In this document: piece by piece, positions 1 through 64,000 of the stretch | Numbering within the stretch: the first letter of the stretch is position 1 | Layout: each line of letters opens with the position of its first letter | The notes under the pieces: generated by a model | What the model saw: the letters and a program-made list of their open reading frames with translations, nothing else | Databases searched by the model: none | Told to the model about the DNA's origin: nothing | Translations under genes and position numbers: made by a program | Source of the DNA: an uncultured Bacteroidota bacterium | GTDB lineage: Bacteria > Bacteroidota > Bacteroidia > Flavobacteriales > Flavobacteriaceae | Direction: 5' to 3' | Assembly: GCA_937136025.1 (NCBI GenBank) | Contig: CAKZOC010000253.1 | Coordinates: forward strand, 1-64,000 | Length of the DNA stretch: 64,000 bases

Positions 1-2184
1 ATACCCCACCCCTTCAACCGTAGTTATACTTCCCGGGGCACTGAAATCATCATCAAATGTGTAGAAATAGCCATTTGAACTGAATTTCGCATCAAAGATA
101 TTGTTCACAAGCAGGGTCAGGGCCACATCCGAAAACCAGCCAAAGGGTTTCATACGGTACCGGAGATTGAAATCGGTCTGGGTGTAGGCCTCGAGTTTTG
201 ATTTTTCGGCCTCAATATTGCTCATATACTGTTCTCCAACAAACTTGGTGAGCAGGGCAAACTGCAAGTCTTCAGACAGGTTATACACCAATCGGCTCCC
301 CAGAACCACTTCCGGAGAAAAGGCGATCCGGGTGTTTCCCAAATTGGTCAGCTCCCCATCTCTCCTGAAAAAGAAATCGATATTGCGATTCGTACTCAGG
401 GCCAGGTTGGGTTGCCATTGAAATGCGCGACCGAGTGGCATGTCCACATCGATTTCCAGACCCAGCCTGTAACTATCTCCAATATTGGACCGGATAGGAG
501 CTCCAACATCGTTGAGCTCCCCGGTGAGTACCAGCTGATCCTTATAGCGCATGTAATACACGTTGGCGTTTATACTGGTGCCTTGCTTCAGGTACCGCCA
601 CCCCAATTCGAAGTCCTGCAGGCGTTCCGGTTTGGGATTCCCATTTTCATAGTCATTCCTGTTAGGCTCCCGGTTTGCCACGGCATAGGAAAGATAGAGG
701 TTTTGAGAAGGGTTAATCCGATACGTAATCCCGGATTTTGGGTTAAAAAACCGGAAGCGATCATCCACCAGTCCTGTTTGTTCCCCGTTTGCCTGGTAGC
801 GAACACCTCTGTACTGAAGATCGAGAAAGAATTGCCACTTGTCCCCTAAACGGTAATTGGCTTTGGCAAATATATTGAGATCGTCTTTTTGTGAATCGTC
901 CTCATAATACCGATCCCGGGGCTCGAGATTCCCGGCATACCTGGCCCAGATCACCTCTCCGAAATGATCCCCCCTGTAGGTATTCCACCCTCCTCCGAGG
1001 AGCAACTCCAGAGGCCCTTTTCTGTAGGTACCCGAAAAAACAGTCCCATAGAAATCATTGTCCAGCCAACGCCGGCGTGCATAATCCATAGTACTGATTT
1101 CCTCTCCGTCGACTACCGTATTTGCCAGACCGAGAAAACTCAATTGGGCATCCGGGGCAAATAGGATATTGCTGTAATACCACTCGTCTACGTATTCCTC
1201 AAAAAATCCACGCCCCCGGGTATAGTGGAGGGCGATATTGGTTTGAAAAGCCTCTGTCCATTCCTGGTTCCAGTGCAATTGGAAGTGGTCCTGTTTGTAG
1301 TCGTCCACCTGATTGTCGTAAAAGCCCTCGAAATTTCCATCCCGGTCAAACTGAATACCGGCGATATTATACCTGCGGTTGGTCTCCAGACTGTTGTCGA
1401 CCCCGATAGAACCCAGTACGTCGGGATCAAAACCATACCAGGACTGGTAGGTCACTTCGTGACCCCCAAACATAAGGGCCTTCACAAGGGTTTTTTCCTT
1501 TACAAAAGCACCCTGAAGAAAGTAGGAATCCAAATCCGAAGCGGCGCGGTCAATATACCCGTCAGAGGCAATTCGGGAGAGTCGGCCCGAGAATTCGAAT
1601 TGATCACCCAATAAACCTGTACTGAATTTCGCGGTGGCCCGGTGCGTATTAAAACTGCCTGCCGAAACCGTAAGCTCAGCGTAGGCCTCGGATGAGACCA
1701 CGTCCGTGAGAATATTCAGGCTGGCCCCAAAGGCTCCTGCCCCATTGGTAGAGGTTCCCACACCTCGTTGAAGTTGCAGACTTTCCGTAGAAGAGGCGAA
1801 GTCGGGCATATTGACCCAGAAAGTCCCCTGTGATTCCGCATCGTTATAGGGAATTCCGTTTATAGTGACATTTACCCGGGTGGCATCACTACCCCGCACC
1901 CGTATTCCGGTGTATCCAATCCCGGCACCTGCATCTGAGGTAGTGACTACGGAAGGAAGGTAGTTCATTAGGATCGGAATGTCCTGTCCAAGATTGCGTT
2001 TTGCAATGCGGTCTTTATTCAGGTTGGAAAAGGTGACCGGGGCCTCACGGGTTACCCGAACAGCAGAGACGAGAACCTCATCCAGTGCAATTTGTTCCGC
2101 TTCGGTGGTATCAATCGGTGTTTGCTGGGCTAGTGTTGACAAAGGGATCGATAAAAACAATCCCCATAAAACCATCTTTTTCAT
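1..2184 (-). CDS. TonB-dependent outer membrane receptor, putative thiamine/precursor uptake (C-terminus runs off the window edge)
   Basis: Manual minus-strand translation from ATG at 2184: MKKMVLWGLFLSIPLSTLAQQTPIDTTEAEQIALDEVLVSAVRVTREAPVTFSNLNKDRI... then plug motif YTGIRVRGSDATRVNVTINGIPYND. Missing from the ORF track because it is open at the edge. Preceded by a TPP riboswitch. Confidence 0.9.
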   Translation of the reverse strand, partial: MKKMVLWGLFLSIPLSTLAQQTPIDTTEAEQIALDEVLVSAVRVTREAPVTFSNLNKDRIAKRNLGQDIPILMNYLPSVVTTSDAGAGIGYTGIRVRGSDATRVNVTINGIPYNDAESQGTFWVNMPDFASSTESLQLQRGVGTSTNGAGAFGASLNILTDVVSSEAYAELTVSAGSFNTHRATAKFSTGLLGDQFEFSGRLSRIASDGYIDRAASDLDSYFLQGAFVKEKTLVKALMFGGHEVTYQSWYGFDPDVLGSIGVDNSLETNRRYNIAGIQFDRDGNFEGFYDNQVDDYKQDHFQLHWNQEWTEAFQTNIALHYTRGRGFFEEYVDEWYYSNILFAPDAQLSFLGLANTVVDGEEISTMDYARRRWLDNDFYGTVFSGTYRKGPLELLLGGGWNTYRGDHFGEVIWARYAGNLEPRDRYYEDDSQKDDLNIFAKANYRLGDKWQFFLDLQYRGVRYQANGEQTGLVDDRFRFFNPKSGITYRINPSQNLYLSYAVANREPNRNDYENGNPKPERLQDFELGWRYLKQGTSINANVYYMRYKDQLVLTGELNDVGAPIRSNIGDSYRLGLEIDVDMPLGRAFQWQPNLALSTNRNIDFFFRRDGELTNLGNTRIAFSPEVVLGSRLVYNLSEDLQFALLTKFVGEQYMSNIEAEKSKLEAYTQTDFNLRYRMKPFGWFSDVALTLLVNNIFDAKFSSNGYFYTFDDDFSAPGSITTVEGVGY

Positions 2185-2302
2185 TCGTATGCCGTTTACG
2201 AATAAAAGGGGCCATTATCCTGTGATGACTTGTTGTTCGTGGCAAAATGCCCACCCGGACGGAAAGAAGATAGTCTTCTAAATAGAGGACATACTCTCTC
2301 AG

Positions 2303-2398
2303 TGTTCCCTTGGCAGCATTACCTGCCCAGGTTCATCGGGTATACTCTCAGCCCGGTTTTTTGCGATTTACGCTCCTGAAAAACCAAAGCACCCCTTA
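2303..2398 (-). promoter_or_regulatory. TPP (thi-box) riboswitch aptamer
   Basis: Minus strand reads TAAGGGGTGCTTTGGTTTTTCAGGAGCGTAAATCGCAAAAAACCGGGCTGAGAGTATACCCGATGAACCTGGGCAGGTAATGCTGCCAAGGGAA. It contains the conserved GGGGTGC, GCTGAGA, ACCCGATGAACCTG and TAATGC..AAGGGAA blocks in order. Confidence 0.95.
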
Positions 2399-2408
2399 TG
2401 AGATGCCG

Positions 2409-2416
2409 CAAAGATA
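2409..2416 (-). promoter_or_regulatory. Bacteroidota -7 promoter element (TATCTTTG) upstream of the TPP riboswitch
   Basis: Minus strand TATCTTTG matches TAnnTTTG and lies about 10 nt before the aptamer 5' end. No clear TTG -33 was identified. Confidence 0.6.
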
Positions 2417-2470
2417 CGTACATCTTACTGATGATAAAAATGATTATTCCCCTCCGGGCTTTCCCACAAG

Positions 2471-4009
2471 TCAGGGTTGGTGGGCCGCCTTGAGCAGGTC
2501 ATTTACCGTTTTAACCGGGTTGAAAGTACTCCCCGGAACCTCTACAAAAACCGTATTCCAATACGCCATGCCCCCATTCCAGAGACCGGGAAGCTCTAAA
2601 GCCTTTAATTCCCTGCCTTCAAAGGTTTTTGAAGCGATAAAGCCCTGTTTGGAATTCACATATTGCAGCAAGTCTAATTTCTTACCAAAAGCATCGCGAA
2701 CCCCGCAGACTAAATCTACCGGATTAAAGTGCGTCGCCTTTTCAAAAATCAGGAGTTGGGCTTCGTCTTCCAAATCCACCTGAGCCGACTCGACGATTTG
2801 CAGGGATTCATTTCCCATGGCATCTGTAATCCAGAACGGACCTCCCCCGGGGTCTCCTTCGTTTCGGACCATTCCGCAAACCCGTATAGGGCGAGACAGC
2901 TTATCGATGAGTACGGCCATCTGTTCTTCGAGGCTGTAGCCGGGAAAGGCATCGGGAAAACGCACATTCAATCCTGTCTCCAGAAAGGCGTGGACGCGTT
3001 TTAACAAATCGTGGTCTACTGTTCCATCGACCAGCATCCTGTGAAAACTGAACGCCTTGGACTGGACTTTGAGCAGATACCCGGCCAGCACCTCCTTCCA
3101 GGCCACAATTTCTTCTAAAGACCGGTCCGGAACTACATTGTCAATATTTTTAATAAACAGCAGATCTGCCTCCTGTTCGTTGAGGTTTTCCAAAAGGGCG
3201 CCATGTCCGCCGGGCCGGAAAAGCAATTGTCCGTTTTCCTCGCGGAACGGCTCATTCTCCGGAGTAACTGCCAGGGTATCTGTGGACTCCTTTTGATAGG
3301 AATAGGTGATTTCAAAATCACAACCGGCAGCAGCGGCTATCCTGCCCGCAAATGATTTCTCTTCCGCCTGGAACAAGTCCCAGTGTTGAGGGGAAATAGT
3401 AAAATGAAGACGAGAAACAGAGCCCGATCGCCCATAGGCAGCCCCTTCCTTTAAATGTTCTACAAAAGGAGTCGCCGTTCGATTTCCGTACCGGTGAAAG
3501 GGCAAAAGGCCTTTGGGATAGAACCCGTAATTCTTTCCTCTTTCGGTGAGCATTTCAGAGACGAAAGCATATAACATCTCTCCCTGAGTTTGAGGTGTTG
3601 CCGACAGAGATCCGGAGATTTCATCGTAAAACGGAAACCGTTGCAGGCCTTCATAAAAGGTTTTAATCCCCTTGTACTGCGGAAGGTTTACATATTCGTC
3701 AAGCCGTGTCACCTTGGGATTAAACCCTTGTAAAAACCCGAATAAATCTTTAAACATTCGGGAAGCCGCCCCGGAAGCCGGGATAAATTTAAGAGCTCTG
3801 AGATTGCGACTGTGCTCCTGATAATGTTTGCGGAGCTGCTCTTGTTGCTCAGAGGAAAGGCGGATAATCCCATCCCCAACAACTGCCGCTTTGACCAGCG
3901 CAACATAAGGTATTCCCTCCTGAAAGGTTTGAATTTGCTGCGTGGCTTTTTCGGGACTAATCCCTTTTTTAGACAGGAGAAGTTTGTCTTCCTCTGAAAA
4001 TGGATTCAT
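2471..4009 (-). CDS. DUF4301 family protein
   Basis: 512 aa ORF, MNPFSEEDKLLLSKKGISPEKATQQIQTFQEGIPYVALVKAAVVGDGI...; start overlaps the upstream kinase stop (ATGA type). Confidence 0.8.
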   Translation of the reverse strand: MNPFSEEDKLLLSKKGISPEKATQQIQTFQEGIPYVALVKAAVVGDGIIRLSSEQQEQLRKHYQEHSRNLRALKFIPASGAASRMFKDLFGFLQGFNPKVTRLDEYVNLPQYKGIKTFYEGLQRFPFYDEISGSLSATPQTQGEMLYAFVSEMLTERGKNYGFYPKGLLPFHRYGNRTATPFVEHLKEGAAYGRSGSVSRLHFTISPQHWDLFQAEEKSFAGRIAAAAGCDFEITYSYQKESTDTLAVTPENEPFREENGQLLFRPGGHGALLENLNEQEADLLFIKNIDNVVPDRSLEEIVAWKEVLAGYLLKVQSKAFSFHRMLVDGTVDHDLLKRVHAFLETGLNVRFPDAFPGYSLEEQMAVLIDKLSRPIRVCGMVRNEGDPGGGPFWITDAMGNESLQIVESAQVDLEDEAQLLIFEKATHFNPVDLVCGVRDAFGKKLDLLQYVNSKQGFIASKTFEGRELKALELPGLWNGGMAYWNTVFVEVPGSTFNPVKTVNDLLKAAHQP

Positions 4010-4569
4010 GGAATCAAGAGTTTATCGATGTGGTAAATGGCTTCCTTAAGCCGTTTTTCAGGGGATCCGCTCAATATAATAAAACTGCGGTTATAAAGCT
4101 CCAGAGCGGATCTGAATCGTGCAAACATTTCTTCCCGCTCTTCAGGTTTATCGCGAAGATCATCCGGAACCCAGGGCACGTCAATACCGGTTAGTAAATA
4201 CAGATCGTAGGTGTTCTGTAAGGCATATTTTTCAATATCCGGATCGCAGTAACCGTCGTAATACGCCTCAGAGTAGACTTTAGTGACCAAAAGGTCCGTA
4301 TCGCAAATCAACAAACGGTTGGCCGAGCGGGTCAAGGTATTTTCCCGGGCGATCTGGCCTGCACCAATTGGAGGAAGATCTTCTGGTTGGCATGTCTCGC
4401 GGGTGCGATCCCATTTTTCCTGTAGGTACTCCCGGGCGTATTCCGGAACCCACTCGGTTTGGTAATAGGAGGCCAGGGCTATGGCCAGGGTTGTTTTCCC
4501 TGTAGATTCAGGTCCAAAAACCACCACTTTCAGGATGTCCGAAGGCTCTTGTCTAAACGTTTTTTCCAT
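4006..4569 (-). CDS. NadR-like P-loop ATPase/kinase
   Basis: Walker A FGPESTGKTT, VPEYAREY, ICDTD; NadR ribosylnicotinamide-kinase-like fold. Start reassigned from 4719 to ATG at 4569 (MEKTFRQEPSD). Confidence 0.8.
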   Translation of the reverse strand: MEKTFRQEPSDILKVVVFGPESTGKTTLAIALASYYQTEWVPEYAREYLQEKWDRTRETCQPEDLPPIGAGQIARENTLTRSANRLLICDTDLLVTKVYSEAYYDGYCDPDIEKYALQNTYDLYLLTGIDVPWVPDDLRDKPEEREEMFARFRSALELYNRSFIILSGSPEKRLKEAIYHIDKLLIP

Positions 4570-5168
4570 TCCCGATATCCTTGGATTGCCAAGATAGTAA
4601 ATATCAGATACTGCAGGGACAGCATTCCCCAGCCCCGGTACGCATAAAGGGGTATGGTGATGAGATCTGCCAAAATCCAGAGGGTCCAGTTTTCCAATTT
4701 TTTGGTTGCCATATACCACATGGCGGTAAAGAATATTCCTGAGGTAAGTATATCCACATAATTGGAGGGTCCCATCGGGACATCAAAGACCTTGTAAATG
4801 ATATAATTTAATCCTGAGGCGGCCACAAACAGTAGAAATCCGATAGCCTTTTCGGTATTGTTGGTTCTGGAAATATGCACTACCGAAGCGCCTTCTTTCT
4901 GCCGGGCCCAGTTCCACCATCCATAAATACTCATAAGCGAGTAATACAGATTGATCATCATATCTCCGAGAAGCCTGTCCTTAAAGAAAAGATACATAGT
5001 GATCACCGTTGCGATCAACCCGGTGGGGTACACCAGGATACTTTCGCGTTTGGCCAGGACCACGCTGGCAATCCCAAATACAAAAGCGAACACTTCAAGC
5101 AGGATAAAAAATACGGAACGATCCCGATACGGATCCAGGAAAAAATCAAAAATGGGGCTCATAGGCAC
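4530..5168 (-). CDS. PnuC-family transporter (PnuT-like candidate)
   Basis: 212 aa multi-helix protein with YGWWNWARQK and WxxAD..IPLYAYRG segments typical of PnuC family; genomic context suggests thiamine rather than nicotinamide riboside. Confidence 0.8.
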   Translation of the reverse strand: MPMSPIFDFFLDPYRDRSVFFILLEVFAFVFGIASVVLAKRESILVYPTGLIATVITMYLFFKDRLLGDMMINLYYSLMSIYGWWNWARQKEGASVVHISRTNNTEKAIGFLLFVAASGLNYIIYKVFDVPMGPSNYVDILTSGIFFTAMWYMATKKLENWTLWILADLITIPLYAYRGWGMLSLQYLIFTILAIQGYREWKKRLDKSLRTS

Positions 5169-5406
5169 TTCGGTCTGTTTTGACCATTTTCAGGTAAAAA
5201 ACCCCCTGTTCAACTCCCTCAAGACTGGTGTAAATTTCCTTATTCAGCACTTCCATGACCCGCGCGTAATCGCCATAGATTTGTGTACTCATCGGATTTT
5301 CAAGCACGGTAAGGCCGGAATCCCTCAGCGCCTTTATAAAACGGATAATCTGGGGTTCATATCCGTCCTGCAGTGGGCTGAAGGTTAATTCGACTGAAAT
5401 TTCCAT
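5146..5406 (-). CDS. MTH1187/YkoF-like thiamine-binding family small protein
   Basis: 86 aa, MEISVELTFSPLQDGYEPQIIRFIKALRDSGLTVLENPMSTQIYGDYARVMEVLNKEIY; resembles the MTH1187/YkoF superfamily pattern. Confidence 0.7.
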   Translation of the reverse strand: MEISVELTFSPLQDGYEPQIIRFIKALRDSGLTVLENPMSTQIYGDYARVMEVLNKEIYTSLEGVEQGVFYLKMVKTDRSAYEPHF

Positions 5407-5486
5407 GGGCTTTCTTTAAAAGTCAAAGGTAGGAGGTCTGATCGGAATCCGCTCAACCGAGGACTGAAGATCGGTCAAAACCCCAT

Positions 5487-6119
5487 TCAAACACTAAGCG
5501 CATAGGCAAGGGTAAAGCCTTCAAACTCCATAAAATAGACCTCAAATTTCCCGGAAATTCCCTTTATGAGCACTCCGGCACGTGTCTGCCCCTGATCCAT
5601 ATCAAATTCTGAAACCCGAATATGGTTTAAAAAACTCAGTCCGTGTATTCCCATTATTTTATAAATAGATTCCTTGGCGCCCCATACCATGGTCAGTTTA
5701 CGTATCAGGGCCTGATCATTGGCAAGGGTTCTGTATTCCTTTACCGGGGTAAACCGATGGGCAATCCGCAGTATTTTGTCCCGTTGCTTTTCAATATCAA
5801 TACCCACCTCCTGTTTTTTTGACAGAATAATCCCGGTAAACTCAAAGGAATGGGTGATGGAAATATGGGTGCCGTCCTTTAAATGGGGCTTCCCAGCCTC
5901 GTCGTAAAACAGATCTGCATCCGTATACCCTGCCTGGGCAAGCAGGTGACGGATACTGAGAAATCCTCTCCGGTGCAGTTCAGACTTCATCCCCTCGAGT
6001 CGGTCCTGGCAATGGGGGGTAAGGACGATATCCCTGGCGAGCCACGATTCGGATTCCTCGATCTTCCAGAGGTAGATCTGAAAAGTCCCGCTATTTTTAA
6101 CAGTCTTGTAGAGTGGCAT
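5487..6119 (-). CDS. 4'-phosphopantetheinyl transferase superfamily protein
   Basis: VGIDIEKQRDKILRIAHRF and WGAKESIYKI motifs of Sfp/AcpT-type PPTases. Confidence 0.85.
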   Translation of the reverse strand: MPLYKTVKNSGTFQIYLWKIEESESWLARDIVLTPHCQDRLEGMKSELHRRGFLSIRHLLAQAGYTDADLFYDEAGKPHLKDGTHISITHSFEFTGIILSKKQEVGIDIEKQRDKILRIAHRFTPVKEYRTLANDQALIRKLTMVWGAKESIYKIMGIHGLSFLNHIRVSEFDMDQGQTRAGVLIKGISGKFEVYFMEFEGFTLAYALSV

Positions 6120-6146
6120 TGTTTTGTAATCTTATCCGTATCTTTG
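6119..6146 (+). promoter_or_regulatory. Bacteroidota-type promoter upstream of ahcY
   Basis: TTG (6119-6121), 17 nt spacer, TATCTTTG (6139-6146); fits TTG-N17-23-TAnnTTTG. Confidence 0.65.
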
Positions 6147-6237
6147 AACTCGTTTTTCAGGAGTGCCTTACGGCCTTCTGCATGGGATGAAGTCCTCAGG
6201 ATCAGTCCGCATTAAATATTAAAAAATAAATTGAACT

Positions 6238-7554
6238 ATGAATACTAAAACAGTCGAATACGTACCCTACAAAGTTAAGGATCTTTCCCTGGCAGCATGG
6301 GGGCGTAAGGAAATTGAACTCGCGGAAGCTGAAATGCCAGGTCTCATGGCGCTGAGAGATGAATACGGAGAAGCCCAGCCCCTGAAGGGAGCCCGGATTG
6401 CAGGGTGTCTTCACATGACCATACAGACCGCTGTACTGATTGAAACCCTTGTGGCCCTGGGAGCAGAGGTCACCTGGAGTTCTTGTAATATTTTCTCCAC
6501 ACAGGACCACGCGGCTGCAGCCATTGCAGCGGTGGGAATACCGGTGTACGCGTGGAAGGGGATGACCGAGGAGGAATTCGACTGGTGTATAGAACAAACA
6601 CTGTTTTTCGGGGAAGACCGGAAGCCCTTGAATATGATCCTCGACGACGGGGGCGACCTGACCAATATGGTACTCGATCGCTTTCCGGAACTCGCTGCGG
6701 AAATCAAAGGTATCTCAGAAGAAACAACAACCGGGGTGTTGCGACTCTACGAGCGGGTCAAAAAAGGCACCCTGCCTGTGCCGGCCATCAATGTCAATGA
6801 CTCGGTGACCAAATCTAAATTTGACAATAAATACGGCTGCCGTGAAAGCGCCGTGGATGCCATTCGCCGTGCGACAGATACCATGTTAGCCGGGAAAAGG
6901 GTTGTCGTTGCCGGATACGGAGATGTTGGTAAGGGTACAGCAGCCAGCTTCAGAGGGGCCGGGGCGATTGTTACGGTTACCGAAATTGACCCCATATGTG
7001 CCCTGCAGGCCTGTATGGATGGATATGAAGTGCGGAAACTCGAATCTGTTGTGGGTACTGCCGATGTGATTATTACCGCCACAGGGAATAAGGACATTAT
7101 CCGGGAGGAACATTTTCGCGCCATGAAGGATAAGGCGATTGTCTGCAACATCGGTCATTTTGACAATGAAATCGATATGGCCTGGCTCAATGGTACCTTT
7201 GGACAAACCCGGGATGAAATCAAGCCGCAGGTAGACAAATATACTTTAGACGGAAAAGACATAATCGTTCTTGCCGAAGGGCGTCTGGTCAATCTGGGGT
7301 GTGCTACCGGCCACCCTAGTTTTGTGATGAGCAACAGCTTTACCAATCAGACCCTTGCCCAGATAGAGCTATGGAAGCGTGGCGAAGACTATGAGCGAAA
7401 GGTATATACGCTGCCCAAGCATTTGGACGAAAAAGTAGCCGAACTTCACCTGGAACGCCTCGGGGCGGAATTGACCCGACTCAGTGATGATCAGGCGAGC
7501 TATATCGGGGTAGATCCACAAGGTCCTTATAAACCGGAATACTACCGCTACTAA
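6238..7554 (+). CDS. ahcY: Adenosylhomocysteinase
   Basis: 438 aa; [40 protein letters not shown]-binding motif, C-terminal PDQ-type [15 protein letters not shown]. Confidence 0.97.
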
Positions 7555-7577
7555 ATAACAATACCCTGTCACCATAG

Positions 7578-7611
7578 AAAATCCCCGGGAAAACCCCCGG
7601 GGATTTTTTTA
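7578..7611 (+). terminator. Intrinsic terminator after ahcY
   Basis: AATCCCCGGGAAAACCCCCGGGGATTTTTTT GC-rich hairpin with T-run. Confidence 0.9.
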
Positions 7612-7667
7612 TGCCAGAGGTGACAGACGCAACCGCCTGGATAGATTCCACCCCATTATAACCCCAT

Positions 7668-7702
7668 AAAAAAACCCGCTTCACGGCATGTGAAACGGGT
7701 TC
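7668..7702 (-). terminator. Intrinsic terminator after rpmA
   Basis: Minus strand GAACCCGTTTCACATGCCGTGAAGCGGGTTTTTTTATG hairpin plus T-run. Confidence 0.85.
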
Positions 7703-7726
7703 TCGATTTTAAGAATATCTGTAACC

Positions 7727-7990
7727 TTAAGCCTCAGCCATCGGCTCGATAGAGACAAAAGATTTTCCGCCTGCCTTCTTGCTAAAGCGGACAATGCCGT
7801 CAACTTTGGCATGTAGCGTGTGATCTTTTGCTACATAGACATTATCACCTGCATTGTGTTTCGTACCTCTTTGACGTACGATAATGTTTCCGGCAATAGC
7901 GGTCTGACCTCCGAAGATTTTAACCCCGAGGCGTTTCGATTCGGACTCCCGTCCGTTTTTGGAACTACCTACACCTTTCTTATGTGCCAT
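7727..7990 (-). CDS. rpmA: 50S ribosomal protein L27
   Basis: [29 protein letters not shown]...[18 protein letters not shown]. Confidence 0.97.
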
Positions 7991-8029
7991 GATCTATTCT
8001 ATTTTCGGGAAAACATTCCCGGTTACCAT

Positions 8030-8608
8030 TTACTTACCTGTCAACGCTTTCAGCAGTTCAGCCTTCTTCATGGAAGAATACCCGCTGATGCCTTTTTCTT
8101 TGGCCAGAGCTTTGAGATCTGCAACGGTTTTCCCGCTGATATCTTCCACTGCTTCTGTAGCAGCCTTTACTGCTTTTGCTTTCTGAGGAGCTTCCTTTTT
8201 CGGAGCTTCCGCCGGAGCAACAGCTTCCTTTTTGGCCGCAGCCTTCTCAGCAGCTTTTACCGGAGCTTCTTTGGACGCCGTTTCAGTCTTAGCTCCCGAA
8301 GCCTTGATTCCTTCAATCAATAATTCGGTGAGGTACTGCCGGTGCCCGTTTTTAACCCGGTATCCTTTTCTTCTCTTTTTCTTGAAGACAATAACCTTGT
8401 CTCCCTTAAGGTGCTTTACAATTTTTGCCTCTACGGCAGCACCTTTTATAGCCGGGGCGCCTACGGTTACCGATGCATCATTGCCAATCAGAAGAACGTT
8501 GTTGAAGGTCACTTTGTTTCCTTCTTCTTCTTTCAGGCGATGCACGAAAACCTTCTGGTCTTTTGCAACTTTAAATTGCTGCCCTGCTATCTCTACAATT
8601 GCGTACAT
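8030..8608 (-). CDS. rplU: 50S ribosomal protein L21 with C-terminal Ala/Lys linker and Rho_N/SAP-like tail
   Basis: MYAIVEIAGQQFKVAKDQKVFVHRL...GYRVKNGHRQYLTELLIEGI core, then about 90 aa extension ending TVADLKALAKEKGISGYSSMKKAELLKALTGK. Confidence 0.95.
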   Translation of the reverse strand: MYAIVEIAGQQFKVAKDQKVFVHRLKEEEGNKVTFNNVLLIGNDASVTVGAPAIKGAAVEAKIVKHLKGDKVIVFKKKRRKGYRVKNGHRQYLTELLIEGIKASGAKTETASKEAPVKAAEKAAAKKEAVAPAEAPKKEAPQKAKAVKAATEAVEDISGKTVADLKALAKEKGISGYSSMKKAELLKALTGK

Positions 8609-8680
8609 AGCGTTGTTTTAAAAAAATGAACTTTTAAGCCTTGCCCCTCCAACGATCTGAAGTTTTGGCTAAGGCGGGTG

Positions 8681-8688
8681 CAAATATA
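8681..8688 (-). promoter_or_regulatory. -7 element (TATATTTG) upstream of rplU-rpmA
   Basis: Minus strand TATATTTG matches TAnnTTTG about 75 nt before the rplU start. Confidence 0.55.
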
Positions 8689-8716
8689 GGAGTTAATCCG
8701 GAAATAGAAAGGGTAT

Positions 8717-9181
8717 TCAAGCAGATTTTTTTTGGTTGTAGCTGGTTTTAAAAAGTTGCATAAATGTGAGGGTAAGCGCCAGCGTGGTGGCAAATCCCAT
8801 AATGGCTACGGTAAAGAATACAATAGCCTCAAAACCTTCAAAGTCCTTAAAGAAGGTTGTCGAGAGGTTTTGAAGAAAGTCTGTATTGACCTCTGTGCTG
8901 TATATGGCAAAAAACAAGGTAAAAACAAGGGTGGCGACAAAACCGACCGTCAATCCGGCTGTAAAACCGGCACTGTAGGTGAACCGCTCGCCCATTTCAA
9001 GCTTATAGTATTTGATGGCCTCATAAATCCCGAAACCGGTAATGACTCCATTAAAGAGACTAAAAAAGACATTGGTGTGCAGGTCAAAAAGAGAAAGAAC
9101 CAGAAAATAAGCGATCAGGCTGCCACTGGTAGCAAGTCCGAAACGGATAGGTAAAGCGAAACGCAACATACTCATAGTCAT
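8717..9181 (-). CDS. DUF4199-like membrane protein
   Basis: 154 aa, four predicted hydrophobic segments; LFNGVITGFGIYEAIKYYKLEMGERFTYSAGFTAGLTVGF. Confidence 0.6.
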   Translation of the reverse strand: MTMSMLRFALPIRFGLATSGSLIAYFLVLSLFDLHTNVFFSLFNGVITGFGIYEAIKYYKLEMGERFTYSAGFTAGLTVGFVATLVFTLFFAIYSTEVNTDFLQNLSTTFFKDFEGFEAIVFFTVAIMGFATTLALTLTFMQLFKTSYNQKKSA

Positions 9182-9345
9182 TTGGTTTTCTTATAAGATA
9201 CGCGGTGTAACGCAAACTTCATAATAAAAGAGTGTTAAACCCCGGTGTCTTTTCGGCCGGAACCCTTACTGTTTTTTTTACAGTTGGTCCTTTTTAGTTT
9301 TCAGGCATTTGTCAGTATCTTGCAACTTCTTTAAAAAATACGTAG

Positions 9346-10665
9346 ATGAAAAAATGGAAATTATTTGCGATCATCCTTTTTGTGGCCGGATTTGTCCGGG
9401 CCCAGGAGGTCGCGTATGAGGAGTACGATCTGGACAACGGGCTGCATGTGATCCTGCATCAGGACAATTCGGCACCTGTGGTGATTACTTCAATTATGTA
9501 TCATGTGGGTGGTAAGGACAGGACAGAAGGGCGTACCGGATTTGCCCACCTGTTTGAGCACCTGCTCTTTGACGGTTCTAAAAATATTCCCACAGGTGGA
9601 TGGGATGAAATTATTTCTACCCGAGGGGGGCAAAACAATGCCAACACCTCTCAGGACCGGACGTACTACTATGAACTCTTCCCCTCGAACAACCTGGAAC
9701 TCGGCCTGTGGCTGGAATCCGAACGGCTCCTGCATCCGACCATCAGTCAGGAAGCACTCGACCGGGAAATAGAAGTGGTTAAAGAAGAACGGAGACTCTC
9801 TTATGACAACCGACCCTATGGGCAGTTGTTGCCTGTTCTCGGAGAGACGCTTTTTGAGGTGCATCCCTATAAAGACCCGAACATAGGGTATATGTCAGAT
9901 CTGGAAGCGGCCACCCTTGAAGATGTACGGGCCTACAACGCCAAATACTATGTGCCCAATAACGCAGTTTTGGTAGTAGCTGGAGATCTGGATATCGCGA
10001 AGACGAAAAAAATGATTACCGATTACTTCGGGCCTATCCCCAGAGGTGCAGAAATAACACGGAATTTCCCAAAGGAAACTCCTATTACCCAGGAAATTCG
10101 CAAAAAAACATACGATGCGAATATTCAGATTCCAGCGGCCATGGTGGCCTACCGGACACCCGGTTTTAAAGAGCGTGATGCCCGGATCCTCGACATGATA
10201 TCTACCTACCTGAGTGATGGCAGAAGTTCTAAACTCTATAAAAAACTGGTAGATGAGCAAAAACAAGCGCTTCAGGTAGGCGCCTTTCCGATCGCACAGG
10301 AAGATTACGGCATGTACCTTGTTTTTGCCCTGCCTGTTGGGGAAACCCCCCTTGAAACCCTGGTAGAGGAAATCGAAGAGGAAGTACAGGCCTTACGGAT
10401 GGGTCTGATTTCCGAAAAGGACTACCAGAAATTACAGAACAAATTTGAAAACAACTTTGTAAACTCCAATTCCACCATTGCTGGAATTGCAGGCTCCCTG
10501 GCGACGAATTACATGCTTTACGGGGATACTTCCCTGATCAATAAGGAAATTGAAATATTCAGATCCATCACCCGGGAAGAGATTCGCGATGTGGCTATAA
10601 AATATTTAAAACCTACCCAGCGGGCAGTTATTGATTACTTGCCGGGAGATAAAATGGACAATTAA
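9346..10665 (+). CDS. M16 family metallopeptidase (catalytic, HxxEH)
   Basis: Signal peptide; zinc motif HLFEHLLFDGSKN; LESERLLHPTISQEALDREIEVVKEERR. Confidence 0.92.
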   Translation: MKKWKLFAIILFVAGFVRAQEVAYEEYDLDNGLHVILHQDNSAPVVITSIMYHVGGKDRTEGRTGFAHLFEHLLFDGSKNIPTGGWDEIISTRGGQNNANTSQDRTYYYELFPSNNLELGLWLESERLLHPTISQEALDREIEVVKEERRLSYDNRPYGQLLPVLGETLFEVHPYKDPNIGYMSDLEAATLEDVRAYNAKYYVPNNAVLVVAGDLDIAKTKKMITDYFGPIPRGAEITRNFPKETPITQEIRKKTYDANIQIPAAMVAYRTPGFKERDARILDMISTYLSDGRSSKLYKKLVDEQKQALQVGAFPIAQEDYGMYLVFALPVGETPLETLVEEIEEEVQALRMGLISEKDYQKLQNKFENNFVNSNSTIAGIAGSLATNYMLYGDTSLINKEIEIFRSITREEIRDVAIKYLKPTQRAVIDYLPGDKMDN

Positions 10666-10669
10666 GACT

Positions 10670-12751
10670 ATGAAAAAGTTATTATTTACCCTCGTATTGG
10701 CCTTAGGAGTCCTCTCACTCCAGGCCCAGGTAGACCGGTCCAAAATGCCCGATGCGGGCCCGGCACCCAAAATAAACCTTGAGAAGGCTGAACAGTTTAA
10801 TTTGGGGAATGGCCTGACCGTTTTAGTGGTGGAGAACCACAAACTTCCTCGTGTTTCGGTCCAACTGAATATCGACAACCCCCCCATTTTTGAAGGGGAC
10901 AAGGCCGGGGTAGGCAGCCTGACCGGAAGTATGCTTGGGAAAGGTTCCAAGAGTATCTCCATGGATGCCTTTAATGAAGAAATCGACTTTATGGGTGCCA
11001 GTCTGGAAATATATTCCCAGGGTGCTTATGGATCGGGTTTGAGCAAATACTTCCCACGATTGATGGAATTGATGGCAGATGCGGCTTTGAATCCAAACTT
11101 TACCCAGGAAGAGTTTGACAAGGAGAAGGAAAAACTGATCACGGGGCTGAAGACTTCAGAGAAAAGCGCTTCTGCGATTGCCGCCAGAGTTCGCAATGCA
11201 CTCGCCTATGGAAAAAACAATCCCTATGGAGAATTCACTACGGAGGAAACGGTAAACAATGTTACCCTGACCGATGTCGAGCGCTTCTACGCCGACTATT
11301 TTGTACCCGCCAATTCGTATTTAGTGGTCGTGGGGGATACGGACGTCAAAGAAGTCAAAAAACTCGTCGAGAAATATTTTACACCCTGGATCAAGGCAAC
11401 GCCCCCCTCTTTCGCTTTTTCCGACCCAACGGATGCCCAGTACACACAGATCAACTTTGTGGATGTGCCCAATGCGGTACAGTCTGAAATCTGGGTGGAA
11501 AACCTTGTCGATCTTAAAAAGAAAGATCCTGACTACCTGGCTGCGACCCTGGCCAATTTTGTTCTGGGGGGCGGGGGTTTCTCCGGCAGACTGATGAAGA
11601 ATTTAAGACAGGATAAAGGGTATACCTACAGCACATACTCTTCCCTGGGAAATAGTAAATGGGGAACTTCCACTTTTGGCGCCACTGCAGGCGTCCGTAA
11701 CGCGGTTACTGACAGTGCTGTTGTCGAAATCCTCAAAGAGATCGACAACATGGTCGACCAGCCGATTACTGAAAAGGATCTTGAACTTGCCAAGGCGAAA
11801 TACGCCGGGAACTTTGTGATGCAGCTCGAGAAACCATCGACTGTCGCCAATTATGCCGTGGATATCCTGCAACAGGATCTGCCCGAGGATTTCTACGAAA
11901 CCTTCCTCGAGCGTATCGACGCCATTACGATCGAAGACGTGCAACGGGCCTCTAAAGAGTATTTCAAACCAGGCAATGTGCGTATTATTGTGGCCGGGAA
12001 AGGAAGTGAAGTACTCGAAAATCTCGAAAAGATCACCTTTAAAGGGAAACCGGTACCTATTAAGTTCTACGACAAATACGCCAACCCGACTGAAAGACCT
12101 GATATTGGGGGGGAGCTGCCTGAAGGCGTCAGCGTACAATCTGTAGTGGACGCTTATTTTGAGGCTATCGGCGGAAAAGAAGCTGTGGATAAAATCCAAT
12201 CGTTGAAACTGGTCTATGAAGGCTCGGCCATGGGTGCTACTATTAAGAGTGAAGAGTTGCGTACGGCGGATAAATACGCCCAGACCACCTTTATGAACGA
12301 TGCCCCTATGATGGGTATTATTTCGAAAGGAGATGAGTTGTTTATGAAACAGGGCGGGAACAAGGTTCCACTGCCCGATGGAATGAGACAGGACATGCAG
12401 AAAAGCTTGGGGATATTTGCCGAGCAGACCTTCGCTATGAATCCTGAAACCAAACTCGTTGGGATAGAGGCGGTAGAAGATGCCAAAGCCTACCGCATTG
12501 ACGTACCCGGGGAAACCGTACAGGCGAGTTATTTCTACGATGTGGAGACCGGGCTTAAAATCAAGGAATCTACGGTGATCAATATGAATGGTCAAACCCA
12601 GAATCAGGAAGCCCTGATTAAAGGATATCAGGAAGTGGATGGGATAAAATTCCCGGCGATCAAAGTAAGTGCCATGGGTCCTCAGCAAGTCGAAAGCAAG
12701 CTGCTGGAAGCTGTGATCAACTATGAAGTTCAGGAGTCCGACTTCAATTAG
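10670..12751 (+). CDS. M16 family peptidase-like protein lacking HxxEH, with C-terminal extension
   Basis: MKKLLFTLVLALGVLSLQAQ signal peptide; M16 fold (NLGNGLTVLVVENHKLPRVSVQL...) with GSLTGSMLGKGSKS in place of HxxEH; about 200 aa C-terminal region. Start moved from 10631 to 10670. Confidence 0.88.
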   Translation: MKKLLFTLVLALGVLSLQAQVDRSKMPDAGPAPKINLEKAEQFNLGNGLTVLVVENHKLPRVSVQLNIDNPPIFEGDKAGVGSLTGSMLGKGSKSISMDAFNEEIDFMGASLEIYSQGAYGSGLSKYFPRLMELMADAALNPNFTQEEFDKEKEKLITGLKTSEKSASAIAARVRNALAYGKNNPYGEFTTEETVNNVTLTDVERFYADYFVPANSYLVVVGDTDVKEVKKLVEKYFTPWIKATPPSFAFSDPTDAQYTQINFVDVPNAVQSEIWVENLVDLKKKDPDYLAATLANFVLGGGGFSGRLMKNLRQDKGYTYSTYSSLGNSKWGTSTFGATAGVRNAVTDSAVVEILKEIDNMVDQPITEKDLELAKAKYAGNFVMQLEKPSTVANYAVDILQQDLPEDFYETFLERIDAITIEDVQRASKEYFKPGNVRIIVAGKGSEVLENLEKITFKGKPVPIKFYDKYANPTERPDIGGELPEGVSVQSVVDAYFEAIGGKEAVDKIQSLKLVYEGSAMGATIKSEELRTADKYAQTTFMNDAPMMGIISKGDELFMKQGGNKVPLPDGMRQDMQKSLGIFAEQTFAMNPETKLVGIEAVEDAKAYRIDVPGETVQASYFYDVETGLKIKESTVINMNGQTQNQEALIKGYQEVDGIKFPAIKVSAMGPQQVESKLLEAVINYEVQESDFN

Positions 12752-12773
12752 ACAGATACGCTAGTATTGATTC

Positions 12774-12806
12774 AGGGCGTCCCTAACGGGGCGCCCTTTT
12801 TGTTTT
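12774..12806 (+). terminator. Terminator after the M16 pair
   Basis: AGGGCG TCCCTAACGGGG CGCCCT followed by TTTTTGTTTTG. Confidence 0.85.
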
Positions 12807-13670
12807 GTTAATGAGATAAATCCCAAACAGAATAAGCAGGGCGGCACCCCCCTGCCCAGGACTAAATCGCTCTCCGTCCAGGATGCCCCAAAAAACGCCG
12901 ACAATCGGAATTAAATAAGTAGTGGAAACTGAGAATACAGGCGTTGAGATTTGTATGAGGCGGTTAAACATTACTTTGGCTATAGCTGTGCCAAAGACAC
13001 AGAGCACTCCAATGTAGGCGAGTGAACTCATGAAATGGGGCCCTTTGCGCACCGGTTCTGATAGTGCGCCGGAAAATATCACAATTAATAAGGCAGGGCC
13101 GATCAGAAAAATAAAATTCCCCGTGGCGATTCCCATCGGGCTTACGGCCTGCAACTTGCTCTTTATGATATTCGCATTTACGGCATAACAGAAGGACGCC
13201 ACCACCACCGCCGAGGTGTACCAATAATTCTGATCGGGATTGACAGCACTTCCCAGGTAAATCATAAGCGCCGCTCCCGCCAGTCCTACCATAACACCCA
13301 GAATCTGATTTAGTGTAAAGGCGATTCGGAAGAGCCCGTACCCGACAAAAATGGTAAATAAAGGAACGAGGGAATTCAGAATGGAAACCACTCCACTGTC
13401 GATTTCCGTTTCGGCCCAGGCAAAAAGAAACATAGGGATAAAGCTCCCGAGCAGCCCACTCAGCCCTACCCATTTCCAGTCTTGCCTCCCAATCGTTTTC
13501 TGAGAACCAAATCCGATGCCCAGCAAGATGAGTCCGGCCATCAGAACCCGAATCCCCCAGAGCTGGATCGCACTAAAACCATCCAGGCCCTTTTTTATCA
13601 GAATATAGGAGCTGCCCCAGATGATCGAAAGGACCACGAGATATAACAGGCGCCTTCGGGAGTCGTTCAT
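12783..13670 (-). CDS. EamA/DMT-family transporter
   Basis: 295 aa, ten-helix pattern; IIWGSSYILIKKGL, two EamA repeats. Confidence 0.88.
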   Translation of the reverse strand: MNDSRRRLLYLVVLSIIWGSSYILIKKGLDGFSAIQLWGIRVLMAGLILLGIGFGSQKTIGRQDWKWVGLSGLLGSFIPMFLFAWAETEIDSGVVSILNSLVPLFTIFVGYGLFRIAFTLNQILGVMVGLAGAALMIYLGSAVNPDQNYWYTSAVVVASFCYAVNANIIKSKLQAVSPMGIATGNFIFLIGPALLIVIFSGALSEPVRKGPHFMSSLAYIGVLCVFGTAIAKVMFNRLIQISTPVFSVSTTYLIPIVGVFWGILDGERFSPGQGGAALLILFGIYLINKTKRAPR

Positions 13671-13722
13671 CTGCAGAAGTATTGGGTCAAAGTTCCTATT
13701 TTTGTATCAATAAATACCCATT

Positions 13723-14184
13723 ATGAAAATCAGCTTTGTCTATTCCCCTATTGCCAGAAAAATCGGTGCGGGCATGGCAGTACTTCTGAGTCTGCTTTTG
13801 ACCCTTTCCTGTGCTCAGAAAAAAGAGACGGACACCCGTATGCAAGAGGTTATCGCCGTCCACGATTCCGTCATGCCGAAAATGGGGCAGATCGGACAAT
13901 TGATTTCACAACTTAAACCCCTTGTCGATAGCACGGCCAACGGCACACGCTACCAGGATGCCATTACGGATCTTGAGCAAGCCAATACAGCCATGATGGA
14001 CTGGATGCAGGGTTTTGGGGATCGGTTCGACTATGCAGAAATACAGGAAGGAAAAACACTAAGCCCTCAAAAATCGGAATGGCTGGATGAAGAGGTGGTG
14101 AAGGTAAAAGAGATGGCCAGGGCGATGAACGAGAGTATTGCTCAGGCGCAATCCCTTTTAAAAAATAATGAAGCTTCTGAGTAA
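13723..14184 (+). CDS. Hypothetical lipoprotein
   Basis: Lipobox-like LLTLSCAQKKE; helical C-terminal region. Confidence 0.75.
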   Translation: MKISFVYSPIARKIGAGMAVLLSLLLTLSCAQKKETDTRMQEVIAVHDSVMPKMGQIGQLISQLKPLVDSTANGTRYQDAITDLEQANTAMMDWMQGFGDRFDYAEIQEGKTLSPQKSEWLDEEVVKVKEMARAMNESIAQAQSLLKNNEASE

Positions 14185-14187
14185 GTC

Positions 14188-15135
14188 CTAAGCAAAAGGA
14201 AGCTTTGTGAGGTCCACATTCCCTCCTGATATAACGATCCCCACCCGTTTGTCTTTAAACCGGGCCGGATCTTTAAATACGGCAGCCAGGGCGACGGCAC
14301 TGGAGGGTTCCACCACGATTTTCATCCGCTCCCATATCAGGTGCATGGCCTGTATAATTTCGGTCTCACTGACCCTGATTATTGTCCGGATGTGCTTCTG
14401 AATTACAGGAAAGGTATACGATCCCAAAACCGTTTTAAGACCATCCGCGATGGTATCTGTTTTTTCATTTCCCAGAATCCGGCCGGCCTTCAGAGATCTG
14501 TAGGCATCGTCTACAGCCAGAGGTTCTGCCCCGATGGCTTCGCAATGGCCCCCGAAAAAAGCTGTGGCCAAAGCGGTCCCCCCAAGCAGGCCCCCACCCC
14601 CAACCGGAGCGATAATGTGATCCAGGACAGCGACATCCTCAAAAAGTTCGAGAGCTGCAGTCCCCTGACCCATCATGACCATAGGGTCATTCGAGGGATG
14701 TATAAAAATTGCCCCGGTTTCTTTTCCTATTCGTGCCGCCTCAGCTTCCCGGGCCTCAAGGGTAGGTTTACATTCAAATACAGACCCTCCGTATTGCGCA
14801 ACGGCCCGCTTTTTTACCGCCGGGGCGCTTTCAGGCATTACAATATAGGCCGGGATATTCAGGGATCGGGCTGCCAGGGAAAGGGCCTGGGCAAAGTTTC
14901 CCGAGGAATGAGTGACCACTCCCGGTAAATCCCCCTCTTCTTTTTTTAGAAGAACGGCATGGGTAGCTCCCCTCATTTTATAGGATCCGCCTTTCTGAAA
15001 ATTCTCGCATTTAAAAAACAGCGTCGCCCCGGTAAGCTCATTTAAAAGATGAGAAGTCAATACAGGGGTTCTGTGGATAAACGGTTGGATTTTCCCGTGG
15101 CATTCGCGAAGCAGTTCCGGGGTGTAGGTGGACAT
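14188..15135 (-). CDS. PLP-dependent threonine/serine dehydratase family protein
   Basis: FKCENFQKGGSYKMRGA PLP-lysine motif; PVGGGGLLGGTA glycine-rich loop. Confidence 0.9.
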   Translation of the reverse strand: MSTYTPELLRECHGKIQPFIHRTPVLTSHLLNELTGATLFFKCENFQKGGSYKMRGATHAVLLKKEEGDLPGVVTHSSGNFAQALSLAARSLNIPAYIVMPESAPAVKKRAVAQYGGSVFECKPTLEAREAEAARIGKETGAIFIHPSNDPMVMMGQGTAALELFEDVAVLDHIIAPVGGGGLLGGTALATAFFGGHCEAIGAEPLAVDDAYRSLKAGRILGNEKTDTIADGLKTVLGSYTFPVIQKHIRTIIRVSETEIIQAMHLIWERMKIVVEPSSAVALAAVFKDPARFKDKRVGIVISGGNVDLTKLPFA

Positions 15136-15151
15136 ATCGGACGTATTGCAG

Positions 15152-15715
15152 TTACTCAGCCTTCCAGCGAATCGATTCTACAATACGGCGTATATCTTGT
15201 TGCAGATAGTGGGCCGCCGGAAGAATAGAGTCGTAATTGGGTTTGGCGTAAAAATATAGTGATCCTGTCACAAAATGATGTACACTATCGGTGACGTAGA
15301 ACTGGGATTGAGACGCGGCATCCCCTTTGACCTCATAGAACATTCCAAAAACCCGGTCCTGCCCATTCATAAAAGGCTGTTCGAGGATATTATCGGCCTT
15401 TACCACATGCTCATAGGAGAGCTTTTGAGCGTCGGATAACAGTTCTTTTATATTGCCTTCAACCGGTTTATACGAGACATATATACTCCCTTTCATCTCT
15501 TTGTAATCCAGCACCAGATTACAGCCATCCTTGAATTCAGGTTGCGCCAGCAGATTGTAGTCAAACGCAAACGGGCAATCAGATTCCATCCGACTGTAAT
15601 TCTGCTCCGGGTATTCCAAACGAAGCATCGCCCCTGGTTTTGGCACGGGTTCGTCTTTACAGCCCATAACTCCAATGGCCATACAGGCCAACAAAACGCA
15701 AATACTATTTCTCAT
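15152..15715 (-). CDS. gldD: Gliding motility lipoprotein GldD
   Basis: LACMAIGVMGCKDE lipobox; MLRLEYPEQNY; adjacent to gldE. Confidence 0.88.
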   Translation of the reverse strand: MRNSICVLLACMAIGVMGCKDEPVPKPGAMLRLEYPEQNYSRMESDCPFAFDYNLLAQPEFKDGCNLVLDYKEMKGSIYVSYKPVEGNIKELLSDAQKLSYEHVVKADNILEQPFMNGQDRVFGMFYEVKGDAASQSQFYVTDSVHHFVTGSLYFYAKPNYDSILPAAHYLQQDIRRIVESIRWKAE

Positions 15716-17033
15716 GCGGCAGGGTTACTTTAATTTGCTTCAGGCGTTTCTTATCGATACTTTCAACGGTAAAGTTGAAGCCTTTAAAGGGTATTTTTTC
15801 GCCTCGTTTGGGAAATCTCCCGGAAATTTCAAGCACAAAACCCGCTATCGTTTCAGATTCCCCCTTATGGGCTTCAAAATCTGCGTCGTCTTCAATTTGC
15901 GCAGCCCGATAGAAATCCTTGAGATTGGTTTTACCTTCAAAAACGAAATTGTATTCATCTAACTTGGAATACACCAGATCCTCATCGTCAAACTCATCGC
16001 TGATGTCGCCTACAATTTCCTCGATGACGTCTTCGAGGGTGACAATACCCGAGGTACCGCCAAATTCGTCCACGACTACAGCCAGGTGGTTCTTTTTATT
16101 CTGAAACTCCAGGAGTAAATCGTCGAGTTTTTTGTTCTCGGGAACAAAGAAGGGTTTGCGAATCAGGGTTGTCCAGTTAAAGGTTTTCCGCTCGAGGTAC
16201 GGCAGGAGATCCTTTACGTAGAGTACCCCCAGAACATCATCGAGGTTCTCCTGATAGACGGGTATACGCGAATACCCGTTTTTTTTGATTTCTTCCAGCA
16301 CTTCAGGGTATTTCAATTCTGCCGATAATGCAAAAATATCCAGCCTGGGCCGCATCACCTGTTTGGTATCCGTATTTCCAAAAGAAACAATACCCTCCAG
16401 AATCTTTTGTTCTTCCCGGGTGGTGTCGCCCTCAGAAGTCAGTTCCAGGGCCTGGGAAAGATGATCTACGCTCAGATTCGATTTTTCCTTGCCCAACCGC
16501 TTGTATAAGAATATGGTAGCTTTTCTCATAGGGGCGCTTAAGGGGGTAAAAAGCACGTCCAGCCCTCTGAGGACATAAGCCATTTTAAGGGCGAATGCCA
16601 TGCGATTCCTGTTGGCGTAGATCTTTGGCAGAATCTCCCCGAACAAAAGAATCAGAAAAGTAGCCAGTACCACCTCCAGCACAAAACGTCCCGATATAAA
16701 GCCGAGATACACCTGGTCAATACCCTCAAAAAGGGTATCTCCCATATCATTGAGCAGTAAGACTATACCAATATTTATGGCATTATTGGCAATAAGGATG
16801 GTCGCGAGCAGTTTTTTAGGTTTCTCAAGGAGCCTGAGAATAATATCGCCCTTAGAAGTCCCTTCGTTTTTGAGTTCATTCACTTCGGTCTGTGAAAGAC
16901 CGAAAAAAGCCACTTCAGCACCCGAAATCAGCCCTGAGCAAATCAGCAGGACGACCAGTATTGAAAACTTGAGTATAAGCTCGCCACTGAGGGCTATCCC
17001 GATCAGTACAGCGCTTAGGAGGTCAGGGTCCAA
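15705..17033 (-). CDS. gldE: Gliding motility-associated protein GldE (CorC/HlyC family with CBS domains)
   Basis: SGAEVAFFGLSQTEVNEL, CBS segment ILEGIVSFGNTDTKQVMRPRLDIFAL, CorC C-terminal domain; overlaps gldD start. Confidence 0.9.
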   Translation of the reverse strand: MDPDLLSAVLIGIALSGELILKFSILVVLLICSGLISGAEVAFFGLSQTEVNELKNEGTSKGDIILRLLEKPKKLLATILIANNAINIGIVLLLNDMGDTLFEGIDQVYLGFISGRFVLEVVLATFLILLFGEILPKIYANRNRMAFALKMAYVLRGLDVLFTPLSAPMRKATIFLYKRLGKEKSNLSVDHLSQALELTSEGDTTREEQKILEGIVSFGNTDTKQVMRPRLDIFALSAELKYPEVLEEIKKNGYSRIPVYQENLDDVLGVLYVKDLLPYLERKTFNWTTLIRKPFFVPENKKLDDLLLEFQNKKNHLAVVVDEFGGTSGIVTLEDVIEEIVGDISDEFDDEDLVYSKLDEYNFVFEGKTNLKDFYRAAQIEDDADFEAHKGESETIAGFVLEISGRFPKRGEKIPFKGFNFTVESIDKKRLKQIKVTLPHEK

Positions 17034-17052
17034 GTGCTCGGTCTTTAATTAC

Positions 17053-17511
17053 TTAAAAAGGCAGGTCATCCTCTTCCGGGACATTTGCCTGTGTGTTGCC
17101 GCTTTGTATCGGCTCATTTGCGGGACGGGCAGCAGTCTGTGCTCCCGGACCCGGAACGGGGTTGCCCTCTCCAGATTTGTTTGAAAGAAACGTAAAATCA
17201 GTGGCCTGGATTTCGGTGGTATACCGTGTTGCCCCGTCTTCACCCTGCCATTGTCTGGTCTTCAGGCGTCCCTCAATATAAATCAAATCCCCCTTGCTGA
17301 GGTATTTCTCACAAATTTCGGCCGCCTTGTTGCGGACGACAATATTGTGCCATTCTGTATTGGTCACTTTCTCTCCCGTCTGGCGATTGGTGTAGGATTC
17401 ATTGGTGGCAATAGGAAAACGGCCTACGCAATTCCCTCCATCGAAGTAATGCATTTTAACTTCATCTCCTAAATGCCCGATCAGCATAACTTTATTCAGT
17501 GTTCCGCTCAT
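17053..17511 (-). CDS. ssb: Single-stranded DNA-binding protein
   Basis: MSGTLNKVMLIGHLGDEVKMHYFDGGN...EWHNIVVRNKAAEICEKYLSKG; acidic C-terminal PEEDDLPF. Confidence 0.95.
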   Translation of the reverse strand: MSGTLNKVMLIGHLGDEVKMHYFDGGNCVGRFPIATNESYTNRQTGEKVTNTEWHNIVVRNKAAEICEKYLSKGDLIYIEGRLKTRQWQGEDGATRYTTEIQATDFTFLSNKSGEGNPVPGPGAQTAARPANEPIQSGNTQANVPEEDDLPF

Positions 17512-17547
17512 AATTTATCTATTCGGGTACAATGTTCCTTCCCCGGG

Positions 17548-18600
17548 TTAAAAGTACGAATTTTTAACTGTTTCCATGAAATTTGCAATAGGGACAGGAA
17601 CGGGATACGCCTCCATTTCAGCTATTGGGATACCTCCTGTGAGGTCCTTCTCGATATAGACGATACGAAAGGTCAGGTAAAGGTGCTGGTGTGACAATTT
17701 ATGGATAAGGGGGACCGGGTTGGATTTGAGTATTTTTCGCGGATGTTCTATTTCCGGAAAAAAACCATCGGTAATTCGCTGCCCGGCCTGCTTATCTGAT
17801 ACCTCCCGCTCTGATTCCATAAGTGGAAACTCGTATAATCCCTGCCAGATACCCCCCACCGTACGTTTGATGAGCAGGGTCCTGAAACCCGGATCCACCG
17901 GCATATAATAATTGAAATACCTTTTTCGCACTTCCTTTTTGGGCAACTTGACCGGGAATCGGGCCACCTGGTTCCTGCCCAGGGCCTCGCAACTTTCCGA
18001 TAGTGGACAGCTTTCGCAATCCGGGTTTTTTGGAACGCACTGCAGCGCCCCAAATTCCATAAGCCCCTGATTATAGCTTCCCGGATGGGTTTTGTTAAAC
18101 ACATTTTCCGCGAGATCTGCAAAGTAACGTATGCCAGCCCCGCTATTCACCGGAAGGTCCACTCCGAAATATCGACTCAGTACCCTGTAGACATTGCCAT
18201 CCACCACCGGGGTAGGCAAGTCGTAACAAATGGAGCTAATGGCCGCAGCCGTATACGGGCCAACACCTTTTAGAGTTAACAGATCTTTGTAGTTGTTGGG
18301 AAAGATGCCTCCAAATTCCTCGGTAACCCGGATGGCGGTCGCATGCAGGTTACGCGCCCTGGAATAGTACCCGAGCCCCTGCCACGTTTTGAGAACTTCC
18401 TCCTCTTCTGCCCTGGCCAGGTCTTCTACCGTGGGAAATCGTTCTTTGAATCTCAGATAATAGGGCAATCCCTGTGCTACACGGGTCTGTTGCATAATAA
18501 TTTCGGAAAGCCATATGCTGTAGGGATCCCTTGTTTTTCTCCATGGCAAATCCCTTTTGTGCTTTGCATACCAACTTAAAATGCGATCTGAAAAGTCCAT
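17548..18600 (-). CDS. mutY: A/G-specific adenine glycosylase MutY
   Basis: DLPWRKTRDPYSIWLSEIIMQQTRV, HhH LTLKGVGPYTAAAISSICYD, 4Fe-4S CVPKNPDCESCPLSESC. Start moved to 18600. Confidence 0.95.
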   Translation of the reverse strand: MDFSDRILSWYAKHKRDLPWRKTRDPYSIWLSEIIMQQTRVAQGLPYYLRFKERFPTVEDLARAEEEEVLKTWQGLGYYSRARNLHATAIRVTEEFGGIFPNNYKDLLTLKGVGPYTAAAISSICYDLPTPVVDGNVYRVLSRYFGVDLPVNSGAGIRYFADLAENVFNKTHPGSYNQGLMEFGALQCVPKNPDCESCPLSESCEALGRNQVARFPVKLPKKEVRKRYFNYYMPVDPGFRTLLIKRTVGGIWQGLYEFPLMESEREVSDKQAGQRITDGFFPEIEHPRKILKSNPVPLIHKLSHQHLYLTFRIVYIEKDLTGGIPIAEMEAYPVPVPIANFMETVKNSYF

Positions 18601-18682
18601 ATACCCCACCTGCGAGCGCAAAACTAACTGTATTTAAGCACTTAAAAATGATTTTGCAGGATTAAAGATTGAATAATATTTA

Positions 18683-18690
18683 TATATTTG
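18683..18690 (+). promoter_or_regulatory. -7 element (TATATTTG) upstream of the HU/IHF gene
   Basis: TATATTTG 29 nt before ATG at 18719; no well-spaced TTG -33 found. Confidence 0.5.
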
Positions 18691-18718
18691 CAACCCTGAA
18701 ACCGACAGATAAATTAAA

Positions 18719-19009
18719 ATGACTAAAGCGGATATCGTATCTAGGATCTCAGATAAACTGGGAATGGAAAAAGGAGATGTACAGGCCACTGTTGAAAGCT
18801 TTATGGAAGAAGTTAAAGCTTCTCTGGAAAACGGCGATAATGTATACTTAAGAGGGTTTGGTAGTTTTATCATCAAAACCCGAGCCGAGAAAACCGGTAG
18901 AAATATTTCCAAAAACACAACCATTAAAATCCCTGCGCACAACATTCCTGCCTTTAAACCTGCCAAAGTGTTTATAGAAGGAGTTAAGAGCAATGTGCAG
19001 GTTAAATAG
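18719..19009 (+). CDS. HU/IHF-family DNA-binding protein
   Basis: MTKADIVSRISDKLGMEKGDVQATVESFMEEVKASLENGDNVYLRGFGSFIIKTRAEKTGRNISKNTTIKIPAHNIPAFKPAK. Confidence 0.95.
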   Translation: MTKADIVSRISDKLGMEKGDVQATVESFMEEVKASLENGDNVYLRGFGSFIIKTRAEKTGRNISKNTTIKIPAHNIPAFKPAKVFIEGVKSNVQVK

Positions 19010-19028
19010 GAATCGTTAAAATTGAGCT

Positions 19029-19118
19029 ATGCCGAGTGGTAAAAAGAGAAAAAGACATAAGGTAGCTACTCACAAGCGGAAAAAACGCAGTAGAGCGAAC
19101 CGACACAAGAAAAAGTAG
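19029..19118 (+). CDS. 29-aa highly basic peptide
   Basis: Manual translation MPSGKKRKRHKVATHKRKKRSRANRHKKK*; too short for the ORF track; 10 nt after a T-poor gap from the HU/IHF stop. Confidence 0.75.
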   Translation: MPSGKKRKRHKVATHKRKKRSRANRHKKK

Positions 19119-19140
19119 TCATAGTACTACTTTTTCTTTT
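19108..19140 (+). terminator. Terminator-like hairpin overlapping the small-peptide stop codon
   Basis: AGAAAAAGTAGT - CATAGT - ACTACTTTTTCT, perfect 12-bp arms, 6-nt loop, T-rich 3' side; contains TAG stop at 19116-19118. Confidence 0.75.
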
Positions 19141-19225
19141 TGAAACACGTTCATTGACATAGAATTTCCTTTCCAGGAAATTCGACGGGTTTACGATACA
19201 ACCTGTAACAACTATTGTTTAATCA

Positions 19226-19249
19226 ATTCACCTTGTTGACAAGGTGAAT
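19226..19249 (+). promoter_or_regulatory. Leader hairpin upstream of rng
   Basis: ATTCACCTTG-TTGA-CAAGGTGAAT: perfect 10-bp inverted repeat, 4-nt loop, 14 nt before GTG start at 19264. Confidence 0.6.
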
Positions 19250-19263
19250 CTAAATTTAATCAG

Positions 19264-20814
19264 GTGAATAGAGAATTAATCGTAAGATCCGATTCTAATT
19301 CCGTCGATTTTGCCTTGCTTAAGGATGGAAAACTGATTGAACTTCACCGGGATGAAAACGAACACAATTTTAACGTGGGCGACGTCCTGCTGGCTAAAAT
19401 TCGCAAGCCGGTTACCGGCCTGAATGCAGCTTTTGTGAATGTGGGGTATGAGAAAGATGCCTTTTTACACTATCACGACCTGGGCCCTCAGCTCAACAGC
19501 ATGTTGAAGTTTATCAAAGGAGTGCGATCCGGAAAAATCAAGGATTACGCTCTGAAAGACTTTCCATTCGAAAAAGAAATCGATAAAAATGGCAGCATTA
19601 AAGATGTTGTCAAGCCGAATCAGGCGATGCTTGTCCAAATCGTTAAGGAACCTATCTCGACCAAAGGTCCGCGCATCAGTTCTGAACTGTCCATAGCGGG
19701 TAGGTTTTTAGTGATGGTTCCCTTCTCAGACCGGGTTTCCGTTTCTCAGAAGATCAGCAGTTCACAAGAGAAGGACCGGCTGAAAAGGCTTGTTCAGAGC
19801 ATTAAACCCAAAGGCTTTGGGGTAATTATCCGAACAGTCGCCGAAGGCAAGAAAGTAGCAGAATTAGATAAGGATCTCGAAAATCTGATGTCCAAGTGGA
19901 TATCGATGTGCAAAAAATTACGTAACGCGAACACGCCTTCCAAAGTGTTGGTGGAATTAAATCGGGCCTCTTCCATTCTAAGAGATGTCTTTAACGACTC
20001 TTTTACCGGAATTCATGTGGACGATGAAACGCTTTACAATCAGATCACAGATTACCTGCATGAAATAGCCCCTGAAAAAGAATCCATTGTCAAGTTGTAT
20101 ACGGCAAGTGTTCCGATTTTTGAGAAATTCGGAATTGAGCGCCAGATCAAAACTTCTTTTGGGCGGACAGCCTCTATGAGCAGAGGAGCCTACCTGATCA
20201 TCGAACATACGGAAGCATTGCATGTTATCGATGTGAACAGTGGAAATCGCTCGAACAAAGCGAAGAACCAGGAAGACACTGCCCTTGAAGTCAATATTCT
20301 GGCAGCTTCAGAAATCGCCAGGCAATTGCGGCTGAGAGACATGGGAGGGATTATCGTCGTGGATTTCATCGACATGGTGCGCCCGGAACATCGGAAGAAA
20401 TTATTCAACCACCTCCGGGACGAAATGAAGGATGACCGCGCGAAGCACAAAATCCTGCCTCCGAGTAAATTCGGACTTGTTCAGATTACCCGACAGCGGG
20501 TACGCCCTGAAGTCAACATTAAAACGACCGAAGCGGATCCGAGTGGACAGGGACAAGAAGTGGAAGCTCCAATCGTACTTATTGAAAAAATAAACGATAC
20601 GCTGGAGCGGCTTCTCAAATCAAGTGGAAAAGACAAGCCCATTACACTAAATGCACACCCTTTTATTGCGGCTTATCTGACTAAAGGATTTCCATCCATA
20701 CGCTCCAAATGGTTTCTGGAGTACAAAAAGTGGATTAAAGTCATGCCCAGGGATGCCTACACCTATCTGGAATACCAGTTTACAGACAGGGAAGGTAACC
20801 TGATAGAATCTTAA
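19264..20814 (+). CDS. rng: Ribonuclease E/G family protein (RNase G-like)
   Basis: 516 aa, GTG start; NRELIVRSDSNSVDFALLKDGKLIELHR, S1 region GLNAAFVNVGYEKDAFLHYHDLGPQ, HVIDVNSGNR and GGIIVVDFIDM catalytic segments. Confidence 0.93.
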   Translation: MNRELIVRSDSNSVDFALLKDGKLIELHRDENEHNFNVGDVLLAKIRKPVTGLNAAFVNVGYEKDAFLHYHDLGPQLNSMLKFIKGVRSGKIKDYALKDFPFEKEIDKNGSIKDVVKPNQAMLVQIVKEPISTKGPRISSELSIAGRFLVMVPFSDRVSVSQKISSSQEKDRLKRLVQSIKPKGFGVIIRTVAEGKKVAELDKDLENLMSKWISMCKKLRNANTPSKVLVELNRASSILRDVFNDSFTGIHVDDETLYNQITDYLHEIAPEKESIVKLYTASVPIFEKFGIERQIKTSFGRTASMSRGAYLIIEHTEALHVIDVNSGNRSNKAKNQEDTALEVNILAASEIARQLRLRDMGGIIVVDFIDMVRPEHRKKLFNHLRDEMKDDRAKHKILPPSKFGLVQITRQRVRPEVNIKTTEADPSGQGQEVEAPIVLIEKINDTLERLLKSSGKDKPITLNAHPFIAAYLTKGFPSIRSKWFLEYKKWIKVMPRDAYTYLEYQFTDREGNLIES

Positions 20815-20847
20815 AAACAGCCTCCGTACGGGGGCTGTTTTTTTTTG
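20813..20847 (+). terminator. Terminator after rng
   Basis: AAAAACAGCCTCCGTACGGGGGCTGTTTTTTTTT. Confidence 0.9.
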
Positions 20848-20924
20848 CGCTTTCCACAGATCGGGCCCTATCCGATTCATTGTCTTGTAATGTTTATTTT
20901 TACGGTATTGCTAAATGCCCGGTC

Positions 20925-23342
20925 ATGTTGTTGATGCGCCACTTGTACGCCCTTTTTTTCGCACTTTTGTGCCTCGCCTGCTCCCAAGAAAAGAACCCTT
21001 CCCCGGATCGCTTCGAAGCCATCCTTTCCGACAATCCCCGGATTCCCGGTACAAAAGCCTATTTGAACAGCCCTTTTGTGACGGCTGGAGACCGCGTTTA
21101 TATGGTCGGACACCAGGATGGAAGTTTTCCTGAATTGGGCTGGCACATTAAAGGAGAAATGGGTGGGATCTGGAACCATCCTATCAAACTGATGGATGGT
21201 TTTCAGGCCGTTCTGATCGAAAATGACCGTCGCATACCCCTGGATAAAGCATCGGCCTTTGTCAACTTTCCAATGGCCAATACCCACCAGTATACCCTCG
21301 AAGGCGCAAATCTGAACGTCAACAGGTGGCAATTTGTGCCGGATGGAAAACAAGGGCTTGTGGTTCAATACACCCTTGAGAATACAGGAGCTACAGACCG
21401 TATTATCACCCTGGAATTTACCGGATGCTCCGATTTGCGACCTACCTGGCTGGGGGAGCGCAGCGGAATGCTCGACCATCCCGACCAGGCTGTTTACGAT
21501 GGGGATTCTCAGACCTGGAGCATGAGGGATACGGGAAACCCCTGGCATGTGATTTTTGGGGCCGGACTACCCGTCGACGCTCAGGAGGAAGGCAAAAGCC
21601 CCTACTCCGGGCAGGGTAAGGCAGGTATACTCAGGTATGTGCTTAATATACCCCGGGGGGAGGCTCAGGCCATTAATTTTGTGATTGCCGGATCGTATAC
21701 TTCAGAATCCGAAGCGCGGTCTACCTATATCGATCTCGCACAACATGCCGCGAACCTGCTCAGGGAAAAATCTGAACGGTATCGACAACTTGCCGCCAAA
21801 TCAAAGCTCAGGACACCTGATTCTTTACTGAATCAAACCTTTGAATGGTTGAAATACAATTCGGACTGGCTCATTCGGGAGGTCCCGGAGATCGGTCGCG
21901 GCATTACAGCCGGCATCCCGGATTACCCCTGGTGGTTTGGTGTAGACAGTGAATACGCCCTTCAGGGCTATATGGCCATCGGGCGGGATGAAATCGTGCA
22001 CCAGACGATTCAACTCATAGACAGTGTTTCTGAAGCGGTCAATGGCAATGGGAAAATTATCCACGAAATGTCTACCAATGGCGTGGTCTTCAACCCGGGC
22101 AACATCAATGAAACCCCTCAGTTCGCCACCCTTATCTGGCGCATCTATCAGTGGAATGGAGATGCCGAATTTCTCAAAAAGTATTTTCCGACCATTCAGA
22201 AGGGCCTTCAATGGCTGATGGCTGAAAATGATGGAAACAACAATAATTTCCCCGATGGTTTTGGGATGATGGAAATACACGGGCTAAACAGTGAAATGAT
22301 CGATGTGGCCACCTATACCCAGGCGGCCTTTGCCGATGCCAGCCAGATTGCCTCCGCCCTGGGCGAGGAAGCCCTGGCCGCTGAATACCGGAAACAGGCT
22401 GCCACTCTTAAAACTGCAATCAATCGTGACTTCTGGTCGGAGGAATTCCAGTCCTATGGGGACTTTATGGGTACAGACCAGCAGGCCCTTCACCTTATTG
22501 ATGACGCTATTATCCGGGCAGATACCCTCAATAAACCCTGGGCCGTAAAAGAACTGGAGCAAACCCGGAAAGCCATCCTGCAGCGTCCATCGGACACGGA
22601 GCTGAAACCTTTTGTTTTGCATCACAACTGGGTAGTAAACACGCCCATGGAAATGGGGATAGCCGACCCGGAAAAAGCGGAAGTTGCCCTGGAAACAGCC
22701 CGTAATTTCGTGAACCCCTTTGGTATGTTCGTCACAGGTATTGACCGGGACAATACCGCCGGTACAGATGAAGGATCCTTCAAGGGCAGTAAAATCTTCT
22801 CCTACACCGGTGCCGTAATGACCCTGCCGACTGGTGTACAGGCCATAGCAGAAAACAATTACGGACATCCGGATCGGGCTCTGGACTACCTGAAGCGGAT
22901 GACACGGAGTTTCGGCTATGCCCTGCCGGGTAGTATGTACGAAGTTTCCCCGGATTATGGCATGATCGTACAGGCCTGGAACATCTACAGTTTTGCAGTT
23001 CCCATTATCGGGCAGTTTTTCGGAATACAACCTCAGGCCGCCCAAAAAGAAATAACCGTACACCCTCGGATGCCCCGGGAATGGGACCAGGCGCACCTGG
23101 AAAACGTAGAGATTGCCGACAACACTATTTCAGTCCATTATCACGTCGATACCGCGGGTACAACCCAATTGAAAATAACACAGAATAAAGAGGACTGGAC
23201 GTTGCGCCTTGTACTCGAAGGGGCCCGGGAAGCGGAATTACAAGTGATTGAGGGCACAGTTATTACACAACAACAGCAAGGAACACGGCTTGAGCTAGAG
23301 GGGCGTGGACGAACCCTGGAAGTTCGCTATAAAACGAATTAG
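20925..23342 (+). CDS. Lipoprotein six-hairpin glycosidase / glycogen-debranching-enzyme-like hydrolase
   Basis: Lipobox ALLCLACSQEK; GIPDYPWWFGVDSEYALQGYMAIG, GYALPGSMYEVSPDYGMIVQAWNIYSF typical of (alpha/alpha)6 debranching-type enzymes. Start moved from 20880. Confidence 0.75.
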   Translation: MLLMRHLYALFFALLCLACSQEKNPSPDRFEAILSDNPRIPGTKAYLNSPFVTAGDRVYMVGHQDGSFPELGWHIKGEMGGIWNHPIKLMDGFQAVLIENDRRIPLDKASAFVNFPMANTHQYTLEGANLNVNRWQFVPDGKQGLVVQYTLENTGATDRIITLEFTGCSDLRPTWLGERSGMLDHPDQAVYDGDSQTWSMRDTGNPWHVIFGAGLPVDAQEEGKSPYSGQGKAGILRYVLNIPRGEAQAINFVIAGSYTSESEARSTYIDLAQHAANLLREKSERYRQLAAKSKLRTPDSLLNQTFEWLKYNSDWLIREVPEIGRGITAGIPDYPWWFGVDSEYALQGYMAIGRDEIVHQTIQLIDSVSEAVNGNGKIIHEMSTNGVVFNPGNINETPQFATLIWRIYQWNGDAEFLKKYFPTIQKGLQWLMAENDGNNNNFPDGFGMMEIHGLNSEMIDVATYTQAAFADASQIASALGEEALAAEYRKQAATLKTAINRDFWSEEFQSYGDFMGTDQQALHLIDDAIIRADTLNKPWAVKELEQTRKAILQRPSDTELKPFVLHHNWVVNTPMEMGIADPEKAEVALETARNFVNPFGMFVTGIDRDNTAGTDEGSFKGSKIFSYTGAVMTLPTGVQAIAENNYGHPDRALDYLKRMTRSFGYALPGSMYEVSPDYGMIVQAWNIYSFAVPIIGQFFGIQPQAAQKEITVHPRMPREWDQAHLENVEIADNTISVHYHVDTAGTTQLKITQNKEDWTLRLVLEGAREAELQVIEGTVITQQQQGTRLELEGRGRTLEVRYKTN

Positions 23343-23343
23343 G

Positions 23344-23823
23344 ATGAAGCCCTGGCATGAGAAAACCTACACCCTCGATGAGGCACTCGCCCGAATGGAG
23401 CACTATTGTGCTTACAGGGAGCGCTGCCATAGGGAAGTCGTGGAAAAGCTTCGGGAAATGAGAATGATCCCCCAGGCCATCGATACTATTGTCGTCCGGC
23501 TTATCGAGGAGAATTTCCTCAATGAATCGCGCTTTACCACTGCTTTTGTCCAAGGGAAATTCCGGCAAAAAGGTTGGGGGAAAATGCGCCTTCGCAGGGA
23601 GTTAAAACAAAGGGATATTTCAGAATATCTCATCCGCGAAGCCCTTTCCGGGATAACCGATGACGCCTATCAGGAACGCTTTGAATACCTGGCTCAAAAA
23701 CGATGGGATGCCTTGCAAAATGAACGCGAGCCCCTGAGAAGAAAAAAGAAATTTGTGGATTATTTTATGTATCGGGGTTGGGAAACTGACCGGATATACC
23801 AATACCTGGACTCCCTGACCTGA
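23344..23823 (+). CDS. recX: Regulatory protein RecX family
   Basis: ALARMEHYCAYRERCHREVVEKLREM...IVVRLIEENFLNESRFTTAFVQGKFRQKGWGKMRLRRELKQR. Confidence 0.88.
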   Translation: MKPWHEKTYTLDEALARMEHYCAYRERCHREVVEKLREMRMIPQAIDTIVVRLIEENFLNESRFTTAFVQGKFRQKGWGKMRLRRELKQRDISEYLIREALSGITDDAYQERFEYLAQKRWDALQNEREPLRRKKKFVDYFMYRGWETDRIYQYLDSLT

Positions 23824-23922
23824 AAGGCTTTAGAACCCCGGGACCATTCCAAAAGACCCTTGTTCTATTTCCAACTTTTGGGGTTTTTTGCTACCTTTAC
23901 TGCTCTCAAATAGAGGAGTGCT

Positions 23923-24564
23923 ATGAAACCAAAAGTGACTACAGATTTCCAGCATGGACAGGCGCAAATATTTAAGAACCCGTTTCTTGAAAGCCTTACA
24001 AAAACAAATCCCCTGCAGAATATCATCGTTTACGGGGCCGTTATTATTGGATTGGTTGCCCTGGCGATTGTTAAAATCGGTCTGGATCCCTGGGTTGTAA
24101 CTGGTTTGTTTACGTTGGGACTATTCTTTTGGACCTTTGCGGAATATATGCTCCATCGGTATGTTTTTCACTGGGTGACCGAAGCCAAATGGTCTCAGCG
24201 GTTTCATTTTATTATGCACGGATCGCATCATCAGTATCCAAGAGACAAGGAGCGTCTGTTGATGCCGCCTGTTCCGGGAATCCTGATGGCCTCAATCCTC
24301 TTTGGATTATTTTACGTGGTATTCTGGATTTTCGGGGCTCCCAAACTGACTTTCGGATTCTTCCCCGGCTTTTTTACCGGATACCTCCTCTATTCCTTTG
24401 TACACCGGGCTACCCACGTTATGCGGCCCCCTAAAAGGTTTAAAAAGCTTTGGATGCATCACAGTTTGCACCACTACAGATATCCCGATAAGGCTTTTGG
24501 GGTTTCAAATACACTATGGGACCGCGTTTTCGGCACCATGCCACCCAAAGGATCTGAAGGCTGA
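23923..24564 (+). CDS. Sterol desaturase/fatty acid hydroxylase family protein
   Basis: Histidine clusters HRYVFH, HGSHHQYP, HRATH, HHSLHHYRYPD. Confidence 0.85.
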   Translation: MKPKVTTDFQHGQAQIFKNPFLESLTKTNPLQNIIVYGAVIIGLVALAIVKIGLDPWVVTGLFTLGLFFWTFAEYMLHRYVFHWVTEAKWSQRFHFIMHGSHHQYPRDKERLLMPPVPGILMASILFGLFYVVFWIFGAPKLTFGFFPGFFTGYLLYSFVHRATHVMRPPKRFKKLWMHHSLHHYRYPDKAFGVSNTLWDRVFGTMPPKGSEG

Positions 24565-24573
24565 TTCTCGAAG

Positions 24574-25737
24574 TTATCGGATAGATTTCATCCGCTCAAA
24601 AGGGATGGTGCGGTCGAATAAGTATCGATAGGTACTGTGAACCTTACAGATGGCGCCCCCCACCTGCCGCATAACCAGGATCATTTTCGGATTAAAATCT
24701 CCTATCCCATTCATTTCCATGAATTCGTAGTCCTTGTTTTTGCGCAGGACATCAGACATCACCTTGATGATGGCACCGTCCACCCCCTTGCCCTGATGTT
24801 CTGGAACCACTCCAAAGACCATACCCAGTAGCTTTTTGTTGTGGCGGGTTTTCTTGTGCCAGAAAAATTTGAGCTTGCCCAAAAGGTCGAGCTTCCCATT
24901 TACATGTTTTAACAGCTGATTAACCTCGGGGATACAAATAAAAATCGCCACGGGTTTGCCCTTGTGATAAGCAATCCAAATGACTTTCTCGTCCAGAATA
25001 GGCTTGAGTTGGTTCATAATGGCCCGGCCCTGTTCCATGGAAAGCGAGTTCACCCCATCGTGCTTTACCCAGGCTTTGTTGTATACTTCAATGATATGCG
25101 AGGCGTATTTCTCGAATTCGGAGAGCTTTAAATGCTCAAAAGTATAGTCCGGGTCGGCAGCGACCAGATCAGCTTTATAAGCGAGGCGCTTGCTCACCGG
25201 GTCTAATACATTCCTCAAAAACGTATACTGCTGAAAATAGGTTTGGAAGCCATAATTCTCAAACAATTCTGCGTAATACGGAAAGTTGTAGTTGCACTGG
25301 TAATTGGGCTCTACCTCGAATCCTTTGGTGAGTAGGCCCCACCATTTATCCCTCCTTCCGAAATTCACAGGGCCATCCATATACGTTGCCCCCTGTTCTT
25401 GCAACCAGTCACGAGCGATATTAAAAAGGGCATTGGCTGCGTCCTGACTATGGATACAGTCAAAAAAGCCAATTCCACCAGAAGGCCCAGCTTCCGCATC
25501 GGAATCAGAAGGGTAGGTGATAAAAGCCGCAATGCGGCCCAGGGTTCGGCCCTTGTCCTTTAAGAGCCATCTCGAGCATGCCCCGTGTGAAAACGCCTTG
25601 TTCTTCTCCGGATCAAAAACGGCCCGAATATCCGCATCCATAGGGCGTATCCAGGTAGGGTTATCCCTGTAAAGCCGCGTGGAAAATTCGATGAATTCTT
25701 TTTCTTCTGAATGGGTAACCAGAGGGACCACCTGCAT
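24574..25737 (-). CDS. Conserved hypothetical protein, GNAT-like C-terminal region
   Basis: 387 aa; LYRDNPTWIRPMDADIRAVFDPEKNKAF; LGMVFGVVPEHQGKGVDGAIIK acetyl-CoA-binding-like segment. Confidence 0.7.
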   Translation of the reverse strand: MQVVPLVTHSEEKEFIEFSTRLYRDNPTWIRPMDADIRAVFDPEKNKAFSHGACSRWLLKDKGRTLGRIAAFITYPSDSDAEAGPSGGIGFFDCIHSQDAANALFNIARDWLQEQGATYMDGPVNFGRRDKWWGLLTKGFEVEPNYQCNYNFPYYAELFENYGFQTYFQQYTFLRNVLDPVSKRLAYKADLVAADPDYTFEHLKLSEFEKYASHIIEVYNKAWVKHDGVNSLSMEQGRAIMNQLKPILDEKVIWIAYHKGKPVAIFICIPEVNQLLKHVNGKLDLLGKLKFFWHKKTRHNKKLLGMVFGVVPEHQGKGVDGAIIKVMSDVLRKNKDYEFMEMNGIGDFNPKMILVMRQVGGAICKVHSTYRYLFDRTIPFERMKSIR

Positions 25738-25832
25738 ATATGCCCGAAATCAATGTCAGTTGTAAATCTAAAATTAAATACTAAAACAGAAAAATCGGAA
25801 TCTATGAATGTCTGACTACAGTACTGCCCGAT

Positions 25833-26702
25833 TTATCGCAAGCTCCCGGAATTCCTTTTGTGGGTCCGATCAATGGCTTGTTGATTCTTCCAATCGATCC
25901 ACTTTTGCCCTTTGAGGCGTCGCATCACCCCATCGTAATTCCTCATTACCAATAGATTATAAAATGCCCTGCTCAAATTACGGGGATTTCTGGCAATAGC
26001 CCTCAGGCTCATCGAAAACCCGGGGGTGAGGTAACGCATATGATGCCAGTACCCTTCGGGCATATAAAGGACTTCTCCATGGTTGAGCTGCGCCCTGTAA
26101 CCGCTCGCGTGCCTTAATGCAGGCCAGGCATTCAGGTCGGGGGCTGAAAAGTCAATGGCCTCATGGGTGATCAGCGAATGTGGAACCTTGTAAAGAAACT
26201 CATTTTCGGATTGACCAAAAAGAATGACCTCTTTTTCCCCCTGGAAATGAAAGTGAAAGATATTGGCCAAATCAATGTCGTAATGCATAAACGTATAGGA
26301 ATCCCGGCCGCCAAAAAAGAGCATAGGCAACCCCTTCATCAGCCGGAGACCAAAATCCGGATACTCAAAATCCTTCTGTAGCTCGGGGACTTCTTTGAGT
26401 ACATTCCAGAGAAAAATCCGATATCGGGTGGGTTCCCGCTTCAGCAGATCGATGTAGTCCGCCATTTTCATACGGGCATGGGGCTCGTTAAAACCGTCCT
26501 TATGATCCACCGGCCGATCATCGTAGAGCGGCACTTCCTTTGATCCGGCGACCTCCCGCATATACTCCAGATTCCATTTGGTATAGGCCGGCCAGTGCTC
26601 AATAGCCTTTTCAATAATTACCGGTTTTTGAGGCCGGTAATACTCCTTTAGAAAGGATTCCTTGGAAATCCGGGAGACCCTGGGTACTTTCTCGAGATGC
26701 AC
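25833..26702 (-). CDS. Cupin-like/JmjC domain protein
   Basis: YRPQKPVIIEKAIEHWPAYTKWNLEYMREVAG; FMHYDIDLANIFHFHFQGEKEVILF; GEVLYMPEGYWHHM. Confidence 0.85.
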   Translation of the reverse strand: MHLEKVPRVSRISKESFLKEYYRPQKPVIIEKAIEHWPAYTKWNLEYMREVAGSKEVPLYDDRPVDHKDGFNEPHARMKMADYIDLLKREPTRYRIFLWNVLKEVPELQKDFEYPDFGLRLMKGLPMLFFGGRDSYTFMHYDIDLANIFHFHFQGEKEVILFGQSENEFLYKVPHSLITHEAIDFSAPDLNAWPALRHASGYRAQLNHGEVLYMPEGYWHHMRYLTPGFSMSLRAIARNPRNLSRAFYNLLVMRNYDGVMRRLKGQKWIDWKNQQAIDRTHKRNSGSLR

Positions 26703-26876
26703 GGTTTAAAATGAATTTGGCCCGTAAAGGTAAGAAACCTCTGAAAAAAGAATTGAAACATCCCTGTTAAAGACTACGGTTGCCCTTTTGACAAAAAAGG
26801 ATGGGCAGGTCAAAAAGGTTTTCATGGATACTCCTCAGAAAGTGATGCGTATGTACTACTAATTCCCCCTCGGGGT

Positions 26877-27257
26877 CTATCCTCTTGTGATCATTTCACA
26901 TTGCAAACAACGGTATTTGGGTGGTTCCAGAAACGGAAATAACCGGTAAATCAACCGGGACCGATCGAGAAAACGCTCCGATCGGGCAGCCTTACAATTC
27001 GGGCACACTATGGGATTGCCACTATTGTCGATAGCATAACGGCGAATACTGTCGTAAATACGTTGCGCCTTTTTTCGATCCTCCTGATATACCATCACCT
27101 TAACCCCTCCGATAGCTGAGGCAATAAAAGGGTCTGCTTGTAAAATATTCGCGTCCTTCAAAAAAACAGGAATGCCTTCGGACTCCAGTTTTGCCTTGAT
27201 GAGCTCCGCATCCGCTACATAGTCAAAAGCTCCCAGTATATAGTAATTGCTGTTCAT
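26877..27257 (-). CDS. DUF2007-domain protein with zinc-ribbon-like tail
   Basis: YYILGAFDYVADAELIKAKLESEGIPVFLKDANILQADPFIASAIGGVKVMVYQEDRKKA; CPNC...CLQC. Start moved from 27326 to MNSNYY. Confidence 0.75.
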   Translation of the reverse strand: MNSNYYILGAFDYVADAELIKAKLESEGIPVFLKDANILQADPFIASAIGGVKVMVYQEDRKKAQRIYDSIRRYAIDNSGNPIVCPNCKAARSERFLDRSRLIYRLFPFLEPPKYRCLQCEMITRG

Positions 27258-27521
27258 AACCTTCCTTGTATTGAGGCACTGCTTCAAGATAGTCAAAACT
27301 CCTCTTATTTCTAATTCCCTATTCAAGAGATGAAAGGTAAAATGCAGGCATGCCTTTCCTGGATACTGATTTGAAATGATGTGTTAGAGAAGATAAAATG
27401 GGTGCGGTCCCTCAAGGCGGACAACAACCAGAGGTTGGCGTGGTAACCCGAATTAAAGATCACAGCCGCTTCAGCTTTGTAAAAACCCGATTCTCAATCG
27501 CCCCGGTCCTCACTATTGGAC

Positions 27522-27556
27522 AAAAAAAACCCGCATCTCACGATGCGGGTTTTCAT
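27522..27556 (-). terminator. Terminator after atpDC
   Basis: Minus strand GAAAACCCGCATCGTGAGATGCGGGTTTTTTTTG. Confidence 0.85.
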
Positions 27557-27571
27557 TGTATTTCAACGATT

Positions 27572-27850
27572 CTAGTCCGCAAGGACAATAATCTTGTTGT
27601 TTTTTAATTCCACAGTCCCGCTGTTGATCTTAAGGATCGTTTTTCCATCTGAACCTTTTGAAAACCGACTCTGGAATTCCTCCTCGATCTCCAGGTGTCC
27701 GGCAATCTTAACACTCCCCTCCTGCAGGAGGGAAACGATAGGGGCGTGGTCCTGGAACATTTGAAATTCCCCATCCACGCCCGGAACGGTAACCGAGGTC
27801 ACTTCTCCGGAAAACAAAGTAGCCTCGGGGGATACAATCTCTAGGTGCAT
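27572..27850 (-). CDS. atpC: ATP synthase F1 epsilon subunit
   Basis: MHLEIVSPEATLFSGEVTSVTVPGVDGEFQMFQDHAPIVSLL. Confidence 0.93.
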   Translation of the reverse strand: MHLEIVSPEATLFSGEVTSVTVPGVDGEFQMFQDHAPIVSLLQEGSVKIAGHLEIEEEFQSRFSKGSDGKTILKINSGTVELKNNKIIVLAD

Positions 27851-27897
27851 AGGTATAGTTATAAGTTAAACGTTCCTGTTGTTAACTGCTGAATCCG

Positions 27898-29427
<1,530 letters not shown>

Positions 29428-29449
29428 CTAAGGTGCTTTTTTTCGGCTG

Positions 29450-29457
29450 CAAATATA
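29450..29457 (-). promoter_or_regulatory. -7 element (TATATTTG) upstream of atpDC
   Basis: Minus strand TATATTTG 44 nt before the atpD start. Confidence 0.55.
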
Positions 29458-29501
29458 GCGCATTCCTTCATAATTCGGAACGGTTTCGACCCCTTTTTCC
29501 A

Positions 29502-29531
29502 TAAAAAAAGCGCCGGTTTCCCGGCGCTTAA
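29502..29531 (-). terminator. Terminator after the TonB receptor at 29549
   Basis: Minus strand AAGCGCCGGGAAACCGGCGCTTTTTTTA. Confidence 0.85.
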
Positions 29532-29548
29532 ATATTTGTATCTTCCTA

Positions 29549-32299
29549 TTAAGGATTCACCGTCCAGGAAACGTAGAAAATAGATCCTACAATTCCCGTT
29601 CCCACAGCTGAAAAGAAGTCCTCTCCAAGGATGTTCGAACCTCCCAGTTTAAATACGGATTTGAGGCTGGGAACCGTATAATTGACCTGTGCATCGAGCA
29701 CGGAAAAAGAGGGTATGGGACCGTCGGCAAACGTGTTTTGCCATTCATACGAATCACTCCATCGGTAATTGATAAAGAACCCGAAATTCTTAAACAATTC
29801 GGTATGGCCAAAAGAAGCCTTTACCTTGTGATTAGGAGTGTTGAATTGCGTCCTGAAATCGGGAAACGCCGCCTGATCAAACTCAAATTCTGCATAGGTG
29901 TAGTTTATCCCAAAGTCAAAATCTCCCAATACTTTCGCATCCAGCCCAATGGTTGCTCCATAAGACTGCACATCCGCAGGGGAATTGGTATAATTCTGAT
30001 AGACCTCAACATCGCCGTTTTGCAAAGCTAAGAGTGAGAGTGCATTATCCCCGGCCTGTCCATAAAGGGGTACGAGGACATTGGTGTTGGAAATGAAATT
30101 GTCATAGGTGTTATAGTACCCGCTCAGATCGATAGCTATGCGGCCTAATTGCGCCCTATAACCCACCTCAAATGCGGTGATTTCCTCAGGCTGAACAAGG
30201 GGCGTTTCTACCGCCTGCGGCGCTCCCTGTTGCACGGAACTGACTGAAAAAGCGTTCTCATAAGCGGCTCTGCCGACGATCGTAGAAGTTGGACTTCCGG
30301 TAATCGCCTGCCCTGAGGGCGTCAGATCAAAGGTGCGGATATCCCGGTCCAGGTTATCCGGCGCAGAACCCACAAGGATCGCACGCCCGGCATTGAGGCC
30401 GATAAATAAATCCTGGGTAGTCGGGTTCCGGAATCCCTGCTGGACCGAAAACCGGATGTTGTGGTTGCGCTCTTCTCCAAGGGTCGCCAAAAGGGAGGCC
30501 CTGGGGGAGAAAAAGCCATCGAAAAACTCGTTCTTGTCGTACCGTACCGAACCGGTAAATTTCAGGCGATCGTCCAGGAATTTCTTCTGTACCTGAAGAT
30601 AGGCTCCGTATTCGTTATACGTGATAGGTCCGTCAATATCGGTAAAAATGGTACCCTGGGAATTCAGTTCATACTCCCGGAAAGACCCCCCGATCATAAT
30701 GTCGGCGAAATCTGAAGTCAGGTGCGAAAAATTGTAATTCGCATCTACATGACGAAACTTCGTTTTGTCAATAAATTTAGCTCCCGTATTAAAATCTCCG
30801 TCTGCGGTTACTGCATCGAGCGTTGATTGAAATTGAGGCGTTCCCGGTACTAAACGCCCCTGATCCGCAGCCTGTCGGGCCAAAGCATGGGCTTGTTCTT
30901 CAGGAAGTTGCACTCCGGTTCCCACCCCGAGACGAGCCCCGATAAACGTCTGGGCGTAGTCCGTAAACCACTGGGTATCGCCCTTCCATCTCCTGTTCAC
31001 GTTGATGGCCGCAAAACGGGTATCGTAAGAATTTCCTGAATTTTCCGAGGTGATATATCCCCGAACAAAAAAGTTTTTATTCCGTACCTCAACCCGGTGT
31101 TGCTGCAGTGTGAAATCCCGGATCGCATAGCGGTTCGCTCCCTGATAAATGGTATTTCCGCGACCCACTCGCCCATTGTAGATAATTTCAAAATCATTAG
31201 CAAAAGGCCGGTAATGCAAAGAAAAGTCTGTTTTAACACTCTGGGCATTGTAGTTTAACAGATCGGCTTCAGCGTATCCGGTACGTGAGACCACAGCGCT
31301 ACCTAAAGTGCCGGAAGGCAGGCCTACGGCCTGATCAAAGTTCAATAGCGTACTCACCTCATCTCCATATACATTTAATCCGTCATAAGCTGGATTCTCC
31401 CGGGTTGCCCCTGGTCTGTTGAGATCCGCTTCATTATTGGCATGCCAATCCTCCCCTGACAGGTAGGAAAAATTTGCCTTGACGGCGAATTTATCGCTAA
31501 AGGCATGGGCTGCCCGGATTCCAAAGTCATAGTACGGATTGGTTCCCGCTGCATCCTGCTGGGTAAAACCGGTTTTAAAATAGGCGCTGATTCCCTGATA
31601 GTCAAACGGGTTCTTACTGTTCATAAACAAAATCCCGTTGAAGGCACCTGCCCCATATAGGGCGGAAGATGCTCCTGGAAGGATTTCAACGCTCTGTACT
31701 TCCAGCTCACTCATCCCCACGAGATTTCCCAGTACGAAATTTAAACCGGGCGCCGTATTGTCCATCCCATCGACCAGCTGCATAAACCGCACGTTGGCAA
31801 AAGAGGCGAACCCACGGGTGTTGATCGACTGGAAGGTTAAACTGTTGGTGTTGATGTCCACCCCCTTGAGGTTTTGCAACCCCCCGTAAAAGGATTCCGC
31901 AGGGGTATTTTGAATCTCCTTCAATCCGAAGCGCTCCACCGTAACCGGGGATTCAAAAAGACGTTCCGGAGTTCTGGAAGCTGAAATAACTACCTCATCC
32001 AAATAGGTTTGTGACTCGGAAAGGGTTATCGAAAGGTTTTGATTATTTGAAGATACGGCAACAGTGCTGGTAGCATATCCAACACTGGTAATCCGAAGTT
32101 CAAATGGTGGAACTTCAGCGGTTTCAAGCACAAAATTTCCGTCAAAATCTGCCGTGGTCCCTACCATAGTCCCTACAATTACGACATTGGCCGCCGGCAC
32201 CGGAATTCCGTTTTCATCGCTTACATTCCCACGTACGGTGGTTTGCGCATAAGCCCCCACTGCAAATAGAAGCATGGCAAGAAGTAATCCTGTTCTCAT
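29549..32299 (-). CDS. TonB-dependent receptor with carboxypeptidase-regulatory-like N-terminal domain
   Basis: MRTGLLLAMLLFAVGAYAQTTVRGNVSDENGIPVPAANVVIVGT..., plug and barrel regions. Start moved from 32332. Confidence 0.92.
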   Translation of the reverse strand: MRTGLLLAMLLFAVGAYAQTTVRGNVSDENGIPVPAANVVIVGTMVGTTADFDGNFVLETAEVPPFELRITSVGYATSTVAVSSNNQNLSITLSESQTYLDEVVISASRTPERLFESPVTVERFGLKEIQNTPAESFYGGLQNLKGVDINTNSLTFQSINTRGFASFANVRFMQLVDGMDNTAPGLNFVLGNLVGMSELEVQSVEILPGASSALYGAGAFNGILFMNSKNPFDYQGISAYFKTGFTQQDAAGTNPYYDFGIRAAHAFSDKFAVKANFSYLSGEDWHANNEADLNRPGATRENPAYDGLNVYGDEVSTLLNFDQAVGLPSGTLGSAVVSRTGYAEADLLNYNAQSVKTDFSLHYRPFANDFEIIYNGRVGRGNTIYQGANRYAIRDFTLQQHRVEVRNKNFFVRGYITSENSGNSYDTRFAAINVNRRWKGDTQWFTDYAQTFIGARLGVGTGVQLPEEQAHALARQAADQGRLVPGTPQFQSTLDAVTADGDFNTGAKFIDKTKFRHVDANYNFSHLTSDFADIMIGGSFREYELNSQGTIFTDIDGPITYNEYGAYLQVQKKFLDDRLKFTGSVRYDKNEFFDGFFSPRASLLATLGEERNHNIRFSVQQGFRNPTTQDLFIGLNAGRAILVGSAPDNLDRDIRTFDLTPSGQAITGSPTSTIVGRAAYENAFSVSSVQQGAPQAVETPLVQPEEITAFEVGYRAQLGRIAIDLSGYYNTYDNFISNTNVLVPLYGQAGDNALSLLALQNGDVEVYQNYTNSPADVQSYGATIGLDAKVLGDFDFGINYTYAEFEFDQAAFPDFRTQFNTPNHKVKASFGHTELFKNFGFFINYRWSDSYEWQNTFADGPIPSFSVLDAQVNYTVPSLKSVFKLGGSNILGEDFFSAVGTGIVGSIFYVSWTVNP

Positions 32300-32576
32300 T
32301 AGACTAGTCTGTGTTTTTGATTTAAAGAGCAAGATACAGATTTTTTGGAACGGGGAATTAATATTTCATAAAATTATGCACGCATAATAAGAATGCCACA
32401 ACCAGGGGGTGGCTATTTTGAGAACTACGTAATATTGGGGGTTTTAAGCTTCCGTGGAAGGCTGTAAGTATTGGGATACCCAGGGTCTGGTCCGCATCAT
32501 TCAGGCTATAGAAAGTCAGAACACACTATCGGGAAAGGCTTCAATGATTATAGACTTTGGTCTATGGGGCAACCTA

Positions 32577-32855
32577 TTATTCCTTTACTTCTTCGTTCAT
32601 CTTTCCCATAGCGACCAGAATAAGAACCGCGAGGCCTATCCCCGCCTGAATAAGAGCAAGCACTTTGTGGGATGAATCCGGATCCGAAAAACGAAGCAGC
32701 CCAAAACTCAGGAAGAAAATTCCATAGAAGTACCAAAAGATGGTACGCAGGTTCTTTGCGCGGACTTTGGAGGTTCGAACAAAGCGGAGGGAAACCCAAT
32801 GGAGAATACCCACGCCTAAAAGCACTGTAAAAAAGATGCCGAGCCCCTTTACCAT
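32577..32855 (-). CDS. Small hypothetical membrane protein
   Basis: 92 aa with three hydrophobic stretches; MVKGLGIFFTVLLGVGILHWVSLRFVRTS. Confidence 0.6.
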   Translation of the reverse strand: MVKGLGIFFTVLLGVGILHWVSLRFVRTSKVRAKNLRTIFWYFYGIFFLSFGLLRFSDPDSSHKVLALIQAGIGLAVLILVAMGKMNEEVKE

Positions 32856-32904
32856 TGGGAAAAGATAAGAAAAAACCGCTGGTAGCTCAACCCCGGAGGG
32901 CCAT

Positions 32905-34752
32905 TTACTCCACCGTTACGGACTTGGCCAAATTACGCGGCTGGTCCACGTTACATCCGCGCATTACGGCGATGTGATACGAGAGGAGTTGTAAGGGTAT
33001 AGTCGTGAGCAGGGGACTCAGGCTTTCCGCCGTTTCAGGCACCTCAATCACATGGTCTGCCAGATCGCGTACCTGGGTGTCTCCTTCCGTAACTATGGCG
33101 ATGATCTTTCCCTTCCTGGATTTGATTTCCTGTATGTTGCTGACCACCTTTTCGTAGTGTCCCTTTTTAGTCGCAATAACCACTACGGGCATTTGCTCAT
33201 CGATCAGGGCAATAGGCCCGTGCTTCATTTCCGCTGCGGGATAGCCCTCTGCGTGAATGTAGCTGATCTCCTTTAATTTCAGTGCTCCTTCCAGAGCTAC
33301 CGGGAAATTATATCCCCGTCCAAGGTAGAGAAAATTGGTTGCGTCCTTATAGACCTCAGAGATGATCTCAATCAGCGGATTTGATTCCAGGGCCTTTTCA
33401 ACCTTGGCAGGAATCCCCTCTATTTCCGTAAGCACTTCATGAAAACGGGACTCGGAATACGCACCCTTTTCTTTGGCCAGTTTCAGTGCCAAAAGTGTGA
33501 GTACGGTAATCTGTGTGGTAAAGGCCTTGGTCGATGCCACCCCGATCTCCGGGCCTGCATGTGTATAAGCTCCCGCGTCGGTTTCACGGGCAATGGATGA
33601 CCCCACGACATTGCAAACTCCGAAGACAAATGCTCCGTTTTCTTTGGCAAGCTTAATAGCGGCCAGTGTATCTGCCGTTTCTCCGGACTGTGAGATCGCA
33701 ATCAGCACGTCATTTTCAGTAATGACGGGATTGCGGTAGCGAAACTCTGAAGCGTATTCCACTTCCACAGGGATACGTGCCAGGTCTTCAAAAATATATT
33801 CAGCCACCAGACCTGCGTGCCATGAGGTACCGCAGGCGACAATAATAATCCGATTGGCGTTGAGGAAACGCTCGAGGTTCTGATCTACCCCCGCCATTCG
33901 TATCAGGCCCTGATCTGCGAGTAATCGGCCACGGAAAGTGTCTTTAATCGCCCTGGGCTGTTCATAAATTTCTTTGAGCATAAAGTGGTCGTATCCCCCT
34001 TTCTCAATTTCCTCAAGGTTGAGCTGAAGTTCGAGAACCGTAGGATAGGCAATGGCGTCATCCTGTATTTTTCGAAGGCGGATTTCCTTTCCCAGCCGTA
34101 CAATAGCCATTTCTCCATCCTCGAGATAAACGGCATTGTTGGTAAACTCAATAAAAGGCGAAGCATCAGAGGCAATAAAAAATTCATCCTCTCCAATCCC
34201 AATCGCCAGTGGGCTTCCCAAGCGGGCCACGACAATTTCATCGGGTTTGGTGCGGTCAAAAACAGCGATAGCATACGCTCCCACTACCTGATTCAGCGCA
34301 ATCTGAACCGCTTTTCCCAGTTTGACACTTTCTTTTTTCTTAACCTCTTCAATAAGGTTCACCAGTACTTCTGTATCCGTATCCGAATGGAACACATATC
34401 CCCTATTGATAAGTTCCTTACGGATGGAGTCATAGTTTTCTATAATACCATTATGGATGATTACCAGTTCTCCGGAATTGGAAGAATGCGGGTGGGAGTT
34501 CACATCGTTGGGAACCCCGTCGGTGGCCCATCGGGTATGGCCGATACCAATGCGGCCTTCCAGGGAAATTTCGCCCTGTGCTTTCCCGCTTAAATCGGCA
34601 ACCTTACCTTTGGTTTTCGAGAGATTAATATTGGTGCCGTCGTAGAGCGCAATCCCAGCACTGTCATAGCCGCGGTACTCCAAACGCTGCAATCCCTTCA
34701 TAATGATCGGATAGGCATCCCGTTGACCAATGTATCCCACTATTCCACACAT
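32905..34752 (-). CDS. glmS: Glutamine--fructose-6-phosphate aminotransferase (isomerizing)
   Basis: MCGIVGYIGQRDAYPIIMKGLQRLEYRGYDSAGIAL; C-terminal NLAKSVTVE. Confidence 0.97.
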   Translation of the reverse strand: MCGIVGYIGQRDAYPIIMKGLQRLEYRGYDSAGIALYDGTNINLSKTKGKVADLSGKAQGEISLEGRIGIGHTRWATDGVPNDVNSHPHSSNSGELVIIHNGIIENYDSIRKELINRGYVFHSDTDTEVLVNLIEEVKKKESVKLGKAVQIALNQVVGAYAIAVFDRTKPDEIVVARLGSPLAIGIGEDEFFIASDASPFIEFTNNAVYLEDGEMAIVRLGKEIRLRKIQDDAIAYPTVLELQLNLEEIEKGGYDHFMLKEIYEQPRAIKDTFRGRLLADQGLIRMAGVDQNLERFLNANRIIIVACGTSWHAGLVAEYIFEDLARIPVEVEYASEFRYRNPVITENDVLIAISQSGETADTLAAIKLAKENGAFVFGVCNVVGSSIARETDAGAYTHAGPEIGVASTKAFTTQITVLTLLALKLAKEKGAYSESRFHEVLTEIEGIPAKVEKALESNPLIEIISEVYKDATNFLYLGRGYNFPVALEGALKLKEISYIHAEGYPAAEMKHGPIALIDEQMPVVVIATKKGHYEKVVSNIQEIKSRKGKIIAIVTEGDTQVRDLADHVIEVPETAESLSPLLTTIPLQLLSYHIAVMRGCNVDQPRNLAKSVTVE

Positions 34753-34845
34753 AACTAAAAGTATTAGATCCCCAAAATTACTACAACAATCCGCTCCTGA
34801 TCAAATTTATGGATAAATGACCCTTTTAGCTATACGACTGGCTGG

Positions 34846-36666
34846 TCAGGGGTCAATTTCGGTGTACGATATCTCGAGTCGGAGTCTTTTCGGATCGTCT
34901 GCATCTACATTGCTGCCAATAAGGACCGTACTGAGCGGAGTAAATCCGTTTCCAACGGGGAATTCTTTCGGAGAATCGTCCGGAAGGAGTACCTCTGTGG
35001 TTCCCCTCAGTCGGATGTCCGCCGTAAGACTGAGACCCAAAGTCGCATTTACAGAATCACGCTGAATGATATTGTTCAGGTACTCGGTGATCCTTACCGT
35101 ATATTTCACGCCCTTGCCCAGTGCCTTGTCAAGTCGGCCATCGTAATTGAGGAACACCCCAAGCGGGGAATCGTCTACATTGGTTTCGGTAGAAATATTA
35201 AAAAGGGGGGTATTCGTCTCCGCATTATAGAGATAGAGCCTTGGGGGTTCATCTGTAACTCCTTCAGCATCGAGGCGTTCCCGGTCTACGTAAAAGATGA
35301 GGTTCGCTTCATTGATCAGCCAATTATTCTGCCGTATTTCATTAATGGCTTCTCCCCCACCCATCAGATCGAAGAGTGCAATTTCGGCATAGGTTCCTGC
35401 CCCGCCCTTGAGGTAAATCCGGGACGCGTTCTCCTGAGGGAGGTTCTCGGAGGAGGCAAAAGCATCTGTTACTTCAGATGGATAAGGTTCACTGTTCAGT
35501 GTATTGACCGCATTGTTCTGCAGGGGCTGATTACCCCCTCCAGCCAACAGGCGCAACACCTCTTCGGCTTCAATAATTTCAATATCGTCCCCATCCGTAG
35601 CCTCATACGTGTAGTTTATGGTCAGCCGCGCCTGGGAAATATCAAAAAGAATCATGACATCGGAGTCAATCGGATCCAGATTCAGATGCAAACCCCTGAA
35701 GTACTCCTTGAAGTTCGCATTGCTCAAAAGTTCTGAAGAACCTTCCAGATCGATAAAATTCTCCTGAAAATATTCGGGATCCAACTCCACACGAATACCG
35801 GGCTGCACCCGCTCCTCTACTAAAACAGATTCGTCCTCCTCGGTATCCGGATCATCCTCCTCAAAGAAAAGGTACTCTTCATCGGAAATCTGCAGGACCC
35901 CTTCATAGAGGACGTCCGAAACAAAATCTTCCGAAAGATTCTGATCTGAGTAGTAAGGTTCCGCCTCCTGAAAGCCCGAATCGGGATCCAGGTCCCTCAA
36001 ATAGTAAGTGGATCGGGTTACCTTAAAGTTGAAGTTGGCATCTCTGTCTCCATAAATACTGTCGAGTTCCCGGCGCACCGGGAATATATTATCTGCAGTG
36101 ACATCATCCTCTGCATCCCCAATCCCATCGCCATCAGTATCAGGGTTAAGCGGGTCAGAACCCCGGGATGTCTCATCGGCGTCGGTCAGGCCATCTCCGT
36201 CTGAATCACTGTTGGGATCGTTGGGGTCTGCGTCCAACGAATCGATCACCCCATCTAAATCCTGATCTGCATTGTCCTTTATAAAATACGGCAGGTACAA
36301 AATGACATCGGTAACAGTTTCATTCTCCTCAGGGACATCAGGGTTGTTCTTTTCCCTTTCTTCCGTAAAACGACCAAAAAACTGTATTCCTCCACTGGAA
36401 ACCAATGAAAGCTGAGACGTGATAATCCCCTCAGTCTTTCCGTAAACCGGGTCATTAAAAACCCCAAGTTGGTATACTGGTGCCTGATTGGTAGGGATGG
36501 TCTTTACATTCTTATTAAACGCAAAAACGTCGTAAACCGCCTTTCCATTGACAAAAGGTTCCTGCCCCACAATGCCATCGCCTATAGTCACCGGGTCTTC
36601 ATCACAGGACACCCCGAACACCACAAAACCAAGGCCCGCAAGCAGGTATAAGAATAATCGTTTCAT
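34846..36666 (-). CDS. DUF4270-family lipoprotein with calcium-binding-type repeat insert
   Basis: MKRLFLYLLAGLGFVVFGVSCDEDPVTIGDGIVGQEPFVNGKAVYDVFAFNKNV; DSDGDGLTDADE...DTDGDGIGDAED. Start moved from 36801. Confidence 0.82.
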   Translation of the reverse strand: MKRLFLYLLAGLGFVVFGVSCDEDPVTIGDGIVGQEPFVNGKAVYDVFAFNKNVKTIPTNQAPVYQLGVFNDPVYGKTEGIITSQLSLVSSGGIQFFGRFTEEREKNNPDVPEENETVTDVILYLPYFIKDNADQDLDGVIDSLDADPNDPNSDSDGDGLTDADETSRGSDPLNPDTDGDGIGDAEDDVTADNIFPVRRELDSIYGDRDANFNFKVTRSTYYLRDLDPDSGFQEAEPYYSDQNLSEDFVSDVLYEGVLQISDEEYLFFEEDDPDTEEDESVLVEERVQPGIRVELDPEYFQENFIDLEGSSELLSNANFKEYFRGLHLNLDPIDSDVMILFDISQARLTINYTYEATDGDDIEIIEAEEVLRLLAGGGNQPLQNNAVNTLNSEPYPSEVTDAFASSENLPQENASRIYLKGGAGTYAEIALFDLMGGGEAINEIRQNNWLINEANLIFYVDRERLDAEGVTDEPPRLYLYNAETNTPLFNISTETNVDDSPLGVFLNYDGRLDKALGKGVKYTVRITEYLNNIIQRDSVNATLGLSLTADIRLRGTTEVLLPDDSPKEFPVGNGFTPLSTVLIGSNVDADDPKRLRLEISYTEIDP

Positions 36667-36676
36667 TAAATGATTA

Positions 36677-37489
36677 TTATGATTTGAGTACTTCGGTGTT
36701 GTAGAAGTTTGCGTAAGCCTCTTCGAATTCCTGAAAAGAGACGTGCGGCAATACCGGTTTTTCCAGCTTCGCAACATACTCCTGAAGTTCCCCAGGTACA
36801 TTTTCGGTGGCTAAGATAACCGCGTCCGAATAATCGACGGCGATCTTTAACAAATTATTATAGGAAGGTGTTTTCAGGATTTCGACTGCTCCTTCAGAGA
36901 CCTGATCAAAGGCAATTTTATCAGCCATCTTCTCATTCAGGCTCCCATCAAAACCATTTCCGTAGAGGGAAGTCACTATTTTGCTGTCGGCGAACAGGGG
37001 TTCATCCGAATAGTATTCCCTTAGGTAAAGTGGAAGCAGGGAAGCCATCCATCCGTGCACGTGGATGATGTCCGGAGACCAATTCAGTTTTTTAACCGTT
37101 TCCACAACTCCCTTTGCAAAAAAGATTGCCCGCTCGTCATTGTCGGCGAAGAGTTCCCCGTTTTCGTCTGTAAATGTGGCCTTTCTTTTAAAATACTCCT
37201 CATTGTCAATGAAGTAAACCTGAATACGCTCCCGCGGTATCGAAGCCACTTTAATAATAAGAGGCATGTCCATGTCATTGATGACCAGGTTCATGCCCGA
37301 CAACCGGATCACCTCGTGTAACTGGTGCCTCCGTTCGTTGATATTGCCATACCTGGGCATAAAAATCCGAATCTGACCCCCCTGGCTATTCACCATTCGC
37401 GGGGTTTCATAGGACATTTTTGAAACTGGACTTTCCGGGAGGTAGGGAACTAATTCTGAAGATACAAACAATACCTTTTTACCATTCAT
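36677..37489 (-). CDS. Glycogen/starch synthase N-terminal-domain protein (half-length GT5-like)
   Basis: KKVLFVSSELVPYLPESPVSKMSYETPRMVNSQGGQIRIFMPRYGNINERRHQLHEVIRL; PDIIHVHGWMASLLPLYL. Only 270 aa. Confidence 0.8.
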   Translation of the reverse strand: MNGKKVLFVSSELVPYLPESPVSKMSYETPRMVNSQGGQIRIFMPRYGNINERRHQLHEVIRLSGMNLVINDMDMPLIIKVASIPRERIQVYFIDNEEYFKRKATFTDENGELFADNDERAIFFAKGVVETVKKLNWSPDIIHVHGWMASLLPLYLREYYSDEPLFADSKIVTSLYGNGFDGSLNEKMADKIAFDQVSEGAVEILKTPSYNNLLKIAVDYSDAVILATENVPGELQEYVAKLEKPVLPHVSFQEFEEAYANFYNTEVLKS

Positions 37490-37565
37490 AAAAGGAGCGT
37501 TTTAGTCAATTGCCGAAACGTAGGTGCAAAATTACAAAATTTATGCAGAATAGCCGTAATTATAG

Positions 37566-37573
37566 TAAGTTTG
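37566..37573 (+). promoter_or_regulatory. -7 element (TAAGTTTG) upstream of panC
   Basis: TAAGTTTG 18 nt before ATG 37592. Confidence 0.5.
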
Positions 37574-37591
37574 CTGCCCATTTACTCTAGC

Positions 37592-38440
37592 ATGAACGTC
37601 CTCAGGACCAAAGATGAAATTGGCCGGTACAGAAAGCAACTTCGCCAGGAAGACTCAAGCCTCGGGTTAGTGCCTACTATGGGAGCCCTGCACAAGGGGC
37701 ACCTGGAACTGGTGCGCAGGGCATGCCGGGAAAACGATTCCGTACTGGTAACCATTTTTGTGAACCCTACCCAGTTCAACAATTCACAAGATCTTCTCAA
37801 GTATCCGAAAACCCTTGAATCGGACCTCGATAAATTAAGAGACCTCGATGGCGCCATCTCGGTTTTCGCTCCTGAAGTTTCTGAAATGTACGGAGGGTCG
37901 CCCAATGCCAGTACTTACGATTTCGGAAACCTGGAACGGGTCATGGAGGGCGTTTACCGTCCCGGACATTTTAACGGCGTAGCGACCATCGTAGAGGTTC
38001 TGTTGCGACTGATTCTTCCAGATCGGGTATATTTTGGTGAGAAAGACTATCAACAGCTTCAAATCGTTCGGAAAATGGTGCAGCAAAAGGGAATTCCTGT
38101 GACTATTGTGCCCTGCCCCATTGTCCGGGAGGCCGACGGGCTGGCGATGAGCTCACGAAATACCTTACTGACAAATCGTCTGAGAAATGAGGCCGGATTC
38201 CTGTACAAGCTGCTCGGGGAGGTCAAAAAAAGTTTTGGCACGAAAAATGCCAATGAGATCGCGGAATTTGTCCGGGAAGCCTTAACGGCCCACCCGGATT
38301 TTAAACTCGAATATTTTAGCATTGCCGATGCGGAGACTTTACAACCGGTCGGCATTGTGGACACAACTAAAAAATACAGGGCCTTTATCGCAGCCTATCT
38401 CGGAGAAGTCCGCCTGATCGATAATCTGCCCCTGAACTAA
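37592..38440 (+). CDS. panC: Pantoate--beta-alanine ligase
   Basis: [57 protein letters not shown]. Confidence 0.96.
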
Positions 38441-38451
38441 ATGGTACAGGA

Positions 38452-38802
38452 ATGCAAATTCAAGTAGTTAAATCTAAAATACACCGTGTCCGCGTTACAG
38501 GCGCTGACCTTAATTATATCGGCAGTATCACCATAGACGAAGACCTTTTGGATGCCGCCAACCTCATCAGGGGTGAAAAAGTCCAGATTGTCAACAACAA
38601 TAATGGAGAGCGTTTGGAGACCTATGTTATTCCCGGTCCAAGGGGCAGTGGCGAACTGACCCTTAATGGGGCGGCCGCCCGTAAAGTTGCGATTGGAGAT
38701 ATTCTGATCGTAATCGCCTATGCGTGGATGAATATAGAACAGGCGCGGGAATTCAATCCGGCCCTGGTTTTTCCAAATGAGGAAACCAACCTGCTCAACT
38801 AA
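38452..38802 (+). CDS. panD: Aspartate 1-decarboxylase
   Basis: [77 protein letters not shown]. Confidence 0.96.
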
Positions 38803-38804
38803 TC

Positions 38805-39770
38805 GTGAAAGTAAGTACGAAAAAAGCATTAAAAACAATACTTCCCATTGGCCTGGGCATTGCTTTGGTGGCTTATTCGTACCTGATCACATCTCCTGAA
38901 GACCGTTCGCAGATTGTCAAATATATCCGGGAAGCGAATCCCTTTTGGATTTTACTTTCCCTGGGAATCGGCTTTTTAAGCCACCTTTCCCGCGCTATCC
39001 GGTGGAACTACCTCTTGGAGCCTTTGGGGTATCAGCCCCGAATCCGAAACAACCTCCTTTTGGTGCTCTCTGCCTATTTTGCCAATCTCGGAATACCGAG
39101 ATCCGGAGAAATTCTCCGGGCCACGGGACTTTCGACCTACGAAGGCGTCCCTTTTCAAAAAGGTTTTGGAACTATAGTGACCGAACGCGTCATCGATGTG
39201 ATCATGTTACTTCTTGTGATCCTTATCGCATTGTTTTCTCAAACTAAAATCATCGGTGGATATCTGGAAGAGAGTGGTTTCGGGTTAGGGGCTTCGATTG
39301 GAGCCATCCTGATAGGTGTAGGGGGATTGTTTGCCCTTCTGGCACTGCTGAAAAAGTCTTCCAACCCTTTTTTCCTAAAGATCAGGGAATTCCTGCGCGG
39401 GCTGCTCGAAGGGGTCATGAGTATCTTCCACATGCAGCACAAGTGGGCCTTTATCGGCCACACCCTCTTTATCTGGTCGTGCTATGTGGGTATGTTCTGG
39501 GTGATCAAATACACGATACCCGAAACCATTTCACTTACTTTCGGGCAGCTTCTGGTTGCTTTTGTAGCCGGAGCTTTTGCCATGTCTGCGACCAATGGAG
39601 GTATCGGGCTCTATCCTATTGCCGTGAGCAAAGCCATTACACTTTTTGGCATCAGCAGTGTTTCCGGTGATGCTTTTGGCTGGATCATGTGGATTGCTCA
39701 AACCCTGATGGTCGTCCTTTTCGGTACAATATCCTTCCTGCTGCTGCCGTTATGGAACAGGGATAAATAA
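38805..39770 (+). CDS. Lysylphosphatidylglycerol synthase TM region/UPF0104 family membrane protein
   Basis: 321 aa, GTG start; RAIRWNYLLEPLGYQPRIRNNLLLVLSAYFANLGIPRSGEILRATGLSTYEGVPFQKGFGTIVTERVIDVI. Confidence 0.85.
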   Translation: MKVSTKKALKTILPIGLGIALVAYSYLITSPEDRSQIVKYIREANPFWILLSLGIGFLSHLSRAIRWNYLLEPLGYQPRIRNNLLLVLSAYFANLGIPRSGEILRATGLSTYEGVPFQKGFGTIVTERVIDVIMLLLVILIALFSQTKIIGGYLEESGFGLGASIGAILIGVGGLFALLALLKKSSNPFFLKIREFLRGLLEGVMSIFHMQHKWAFIGHTLFIWSCYVGMFWVIKYTIPETISLTFGQLLVAFVAGAFAMSATNGGIGLYPIAVSKAITLFGISSVSGDAFGWIMWIAQTLMVVLFGTISFLLLPLWNRDK

Positions 39771-39794
39771 TTCCCCAGGACCAAACTCAACAGC

Positions 39795-40940
39795 ATGAAA
39801 CGCCTTTTTTTATTTGCCATAGGGCTCTGGCTTGCCTTACCCTTGCAGGCCCAGGTCAAAGAAGAAATCTTCGAATCTTTTAAATTACAGGAACGTCGAA
39901 GTGTCAAATATTATATCCCGGAAGACTACAACCCGGACAAGAGATATCCCCTGGTCATCGTTTTGGATGCAGAGTATCTTTTTGATCAGGTGGTGGCTAC
40001 TTCAAAATTCTACAGTCGGTTTCAGGGATTGCCGGAAAGTCTGATTGTGGGCATCTCTCAGAGCGAAGGAGATCTGAGGACTGCGGATTGTGAATACGAA
40101 CTCACCACGGGACTTCCCGCGGATAAAGGAAAAAAGTTTTTCGAATTTATAGGAATGGAGCTCATTCCGTATATGGTTAGCGCCTATAATGTCGCCCCGT
40201 TCAAAATGTTTGTCGGGTACGATATTACCGCAAATTTTGGCAACTATTACCTGTTTAAAGAACGTCCGATTTTTAATGGGTTTATAAGTATCTCTCCGGA
40301 TCTGGCTCCTGAGATGGAATCCCGTCTCCCCGCAAGGCTTGCCGCAATTGAGGAACCTCTTTTCTACCATCTGATCGCGGAGGGAGATCTCGGAGAGGAA
40401 GAAGGGCGATTCTCCCAGATCAACACGGCTTTAAAGCAGATTGAAAGGGAGGGCTTTACCTATTATTTTGACCGCTATCCGGAGGCCAATGAAACCTCTA
40501 TTGCCACCTATGGAATGGGCAAGGCCTGGGAACGAACTTTTGATATTTTCAAACCGATTAGTCCGGAAGAGTACCGCGAGAAGATTCTAACTTCAGAGGA
40601 GCCCGTTTTCAACTATCTGGAAAACAAGTACCAAACGATAGAGACTGTTTTTGGTTTCCGCAAACCCATGGAGTTGAATGACATTATGGCCATCTATGCC
40701 GGTTGCCGCAAAAAAGACGACTTTGAATCGCTCAAACCCTTATCCGATCTGTGTAAGGAGGAATATCCGGAAACCATGTTGGGATTCTTTTTTGAAGGGG
40801 AGTACTACGAGCAGATCGGCGAGCCTAAAAAGGCACTCCGAACTTTTGAAAAAGCATTCGGCATGCAGGAGATAGACTTCCTGACCAAGGACATGGCCCT
40901 GGATAAAATGGATGCGCTGAAGGCCGATTTCGGATTCTGA
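39795..40940 (+). CDS. Esterase-family alpha/beta hydrolase with TPR-like C-terminus
   Basis: Signal peptide; RSVKYYIPEDYNPDKRYPLVIVLDAEYLFD; C-terminal EQIGEPKKALRTFEKAFGMQ. Confidence 0.8.
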   Translation: MKRLFLFAIGLWLALPLQAQVKEEIFESFKLQERRSVKYYIPEDYNPDKRYPLVIVLDAEYLFDQVVATSKFYSRFQGLPESLIVGISQSEGDLRTADCEYELTTGLPADKGKKFFEFIGMELIPYMVSAYNVAPFKMFVGYDITANFGNYYLFKERPIFNGFISISPDLAPEMESRLPARLAAIEEPLFYHLIAEGDLGEEEGRFSQINTALKQIEREGFTYYFDRYPEANETSIATYGMGKAWERTFDIFKPISPEEYREKILTSEEPVFNYLENKYQTIETVFGFRKPMELNDIMAIYAGCRKKDDFESLKPLSDLCKEEYPETMLGFFFEGEYYEQIGEPKKALRTFEKAFGMQEIDFLTKDMALDKMDALKADFGF

Positions 40941-41055
40941 TGGCCCATCTCCGGGAACTGCCCGGTGGCCTTCTGAACTTTTATATTCTGTTCCGCTTAC
41001 CTGTTTTTGGTATTCAGAGATACAGGTCTATCTTTAGGCCAAATCCCAAGCGGAC

Positions 41056-42426
41056 ATGGCCAAATCCAAAACTACCTTTTATTGTCAGAACTGTGGCTCC
41101 CAATACGCCAAATGGGCCGGGCAATGTACTTCTTGTAAGGCCTGGAACACCCTTGTCGAAGAAGTCGTGGAACGCAGTGCAAAACCCCCGCTCTGGGAAG
41201 GGGAAAGCACTTCGAAAAAAGCTGCGAAACCCCTGCGCATCAGTGAGATTCAGACAGGGGAAGAGAGCCGGCTGCCGTCAGGCGATCCGGAACTGGATCA
41301 GGTACTTGGCGGTGGCTTCGTCCCAGGTTCCCTGACGCTGATCGGAGGCGAACCGGGTATTGGGAAGAGCACCTTAATGCTCCAGACCGCGGTCCGATCC
41401 CATCGAAAAACGCTTTATGTTTCCGGAGAGGAAAGCCAGGGGCAGATTAAAATGCGCAGCGAGCGGATTGCATCTGCCACAGATTCCTGTTATATCCTGA
41501 CCGAAACACTTACCCAGAAAATATTCCGACAGGCGGAAGCACTCCAACCGGATCTGCTTATTGTAGATTCCATTCAAACGCTTCATTCCGATTATCTGGA
41601 CGCCTCCCCGGGAAGTGTCTCGCAAATCAGGGAATGCACGGCAGAACTTATTCGGTTCGCCAAAGCGTCGGATACTCCGGTAGTCCTTATCGGCCACATC
41701 ACAAAGGACGGCAGTATCGCAGGGCCTAAGATTCTGGAACATATGGTGGATACGGTTTTGCAATTTGAAGGAGACCGCAATCACGTGTTCAGAATTCTCC
41801 GGGGATTGAAAAATCGCTTTGGCTCTACCGCAGAACTGGGGATATATGAAATGCAGGCCAATGGGCTGCACCCTGTGGCAAACCCTTCCCAATTGCTCTT
41901 ATCTCAGAACAGGGAGTCCCTCAGTGGTACCGCAATAGCCGCAACCCTGGAAGGAGTTCGTCCGCTCCTTATCGAGATTCAGGCCCTGGTGAGTTCTGCC
42001 GTCTACGGAACCCCGCAGCGATCAGCCACAGGTTTTCCACCCCGCCGCCTGAATATGTTGCTGGCTGTCCTTGAGAAAAGAGCTGGTTTTAAGCTGGCTG
42101 CCAAGGATGTTTTTTTAAATGTCACCGGTGGTATTCAGGTAGATGATCCGGCTATTGACCTCGCGGTACTGGCTGCAATATTATCGAGCAATGCGGATCT
42201 TCCGATTCCCAGTGACTGGTGTTTTGCCGCAGAAGTCGGGCTCGCAGGAGAAATCCGCCCGGTTCCGCGCATAGGCCAACGGATCAGTGAGGCCGAAAAA
42301 TTAGGCCTTTCTGTAATTTACGTATCTGTCCACGCCTCCGTGCCTGAAAAAAATCACGCCATAGATGTACGGCGGGTAGCCCGGGTTGAGGATTTAGTGC
42401 GTTCCCTTTTCGGCCCCACGCCCTAG
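41056..42426 (+). CDS. radA: DNA repair protein RadA
   Basis: N-terminal zinc finger CQNCGSQYAKWAGQCTSCKAWNTL, Walker A GGEPGIGKSTLM, KNRFGST motif. Confidence 0.97.
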   Translation: MAKSKTTFYCQNCGSQYAKWAGQCTSCKAWNTLVEEVVERSAKPPLWEGESTSKKAAKPLRISEIQTGEESRLPSGDPELDQVLGGGFVPGSLTLIGGEPGIGKSTLMLQTAVRSHRKTLYVSGEESQGQIKMRSERIASATDSCYILTETLTQKIFRQAEALQPDLLIVDSIQTLHSDYLDASPGSVSQIRECTAELIRFAKASDTPVVLIGHITKDGSIAGPKILEHMVDTVLQFEGDRNHVFRILRGLKNRFGSTAELGIYEMQANGLHPVANPSQLLLSQNRESLSGTAIAATLEGVRPLLIEIQALVSSAVYGTPQRSATGFPPRRLNMLLAVLEKRAGFKLAAKDVFLNVTGGIQVDDPAIDLAVLAAILSSNADLPIPSDWCFAAEVGLAGEIRPVPRIGQRISEAEKLGLSVIYVSVHASVPEKNHAIDVRRVARVEDLVRSLFGPTP

Positions 42427-42455
42427 AGCACTCCTTTTTGAACCGCAAAAGTCTT

Positions 42456-43496
42456 TTAAGGGGCGGGATTGGGTATCGTTTTATGTATCTCCTCAATTTT
42501 GGAAAGGATCTCAGGGCTCAACTCAATATCGATACTGCCGATATTTTCCTTTAACTGATCCATCGTTGTAGCCCCGATGATATTGCTGGTGAGAAAGGGT
42601 CGGCTATTTACAAAAGCCAGGGCCATCTGGGCGAGTGAGAGCCCGTGCATCCCGGCTATTTCAGCATAGGCGGCAGTAGCCTCAACCGCTTTAGAATTGC
42701 TGTATCGATTGTAATTGGGGAACAGGGTAACCCGGGCTTTTTCCGGCTTTTGACCCCCGAGGTACTTCCCGCTTAAGGTGCCGAAGCCCAAAGGAGAATA
42801 CGCCAGTAAACCGATTTGCGACCGGTGGGATATCTCACTCAGCCCCACTTCAAACAAGCGGTTGAGCAAACTGTAAGGATTCTGAATGGTAATCATTCGG
42901 GGCAATTCAGAATGGGCACGCGCTTCCTCCAGAAAGCGCATAACGCCCCAGGGCGTTTCATTAGAAAGCCCTACCTGCCTTATTTTTCCCTCCTGAACCA
43001 GGGTTTGCAAAGTTTGCAGGACTTCGTGGATATTATCTTTCCAGGTCTCCCTGGCGTCCGGGGTGAATCCCCGTTGCCCAAAATAGTTAGTGCTGCGTTC
43101 GGGCCAGTGCAGCTGATACAGATCGATGTAGTCTGTTCGAAGCCGGCGCAGGCTACCCTCTACCGCCTCCAGAATCGCCGAAGACTTAAACCCCTCCGTT
43201 CGGATAAACTCCGTGAAAGGAGCCGGGCCGGCTATTTTACTTGCCAATACAATATCCTGCCGCCTGCCCCTTTTGAGAAACCACTTCCCTATGATTTTTT
43301 CTGTATCGGCGTAGCGGTCCTTATGGGCAGGAACCGGGTATAATTCTGCGGTGTCAAAAAAATTAACGCCCTGCTCAAAAGCATAATCCATTTGAGTGTG
43401 TCCCTCAGACTCCGTGTTCTGCCGGCCCCAGGTCATCGTCCCCAGACAAATCCGGCTCACTCGAATATCCGTATTGGGTAATGTGGTGTACTTCAA
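42456..43496 (-). CDS. Aldo/keto reductase
   Basis: (M)KYTTLPNTDIRVSRICLGTMTWGRQNTESEGHTQMDYAFEQGVNFFDTAE; TTG start at 43496 inferred; the ORF track start 43547 would overlap xth. Confidence 0.88.
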   Translation of the reverse strand: MKYTTLPNTDIRVSRICLGTMTWGRQNTESEGHTQMDYAFEQGVNFFDTAELYPVPAHKDRYADTEKIIGKWFLKRGRRQDIVLASKIAGPAPFTEFIRTEGFKSSAILEAVEGSLRRLRTDYIDLYQLHWPERSTNYFGQRGFTPDARETWKDNIHEVLQTLQTLVQEGKIRQVGLSNETPWGVMRFLEEARAHSELPRMITIQNPYSLLNRLFEVGLSEISHRSQIGLLAYSPLGFGTLSGKYLGGQKPEKARVTLFPNYNRYSNSKAVEATAAYAEIAGMHGLSLAQMALAFVNSRPFLTSNIIGATTMDQLKENIGSIDIELSPEILSKIEEIHKTIPNPAP

Positions 43497-43507
43497 ATCA
43501 ACCTTTT

Positions 43508-44281
43508 TTAGAGATTCAATCCGTTTAATTCCAGTAATATGGGGCAATGGTCACTATGGACGGCACCGGATAGGATAACCGATCGCTCCAAAGCTTCTTC
43601 AAGGGGTTTGGAAACCATGCCGTAATCCAGCCTCCATCCTTTATTCCGGGACCGGGCCCCTGCCCGATACGTCCACCAGGTGTAGTGGTGCGGATCCGGA
43701 TTGAAATGTCTGAAGCTATCGATAAAACCGCTGTCCAAAAAATTACCAATCCACTCGCGTTCCACAGGGAGAAATCCGGAGACATTTTTATTGCGAACCG
43801 GATCGTGAATGTCGATAGGCCGATGGCAAATATTGTAATCCCCACAGATCACCAGATTGGGTTTCTCTACTTTAAGAGCGTCGATATAGTTCTGAAAATC
43901 GTCCATATACTGCAACTTGTGATCCAAGCGCTCAATATTCGTTCCGGAGGGAATATACAAGCTCATCACGGAGACCCCCTGAAAATCTGCCCGGATATTA
44001 CGGCCTTCTTCATCCATATAGGGAATGCCGGTGCCTTTGATCACCTGATCGGGCTTTTGTCGGCTCAGGATGGCCACCCCGCTGTATCCCTTTTTTTCGG
44101 CAGGAAACCAGTAGTGGTAGGGATATCCGGCAGCGTCGAACAAGGATAAATCCAATTGCTCCTCCTGAGCCTTAATCTCCTGCAGACAAATGACGTCAGG
44201 ATCCGTGCTGACGAGCCAATCCAAAAATCCCTTGCGGATGGCTGCCCGAATTCCATTTACATTATAAGACGCTATTTTCAC
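43508..44281 (-). CDS. xth: Exodeoxyribonuclease III (AP endonuclease)
   Basis: KIASYNVNGIRAAIRKGFLDWLVSTDPDVICLQEIKAQ; GDYNICHRPIDIHDP; SDHCPILLEL; GTG start at 44281 likely. Confidence 0.92.
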   Translation of the reverse strand: MKIASYNVNGIRAAIRKGFLDWLVSTDPDVICLQEIKAQEEQLDLSLFDAAGYPYHYWFPAEKKGYSGVAILSRQKPDQVIKGTGIPYMDEEGRNIRADFQGVSVMSLYIPSGTNIERLDHKLQYMDDFQNYIDALKVEKPNLVICGDYNICHRPIDIHDPVRNKNVSGFLPVEREWIGNFLDSGFIDSFRHFNPDPHHYTWWTYRAGARSRNKGWRLDYGMVSKPLEEALERSVILSGAVHSDHCPILLELNGLNL

Positions 44282-44409
44282 CCGTTTATTTTGCTCAAAA
44301 ATAGGCATTCCGAAACAGGTATCGAAACCCGATCCCGGCATTTGGTTTACGGGGAAGTTCCTACCTTTGAGCCCTGCAGTGCATACGCCACCTAAAGCGC
44401 AGTCGGTCG

Positions 44410-46494
44410 ATGAGGATTTCCCTTTTTTATTTTAGTATTTCCCTTTTTCTCGGGGGTGTGGCCATTTACGGACAGGAACAAGCCAAAGATTCCGTGACCT
44501 ATCTGGAGGAAGTGATCCTGGGGGTTGCACCGGAGGCATCCTCCCCTTTGGGGATCACCCCTTCGGATCTGTTAACCGAAAACGCCATCTCCACCCAAAG
44601 CCCAATAGATTTTGCGGGTACCCTAAATCAGATCCCCGGAGTGTACTTTCTCTCAGGCGCCCTGAATACCAATCGCATTACGATTCGCGGTGTTGGTGCC
44701 CGGACTCCTTTTGGAACCGATAAGCTGAGGATGTATTACAACGATATTCCAGTCACAAACGGGACCGGAGTTTCGGCTCTGGAGGCTTTTGATCTGGAAA
44801 ACCTCAATACTATACGCGTGGTCAAAGGACCTAAATCCGGGAGCTATGGCGCGGCCCTGGGAGGGGCCATTTTACTGCAATCCGATGTTAAGAAACAGGA
44901 AGGAACCTTTTTGCAAAACCGAAGTAGTTTCGGATCCTATGGGCTGTTTAAAAACAATCTCAGCCTGAACCACCGGGGAGGTAAAGTTCAGGCAGAAGTT
45001 CGATACAATCGGATGACAACCCAGGGATATCGGGAAAACAATGCTTTTGACCGCGATGGGCTGCTGATCAATCTGGGGCTGGAAGCCGGAGAATCGCACC
45101 ACCTGAATCTGCTGGTCAACTACATTGATTATACCGCTGAAATACCCAGTTCGCTGGGGCTTACAGATTATCAGACAGACCCGACCCAGGCGGCGGCAAA
45201 CTGGAAGGAGGCCAAAGGCTTCGAGGCCAACAAATACACCCTGGTGGGGCTCTCGGATGAAATTCGCTTCAGCCGTGGTTTTAAGAATACCACGAGTATT
45301 TTTCTCAGCTATCTTGATCACTACGAACCCCGGCCCTTCAACATTCTGGACGAATTCACCCTGGGCTATGGGGCCCGCTCTGTTTTTACTGTCAATCTCA
45401 GTGGGAATTCTGACAAAACCCAGGCCGTATTTGGGTTTGAAAGTTATCGGGATGAGTACAACTGGTCGACCTATGAAAACTTATATCGGGAGAATGACGG
45501 CATGGGCAGTGTCCAGGGCGAGCGGTTGAGTCGCAACAAAGAATTCAGGAACCAGTTTTACGCGTTTGCTCAATTACACTGGCAAATCACCCCGCGTTTA
45601 AAAGCCCAGGGGGGACTCACCCTGAATAAAACCACCTACGATTTCCGGGATCTGTTCCGGGAAGGGGATGAAAACCGCAGTGCCACCCGCGACTTCGATC
45701 CTATCCTGCTGCCAAGTCTGGACCTGAATTATTCCCTGAACCCGGATTCCCGGATCTACCTCAATATAAGTCGCGGATTCAGTAATCCATCCCTGGAAGA
45801 GTCTCTCGCCCCGGACGGGGTGATCAACCCCGATATCAGCCAGGAAAAAGGAATGAACTACGAAATTGGGGGAACGGGCTTCTTATTTGACAGGCGCTTG
45901 CAAGCCACTTTGGCCTTGTATCAAATGGAAATAAAGGATCTGCTGGTCGCTCAGCGCACGGGAGAAGACGAATTTATCGGCCGAAATGCCGGAGCGACCA
46001 GGCATCGGGGTATGGAAGTTAGTCTTCAGTATTTTATGCGTCCCTGGAATTCCTGGAGTCTGAGTCCATTTCTTTCCTACACGCTCAACGACCACCGTTT
46101 TATCGATTTTCAGACCGAAGATTCAGATTTTTCGGGCAACCCCCTGACAGGGGTCCCGAAACACAGGATCTATGGGGGGCTGCAAATAAACTCGGATGAC
46201 GGCTGGTTTTGGAACAGCAGTTATCAATTTGTAGATGCCATCCCCTTAACGGACAGCACATCGCTCTACAGCGACGCCTACAGTTTGTTGAATACCCAGT
46301 TTGGGTACCGCACCCAATGGGATTCCCGACTGAACATCAGCCTGGAAATGGGCGTCAACAATATCTTCGACACCCTCTACGCCAGCTCGGTTTTAATAAA
46401 TGCAACCGGTTTCGGAGGTTCAGAACCCCGATACTATTATCCCGGAAATGGCAGGAATTACTATGTGGGAATTCTCCTTCTGTACGCCCTCTAG
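44410..46494 (+). CDS. TonB-dependent receptor
   Basis: Signal peptide; plug IDFAGTLNQIPGVYFLSGALNTNRITIRGVGARTPFGTDKLRMYYNDIPVTNGTG; barrel. Confidence 0.92.
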   Translation: MRISLFYFSISLFLGGVAIYGQEQAKDSVTYLEEVILGVAPEASSPLGITPSDLLTENAISTQSPIDFAGTLNQIPGVYFLSGALNTNRITIRGVGARTPFGTDKLRMYYNDIPVTNGTGVSALEAFDLENLNTIRVVKGPKSGSYGAALGGAILLQSDVKKQEGTFLQNRSSFGSYGLFKNNLSLNHRGGKVQAEVRYNRMTTQGYRENNAFDRDGLLINLGLEAGESHHLNLLVNYIDYTAEIPSSLGLTDYQTDPTQAAANWKEAKGFEANKYTLVGLSDEIRFSRGFKNTTSIFLSYLDHYEPRPFNILDEFTLGYGARSVFTVNLSGNSDKTQAVFGFESYRDEYNWSTYENLYRENDGMGSVQGERLSRNKEFRNQFYAFAQLHWQITPRLKAQGGLTLNKTTYDFRDLFREGDENRSATRDFDPILLPSLDLNYSLNPDSRIYLNISRGFSNPSLEESLAPDGVINPDISQEKGMNYEIGGTGFLFDRRLQATLALYQMEIKDLLVAQRTGEDEFIGRNAGATRHRGMEVSLQYFMRPWNSWSLSPFLSYTLNDHRFIDFQTEDSDFSGNPLTGVPKHRIYGGLQINSDDGWFWNSSYQFVDAIPLTDSTSLYSDAYSLLNTQFGYRTQWDSRLNISLEMGVNNIFDTLYASSVLINATGFGGSEPRYYYPGNGRNYYVGILLLYAL

Positions 46495-48038
46495 AGTCCG
46501 GATTTTTGCAGCCAATGTCTGTAGCTCACGGCCTGCTGAATCACCTCTTTCAGTTCAGCAACAGGTACTCTTTTTTGTTCCATACTGTCCCGGGAGCGCA
46601 GGGTAACTGTCCGGTCCTCAAGCGATTGATGGTCTACCGTAATACAAAATGGGGTGCCGGCGGCATCTTGCCTGCGGTAGCGTCTTCCGATGGCATCTTT
46701 TTCATCGTACTGCACCATAAAATCCCATTTCAAATCCGCCACAATATCATGGGCGAGTTCGGGAAGCCCGTCTTTTTTGACCAATGGAAGCACGGCTGCC
46801 TTGATAGGGGCCAGGACAGCCGGGAGTTTCAGAACAGTCCGGGAGGAACCATCCTCGAGCTCCTCGTCCCGAAGCGCATTTGAAAAAACAGCCAGAAACA
46901 TCCGGTCCAGACCTATGGAGGTCTCTATCACATAGGGTACGTAATGTGTGCCAAGTTCGGGGTCGAAATACTGTAATTTCTTCCCTGAGAATTTCTCATG
47001 GCTCGAAAGGTCAAAATCAGTTCTGGAGTGAATCCCCTCGAGTTCCTTAAATCCAAAAGGGAATCTGAATTCAATATCTGAGGCGGCATCGGCATAGTGC
47101 GCCAGCTTCTCATGATCGTGAAAACGATATAACTCCTCGCCCATACCCAGGGAGAGATGCCATTTCATCCGGGCTTCCTTCCAGTGTTCATACCACTTCT
47201 TTTGTTCTCCGGGCCTGATGAAAAACTGCATTTCCATCTGCTCGAATTCCCGCATCCTGAAAATAAACTGTCGGGCGACAATCTCATTGCGAAACGCCTT
47301 ACCCACCTGGGCAATCCCGAATGGGATTTTCATTCTTCCGGATTTCTGAACATTGCTGAAATTCACGAAAATTCCCTGAGCCGTTTCGGGCCTCAGAAAG
47401 AGTTCCATAGAAGATTCCGCTGTAGCTCCAAGACGGGTGCCGAACATCAGGTTAAATTGCTTGACATCCGTCCAGTTCCGGGATCCGGAAACCGGACAGG
47501 TAATCTCGAGCTCCTCAATCAGGGCTTTTACATCAGCCAGGTCCTCTGCTTCCAGGGAGCGACCCATGCGTTTGAGAATCTCACGCGCCTGTTCCTGATA
47601 CTTCACAACCCTGGGGTTTGTACTGAGAAACTGCCCCTTGTCAAAAGCTTCGCCAAAACGTTTGGCCGCCTTTTCAACTTCCTTTTCTATCTTTTTCTCA
47701 ATTTTGCCGACGTAGTCTTCAATAAGCACATCAGCCCGGTATCTTTTTTTGGAATCTTTATTGTCGATCAGAGGATCGTTAAAGGCATCGATATGACCTG
47801 ACGCCTTCCAGGTGGTGGGGTGCATAAAAATGGCCGCGTCAATACCGACGATATTCTCGTTGAGCTGAACCATCGCCTGCCACCAGTATTCCTTTATATT
47901 TTTTTTGAGTTCTGCCCCATTCTGAGTGTAGTCGTAAACGGCGCTCAAACCGTCGTAGATCTCGCTGGACTGGGTCACATAGCCGTATTCCTTGGCATGT
48001 GATATAACCTTCTTAAAATCGTCTTCTTGCTTTGCCAT
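46491..48038 (-). CDS. glyS: Glycine--tRNA ligase
   Basis: MAKQEDDFKKVISHAKEYGYVTQSSEIYDGLSAVYDYTQNGAELKKNI; LRPETAQGIFVNF class II motif. The protein is the single-chain (dimeric, GlyQS-type) form. Confidence 0.96.
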   Translation of the reverse strand: MAKQEDDFKKVISHAKEYGYVTQSSEIYDGLSAVYDYTQNGAELKKNIKEYWWQAMVQLNENIVGIDAAIFMHPTTWKASGHIDAFNDPLIDNKDSKKRYRADVLIEDYVGKIEKKIEKEVEKAAKRFGEAFDKGQFLSTNPRVVKYQEQAREILKRMGRSLEAEDLADVKALIEELEITCPVSGSRNWTDVKQFNLMFGTRLGATAESSMELFLRPETAQGIFVNFSNVQKSGRMKIPFGIAQVGKAFRNEIVARQFIFRMREFEQMEMQFFIRPGEQKKWYEHWKEARMKWHLSLGMGEELYRFHDHEKLAHYADAASDIEFRFPFGFKELEGIHSRTDFDLSSHEKFSGKKLQYFDPELGTHYVPYVIETSIGLDRMFLAVFSNALRDEELEDGSSRTVLKLPAVLAPIKAAVLPLVKKDGLPELAHDIVADLKWDFMVQYDEKDAIGRRYRRQDAAGTPFCITVDHQSLEDRTVTLRSRDSMEQKRVPVAELKEVIQQAVSYRHWLQKSGL

Positions 48039-48075
48039 GCGGCAAAAATAGAATATCTCGGATGAAATCAATCTC

Positions 48076-48972
48076 CTATTTCAGGCGAAATTCGGAGGTG
48101 GAAAGTAATTTTTCGTCTTCAAAAACATTCAGGGTGTAGATCCCTGCATTCAAAGAGCCTTCAGGAACGGTTATAAAATCGCAAACACTCATCTCTTCCC
48201 CGGTGAATACGAGTTCTACTTTTTTGCTGTAAACATTCCCATTTACAGCAATCAGAGAGGCGTTATCTTCTATAATCGCCATATCTGGGCTGAGGAATTG
48301 GAGGTAAATGACCTTTTCTTCCATAGTGGTGTTCGGATTTCCCTTGACCGTGACACACCCCCTGAGTTTTGCAATGGTCGACGCTTTGTTGGTTTTGACA
48401 GGTCGGTCCCTTCTCAATCGAAATCCGTTCCCAAGCGGGTCTTCCAGACTCAGATAACTTTTGCGCTTCAGCTCCTGACTGAGCTCCTGGTTTTTCGCCC
48501 GCAGTAAGGACTCGGTTTCGGCAAGGGAGTTGGTCCTTCCTTTCAGATCCTCCAGCATTTCGCGGGTCTCCTCATATTTGCCTGCCAGGTCGGTGTTATT
48601 AGATTGCAGTTGTTCCTGCTTATTTTTGATGTTCGTATACCGGGCTTCCAGGGTTTTCATTTCCCTGCGATACTGCTCGATTTTCGAAATATTGAAATTC
48701 AGACGACCTACAGAGTCGAGCAATTGCTGTACCCGGTTCTCGCTTTCCTGCAATTCAATTTCCTTGACTTCGCTGAAGGCGAGCAAGCGGTCCACTTCAG
48801 ATTTAATGTACGAGAGGTCCTTGATCAGCATACTGCGTTCCTTCTCCAGATAACTAATTTGTTGTTGGGATTGCGCATAACTGTAGTAAAATGCGATCAG
48901 AATACCGATGATCACTGCAATCAATGTAGTAAAGATGATCTTGTTGTTAAAACTAGAGTCCTGGAAAGTCAT
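48076..48972 (-). CDS. Membrane-anchored coiled-coil protein
   Basis: N-terminal TM helix IIFTTLIAVIIGILIAFYYSYA, long heptad-rich region, C-terminal beta domain. Confidence 0.7.
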   Translation of the reverse strand: MTFQDSSFNNKIIFTTLIAVIIGILIAFYYSYAQSQQQISYLEKERSMLIKDLSYIKSEVDRLLAFSEVKEIELQESENRVQQLLDSVGRLNFNISKIEQYRREMKTLEARYTNIKNKQEQLQSNNTDLAGKYEETREMLEDLKGRTNSLAETESLLRAKNQELSQELKRKSYLSLEDPLGNGFRLRRDRPVKTNKASTIAKLRGCVTVKGNPNTTMEEKVIYLQFLSPDMAIIEDNASLIAVNGNVYSKKVELVFTGEEMSVCDFITVPEGSLNAGIYTLNVFEDEKLLSTSEFRLK

Positions 48973-49007
48973 GCAGTGGGCAGCTCAGAAAATATGCGAT
49001 TAAACAG

Positions 49008-49709
49008 TTGACATCGAATCTTTCAAAAATACTAAATGATGCCCTCTCCTATATGGTGCCCGAGCTGTGTTTTGGATGTAATGCTGTATTATATCGGGGA
49101 GAACATGTGTTGTGTGCATTTTGTCGAAATGAATTACCCCTTACCGATTTCAATTTCAGGGATGAAAACCCCGCTGACCGCCTTTTTTACGGTCGTTGTC
49201 AGGTAGAAAAGGTGTCGGCCTTGCTATATTACCCCGAAAATGGAATTGTCCGCAACCTCATACACCATCTCAAATACAAGAAACAGGAGCGTATTGGGGG
49301 GTGGTTGGGAACCTGGTACGGTCAACAGATTCGGGACGAGCCTTCGCTCAAAGGGGTGTCTGTCGTCCTGCCCGTGCCCTTACATCGAAAGAAGAAGCGA
49401 AAACGCGGATACAACCAATGCAGTCGCTTCGGGAAGGTTATTGCTGAACATCTCGGAGCGGTTTACTCCGAGAAGCACCTCCTTAAAAACACCCCTACCC
49501 GTACCCAGACTTCAAAAAACCGATGGAAGCGATGGAAGAGTACGGAAGCGGCTTACCGACTGCAGAGACCTGGGGAATTGGAAGGAAGGGACATTCTGAT
49601 AGTGGATGATGTACTCACCACAGGGGCGACCCTTGAAGCCTGCGTACGGGCGTTAGACTCCGTCATAGACAAACGCATTTTTATAGGGGTGATGGCCGTT
49701 GTTCCATAG
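49008..49709 (+). CDS. ComF family phosphoribosyltransferase
   Basis: ELCFGCNAVLYRGEHVLCAFCRNELP; KRGYNQCSRFGKVIAEHL; DILIVDDVLTTGATLEACVRAL; TTG start. Confidence 0.92.
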   Translation: MTSNLSKILNDALSYMVPELCFGCNAVLYRGEHVLCAFCRNELPLTDFNFRDENPADRLFYGRCQVEKVSALLYYPENGIVRNLIHHLKYKKQERIGGWLGTWYGQQIRDEPSLKGVSVVLPVPLHRKKKRKRGYNQCSRFGKVIAEHLGAVYSEKHLLKNTPTRTQTSKNRWKRWKSTEAAYRLQRPGELEGRDILIVDDVLTTGATLEACVRALDSVIDKRIFIGVMAVVP

Positions 49710-49760
49710 GCGATAACTTCCCTAAATATGTTGTTTCTTTGTGGTCGATTTGTTTTCGCT

Positions 49761-51380
49761 ATGCAATACCTTCGCCGAAATCTGGCCTTGTTGTTCGCCC
49801 TTTGCGCACTGGTGGCATTGAGTCGCTGCGGAAGAAAGGGGAGTCCGGGCGGAGGCCCCATGGACACCACACCCCCTGTACTGATTCGGGCAGAGCCTCC
49901 GAATAATTCCACCCAATTCGACGCAGAGCGAATTCGGTTGTATTTCGATGAGTATATCCGGCTGGAGGATGTTCAGAATCAACTTATTATATCCCCTCCC
50001 CTGAAAAATAAACCCGTCATAACCCCTATGGGTGGGGCACGGAAATACGTTGAAATTCAGTTGAAAGATACCCTGCTTGAGAATACGACGTACACCTTTA
50101 ATTTTGGACAGAGTATCGTCGATAACAACGAGGGAAACCCCAATAATTTCCTAACCTATGTATTCTCAACAGGGGATTATCTCGATTCCCTTTCTCTGTC
50201 CGGGGCAGTATCCGATGCGTATAATTTGAAACCCGACCCATTTATCAGTGTACTCTTACATGAAATCGATACGGCATTTACGGATTCCGTAATCTACAAT
50301 AAAATCCCCTACTACCTCACCAATACCCTGGACAGTGCAGTCACTTTTAGCCTGAACCACCTCAAGCCGGGAACCTATCATTTGATCGCCTTAAAAGATG
50401 TTGGGAAAAATAATCTTTTCGATCAGGGCGTGGATAAAATTGGGTTTGTGTCCGATACCATAACCCTTCCCACGGACGAAGTTTATGTGCTGAACTTATT
50501 TCGGGAAATCCCGAATTACGGAGTCCTTACGCCCTCTTTCTCCGCCTCCAACCGAGTGATCTTCGGATATTATGGGGATTCACCTCCGGTAATTTCTATA
50601 CTCTCCCAACTCCCGGATAGCGTGAAGACGAAGTTGACAAGGGAACTGGGAAAAGACACTTTAAATCTTTGGATCACCCCGAACGCTATCGATTCCCTGG
50701 TGTTTACCCTACGGGACCCGCACCTGGAAACCGAAATAGATACCTTCAGCGTAAAACCAATCACCAAAGCAAAGGATTCAATGATGCTGACCTGGGATCC
50801 GCGCCAAAAACTGAATTTTACGGATACCGTTTTTCTAAAGGCCACCCTGCCCATCGTACAAATCGATACCTCTAAATTTAAAATGATGGGGCAGGACAGC
50901 CTCCCTGTCACTTTCACACCGACATTGGATACCCTTACCAACAGCGTGCGCATCGATTTTGAAAAAAATGCCGACCAGACCTATTTAATCGATGTTTTCC
51001 CCGGGGCCATCACAGATTTCTTCGGAGATACCAATGATACCTTGCGCAACCGTTGGTCCACCGGCAGTCCTGACGACTACGGTATCCTGAGATTGATTCT
51101 CGAAGGGCAAGCAAAATTCCCAATAGTCGTGCAACTCATAGACAGTAAAGATGAGATTAGCCGCAGTCTGTTTATGGAGGAAAACGCAATAGTTGAATTC
51201 CCGAGTTTACCGCCGGGGTTGTATCGGATACGCCTGATTTTCGACAGCAATAAAAACGGCCGTTGGGATACCGGGGACTATATGACCAAAAGGCAACCCG
51301 AGCGAATCATTTATTACCCGGGAAGTGTCGAGATCCGTGCCAATTGGGAACAGATGGAAACTTTCAGGATTCAAGAGTAA
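49761..51380 (+). CDS. Ig-like (Big_5) domain lipoprotein
   Basis: MQYLRRNLALLFALCALVALSRCGRKGSPGGGPMDTTPPVLIRAEPPNNSTQFDAERIRLYFDEYIRLE. Confidence 0.82.
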   Translation: MQYLRRNLALLFALCALVALSRCGRKGSPGGGPMDTTPPVLIRAEPPNNSTQFDAERIRLYFDEYIRLEDVQNQLIISPPLKNKPVITPMGGARKYVEIQLKDTLLENTTYTFNFGQSIVDNNEGNPNNFLTYVFSTGDYLDSLSLSGAVSDAYNLKPDPFISVLLHEIDTAFTDSVIYNKIPYYLTNTLDSAVTFSLNHLKPGTYHLIALKDVGKNNLFDQGVDKIGFVSDTITLPTDEVYVLNLFREIPNYGVLTPSFSASNRVIFGYYGDSPPVISILSQLPDSVKTKLTRELGKDTLNLWITPNAIDSLVFTLRDPHLETEIDTFSVKPITKAKDSMMLTWDPRQKLNFTDTVFLKATLPIVQIDTSKFKMMGQDSLPVTFTPTLDTLTNSVRIDFEKNADQTYLIDVFPGAITDFFGDTNDTLRNRWSTGSPDDYGILRLILEGQAKFPIVVQLIDSKDEISRSLFMEENAIVEFPSLPPGLYRIRLIFDSNKNGRWDTGDYMTKRQPERIIYYPGSVEIRANWEQMETFRIQE

Positions 51381-52131
51381 ACGTATCCCTGTCCTGTAGG
51401 AATTTTAGGGTAGTGCGCACCTGTTCCACACTTTTTTTGTCGAGGGTTACATAGAGAATCTCTTCCATGTCTGAAAATGCCAGACGCTCTCCCAGGGCAT
51501 CGTATACAGCGCTGTGCCCCTGGTAACGAAGTCCGTTATCATCGCTTCCGATACGGTTCACCCCGAGGACATAAGACATATTTTCAATGGCACGGGCCCT
51601 TAATAGAGCATCCCAGGCGGCTATTCGGGTATGGGGCCAGTTCGCCACGTATAGCAGCACATCGTAATCCACGGTATTCCTCGACCAGACCGGAAACCTC
51701 AGGTCATAGCAAATTTGCAAGGAGAAAGTCAACCCCCTAAACCGTACAATCTTCCGTTCATTACCTCTTTGATAGACCTTGTCTTCCCCCGCCAGGGTAA
51801 AGGTGTGCCTTTTATCGTAGTACTCATAATCCCCATTGGGAAACATAAAAACCAGACGGTTAAAGTATTGGCCTGCCTCCTGAAAAATAAGGCTTCCCGC
51901 CAGGGCTGACCCTGTACGGGTGACATTTTCCCGCATCCAATCGAGGGTGCGCTCAGCCTCTTCATAGGGGATGTGCTCCGGGTTCATAGTAAACCCTGTA
52001 GTGAACATTTCCGGTAAAACAATCAGATCGACTTCTCCATCCAAAGTATGAATCAGACGGCTGAAGTGTGCTCTGTTCGCCTCCGGGTCCTCCCATTCTA
52101 AAGATGTCTGTATCAGGGCTACTTTCATCAT
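51364..52131 (-). CDS. Nitrilase/omega-amidase family hydrolase
   Basis: DLIVLPEMFTTGFTMNPEHI (Glu), YYDKRHTFTLAGED (Lys), LQICYDLRFPVWSRN (Cys). Confidence 0.92.
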   Translation of the reverse strand: MMKVALIQTSLEWEDPEANRAHFSRLIHTLDGEVDLIVLPEMFTTGFTMNPEHIPYEEAERTLDWMRENVTRTGSALAGSLIFQEAGQYFNRLVFMFPNGDYEYYDKRHTFTLAGEDKVYQRGNERKIVRFRGLTFSLQICYDLRFPVWSRNTVDYDVLLYVANWPHTRIAAWDALLRARAIENMSYVLGVNRIGSDDNGLRYQGHSAVYDALGERLAFSDMEEILYVTLDKKSVEQVRTTLKFLQDRDTFTLES

Positions 52132-52140
52132 AGACTGGAA

Positions 52141-52617
52141 TCAGGATTGGGCTTCCAGTATCGGAATCAGGCTGTGTAGTCCCTGTGATTTGGCGTGATC
52201 CAAAGCCGTTTTCCCCCCGGGATCCTTAGCATCTACCCGGGCGCCCTTCTCAACAAGTAAACGGGCCATGGGCTCCCGGTTAAAAGTAATCGCAAAAATG
52301 AGGCAGGTGCCCCCCATTCCATTTCTCGCATTGACATTTGCCCCGGCATCTATAAGGATTTCTGCAATCCCGGTGTACCCTTTAAAACAGGCCCCCATAA
52401 GTGCTGTGTTTCCCGAACTGTCCTTTTCATCTACAGGAACTCCTTTCTCCAGCAAGAGTCGCACCACTTCGCCCTGATTGTAATACCCTGCCAGGATTAG
52501 TGGGGTTGAGCCACGCTGATCTCTGCTGGTGAGCAACTCCGGGTGCGCTTCGAGTAAAGCTGCAGTGCGCTCCAGATTTCCCTCCCGAATGCTGTTAAAA
52601 AAATCACTTATTTCCAT
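52141..52617 (-). CDS. Ankyrin repeat protein
   Basis: GSTPLILAGYYNQGEVVRLLLEKGVPVDEKDSSGNTALMGACFKGYTGIAEILIDAGANVNARNGMGGTCLIFAI; start moved to MEISDFF at 52617. Confidence 0.85.
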   Translation of the reverse strand: MEISDFFNSIREGNLERTAALLEAHPELLTSRDQRGSTPLILAGYYNQGEVVRLLLEKGVPVDEKDSSGNTALMGACFKGYTGIAEILIDAGANVNARNGMGGTCLIFAITFNREPMARLLVEKGARVDAKDPGGKTALDHAKSQGLHSLIPILEAQS

Positions 52618-52738
52618 AGATGTAAAAATACAGTAATTGAGAAACACAAGAAACAACGCCCCCGTTTTAATTCGGAAGATTCCCGCCCCGGATTGTTTTT
52701 TAGCAAAAACATTCCCATTATCGCATCTGTCGAAATAC

Positions 52739-54133
52739 CTATACATCAGGCCTGGAAGGGTGATCCCCCGGGCTGAAATCTTCAGGAGCCATTTGGGGAT
52801 CTTTATTGGAGTTATGGCCCCCTGAATCGTTGTATATATGCCATTGCGATGGAATGAAGAAGGGGCTTGATGTCCATACCCCGTCACGTCGTTCCGCCTT
52901 GCCGTCCTCAAATTCATGGGGGGTCCCGCTACCGTCAGTGCCCGGGTTCCCGAAGGTGTCTTTGACATTGCCAAAAGGATCGATCAACACCAGGGTGTCG
53001 TCCCCATTGGAATCCGCAGGGCCGTTTTCAGATACTGTTTTGTCCGGAACAAAGCCATAAGTTTCTTCGAACACCTCCGGGTATGCGCTCAAAACCAGGG
53101 CGCCACCCGCCGGGATTGTTAATCCTTCCAAAGGGACGGTCCTTCCGGGCTCCACATTCGCGTTGGTATACCTCAGCAATTCCCATCCCGCCAGATCTAC
53201 TTCCTGTGCGGAGGCATTGAACAACTCCAAAAAACGGGCCTCGGGCAGATTATCCGGATCTGCAATCTCTGAAATCAGGACAGAATCTGAGGTCATTTCA
53301 AAAGTTCGGACCTCGCATCGGGGCGCCCTGAAATCAAAGTCAGAAGGAGACATGACCACGAGTTCGAAACGATTCCGGTACGTATTCAGTACCCCTCTCA
53401 CACTTCCATGTCCTTCCGGAAGCGGTTGTGCATAAAAGTCTGAATACCCGCTATTCTTTACATTCAGGGTATTTCCAAAACAATCCGTGAGGGTCCTGCG
53501 CACATCGGTCCCCGCATCGGCAAAGGGAAGTCCGGTTTCCGCTGCGATAAATTCCACGTTCCCAACCTCCACAAAGGTATTGAGGAGGCTATCTGAGAGT
53601 TCGGAAATCTGAGTTACAACAGGTATGGGAAGGGTCGGCGATTCACAATGCAACCGAATATGATCCTGAAAGAGTCGGGCGGGGAGGCGACCTACACTGA
53701 GGTTTCCAAAAGACGAAAAGGAGCCTCCCAGTTCCAGAGCTCCCGAGGACACGCCCAGATACAATCCCTTTAGATACACCGAAACAGGGCTGCCGAAGGG
53801 GGCCTGCGCATGGGTTTCCAACAGGTCTGTGTAAAAGACAAGCCCCCCGGTCTGTGGATCCCTGGCGTCCTGCAGGTAAATTTCACCGAAAATATTTGAA
53901 GTGGCGTCCGAAGAGACTACCACAGCTTCCCATTGGAGGGAATCTGATATCTGAATCGTCTCCCCGGGGTAATACTGTCTGAGCTCCGCAAGGGATATGG
54001 GTTTGGCGCCGAATCCGGAACAATCCCGCTGTGGCGGATCTTCATCCAGATCGGGTTGGCATCCCGCAGGAAATCCGGCAACTAAGCCTGTGAACAGGCA
54101 CCAGGCAGGCAAATATTTGAGTCCTGACTTCAT
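52739..54133 (-). CDS. DUF5689 and lamin-tail domain lipoprotein
   Basis: Lipobox-like LVAGFPAGCQPDLDEDPP; IYLQDARDPQTGGLVFYTDLL; SVLISEIADPDNLPEARFLELFNASAQEVDLAGWELLRYTNANVEP (LTD). Start moved from 54232. Confidence 0.85.
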   Translation of the reverse strand: MKSGLKYLPAWCLFTGLVAGFPAGCQPDLDEDPPQRDCSGFGAKPISLAELRQYYPGETIQISDSLQWEAVVVSSDATSNIFGEIYLQDARDPQTGGLVFYTDLLETHAQAPFGSPVSVYLKGLYLGVSSGALELGGSFSSFGNLSVGRLPARLFQDHIRLHCESPTLPIPVVTQISELSDSLLNTFVEVGNVEFIAAETGLPFADAGTDVRRTLTDCFGNTLNVKNSGYSDFYAQPLPEGHGSVRGVLNTYRNRFELVVMSPSDFDFRAPRCEVRTFEMTSDSVLISEIADPDNLPEARFLELFNASAQEVDLAGWELLRYTNANVEPGRTVPLEGLTIPAGGALVLSAYPEVFEETYGFVPDKTVSENGPADSNGDDTLVLIDPFGNVKDTFGNPGTDGSGTPHEFEDGKAERRDGVWTSSPFFIPSQWHIYNDSGGHNSNKDPQMAPEDFSPGDHPSRPDV

Positions 54134-56895
54134 AAAAAACTCCAGCTTACATTCATAAAAAAGGTGCGTCCGAATCCGGGCCAGTAGCGCGTTCCAAAAG
54201 AGGGATTTCCACTCAATTGATCCTCGTACCATTGTTTCAGATTGCCATTTCTTCCCGATTGATAGCCTCCTGAGAGGTAAAAGGCATCCAGGAGATTGGC
54301 GACACTGAGAAAGAGACTTACATAGTGGGGTCCTTTTTTCCAGGACTTTCCCCCTATGAGGTTTACAAGGTAAACAGGCGGGAGCATCTGTGGTTGCAAG
54401 GACTTCGGATACGCTTCCCTTAAAATTCCATCCAACTCGTTTCCGGATTCAGGATCCAGGAGAAAACTTCGGGTATGGCGCAAAAAAGAAGGGGATGGGT
54501 ATTGGCCGGACATGTAATTCAGCGTAGTCCCTGCCCACCAATACCCCGGGCCCCGGTAATTAAGGCCTATACTCAAGGCCCTGGAAGGCCCTGCAGAAAA
54601 TGGATGACCTTTTAAAGCAGCGGGGCCCAGGGATAAACTTCCTTCCGCCTGGCGAATATCCCCGGGCTGCTCTCCCGGCACAAAGTAAATTCTGAGATCC
54701 GGGTCGCTGGCATAGGTGAATTCCCCCAAAGCGACGACTGTACTGAGTTGCACCGAAGGACTCAGTTCCAGCTCCATTCCCAATTCAACACCTTTGTGAA
54801 GCACATCCATACCCGTGGCGATTTCCTGAATAAACCCCGAGCCATAGCCCGTATCTGAAAAAAAGAAATTAACCCCGCTCTGATCCATTACACGGGTATA
54901 GTAACCGCTCAGGCGGGAAGTGAGTACTCTTCCCCTGAGAAAATAGGATACTTCCGCAGATGCAAGACTTTCACTTTTCAGATTCTCGACAAATCCGTAG
55001 CGCTCTCTGGGATTGATAAAGGCATTTCTCAACACCGGCGGACGTCGGAGAAAAGCACTATTCACAGCGATCCAATGTCTTCCGGTAATCTGGTAGTTCA
55101 GCCCCCCTTTGATTCCATAGTCTTCAAAACCGCTCCGTTCCCCGGCGCCCAATGAGGCCTCGGGATACTTTTCGTTCAGAAAATTTCCAGTGCGCTGATA
55201 ATGAATTTTCCCTGCCTGCCCACTGACAGAGGCCTTCCACTTCGCCCCGGAGGCCTCCAGAGTGAGGAACGTCTGCCACTGACTTACCCCTATGTCGTAG
55301 TCATAACCGATTCGGTCGCCCTCTGTCTTTTCAAGGGAGCCCGCCAGATCGTTTCGCATCCCACTAAAAGGATCCGCATCCTGGTGAAAAGCAGCTCCCA
55401 GGAGGTCATCCAGTCGTCCGTAATTCTGAATTTTGGATTGCTGAAGAAGGACACCGGCGCGTACTTGCCAACCCCTGGCGATTTCCCAGGCTCCAAAAGT
55501 GTTCATTGAAAACTGTTCCTCTTCAGTGCAATCCGCCTGCAGGACATAGGAGGCTTCCTGAACCGGGTTCCCCTGGGTATTCACACTGTAGATTCTGTCC
55601 CAGTCGATTTGGCTGGAGTTCCCGAACCCCTTCCTGGCGGCCTCCGCGCTCTGAAGGTTCGGACCGACCGGGCTGTTCCAATAAAAGCTCGGAAGATTCC
55701 TGTAATACACAGGGTCCGGATTTGGGGCGTTGAAGTAGGAGAGACGGGTCCGGAACTGAATGCCTGCCCGGTAGGCAGCTGCCAACGTATATCGGAAAGT
55801 GGAGCCGGAGTAGTGATATCGCAGTCCGATAAAGGGTTCAGCGATATAACGCATACGAGAATTCCGAACCTTACCTTCCTGCCATCCCCAGTACGGATTG
55901 TACAATCTACCCCCAAGCGCCAATGTTTCAGCAGTCAGGGCGGAAGACCTTCCCCTGAGATTGGAGGCATACATGCCGACGAGGGTCACTTCGTGTTGGG
56001 GAGCGGGCCTGTAGGCGATTCCCCCTAAAATGGAATAGGCGTCATAAGGAGTGCCCTCCATATAACCCTGTCCCGCGGCCCGTTTGGACACCGAAGTCAG
56101 AAAGCCCCATTTACCTTTCCCCATACCCGAATTATAGGTAGCCATAAGCCGACCTGCATAATTCCGGTTAGAGGCACTCAGGGTGAAACGGAAGCCTTCC
56201 CGGACGGCCGCCGGACTGATATGGATGGCCGTAGTTCCCATAACACCGCCAAATCCCGCTTCTGAAGGTTGAAGTCCTATAGAATACTGCTGGTTTCGGG
56301 TCACATCGTTCAGGCCGCCCCAGGTATTCCACTGCGGACGCCCATTGGAAAATCGATTCATAGGAATCCCATTGAGGAATACTGCCGCATTTCTATTGTC
56401 ATAGCCCCGAATCCTGAAAAAGGCAGGACTAAAATCAAATGCGGCTCTGTTCAGAAAGATATCCCGACCGGCATGGAGAAATCCCGAACTACCTTCTATC
56501 ACATCTTCTTCAAAAACATCGGTCTCACTCAACGGGATAAGATTCTCTTCATAAGCAGGTCCCCTCTCGGGTTCCAGAGCCACTATTCCCAAATCCAATC
56601 CCAAAGAAAGATTGAGGTTTGTTAACGTCCGGGTTACATACCCCTGAAGCGAGAATTGACAATTCATAGAAGTCAGAGGCCTCCGGGGACTCAGAAAGAA
56701 ATTCCCCTGAGAATCGCTGAGCCCTTCCGTATCCTCATCCACAAGCTTTACCAGTACGCCCTGGAGTGCCTTCCCGGAATACGGATCCACAACCTTGCCC
56801 CTGAGACCTTCTTTCTGGGCCACCAACGTAAAACTCGCCCATAAAAACAGTCCACAACAAAGTATTCTGCGAAGCAACCTGAATAAGAACACCAT
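54130..56895 (-). CDS. TonB-dependent receptor with carboxypeptidase-like domain
   Basis: GLRGKVVDPYSGKALQGVLVKLVDEDTEGLSDSQGNF; plug/barrel; ATGA overlap with the DUF5689/LTD gene. Confidence 0.92.
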   Translation of the reverse strand: MVFLFRLLRRILCCGLFLWASFTLVAQKEGLRGKVVDPYSGKALQGVLVKLVDEDTEGLSDSQGNFFLSPRRPLTSMNCQFSLQGYVTRTLTNLNLSLGLDLGIVALEPERGPAYEENLIPLSETDVFEEDVIEGSSGFLHAGRDIFLNRAAFDFSPAFFRIRGYDNRNAAVFLNGIPMNRFSNGRPQWNTWGGLNDVTRNQQYSIGLQPSEAGFGGVMGTTAIHISPAAVREGFRFTLSASNRNYAGRLMATYNSGMGKGKWGFLTSVSKRAAGQGYMEGTPYDAYSILGGIAYRPAPQHEVTLVGMYASNLRGRSSALTAETLALGGRLYNPYWGWQEGKVRNSRMRYIAEPFIGLRYHYSGSTFRYTLAAAYRAGIQFRTRLSYFNAPNPDPVYYRNLPSFYWNSPVGPNLQSAEAARKGFGNSSQIDWDRIYSVNTQGNPVQEASYVLQADCTEEEQFSMNTFGAWEIARGWQVRAGVLLQQSKIQNYGRLDDLLGAAFHQDADPFSGMRNDLAGSLEKTEGDRIGYDYDIGVSQWQTFLTLEASGAKWKASVSGQAGKIHYQRTGNFLNEKYPEASLGAGERSGFEDYGIKGGLNYQITGRHWIAVNSAFLRRPPVLRNAFINPRERYGFVENLKSESLASAEVSYFLRGRVLTSRLSGYYTRVMDQSGVNFFFSDTGYGSGFIQEIATGMDVLHKGVELGMELELSPSVQLSTVVALGEFTYASDPDLRIYFVPGEQPGDIRQAEGSLSLGPAALKGHPFSAGPSRALSIGLNYRGPGYWWAGTTLNYMSGQYPSPSFLRHTRSFLLDPESGNELDGILREAYPKSLQPQMLPPVYLVNLIGGKSWKKGPHYVSLFLSVANLLDAFYLSGGYQSGRNGNLKQWYEDQLSGNPSFGTRYWPGFGRTFFMNVSWSFL

Positions 56896-56984
56896 AGCGA
56901 CTAACGGCTTGAAACAGGGCGAAAATCGGGCATCGCTGTGCATTGGCCTTGCAGAGGCTCCTTTTAGATTTGGCAGAAACTGAA

Positions 56985-58076
56985 ATGAAAAACGGTATTG
57001 CTTTTGCCCTGCTTGCCCTCATAGGCCAGCACGCACTCTTCTGTCAGGACCCCGACAAGGCAATCACTTCCCGTCAATCCGGGAAAAATCACTACCTGAT
57101 CCGCACCATCGCCTTTTATAACCTTGAAAATCTGTTTGACACCCGGAATGATTCCCTGACTTTGGACGATGACCGAACGCCTGAGGGGAGGGACCACTGG
57201 ACGGGTCCTCGATTGAATCAAAAACTGCTGCATCTCTCCCAAACCCTTGCTGAAATCGGAACCGATATGGAGGCGAATCCTCCGGACATCATCGGAGTTT
57301 GTGAAGTAGAAAACGAAGGCCTGCTCCGGACGCTGATCCAGCAACCGGCCTTACGACCTTTTCCCTATGAGGTTGTCCATTTTGATTCTCCGGACCCCAG
57401 GGGTATCGATGTCGGGCTGCTCTTTCGCGAAGACCGCTTTTTCCCGGAAGAAAGTAAGAGCGTCCGGTTGTTGTTGTACGATGAAGCCGGGTTACGCAAA
57501 TACACACGGGATCAGTTAATCGTCCTGGGCTATCTGGATTCAGATTTTATTGGTATTCTGGTCAATCACTGGCCTTCCCGGGGCGGGGGCCCCATCCAGA
57601 GTCGGGAGCACCGAAAGGCCGCCGCCCTGCTTCAGCGCCACCTGATCGATTCACTCCTGTACCGCTATCCGGAAATCAAAATCATTTCCATGGGCGATTT
57701 TAACGATGATCCGAAAGATGCAAGCCTCGGTATTCTCAAGGGGAAATCTTGGGAAAAAGAGCAGTCCCTGAACCGCGAGCTGTACAACCCCCTCATGAAG
57801 GCGTACAGAAGAGGATTGGGAACCCTGGCCTACAGGGACCGATGGAACCTCTTCGATCAGATTCTTTTTAGTGGAGCCTGGAGGGGAAAAGCCACAGAGG
57901 GGTATCGTTTTTGGAAAGCGGGAATTTTTCAGGCCGATTACCTTAAAACTCCCTCAGGCCGATATCAGGGGTATCCGTTCCGCACATATGCCGGGGGCCT
58001 GTATCAGGGGGGGTATAGCGACCACTTCCCGGTTTTTGCCTATGTCATTCGCCCTGCAGGGGCAAGAACTAATTAA
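56985..58076 (+). CDS. Endonuclease/exonuclease/phosphatase (EEP) family secreted protein
   Basis: Signal peptide MKNGIAFALLALIGQHALFC; TIAFYNLENLFDTRND; PDIIGVCEVENEGLL; MGDFNDDPKD; GGYSDHFPVFAYV. Confidence 0.9.
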   Translation: MKNGIAFALLALIGQHALFCQDPDKAITSRQSGKNHYLIRTIAFYNLENLFDTRNDSLTLDDDRTPEGRDHWTGPRLNQKLLHLSQTLAEIGTDMEANPPDIIGVCEVENEGLLRTLIQQPALRPFPYEVVHFDSPDPRGIDVGLLFREDRFFPEESKSVRLLLYDEAGLRKYTRDQLIVLGYLDSDFIGILVNHWPSRGGGPIQSREHRKAAALLQRHLIDSLLYRYPEIKIISMGDFNDDPKDASLGILKGKSWEKEQSLNRELYNPLMKAYRRGLGTLAYRDRWNLFDQILFSGAWRGKATEGYRFWKAGIFQADYLKTPSGRYQGYPFRTYAGGLYQGGYSDHFPVFAYVIRPAGARTN

Positions 58077-58512
58077 ACCATTGACCCCAGGGAATACGAC
58101 TGAGGATTAAAAGCAGACCCAGACCATAAAAAATGGCGATGCTTCGAAATTTTTTATTTCCCTCCAGGAATTTCTTGTGCCGCGACCAACCAATGGTGAT
58201 CAAAACTACGGCGATAATATTGATCAGGGGGTGTTCCAGGGCCAGAAGGCGGGCCGCCGGATTGGAAGTGATCGTTTCCATCCCTACGAGCTGAATGGCC
58301 TTAAAACCACTGGTAGAAACGAAGTACAGCACCAGACCTATCACGAGTTGAATATGACTCATAATGAGGGCGAAAAGGCTGATCCTCAAATCTTTTTCCA
58401 TTGTAAATATCTTGTTGCTTACAAGGCCTATGATGGCGTTCCCTACAGCGATAAAAAGTACCGCCAGCACCGCGTAGGCCAGATAAGAATGTACGGTTTG
58501 AAGAATTTCCAT
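58069..58512 (-). CDS. Four-helix membrane protein (cytochrome B-like)
   Basis: 147 aa, hydrophobic segments; LEHPLINIIAVVLITIGWSRHKK. Confidence 0.65.
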   Translation of the reverse strand: MEILQTVHSYLAYAVLAVLFIAVGNAIIGLVSNKIFTMEKDLRISLFALIMSHIQLVIGLVLYFVSTSGFKAIQLVGMETITSNPAARLLALEHPLINIIAVVLITIGWSRHKKFLEGNKKFRSIAIFYGLGLLLILSRIPWGQWFN

Positions 58513-58549
58513 TGTCTGAGATTTAGCCTTAAAGGTATTCTTTTTTCAC

Positions 58550-58583
58550 AAAAAAAAACCCGGTCTCACGACCGGGGTTTTTA
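58550..58583 (-). terminator. Terminator after the Oar-like receptor
   Basis: Minus strand AAAAACCCCGGTCGTGAGACCGGGTTTTTTTTTG. Confidence 0.85.
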
Positions 58584-58598
58584 AGAATATCTGATCCC

Positions 58599-61500
58599 TT
58601 AGTTAAAAATATACCGCAGTCCGATTTGTGCCTGCCATCTGGAAGACGCCAGACCCGCATCGTTCAGCTCAATTATGTTAGGAGTTCCATCATCATTAAC
58701 TGTACCGTAATTCACCTGGAAGGCCGGGGTATCCCCAGTGCCCACTGTGGTCAGGGGGCTTACCTCACTGCGAATAAACCTACGCTCTCCCCAGTTCTTA
58801 TTGATAAAGTTGGTGAAGTTGAACATATCCAGGGAAATTTGGAAGGTATGTGTCTTATTGCCAAAATCGAGGTTGAAGTCCTGGAGCACTTTCAGGTCAA
58901 TGATATGGTTCCACACCCCTCTGGAGCCATTGCGCTCCGCATATTGCCCGCGGCGTTCGCTCAGGTAATCCACACTGTTGATAAAGGTATCCAGGTCGTT
59001 CCACTGCTCATCCGCAGAGACCACTACGTTCCCGGCATTATCTGTAATATCCAGAAGGAGAATATCGTCCTGGCTTTCGGGGATATAGATCAGGGCGTTG
59101 TCCCTTGAGTCGTCGTTTAACAAATCCCGACCTTCTCTGTATATGAAGCTATAGGGGGTACTTTGATAGCCTTCGTAGAACATGGCAAAGGTGGTTTTGA
59201 TGTTATCGTTCCATGGAATTTCATAAGAAACGCTCGCGGTGACACGGTTTCCGATGGCAAAGTCCGAACGCGTAACAGGCAGGTTCGAATTCTTACCATT
59301 TACAGTTTGAATGTTCCGCCACTGTGAACTGTTCTGGGAAGAGGTTCCGTCAAAGACCTTGAAAGAGTCCCCATAGGTATAAGATACCTGACCGGCGAAT
59401 CCATTCTCAAAAGGTTTGCGAAGCGAGAACGTCCAGTTGTAGGCGTATCCCCCTCCGGTATTCGAAGCCAGATAAATACCCTGATAGGTCGGATCGATTT
59501 CATCCCGGCGGTCGTAGAATGGCCGATTATCCGCCCCCTGATAGAAGCCGCGCGGACCCTTCAGGTTGAGGTTTTCGTAATATATGTCAGTAATCACATC
59601 CGTATAGAGGAAGTCAGCCGTGGCAATCAGATTCCAGAAAGGCAATTTCTGATCTACTGCAATATTGTACTTGGCGACCTGAGGCAGTTTAAAGTCCTTG
59701 GAAATCAGGTCGATATTTCCACCTGTACCTCCCGATCCCGGGGCAGGATCCTCAAACTGGTTGTTGACATCCGGCTCAAAAGGTTGTCCGAATTCAAACA
59801 TAAATCCTCCGGTAATCCCGTTGTTGTTATAAGTACCTCCCGGCCATACCAGAGGCAGGCGAGATGTGAAGATCCCCAGTCCACCACGTACCTGTGTGGT
59901 TCCTTTTCCATTGACGTCCCAGTTAAAACCCACTCTGGGTGCAAACATGGCCGTCGGATTGATACCCTGACCTACCCTTGCGCCCTGTAGATCCTTTCCA
60001 GCAGCTTCCAGAAGAGGGATGGTGCGATCATTAAAGTCATCATTTGCCGTCCCATCCTCCCAGTAGGGAATATCGATACGCGCTCCAAGGGTCATCCTTA
60101 AATTGTCGGACATCTGCACCTCATCCTGTACGTAGAACCCGGCCTGGACGGTGTTGAATTCAGCGGCACCGGCAGATTCATCTCCCACGGTCCCGTCCCC
60201 CACAAGCGAATACCCGTGCTGATAGAGGGTGGCATTCTGTTGGTTGAGGAACTGGTCCAAACCGCTCGATATAAGATTCCCGGCATCGTCGAAATCATCC
60301 TCATAAGTGTAATCCCCGTAGTTAAAGGCGAAAAAGAGGTTTTTGATGTCGGAAAATTCCAGGTTGGCACCCAGAGTTACGGTATGACGGCCGGTGTAGA
60401 TTTCAAAGTTATTGGTGATGGTAAAGATTTTCTGATCCAGCAGGTTAGCGGTTGAAAAAGGTTCCGCCCCGAAGGAAATCGTACCCGCCCCGTCCTGAAT
60501 ATCCACAGTCGGGAAAGGATCTCCTAAAGGATCCCTGTCGTCGCTCACCGAGGTATATCCCAGAACAAAGTTGTTGGAGAATTTGTTGCCAAATCTGGAA
60601 TTCAATTCAAGGGCCAGGGAGTTTGTGGTCGTTTCAAAAGACTCCGAACCGTTGATAAAACCTATATTCCGAAAGCCCGAACTCCTTGCTTCGAGGTTAT
60701 CCGCCCCCACATATCCATAACGAAGGGAGAGCTTGTGATCTTCATTGATGTTCCAGTCAATTTTTGCGGTGAGCTTATTACTCTCAAGCGTTCTGGTGTT
60801 ATTGTCGAAAATTCCGGGCTCGTACCCGTAAGTATTTCCGAGGAAGTTGCTGAGATTGTCCAGATCCGCAACCGAAGATCGTCCGATGTAGTTGCTAAAG
60901 TTAAAAGGTTGAGGGGTCTCGTCTTCTTGTCTTTCGTAGTTCACAAAGAAAAAGAGTTTGTCCTTAATAATAGGGCCTCCTATCCGCACTCCGTAAGTAA
61001 GCGCAGTGAAATCAGCAAGCCGCTGGCGCTCTTCATCATCTCCTACCAGTCCGGGAGGTGTTTTTCCCGCAAGACTTTGGTTTCTTAGGAACCCATAGGC
61101 AGAACCTTCCCAATTGTTGGAACCGGAGCGCGTAATCGCGTTAATGGATCCTCCGGAAAAACCAGACTGCTTAACGTCAAAGGGTGCAATGTTGATCTGA
61201 ATGGTTTCAATCGCATCTACCGAAAGGGGGTTGACACCTGTCTGACCCCCGTTGGTGCCAGAACCTGCGAGTCCGAAGACGTCATTATTGACGGCACCAT
61301 CAATATAGATGGCATTGTACCGGTTGTTCTGCCCTGCCAGGGAAATACTAAACCCGTCGTTACCTTCCGTAACCTGAGCCTGCGGAGTGATACGGACAAA
61401 ATCTGCAAGGGAACGCGAAGTAGCCGGCAAAGTCTGTACTTCCCGGTTGGATACTGTGGTCTCCGATCCCGTTTTGCTAGCTCCGAAAATACCGGAACTC

Positions 61501-61865
61501 GTTCCCGTTACCACCACCTCTTCCAGAGCAGTAGCCGACTCATCGAGTGCAATATTAAATTGAGAGGCACGCCCGAGCGTCAGGTAGACATTCTCGCGTA
61601 CGTCCGTCTCAAAACCGATGTAGGAGAATGAAATCCGGTAAGGTCCGCCGGATCGCATATTGGAAATCCGGAAAAACCCGTCAAAATCAGTAGCGGCACC
61701 ATAGGTAGATCCCGTAGGTTGGTGAACCGCAACTATACTTGCTCCTCCAAGGGGCTCCCCGGAAGCATCGGTCATTTTTCCAGCAACGGCTGAAGTGGTA
61801 ACTCCCTGCCCGAATGCGAAGGAAGCACTGAGGACAGTCATTAAAGTGAGTAATAGTCTTTTCAT
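58599..61865 (-). CDS. TonB-dependent receptor, Oar-like
   Basis: MKRLLLTLMTVLSASFAFGQGVTTSAVAGKMTDASGEPLGGASIVAVHQPTGSTYGAATDFDGFFRI; NRYNAIYIDGAVNNDVFGL; start moved to 61865. Confidence 0.93.
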   Translation of the reverse strand: MKRLLLTLMTVLSASFAFGQGVTTSAVAGKMTDASGEPLGGASIVAVHQPTGSTYGAATDFDGFFRISNMRSGGPYRISFSYIGFETDVRENVYLTLGRASQFNIALDESATALEEVVVTGTSSGIFGASKTGSETTVSNREVQTLPATSRSLADFVRITPQAQVTEGNDGFSISLAGQNNRYNAIYIDGAVNNDVFGLAGSGTNGGQTGVNPLSVDAIETIQINIAPFDVKQSGFSGGSINAITRSGSNNWEGSAYGFLRNQSLAGKTPPGLVGDDEERQRLADFTALTYGVRIGGPIIKDKLFFFVNYERQEDETPQPFNFSNYIGRSSVADLDNLSNFLGNTYGYEPGIFDNNTRTLESNKLTAKIDWNINEDHKLSLRYGYVGADNLEARSSGFRNIGFINGSESFETTTNSLALELNSRFGNKFSNNFVLGYTSVSDDRDPLGDPFPTVDIQDGAGTISFGAEPFSTANLLDQKIFTITNNFEIYTGRHTVTLGANLEFSDIKNLFFAFNYGDYTYEDDFDDAGNLISSGLDQFLNQQNATLYQHGYSLVGDGTVGDESAGAAEFNTVQAGFYVQDEVQMSDNLRMTLGARIDIPYWEDGTANDDFNDRTIPLLEAAGKDLQGARVGQGINPTAMFAPRVGFNWDVNGKGTTQVRGGLGIFTSRLPLVWPGGTYNNNGITGGFMFEFGQPFEPDVNNQFEDPAPGSGGTGGNIDLISKDFKLPQVAKYNIAVDQKLPFWNLIATADFLYTDVITDIYYENLNLKGPRGFYQGADNRPFYDRRDEIDPTYQGIYLASNTGGGYAYNWTFSLRKPFENGFAGQVSYTYGDSFKVFDGTSSQNSSQWRNIQTVNGKNSNLPVTRSDFAIGNRVTASVSYEIPWNDNIKTTFAMFYEGYQSTPYSFIYREGRDLLNDDSRDNALIYIPESQDDILLLDITDNAGNVVVSADEQWNDLDTFINSVDYLSERRGQYAERNGSRGVWNHIIDLKVLQDFNLDFGNKTHTFQISLDMFNFTNFINKNWGERRFIRSEVSPLTTVGTGDTPAFQVNYGTVNDDGTPNIIELNDAGLASSRWQAQIGLRYIFN

Positions 61866-62023
61866 ATTGGTGTTCTTAAAGCTTTTAAGCGCTGCAAAAG
61901 TGATGCATATCAACCACTTTTATATTATCAGAAGGTTAAATAATTTTAAGGCAAAATTAACAATAAAAAAAAGGACAGCGTAAGCCAACTGACCCTTAAT
62001 TCAGAAGAAAATGAAAAGAAAAT

Positions 62024-63670
62024 TCAGGGCTTGGGACTGCGGTAGGAAGCCATTAAATGAGTTGTAGAAGCGTCGTGTTTTCCGGGTATTCCATCCTCTA
62101 ATTCTCCCAGGATGGTCTTTGCCAATTGCTTTCCGAGTTCCACACCCCACTGATCGTAGCTGAAGATGTTCCAAATGACGCCCTGAACAAAGATCTTATG
62201 TTCATACATGGCGATAAGAGCTCCAAGGTGTTCCGGTGTCAGGGAATCGATAAGAAGTGTATTTGTGGGCTTATTGCCCTCAAAAATTTTAAAGGGAAGG
62301 AGTTCCTGAACTGCGGCTTCTGATAATCCCTGGGCTTTGAGTTCCGCAGTTACCTCTGCCGCATCCTTTCCATTCATCAGGGCTTCAGTCTGAGCGAAAA
62401 AATTCGCCATCAATTTGTCGTGATGGTCCATGTCGCCATGGAGCGGTCTCTTGAAACCGATAAAATCGGCAGGGATCAATTTGGTGCCCTGGTGGATAAG
62501 CTGAAAAAAGGCGTGTTGTGAATTCGTGCCTGGCGCTCCCCAGATAATCGTTCCGGTCTGGTATCCCACGACCTCTCCATTGCGGTCTGCGCGCTTTCCA
62601 TTACTTTCCATTACCCCTTGCTGGAGATAGGCAGGAAGGGACTGCAGGTATTGCGAATACGGAATAACCGCCTCGGTCTCTGCACCAAAAAAATTGTTGT
62701 ACCAAATACTGAGCAAGGCCAGGATCACAGGAATATTTTCTTCCAATGGAGTGGTTTGAAAATGACTGTCCATTTTCCGTGCACCTTCGAGCAACTCAGA
62801 AAAACGAGTGTACCCGATTCCCAGGCAGATGGAGAGGCCTACAGCGCTCCAAAGCGAAAATCGACCTCCTACCCAGTCCCACATGGGAAAGACATTCTCC
62901 GGCGCAATTCCGAAATCCGAAATCTGCTTTGTATTGGTCGAAACGGCCGCAAAATGAAGGGCCACATCCGTTGGAGAAGCCTGTTTTAGAAACCACTTTT
63001 TAATCGTCAGGGCATTGCTGAGGGTTTCCTGGGTCGTAAAGGTCTTGGAGACCACAATAAACAAAGTGGTTTCCGGATCCAGACCTTTGAGGGTTTCAAA
63101 CACGTGATCCCCATCCACATTGCTTACAAAATGCAGTTTGAGGTGATTTCCGTAGTACTTCAGCGCTTCCGTAACCATGACGGGGCCCAGATCTGAACCG
63201 CCAATCCCAATGTTTACGACATCGGTAAAAGCCTTGCCGGTGTATCCTTTTCGGGTTCCTCCTATGACGGCTTCGCTAAATTCCTGCAACTGCTTGCGCA
63301 CATCCTGAACTTCTCTTACGATATCGGTTCCGTCCAGGATCAGGGAATCCTCCGGCGCTGCCCTAAGGGCGGTATGAAGTACGGCACGATTCTCGGTCTC
63401 ATTGATTCGCTCTCCCTTAAAATACCCCGATATGGCCTCCTTCAGCTTACATTCAACAGCGAGGTCCTGAAGCAGTGCCATGGTTTTTTCAGTAACCCTG
63501 TTTTTAGAATAATCTACCCAAAACCCATTCCATTCCAAACTAAATTGGGATGCTCTTTGGGGATGTTCGGCAAAAAGAGTTCTGAGGTGTTTGCCTTGTA
63601 TTTCGGTGTGGTGTGCCCGGAGCTTCTTCCAGCTTTCCGTTAGGGTGGGATCAATTTTAGGTAGGGGCAT
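62024..63670 (-). CDS. pgi: Glucose-6-phosphate isomerase
   Basis: [73 protein letters not shown]. Confidence 0.97.
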
Positions 63671-63678
63671 TCGGTGTG

Positions 63679-64000
63679 TCAATTAAGGGTGACCAGATCT
63701 TCCATGGAAGTTGTAGGGGTATACTCTATACATTCCAACTGATCCTTGAGCGGATTGATGAATCCAAAGTATTCCGGTCTAAGCTCTTCTGCCAGGGGCT
63801 CCGCGGCCGGCAGCTCTTCCCGGAGCGGGTCTACTTGTCTGCCGTTTTTCCAGAACCGGTAGCACACATGAGGGCCTCCCGTATTCCCGGTCATACCAAT
63901 CCATCCGATGACATCTCCCTGTCGCACAAATTCCCCCTGTTTCACTTTTTGAGCCTTCATATGTAAATACTGGGTGCTGTAGGTTCCGTTATGCCGGATT
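63679..64000 (-). CDS. M23 (LytM-type) peptidase, C-terminal part (N-terminus beyond window edge)
   Basis: Minus strand from edge: [58 protein letters not shown]. Confidence 0.88.

Follow-up and report, generated by a model that had tools for sequence, protein, structure and literature searches.

A thi-box leader with a start-codon hairpin before a TonB-dependent receptor gene of Flavobacteriaceae: a probable translational OFF riboswitch

How does a thi-box leader control the gene of an outer-membrane receptor, and what does it sense? The question is raised by a minus-strand locus at the start of the window (the whole 64-kb stretch of DNA analysed). Flavobacteriaceae are considered dependent on outside vitamin B1, and Rodionov et al. 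reportedly predicted thi-box-regulated outer-membrane receptors in 2002. TPP-riboswitch control of a TonB receptor is already known, and is not new here: OMthi (BT2390) of B. thetaiotaomicron was tested genetically, and when it was deleted along with the biosynthesis operon, the thiamine requirement rose ~10-fold; whether TPP riboswitches of Bacteroidetes control transcription or translation is uncertain according to the authors (PMC5613172). For the present locus we favor, and consider likely, an OFF riboswitch that acts on translation and belongs to the TPP (thi-box) family; it would sense intracellular B1 status and control a TonB receptor for the uptake of thiamine or one of its phosphorylated forms.

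The promoter and aptamer parts of the leader are listed here; leader families are identified by label, and f1 is taken as the Flavobacteriaceae from its named members.

2409–2416, minus strand: TATCTTTG, Bacteroidota-type -7 promoter element (exact sequence).
2287–2406, minus strand: TPP-family (thi-box) aptamer (RF00059 match and 77 of 80 relatives).
2399–2404, minus strand: AUCUCA, with which the transcript probably starts (UCUCA conserved in f1).
2392–2397, minus strand: P2 5' strand AAGGGG, complementary to CCCCUU at 2206–2211 (sequence; cross-family complementarity).
2352–2388, minus strand: P3 arm, extended by a long insert, the optional P3a absent (RF00059 alignment).
2338–2351, minus strand: CUGAGAGUAUACCC, pyrimidine-sensing J3/2 (UGAGA) and P2 3' strand (sequence).
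2306–2334, minus strand: GAACCUGGGCAGGUAAUGCUGCCAAGGGA, P4-P5 arm, with the canonical J4/5 (thiM C77/G78) missing or paired (cmscan alignments and tabulation).

In a 351-base search, cmscan aligned the full RF00059 model (1–105) to the minus strand at 2287–2406 with 35.3 bits (E 1.9e-5), a score below the Rfam gathering score of 54.3 bits for this family; in a scan of the whole 64-kb window no Rfam family reached its gathering threshold. Genome-wide (3.38 Mb, 99.97% complete) this thi-box was the sole RF00059 match (E 4.3e-5). The thi-box core lies directly 5' of the same receptor in 77 of 80 related loci from named genomes, which excludes a chance match, and the thi-box is retained despite its sub-threshold score because match and conservation agree. 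Both the pyrimidine-binding J3/2 (CUGAGA) and the L5 UAAU feature (GGUAAUGC) are present in the window, and P3 arm length differs between relatives. The leader reads as a true, if atypical, representative of the TPP riboswitch family. The preliminary description had placed a thi-box in tandem before a TonB receptor on the minus strand, and both the covariance model and the relatives bear this out; the lack of any covariance-model hit, which it had named as a refutation, is not what the search gave. Its aptamer coordinates (2303–2398) are better set at about 2287–2406, with a functional leader that reaches the start codon at 2184–2182, and its term "complete" does not suit an aptamer whose P4-P5 region is without the canonical J4/5 pyrophosphate-site nucleotides.

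The -7 element had been read correctly to the letter (TATCTTTG), and conservation now accompanies it: TAnnTT[T/C]G ends 10–19 nt (mostly 12–16) before the aptamer GGGG in 191 of 199 leaders, whereas a control stretch gave 8 of 199. Transcription would begin just 5' of the aptamer, with a predicted start at about 2400–2404. The 5' UCUCA (2399–2404) is complementary to the ligand-binding UGAGA (2346–2350, minus strand), a pairing that could not show covariation. It is seen in the unconstrained MFE structures of some leaders, such as L013, and AUCUCA may pair with the pocket UGAGA in ligand-free RNA.

The genes of the locus are as follows.

1–2184, minus strand: TonB-dependent outer-membrane receptor, OMthi-like (Pfam plug and barrel; 3' end cut by the contig end).
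2471–4009, minus strand: DUF4301 protein (PF14134) of a putative thiamine-salvage cluster (Pfam; order conserved).
4006–4719, minus strand: NadR-like kinase, AAA_28 (Pfam; anticorrelation with thiamine pyrophosphokinase, TPK).
4530–5168, minus strand: PnuC/PnuT-family inner-membrane transporter, the only one found in the genome (Pfam and genome search).

The ORF from 2184 had been called a TonB receptor, rightly so: plug (PF07715, 4.8e-10) and beta-barrel (PF00593, 3.3e-29) domains were both matched, behind an N-terminus that by eye is signal-peptide-like. The window starts at contig base 1, and since related receptors measure 744 aa and the ORF runs off the contig, about 16 residues are missing. 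The nearest named relatives of the genome, judged by the receptor, are Robiginitalea species, of the Flavobacteriaceae. On the same strand the upstream order is PnuC transporter, NadR-like kinase and DUF4301, then thi-box and receptor, with the PnuC-family gene 2.1 kb upstream of the thi-box; the OMthi-type combination of a thi-box in the leader and a PnuT-family gene nearby is found here. The full gene order, with a phosphopantetheinyl transferase gene, recurs in 36 of the 80 relatives and shorter forms in most others, some of these loci being cut. The DUF4301 gene, whose function is not known, often lies between the NadR-like kinase gene and the thi-box, and is possibly involved in B1 salvage. 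Elsewhere in the window, an ORF at 8030–8608 (minus strand) resembles ribosomal protein L21 with a long C-terminal extension and, by eye, a Rho-N/SAP-like end.

Searches of the genome did not find ThiC or TPK. Partial matches to ThiG (29.7 bits) and ThiE (20 bits) shared a single ORF (G000:C115:3453-3737), probably another TIM-barrel protein, and were rejected. Because ThiC, ThiE, ThiG and TPK were not found, import of vitamin B1 (thiamine) is the likely role of the receptor. As the preliminary description had it, the receptor would take up thiamine, a phosphorylated form or a precursor; vitamin B1 uptake is still the best functional guess, with the nearby PnuC gene and the OMthi phenotype pointing the same way, the substrate being judged from this context. 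Across 201 Flavobacteriaceae genomes, TPK was found in 17 and a NadR-like protein in 188. TPK is present in 7 of the 13 genomes without a NadR-like gene, compared with 10 of the 188 that have one (Fisher P 1.1e-5, uncorrected for phylogeny), and because of this anticorrelation the NadR-like kinase is a candidate for the thiamine (pyrophospho)kinase apparently missing from most Flavobacteriaceae.

The most informative stretch of the leader is the platform around the start codon, which the preliminary description overlooked. Three elements of the platform matter below.

2200–2220, minus strand: hairpin A, GGAUAA-UGGCCCCUU-UUAUUC, with the C-run in its loop (conserved pairing; mutually exclusive with hairpin B).
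2206–2211, minus strand: CCCCUU, proposed anti-aptamer segment (sequence comparison).
2182–2203, minus strand: hairpin B, start-codon sequestering, AUUCGUA-aacggca-UACGAAUG (comparison and folding).

The platform GAAUAA-n-CCCCUUUUAUUCGU-loop-ACG(A/G)AUG, in this form or nearly so, lies between aptamer and AUG in 78 of 78 leaders (the window and 77 relatives). Searched for as a DNA pattern, it had a single match in each of 64 Flavobacteriaceae genomes out of 201, and the reversed pattern had none. All 30 pattern loci that were inspected lie between a thi-box and a receptor-like ORF of similar kind; 22 of the thi-boxes were recognized by regex and the other 8, which vary in the letters following CCC, by reading. 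The arms AUUCGU and ACGAAU of hairpin B close over the AUG. In f1, positions -3 to +2 were unpaired with a mean probability of 0.03, compared with 0.50 in shuffled leaders. This value was less strongly lowered in f2 (0.29 vs 0.56 shuffled) and in f63 (0.18 vs 0.52), which use other sequences, and by the same comparison f67 and f64 showed no AUG sequestration. The spacing of the arms varies widely, and a wobble-compatible change in one arm, ACGAAU to ACGGAU, is found in 27 of 103 distinct platforms. This start-codon layout appears common to much of the order Flavobacteriales, several other families keeping it with different letters.

Just 5' of hairpin B, and sharing a strand with it, is hairpin A. 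Its UUAUUC strand can pair at 6 of 6 positions with the upstream hexamer in all 103 distinct f1 platforms, against 4.4% for the null, and the hexamer variants GAAUAG, GAGUAA and GGAUAA preserve the pairing through wobble. A C-run is found 5' of the AUG in 193 of 200 leaders. Stems of the hairpin A type with at least 6 bp reach 83% in f63 (9% shuffled), 80% in f64 (21%) and 45% in f67 (19%), and stems unrelated in sequence, such as CAGAUAA/UUAUCUG, CCACUAACA/UGUUAGUGG and CACGUUG/UGACGUG, hold the C-run in their loops in f63, in f64 and in some f67 leaders. In f2 the hairpin A stem is weak.

The C-run complements the 5' strand of aptamer P2. Of 16 distinct leaders with bases other than AA or AG before the GGGG, 7 were fully paired, where 1.7 were expected from random partners (P 0.0012, with no correction for phylogeny). 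Both flanks pair in only 62.5% of distinct C-run/P2 combinations, compared with 37% when partners are swapped between families, again without phylogeny correction. Compensatory pairs are CAGGGG:CCCCUG (L245, L246) and ACGGGG:CUCCGU (L252–L256); misfits also exist, seven f67 leaders carrying CCCCAU, for example.

In the OFF switch that we propose, two competitions would set the state of the leader: P2 in the ligand-bound aptamer would compete with the C-run for GGGG, and hairpins A and B would compete for UUAUUC/AUUCGU. With little ligand, the free P2 strand AAGGGG would pair with the CCCCUU shown in the loop of hairpin A, and hairpin A together with this P2 pairing would occupy the UUAUUC strand required by hairpin B, so that the AUG would be open and receptor would be made. 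With ligand bound, P2 would form within the aptamer and the C-run would be freed; hairpin A, weak alone, would then yield to hairpin B, burying the AUG and stopping synthesis. Median energies were -1.6 kcal/mol for hairpin A, -9.2 for the long-range duplex and -10.2 for hairpin B, and since hairpin A plus duplex comes near hairpin B, the balance fits the needs of a switch. Nested-structure folding, a model outside which pseudoknots fall, kept hairpin B in all states with the AUG unpaired at ~1–4% and did not demonstrate switching; because hairpin B stays closed throughout, we infer that the ON state requires a pseudoknot. This folding outcome tells against the model, as do the C-run/P2 misfits, the f67 and f64 leaders in which the AUG is not sequestered, the weak hairpin A of f2 and the 62.5% figure. 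Sequence comparison shows the aptamer family, the platform and its confinement to these leaders, the pairing of the AUG and the match of C-run and P2 strand; the direction of switching, the pseudoknotted ON state, the ligand and the receptor substrate are predictions that go beyond it.

The missing pyrophosphate site makes the identity of the ligand a sharp experimental question. According to a published structure analysis, a metal bound by G60, C77 and G78 keeps the pyrophosphate in place, and G78 is also in direct contact with the pyrophosphate (PMC3764141). In the window the consensus CG of J4/5 aligns to a C and a gap. The C77/G78 dinucleotide is gone in ~190 receptor leaders, nearly all of the Flavobacteriales ones, in families f1, f2, f60, f61, f63, f64 and f67; of 50 comparison loci that were parsed, 46 keep a C77/G78-type CG (47 with one parse corrected). 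Two regex positives for a canonical J4/5, L009 and L266, proved to be fully paired CGCGG/CCGCG stems. Where a genome has two thi-boxes, canonical J4/5 is kept in the ThiC-operon copy (74.4 or 69.0 bits) and missing from the receptor copy (35.8 or 41.1 bits); the 74.4-bit and 35.8-bit copies come from one genome. Among 20 receptor leaders scanned, L110 (G022:C44, 64 bits) alone reached the gathering score. L110 combines canonical J4/5 with the start-codon platform of the other leaders, which shows these features to be separable. Outside Flavobacteriales, L177, L179, L180 and L181 are thi-boxes with a shortened or altered P4-P5 before receptor-like genes, and in L177 and L179 the P4-P5 still ends in CG, but paired.

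The closing helix P1 was rejected as a switching helix in f1, own pairing being equal to swapped pairing: the longest helix was 3.34 with the own flank and 3.28 with a swapped partner, compared with 5.39 and 4.09 in a Bacteroidia thi-box comparison set. The window alone can form 5 bp, and f1 as a class does no better than swapped. P1 thus seems not to be conserved in the window's family, f1; the aptamer lacks one defining feature, the pyrophosphate site, and f1 as a class a second, P1. There is good support for a leader that behaves in the manner of a TPP riboswitch, whereas TPP itself is a putative ligand, given that P4-P5 is without the canonical J4/5 nucleotides.

A variant thi-box that senses thiamine or TMP, or is promiscuous, instead of sensing TPP, its switching unchanged, is a possibility that we entertain tentatively. 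The absence of a C77/G78-type CG across receptor leaders, when 46–47 of 50 comparison loci keep it, argues for this, as do the split between the ThiC-operon and receptor copies of the same genome and the role of G60, C77 and G78 at the pyrophosphate (PMC3764141). Against it, neither the pyrimidine pocket nor the L5 loop is altered, the pyrophosphate may be held in another geometry, and L110, where canonical J4/5 goes with the same platform, suggests the same role with either pocket. We are doubtful of the broader proposal of an order-wide Flavobacteriales variant for B1 import, in which the pyrophosphate site (in the main family also P1) would have been lost, thiamine or TMP would be sensed and a loop-to-P2 pseudoknot would open the start-codon hairpin, all beside canonical TPP riboswitches of the biosynthesis operons. 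It is improbable that the receptor imports another substrate, for example one like nicotinamide riboside, with thi-box control secondary. This would fit the PnuC and NadR-like pair, their families being classically NR salvage genes, but PnuT thiamine transporters are themselves PnuC-family members, thi-box control is conserved across families, thiamine synthesis genes and TPK were not found in the genome, and OMthi offers a precedent.

The platform evidence bears on two further readings. No conserved terminator was seen on inspecting the leaders, and the near-invariant start-codon element, specific to thi-box receptor leaders, pairs with the AUG far beyond shuffles; we accordingly see little room for an ordinary TPP riboswitch with a transcription terminator or some other generic platform and a merely coincidental start-codon repeat, even though terminator-type platforms are common among TPP riboswitches elsewhere. 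Least probable of all, the repeat would serve a transcription factor as an operator in the DNA and would form no RNA hairpin. The nearly fixed letters of the repeat in Flavobacteriaceae would suit such an operator, but not the widely variable arm spacing, the wobble-compatible one-arm change (27 of 103), or the unrelated yet pairing letters over the AUG in other families.

The translational OFF switch that we prefer gives a specific, testable mechanism from comparison alone, present in many Flavobacteriaceae, where the action of TPP riboswitches in Bacteroidota had been called uncertain in the OMthi report (PMC5613172). No description of the start-codon platform, of P1-less TPP riboswitches or of Bacteroidota TPP variants was found in the open-access literature searched. 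Annotation at the Rfam threshold misses the class, since 19 of the 20 receptor leaders tested fall below the cut-off.

With canonical RF00059 members (E. coli thiM and the ThiC-operon thi-boxes of Flavobacteriales) the receptor leaders share the P2-P5 fold, the UGAGA pocket, the UAAU L5 loop and the segments GAACCU and AGGGA; they differ in that those of Flavobacteriaceae are without a conserved P1, that C77/G78 is missing from J4/5, and that all but one of those tested stay below the gathering threshold. In the enterobacterial translational TPP riboswitches (thiM, thiC), ligand likewise represses translation by hiding the initiation region, whereas in the present leader a hairpin of its own encloses the AUG, and the segment proposed to do the switching is a partner for the 5' strand of P2 (the thiM side of this comparison being general knowledge). 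The start-codon platform described here is not reported for OMthi in the part of its report consulted, and the neighbors differ, tnr3 (annotated as thiamine pyrophosphorylase) adjoining pnuT there and the NadR-like kinase gene adjoining PnuC here; both systems place a TPP-family riboswitch before a TonB receptor and have a PnuT-type transporter in the salvage set (PMC5613172).

Follow-up and report, generated by a model that had tools for sequence, protein, structure and literature searches.

A four-gene unit beside a TPP riboswitch and a TonB-dependent receptor

The DNA analysed here is a stretch of 64,000 nucleotides from an uncultured member of the Flavobacteriaceae (the window). Its minus strand carries, in order of transcription, genes for a YkoF-like protein, a PnuC-family transporter, a NadR-like kinase and DUF4301, followed by a TPP riboswitch and a TonB receptor:

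5146..5406 (-), small YkoF/MTH1187-like protein of the Thiamine_BP family (PF01910), 86 aa
4530..5168 (-), PnuT-type transporter of the PnuC family (PF04973), 212 aa; predicted inner-membrane thiamine permease
4006..4569 (-), stand-alone NadR-like P-loop kinase (AAA_28/NadR kinase homology), 187 aa; predicted thiamine kinase
2471..4009 (-), DUF4301 (PF14134), 512 aa; predicted nucleotidyltransferase of the UDPGP superfamily
2287..2406 (-), TPP riboswitch (RF00059, 35.3 bits) before the receptor
2184..1 (-), TonB-dependent receptor (TonB_dep_Rec_b-barrel and Plug), predicted outer-membrane thiamine receptor; runs off the window

All four open reading frames of the unit lie where the original prediction had placed them, with overlaps of precisely the lengths that it gave (23, 40 and 4 nt); the riboswitch–receptor unit that it described downstream of DUF4301 is likewise present. 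The YkoF-like protein passes the Pfam gathering score of Thiamine_BP (26.2 bits, cut-off 24.9). Upstream of the unit lie a phosphopantetheinyl transferase (PPTase) gene and a divergent adenosylhomocysteinase (AHCY) gene. In Flavobacteriaceae, the PnuT gene adjoins the kinase gene in 80 of 80 named loci and DUF4301 in all 31 of the loci examined that carry it, so the association of these genes is above chance; the YkoF-like gene is found in 65 of the 80. AHCY and PPTase are equally conserved at the locus, however, and synteny alone is therefore weak evidence for function. Many relatives have a further gene of ∼240 aa between the PPTase gene and the YkoF/PnuT genes (L092:9402-10124, L094:6982-7713 and L095:5318-6049), which is absent from the window and by eye looks like a geranylgeranylglyceryl phosphate synthase gene.

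The RF00059 match is full-length (E = 2.3e-4) but does not reach the gathering score of 54.3. At the gathering threshold a search of the window against Rfam returned nothing, and the TPP box emerged in a permissive search alone, together with RMST_1 and snoRNA matches that we attribute to chance. Annotation pipelines that apply the Rfam gathering threshold would miss it. Judging by its sequence, which carries the CUGAGA, ACCC, GAACCUG and UAAUGC core motifs, the match is a genuine TPP riboswitch, and no other TPP match turned up anywhere in the genome. It lies between DUF4301 and the receptor gene that follows, and so is placed to control the receptor; the four-gene unit itself showed no TPP box ahead of it. 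TPP boxes in comparable positions in relatives exceed the gathering score. Such boxes, accompanied by a receptor gene, occur near the kinase or PnuT gene in four families (f1, which is the Flavobacteriaceae, f5, f8 and f9; loci L095, L156, L157, L168, L169, L170, L171 and L172), and no DUF4301 gene was found near them at any of these loci. In families f4 and f3, neither a pattern scan of the loci nor a cmscan run on nine of them revealed a TPP box.

The genome lacks a known enzyme for the thiamine-to-TMP step

The genome that contains the window is 99.97% complete. Profile searches, on which all our absence calls for ThiE, ThiC and TPK rest, found ThiL but neither TPK nor ThiC, and no ThiE/TenI match over the cut-off. 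ThiL needs TMP, and no known TMP-making enzyme was found in the genome; a known step from thiamine to TMP is therefore missing. The same holds for 15 Flavobacteriaceae genomes including this one, which keep ThiL while TPK, ThiE and ThiC are all absent, and PnuT and an intact kinase are present in 15 of 15. We predict that the NadR-like kinase fills the gap left by TPK and ThiE and feeds ThiL.

A NadR-like kinase that is not a NadR

The kinase matches AAA_28 (E = 1e-42) and the NadR model TIGR01526 (E = 2e-31), the latter far under that model's cut-off; it does not belong to the TPK family (PF04263, TPK_catalytic). Its closest named relative, from Robiginitalea aurantiaca, is 81% identical, which suggests that the window probably comes from Robiginitalea or a near relation of that genus. 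The predicted fold is closest to the ribosylnicotinamide kinase (RNK) domain of NadR (1LW7, 8X7F and 6GYE; ∼24% identity in the structural match), and the Walker A, Walker B and lid residues are retained. With 187 aa and its P-loop at residues 19-26, the protein has no NMN adenylyltransferase domain, whereas the P-loop of genuine NadR proteins in relatives lies at residue 118-177. The nearest characterised relatives phosphorylate nicotinamide riboside (NR), and the context of the window kinase suggests a shift of substrate from NR to thiamine.

A second AAA_28 kinase-like protein of the same genome (C183; L098:4296-4976), encoded beside a recQ-like gene and conserved in relatives, is a different paralogue.

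A probable replacement of TPK by the kinase in Bacteroidota

Among 56 genomes of the class outside the Flavobacteriaceae, the kinase was found in 39 of the 41 that lack TPK and in one of the 15 that bear it (in this count, the kinase-search match of genome G191 is a bifunctional NadR). The exclusion gives p = 3e-10 in a Fisher test that ignores kinship, which inflates such raw values. On a ThiL tree, five independent TPK contrasts were available, of which three to four ran in the opposite direction and none in the same (median p = 0.125); with about five contrasts, a tree-aware sign test is unable to reach 0.05. Exceptions are G374, which has both enzymes, and G354 and G394, which have neither.

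The position of the genes follows the same pattern. The kinase gene directly follows PnuT in most kinase-bearing loci outside the Flavobacteriaceae and in most TPK-lacking families, and it is TPK that adjoins PnuT instead in L187, L189, L192 and L193. Within the Flavobacteriaceae, genus g2 forms a further exception, with both enzymes in 19 of its 23 genomes. Loss or decay of the kinase in this family is confined to genomes that bear TPK (4/23 versus 0/19): the kinase domain of G338 is degenerate, and the kinase is gone in G084 and G155. The best reading of these distributions is that kinase and TPK are mutually exclusive, the kinase being a predicted non-orthologous replacement.

Two of the eroded loci deserve description. 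The DUF4301 protein of G338 (L057:7674-9536) bears an N-terminal remnant of a kinase domain without a P-loop, and in G291 (L097:8534-10053) the kinase is lost and DUF4301 is split into two frames; both genomes have TPK.

The transporter groups with PnuT and not with nicotinamide riboside transporters

The transporter is the sole PnuC-family protein encoded in its genome and matches PF04973 with E = 3e-51. PnuC models score above their cut-off, and this, with the homology of the kinase to the RNK domain of NadR, would fit a role in NR salvage. Such a pathway could be completed if DUF4301 were a non-homologous NMN adenylyltransferase that makes NAD, an arrangement of kinase and nucleotidyltransferase that recalls bifunctional NadR.

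The tree of the transporters points elsewhere. The window protein falls in a 39-row clade with the TPK-adjacent PnuT of family f24 (SH-aLRT 97), and all six NadR-linked PnuC proteins fall outside this clade; the PnuC-family proteins encoded beside the kinase in f3 and f9 are nearer to NR-type PnuC. From its sequence, the window transporter is predicted to be a PnuT-type thiamine permease. Thiamine transport by PnuT and a pnuT-tnr3 operon have been published (PMC5613172).

Several relatives hold separate NR salvage genes, PnuC together with bifunctional NadR, at L099:7941-11555 (with a TonB receptor), L100:6947-8510 and L101:7950-9510. These relatives retain the window-type locus too, which argues against NR as its substrate, as do the grouping of the transporter with TPK-linked PnuT, the tracking of TPK absence by the kinase, the TPP boxes and receptors beside the kinase in four families, and the presence of the kinase without DUF4301 in most families. 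On the strength of the relatives' true NR operons and the PnuT tree we set NR salvage aside as the primary role of the locus, and we consider the scheme with DUF4301 as an NAD-making enzyme distinctly unlikely. The supposition that transporter and kinase act only on nicotinamide riboside was thus not borne out.

Fusions of the kinase to sugar-type enzymes

Many Flavobacteriaceae, namely most of genus g2 plus two other genomes, encode DUF4301 with the kinase joined to its N-terminus. A different fusion is found in family f9, where L170:7071-8516(-) encodes a 481-aa protein that joins the kinase to an aldose-1-epimerase domain, before a TPP box and receptor; at the corresponding place a relative encodes the epimerase separately (L172:8559-9449). 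Two lineages have thus joined the kinase to a sugar-type enzyme.

It could be argued from these fusions, to a UDPGP-type protein in one lineage and to the epimerase of L170 in the other, that the substrate of the kinase is a sugar or nucleoside, in which case the locus would serve to activate sugars and its position beside a thiamine receptor would be coincidental. This we regard as very improbable, as it leaves unexplained both the co-occurrence of the kinase with PnuT and TPP boxes and its mutual exclusion with TPK.

DUF4301 resembles UDP-sugar pyrophosphorylases

DUF4301 of the window matches PF14134 with E = 2.6e-202. Its structure was predicted with AlphaFold (AF2; pLDDT 92.8), and the top 25 PDB matches of the model are all UDP-Glc or UDP-GlcNAc pyrophosphorylases (probability 1.00, E from 2e-11 to 1e-6). 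The model shares the GT-A-like fold of the UDPGP family (UTP-glucose-1-phosphate uridylyltransferase and UDP-GlcNAc pyrophosphorylase). Through the GHG...NIDN region, a profile of 40 DUF4301 members matches the UDP-GlcNAc pyrophosphorylase 3oc9 (E = 0.01); weaker matches (E = 0.7-1), at the PVKTxxDLL end, are to the UGPases 7ppr and 2i5k. UDPGP-like motifs are present: a Gly-rich loop (PASGAASRM), PK, GHG, NIDN and PVKTxxDLL. DUF4301 differs from the UDPGP family in an insertion of ∼80 residues between the Gly loop and PK, in its low identity (10-16%) and in scores under the Pfam cut-off. UDPGP (PF01704) is matched by 17 of the 40 members at E ≤ 1 (best 9e-5), and the window protein scores 17.9 bits where the gathering score is 22.

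Residues G80, R84, K166, G268-G270, D290 and K500 are invariant in the 40 members and partly aligned with 3oc9 and 7ppr. The invariant Gly loop, PK Lys, NxDN Asp and PVK Lys suggest that DUF4301 is probably an active enzyme; from motif comparison and general knowledge of the UDPGP family, we take these residues to be catalytic. By predicted fold and motifs DUF4301 is a divergent UDPGP-type nucleotidyltransferase, and it probably acts on a sugar phosphate. As to a replacement of GalU by DUF4301, canonical GalU passes the cut-off in only two of 56 genomes, irrespective of the presence of DUF4301. In 44 genomes no canonical UDPGP gene was found over the cut-off; a single weak match turned out to be a gene for DUF4301 itself. 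In the literature searched, one paper mentions DUF4301, in passing.

DUF4301 is linked to the locus in Flavobacteriaceae only

The original prediction placed DUF4301 in thiamine salvage, perhaps in the metabolism of thiamine phosphate or a precursor. If DUF4301 were an enzyme dedicated to thiamine salvage, such as one that transfers a nucleotidyl group to the product of the kinase, this would account for the 4-nt overlap with the kinase gene, for the kinase–DUF4301 fusions and for the occupation of the slot by DUF4301 in 68 of 80 named Flavobacteriaceae loci. In all 31 Flavobacteriaceae loci examined for it, DUF4301 follows PnuT or the kinase.

Outside this family the linkage vanishes. DUF4301 was found in 66 of 398 Bacteroidota genomes, and in 29 loci from ten other families (three of which end at contig edges) none of the locus genes lies within ∼8 kb of it (0/29); its recurrent neighbours there are lineage-specific ones only. 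Neither Fisher tests nor the ThiL tree revealed a correlation of DUF4301 with TPK or the kinase. Five Flavobacteriaceae genomes (G029, G088, G107, G299 and G315) keep PnuT and the kinase without DUF4301; a receptor gene lies just downstream in three of these five loci, and the upstream synteny is the same wherever the fetched stretch reaches. DUF4301 is also absent from nine further named loci that have enough downstream sequence. The active-site columns are identical between locus-linked and unlinked members, which argues for one shared, thiamine-independent substrate, and the same synteny keeps AHCY and PPTase, which are not thiamine genes. The neighbourhood survey, with its thiamine association in Flavobacteriaceae only, thus largely contradicts a thiamine role for DUF4301; the absence of any tracking with TPK or the kinase, the relatives' loci that are intact without it and its UDP-sugar pyrophosphorylase fold add to this.

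We therefore consider a dedicated role in the thiamine route unlikely. The best reading is that DUF4301 is linked to the locus in Flavobacteriaceae only, as an accessory or passenger gene dispensable for the route. Against this, the genomes in which it is fused to the kinase suggest that the two may be functionally connected. Were kinase and DUF4301 one enzyme system, thiamine would be phosphorylated and a nucleotide then moved onto TMP, yielding a nucleotidylated thiamine, for instance adenosine thiamine diphosphate, that would serve for storage or signalling; we rate this as most improbable.

A predicted thiamine salvage route and its relation to known systems

Taken together, the locus is likely to be a vitamin B1 salvage route in which a thiamine kinase replaces TPK and DUF4301 is not needed. 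From gene content, synteny, predicted folds and co-occurrence, we infer the substrate of the kinase and the direction of the route as follows. In a host cell predicted to be unable to make thiamine, the TonB receptor, under riboswitch control by TPP, would import thiamine across the outer membrane, and the PnuT-type facilitator would move it across the inner membrane; the small YkoF-like protein may bind it. The stand-alone NadR-like kinase, standing in for the TPK (Tnr3) that adjoins PnuT in other Bacteroidota, would convert thiamine to TMP and thereby trap it, and chromosomal ThiL would convert TMP to TPP. DUF4301, coupled or fused to the kinase in Flavobacteriaceae, would be unneeded. The proposal that receptor, transporter and trapping kinase form one thiamine route is thus upheld by the pathway gap, the replacement of TPK by the kinase, the PnuT tree and the TPP boxes that other families carry next to the kinase gene. 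The locus had also been put forward as a candidate novel system; the system was the right one, and its novelty appears to lie in the kinase, not in DUF4301.

If this is true, a large part of the Bacteroidota phosphorylates vitamin B1 with a family annotated only as AAA ATPase or NadR-like, and the gap in B1 metabolism of Flavobacteriaceae unable to make the vitamin is closed. An annotation rule would follow: a NadR-like kinase beside PnuT in a genome without TPK is a thiamine kinase. DUF4301 gains a fold and a reaction class, and its substrate becomes testable. No description of a NadR-like thiamine kinase was found in the literature searched.

The closest known system is PnuT-Tnr3-OMthi of Bacteroides (PMC5613172), which likewise has a TPP-riboswitch-linked TonB receptor and a PnuC-family PnuT, with a phosphorylating enzyme adjoining PnuT in both. 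Tnr3 takes thiamine to TPP in one step, whereas the NadR-like kinase and ThiL would do so in two; the window locus further differs in the added YkoF-like and DUF4301 genes and in having its TPP box before the receptor only. With the RNK domain of NadR the kinase shares fold and Walker motifs; unlike NadR, it is stand-alone, lacks the NMN adenylyltransferase domain, lies in another gene context and is exclusive with TPK. In its chemistry, the proposed route from thiamine through TMP to TPP would work like the two-step route of E. coli, in which the kinase ThiK makes TMP from thiamine and ThiL makes TPP from TMP. ThiK is a kinase of the aminoglycoside-phosphotransferase type, whereas the window kinase is P-loop NadR-like and not a member of the ThiK family.
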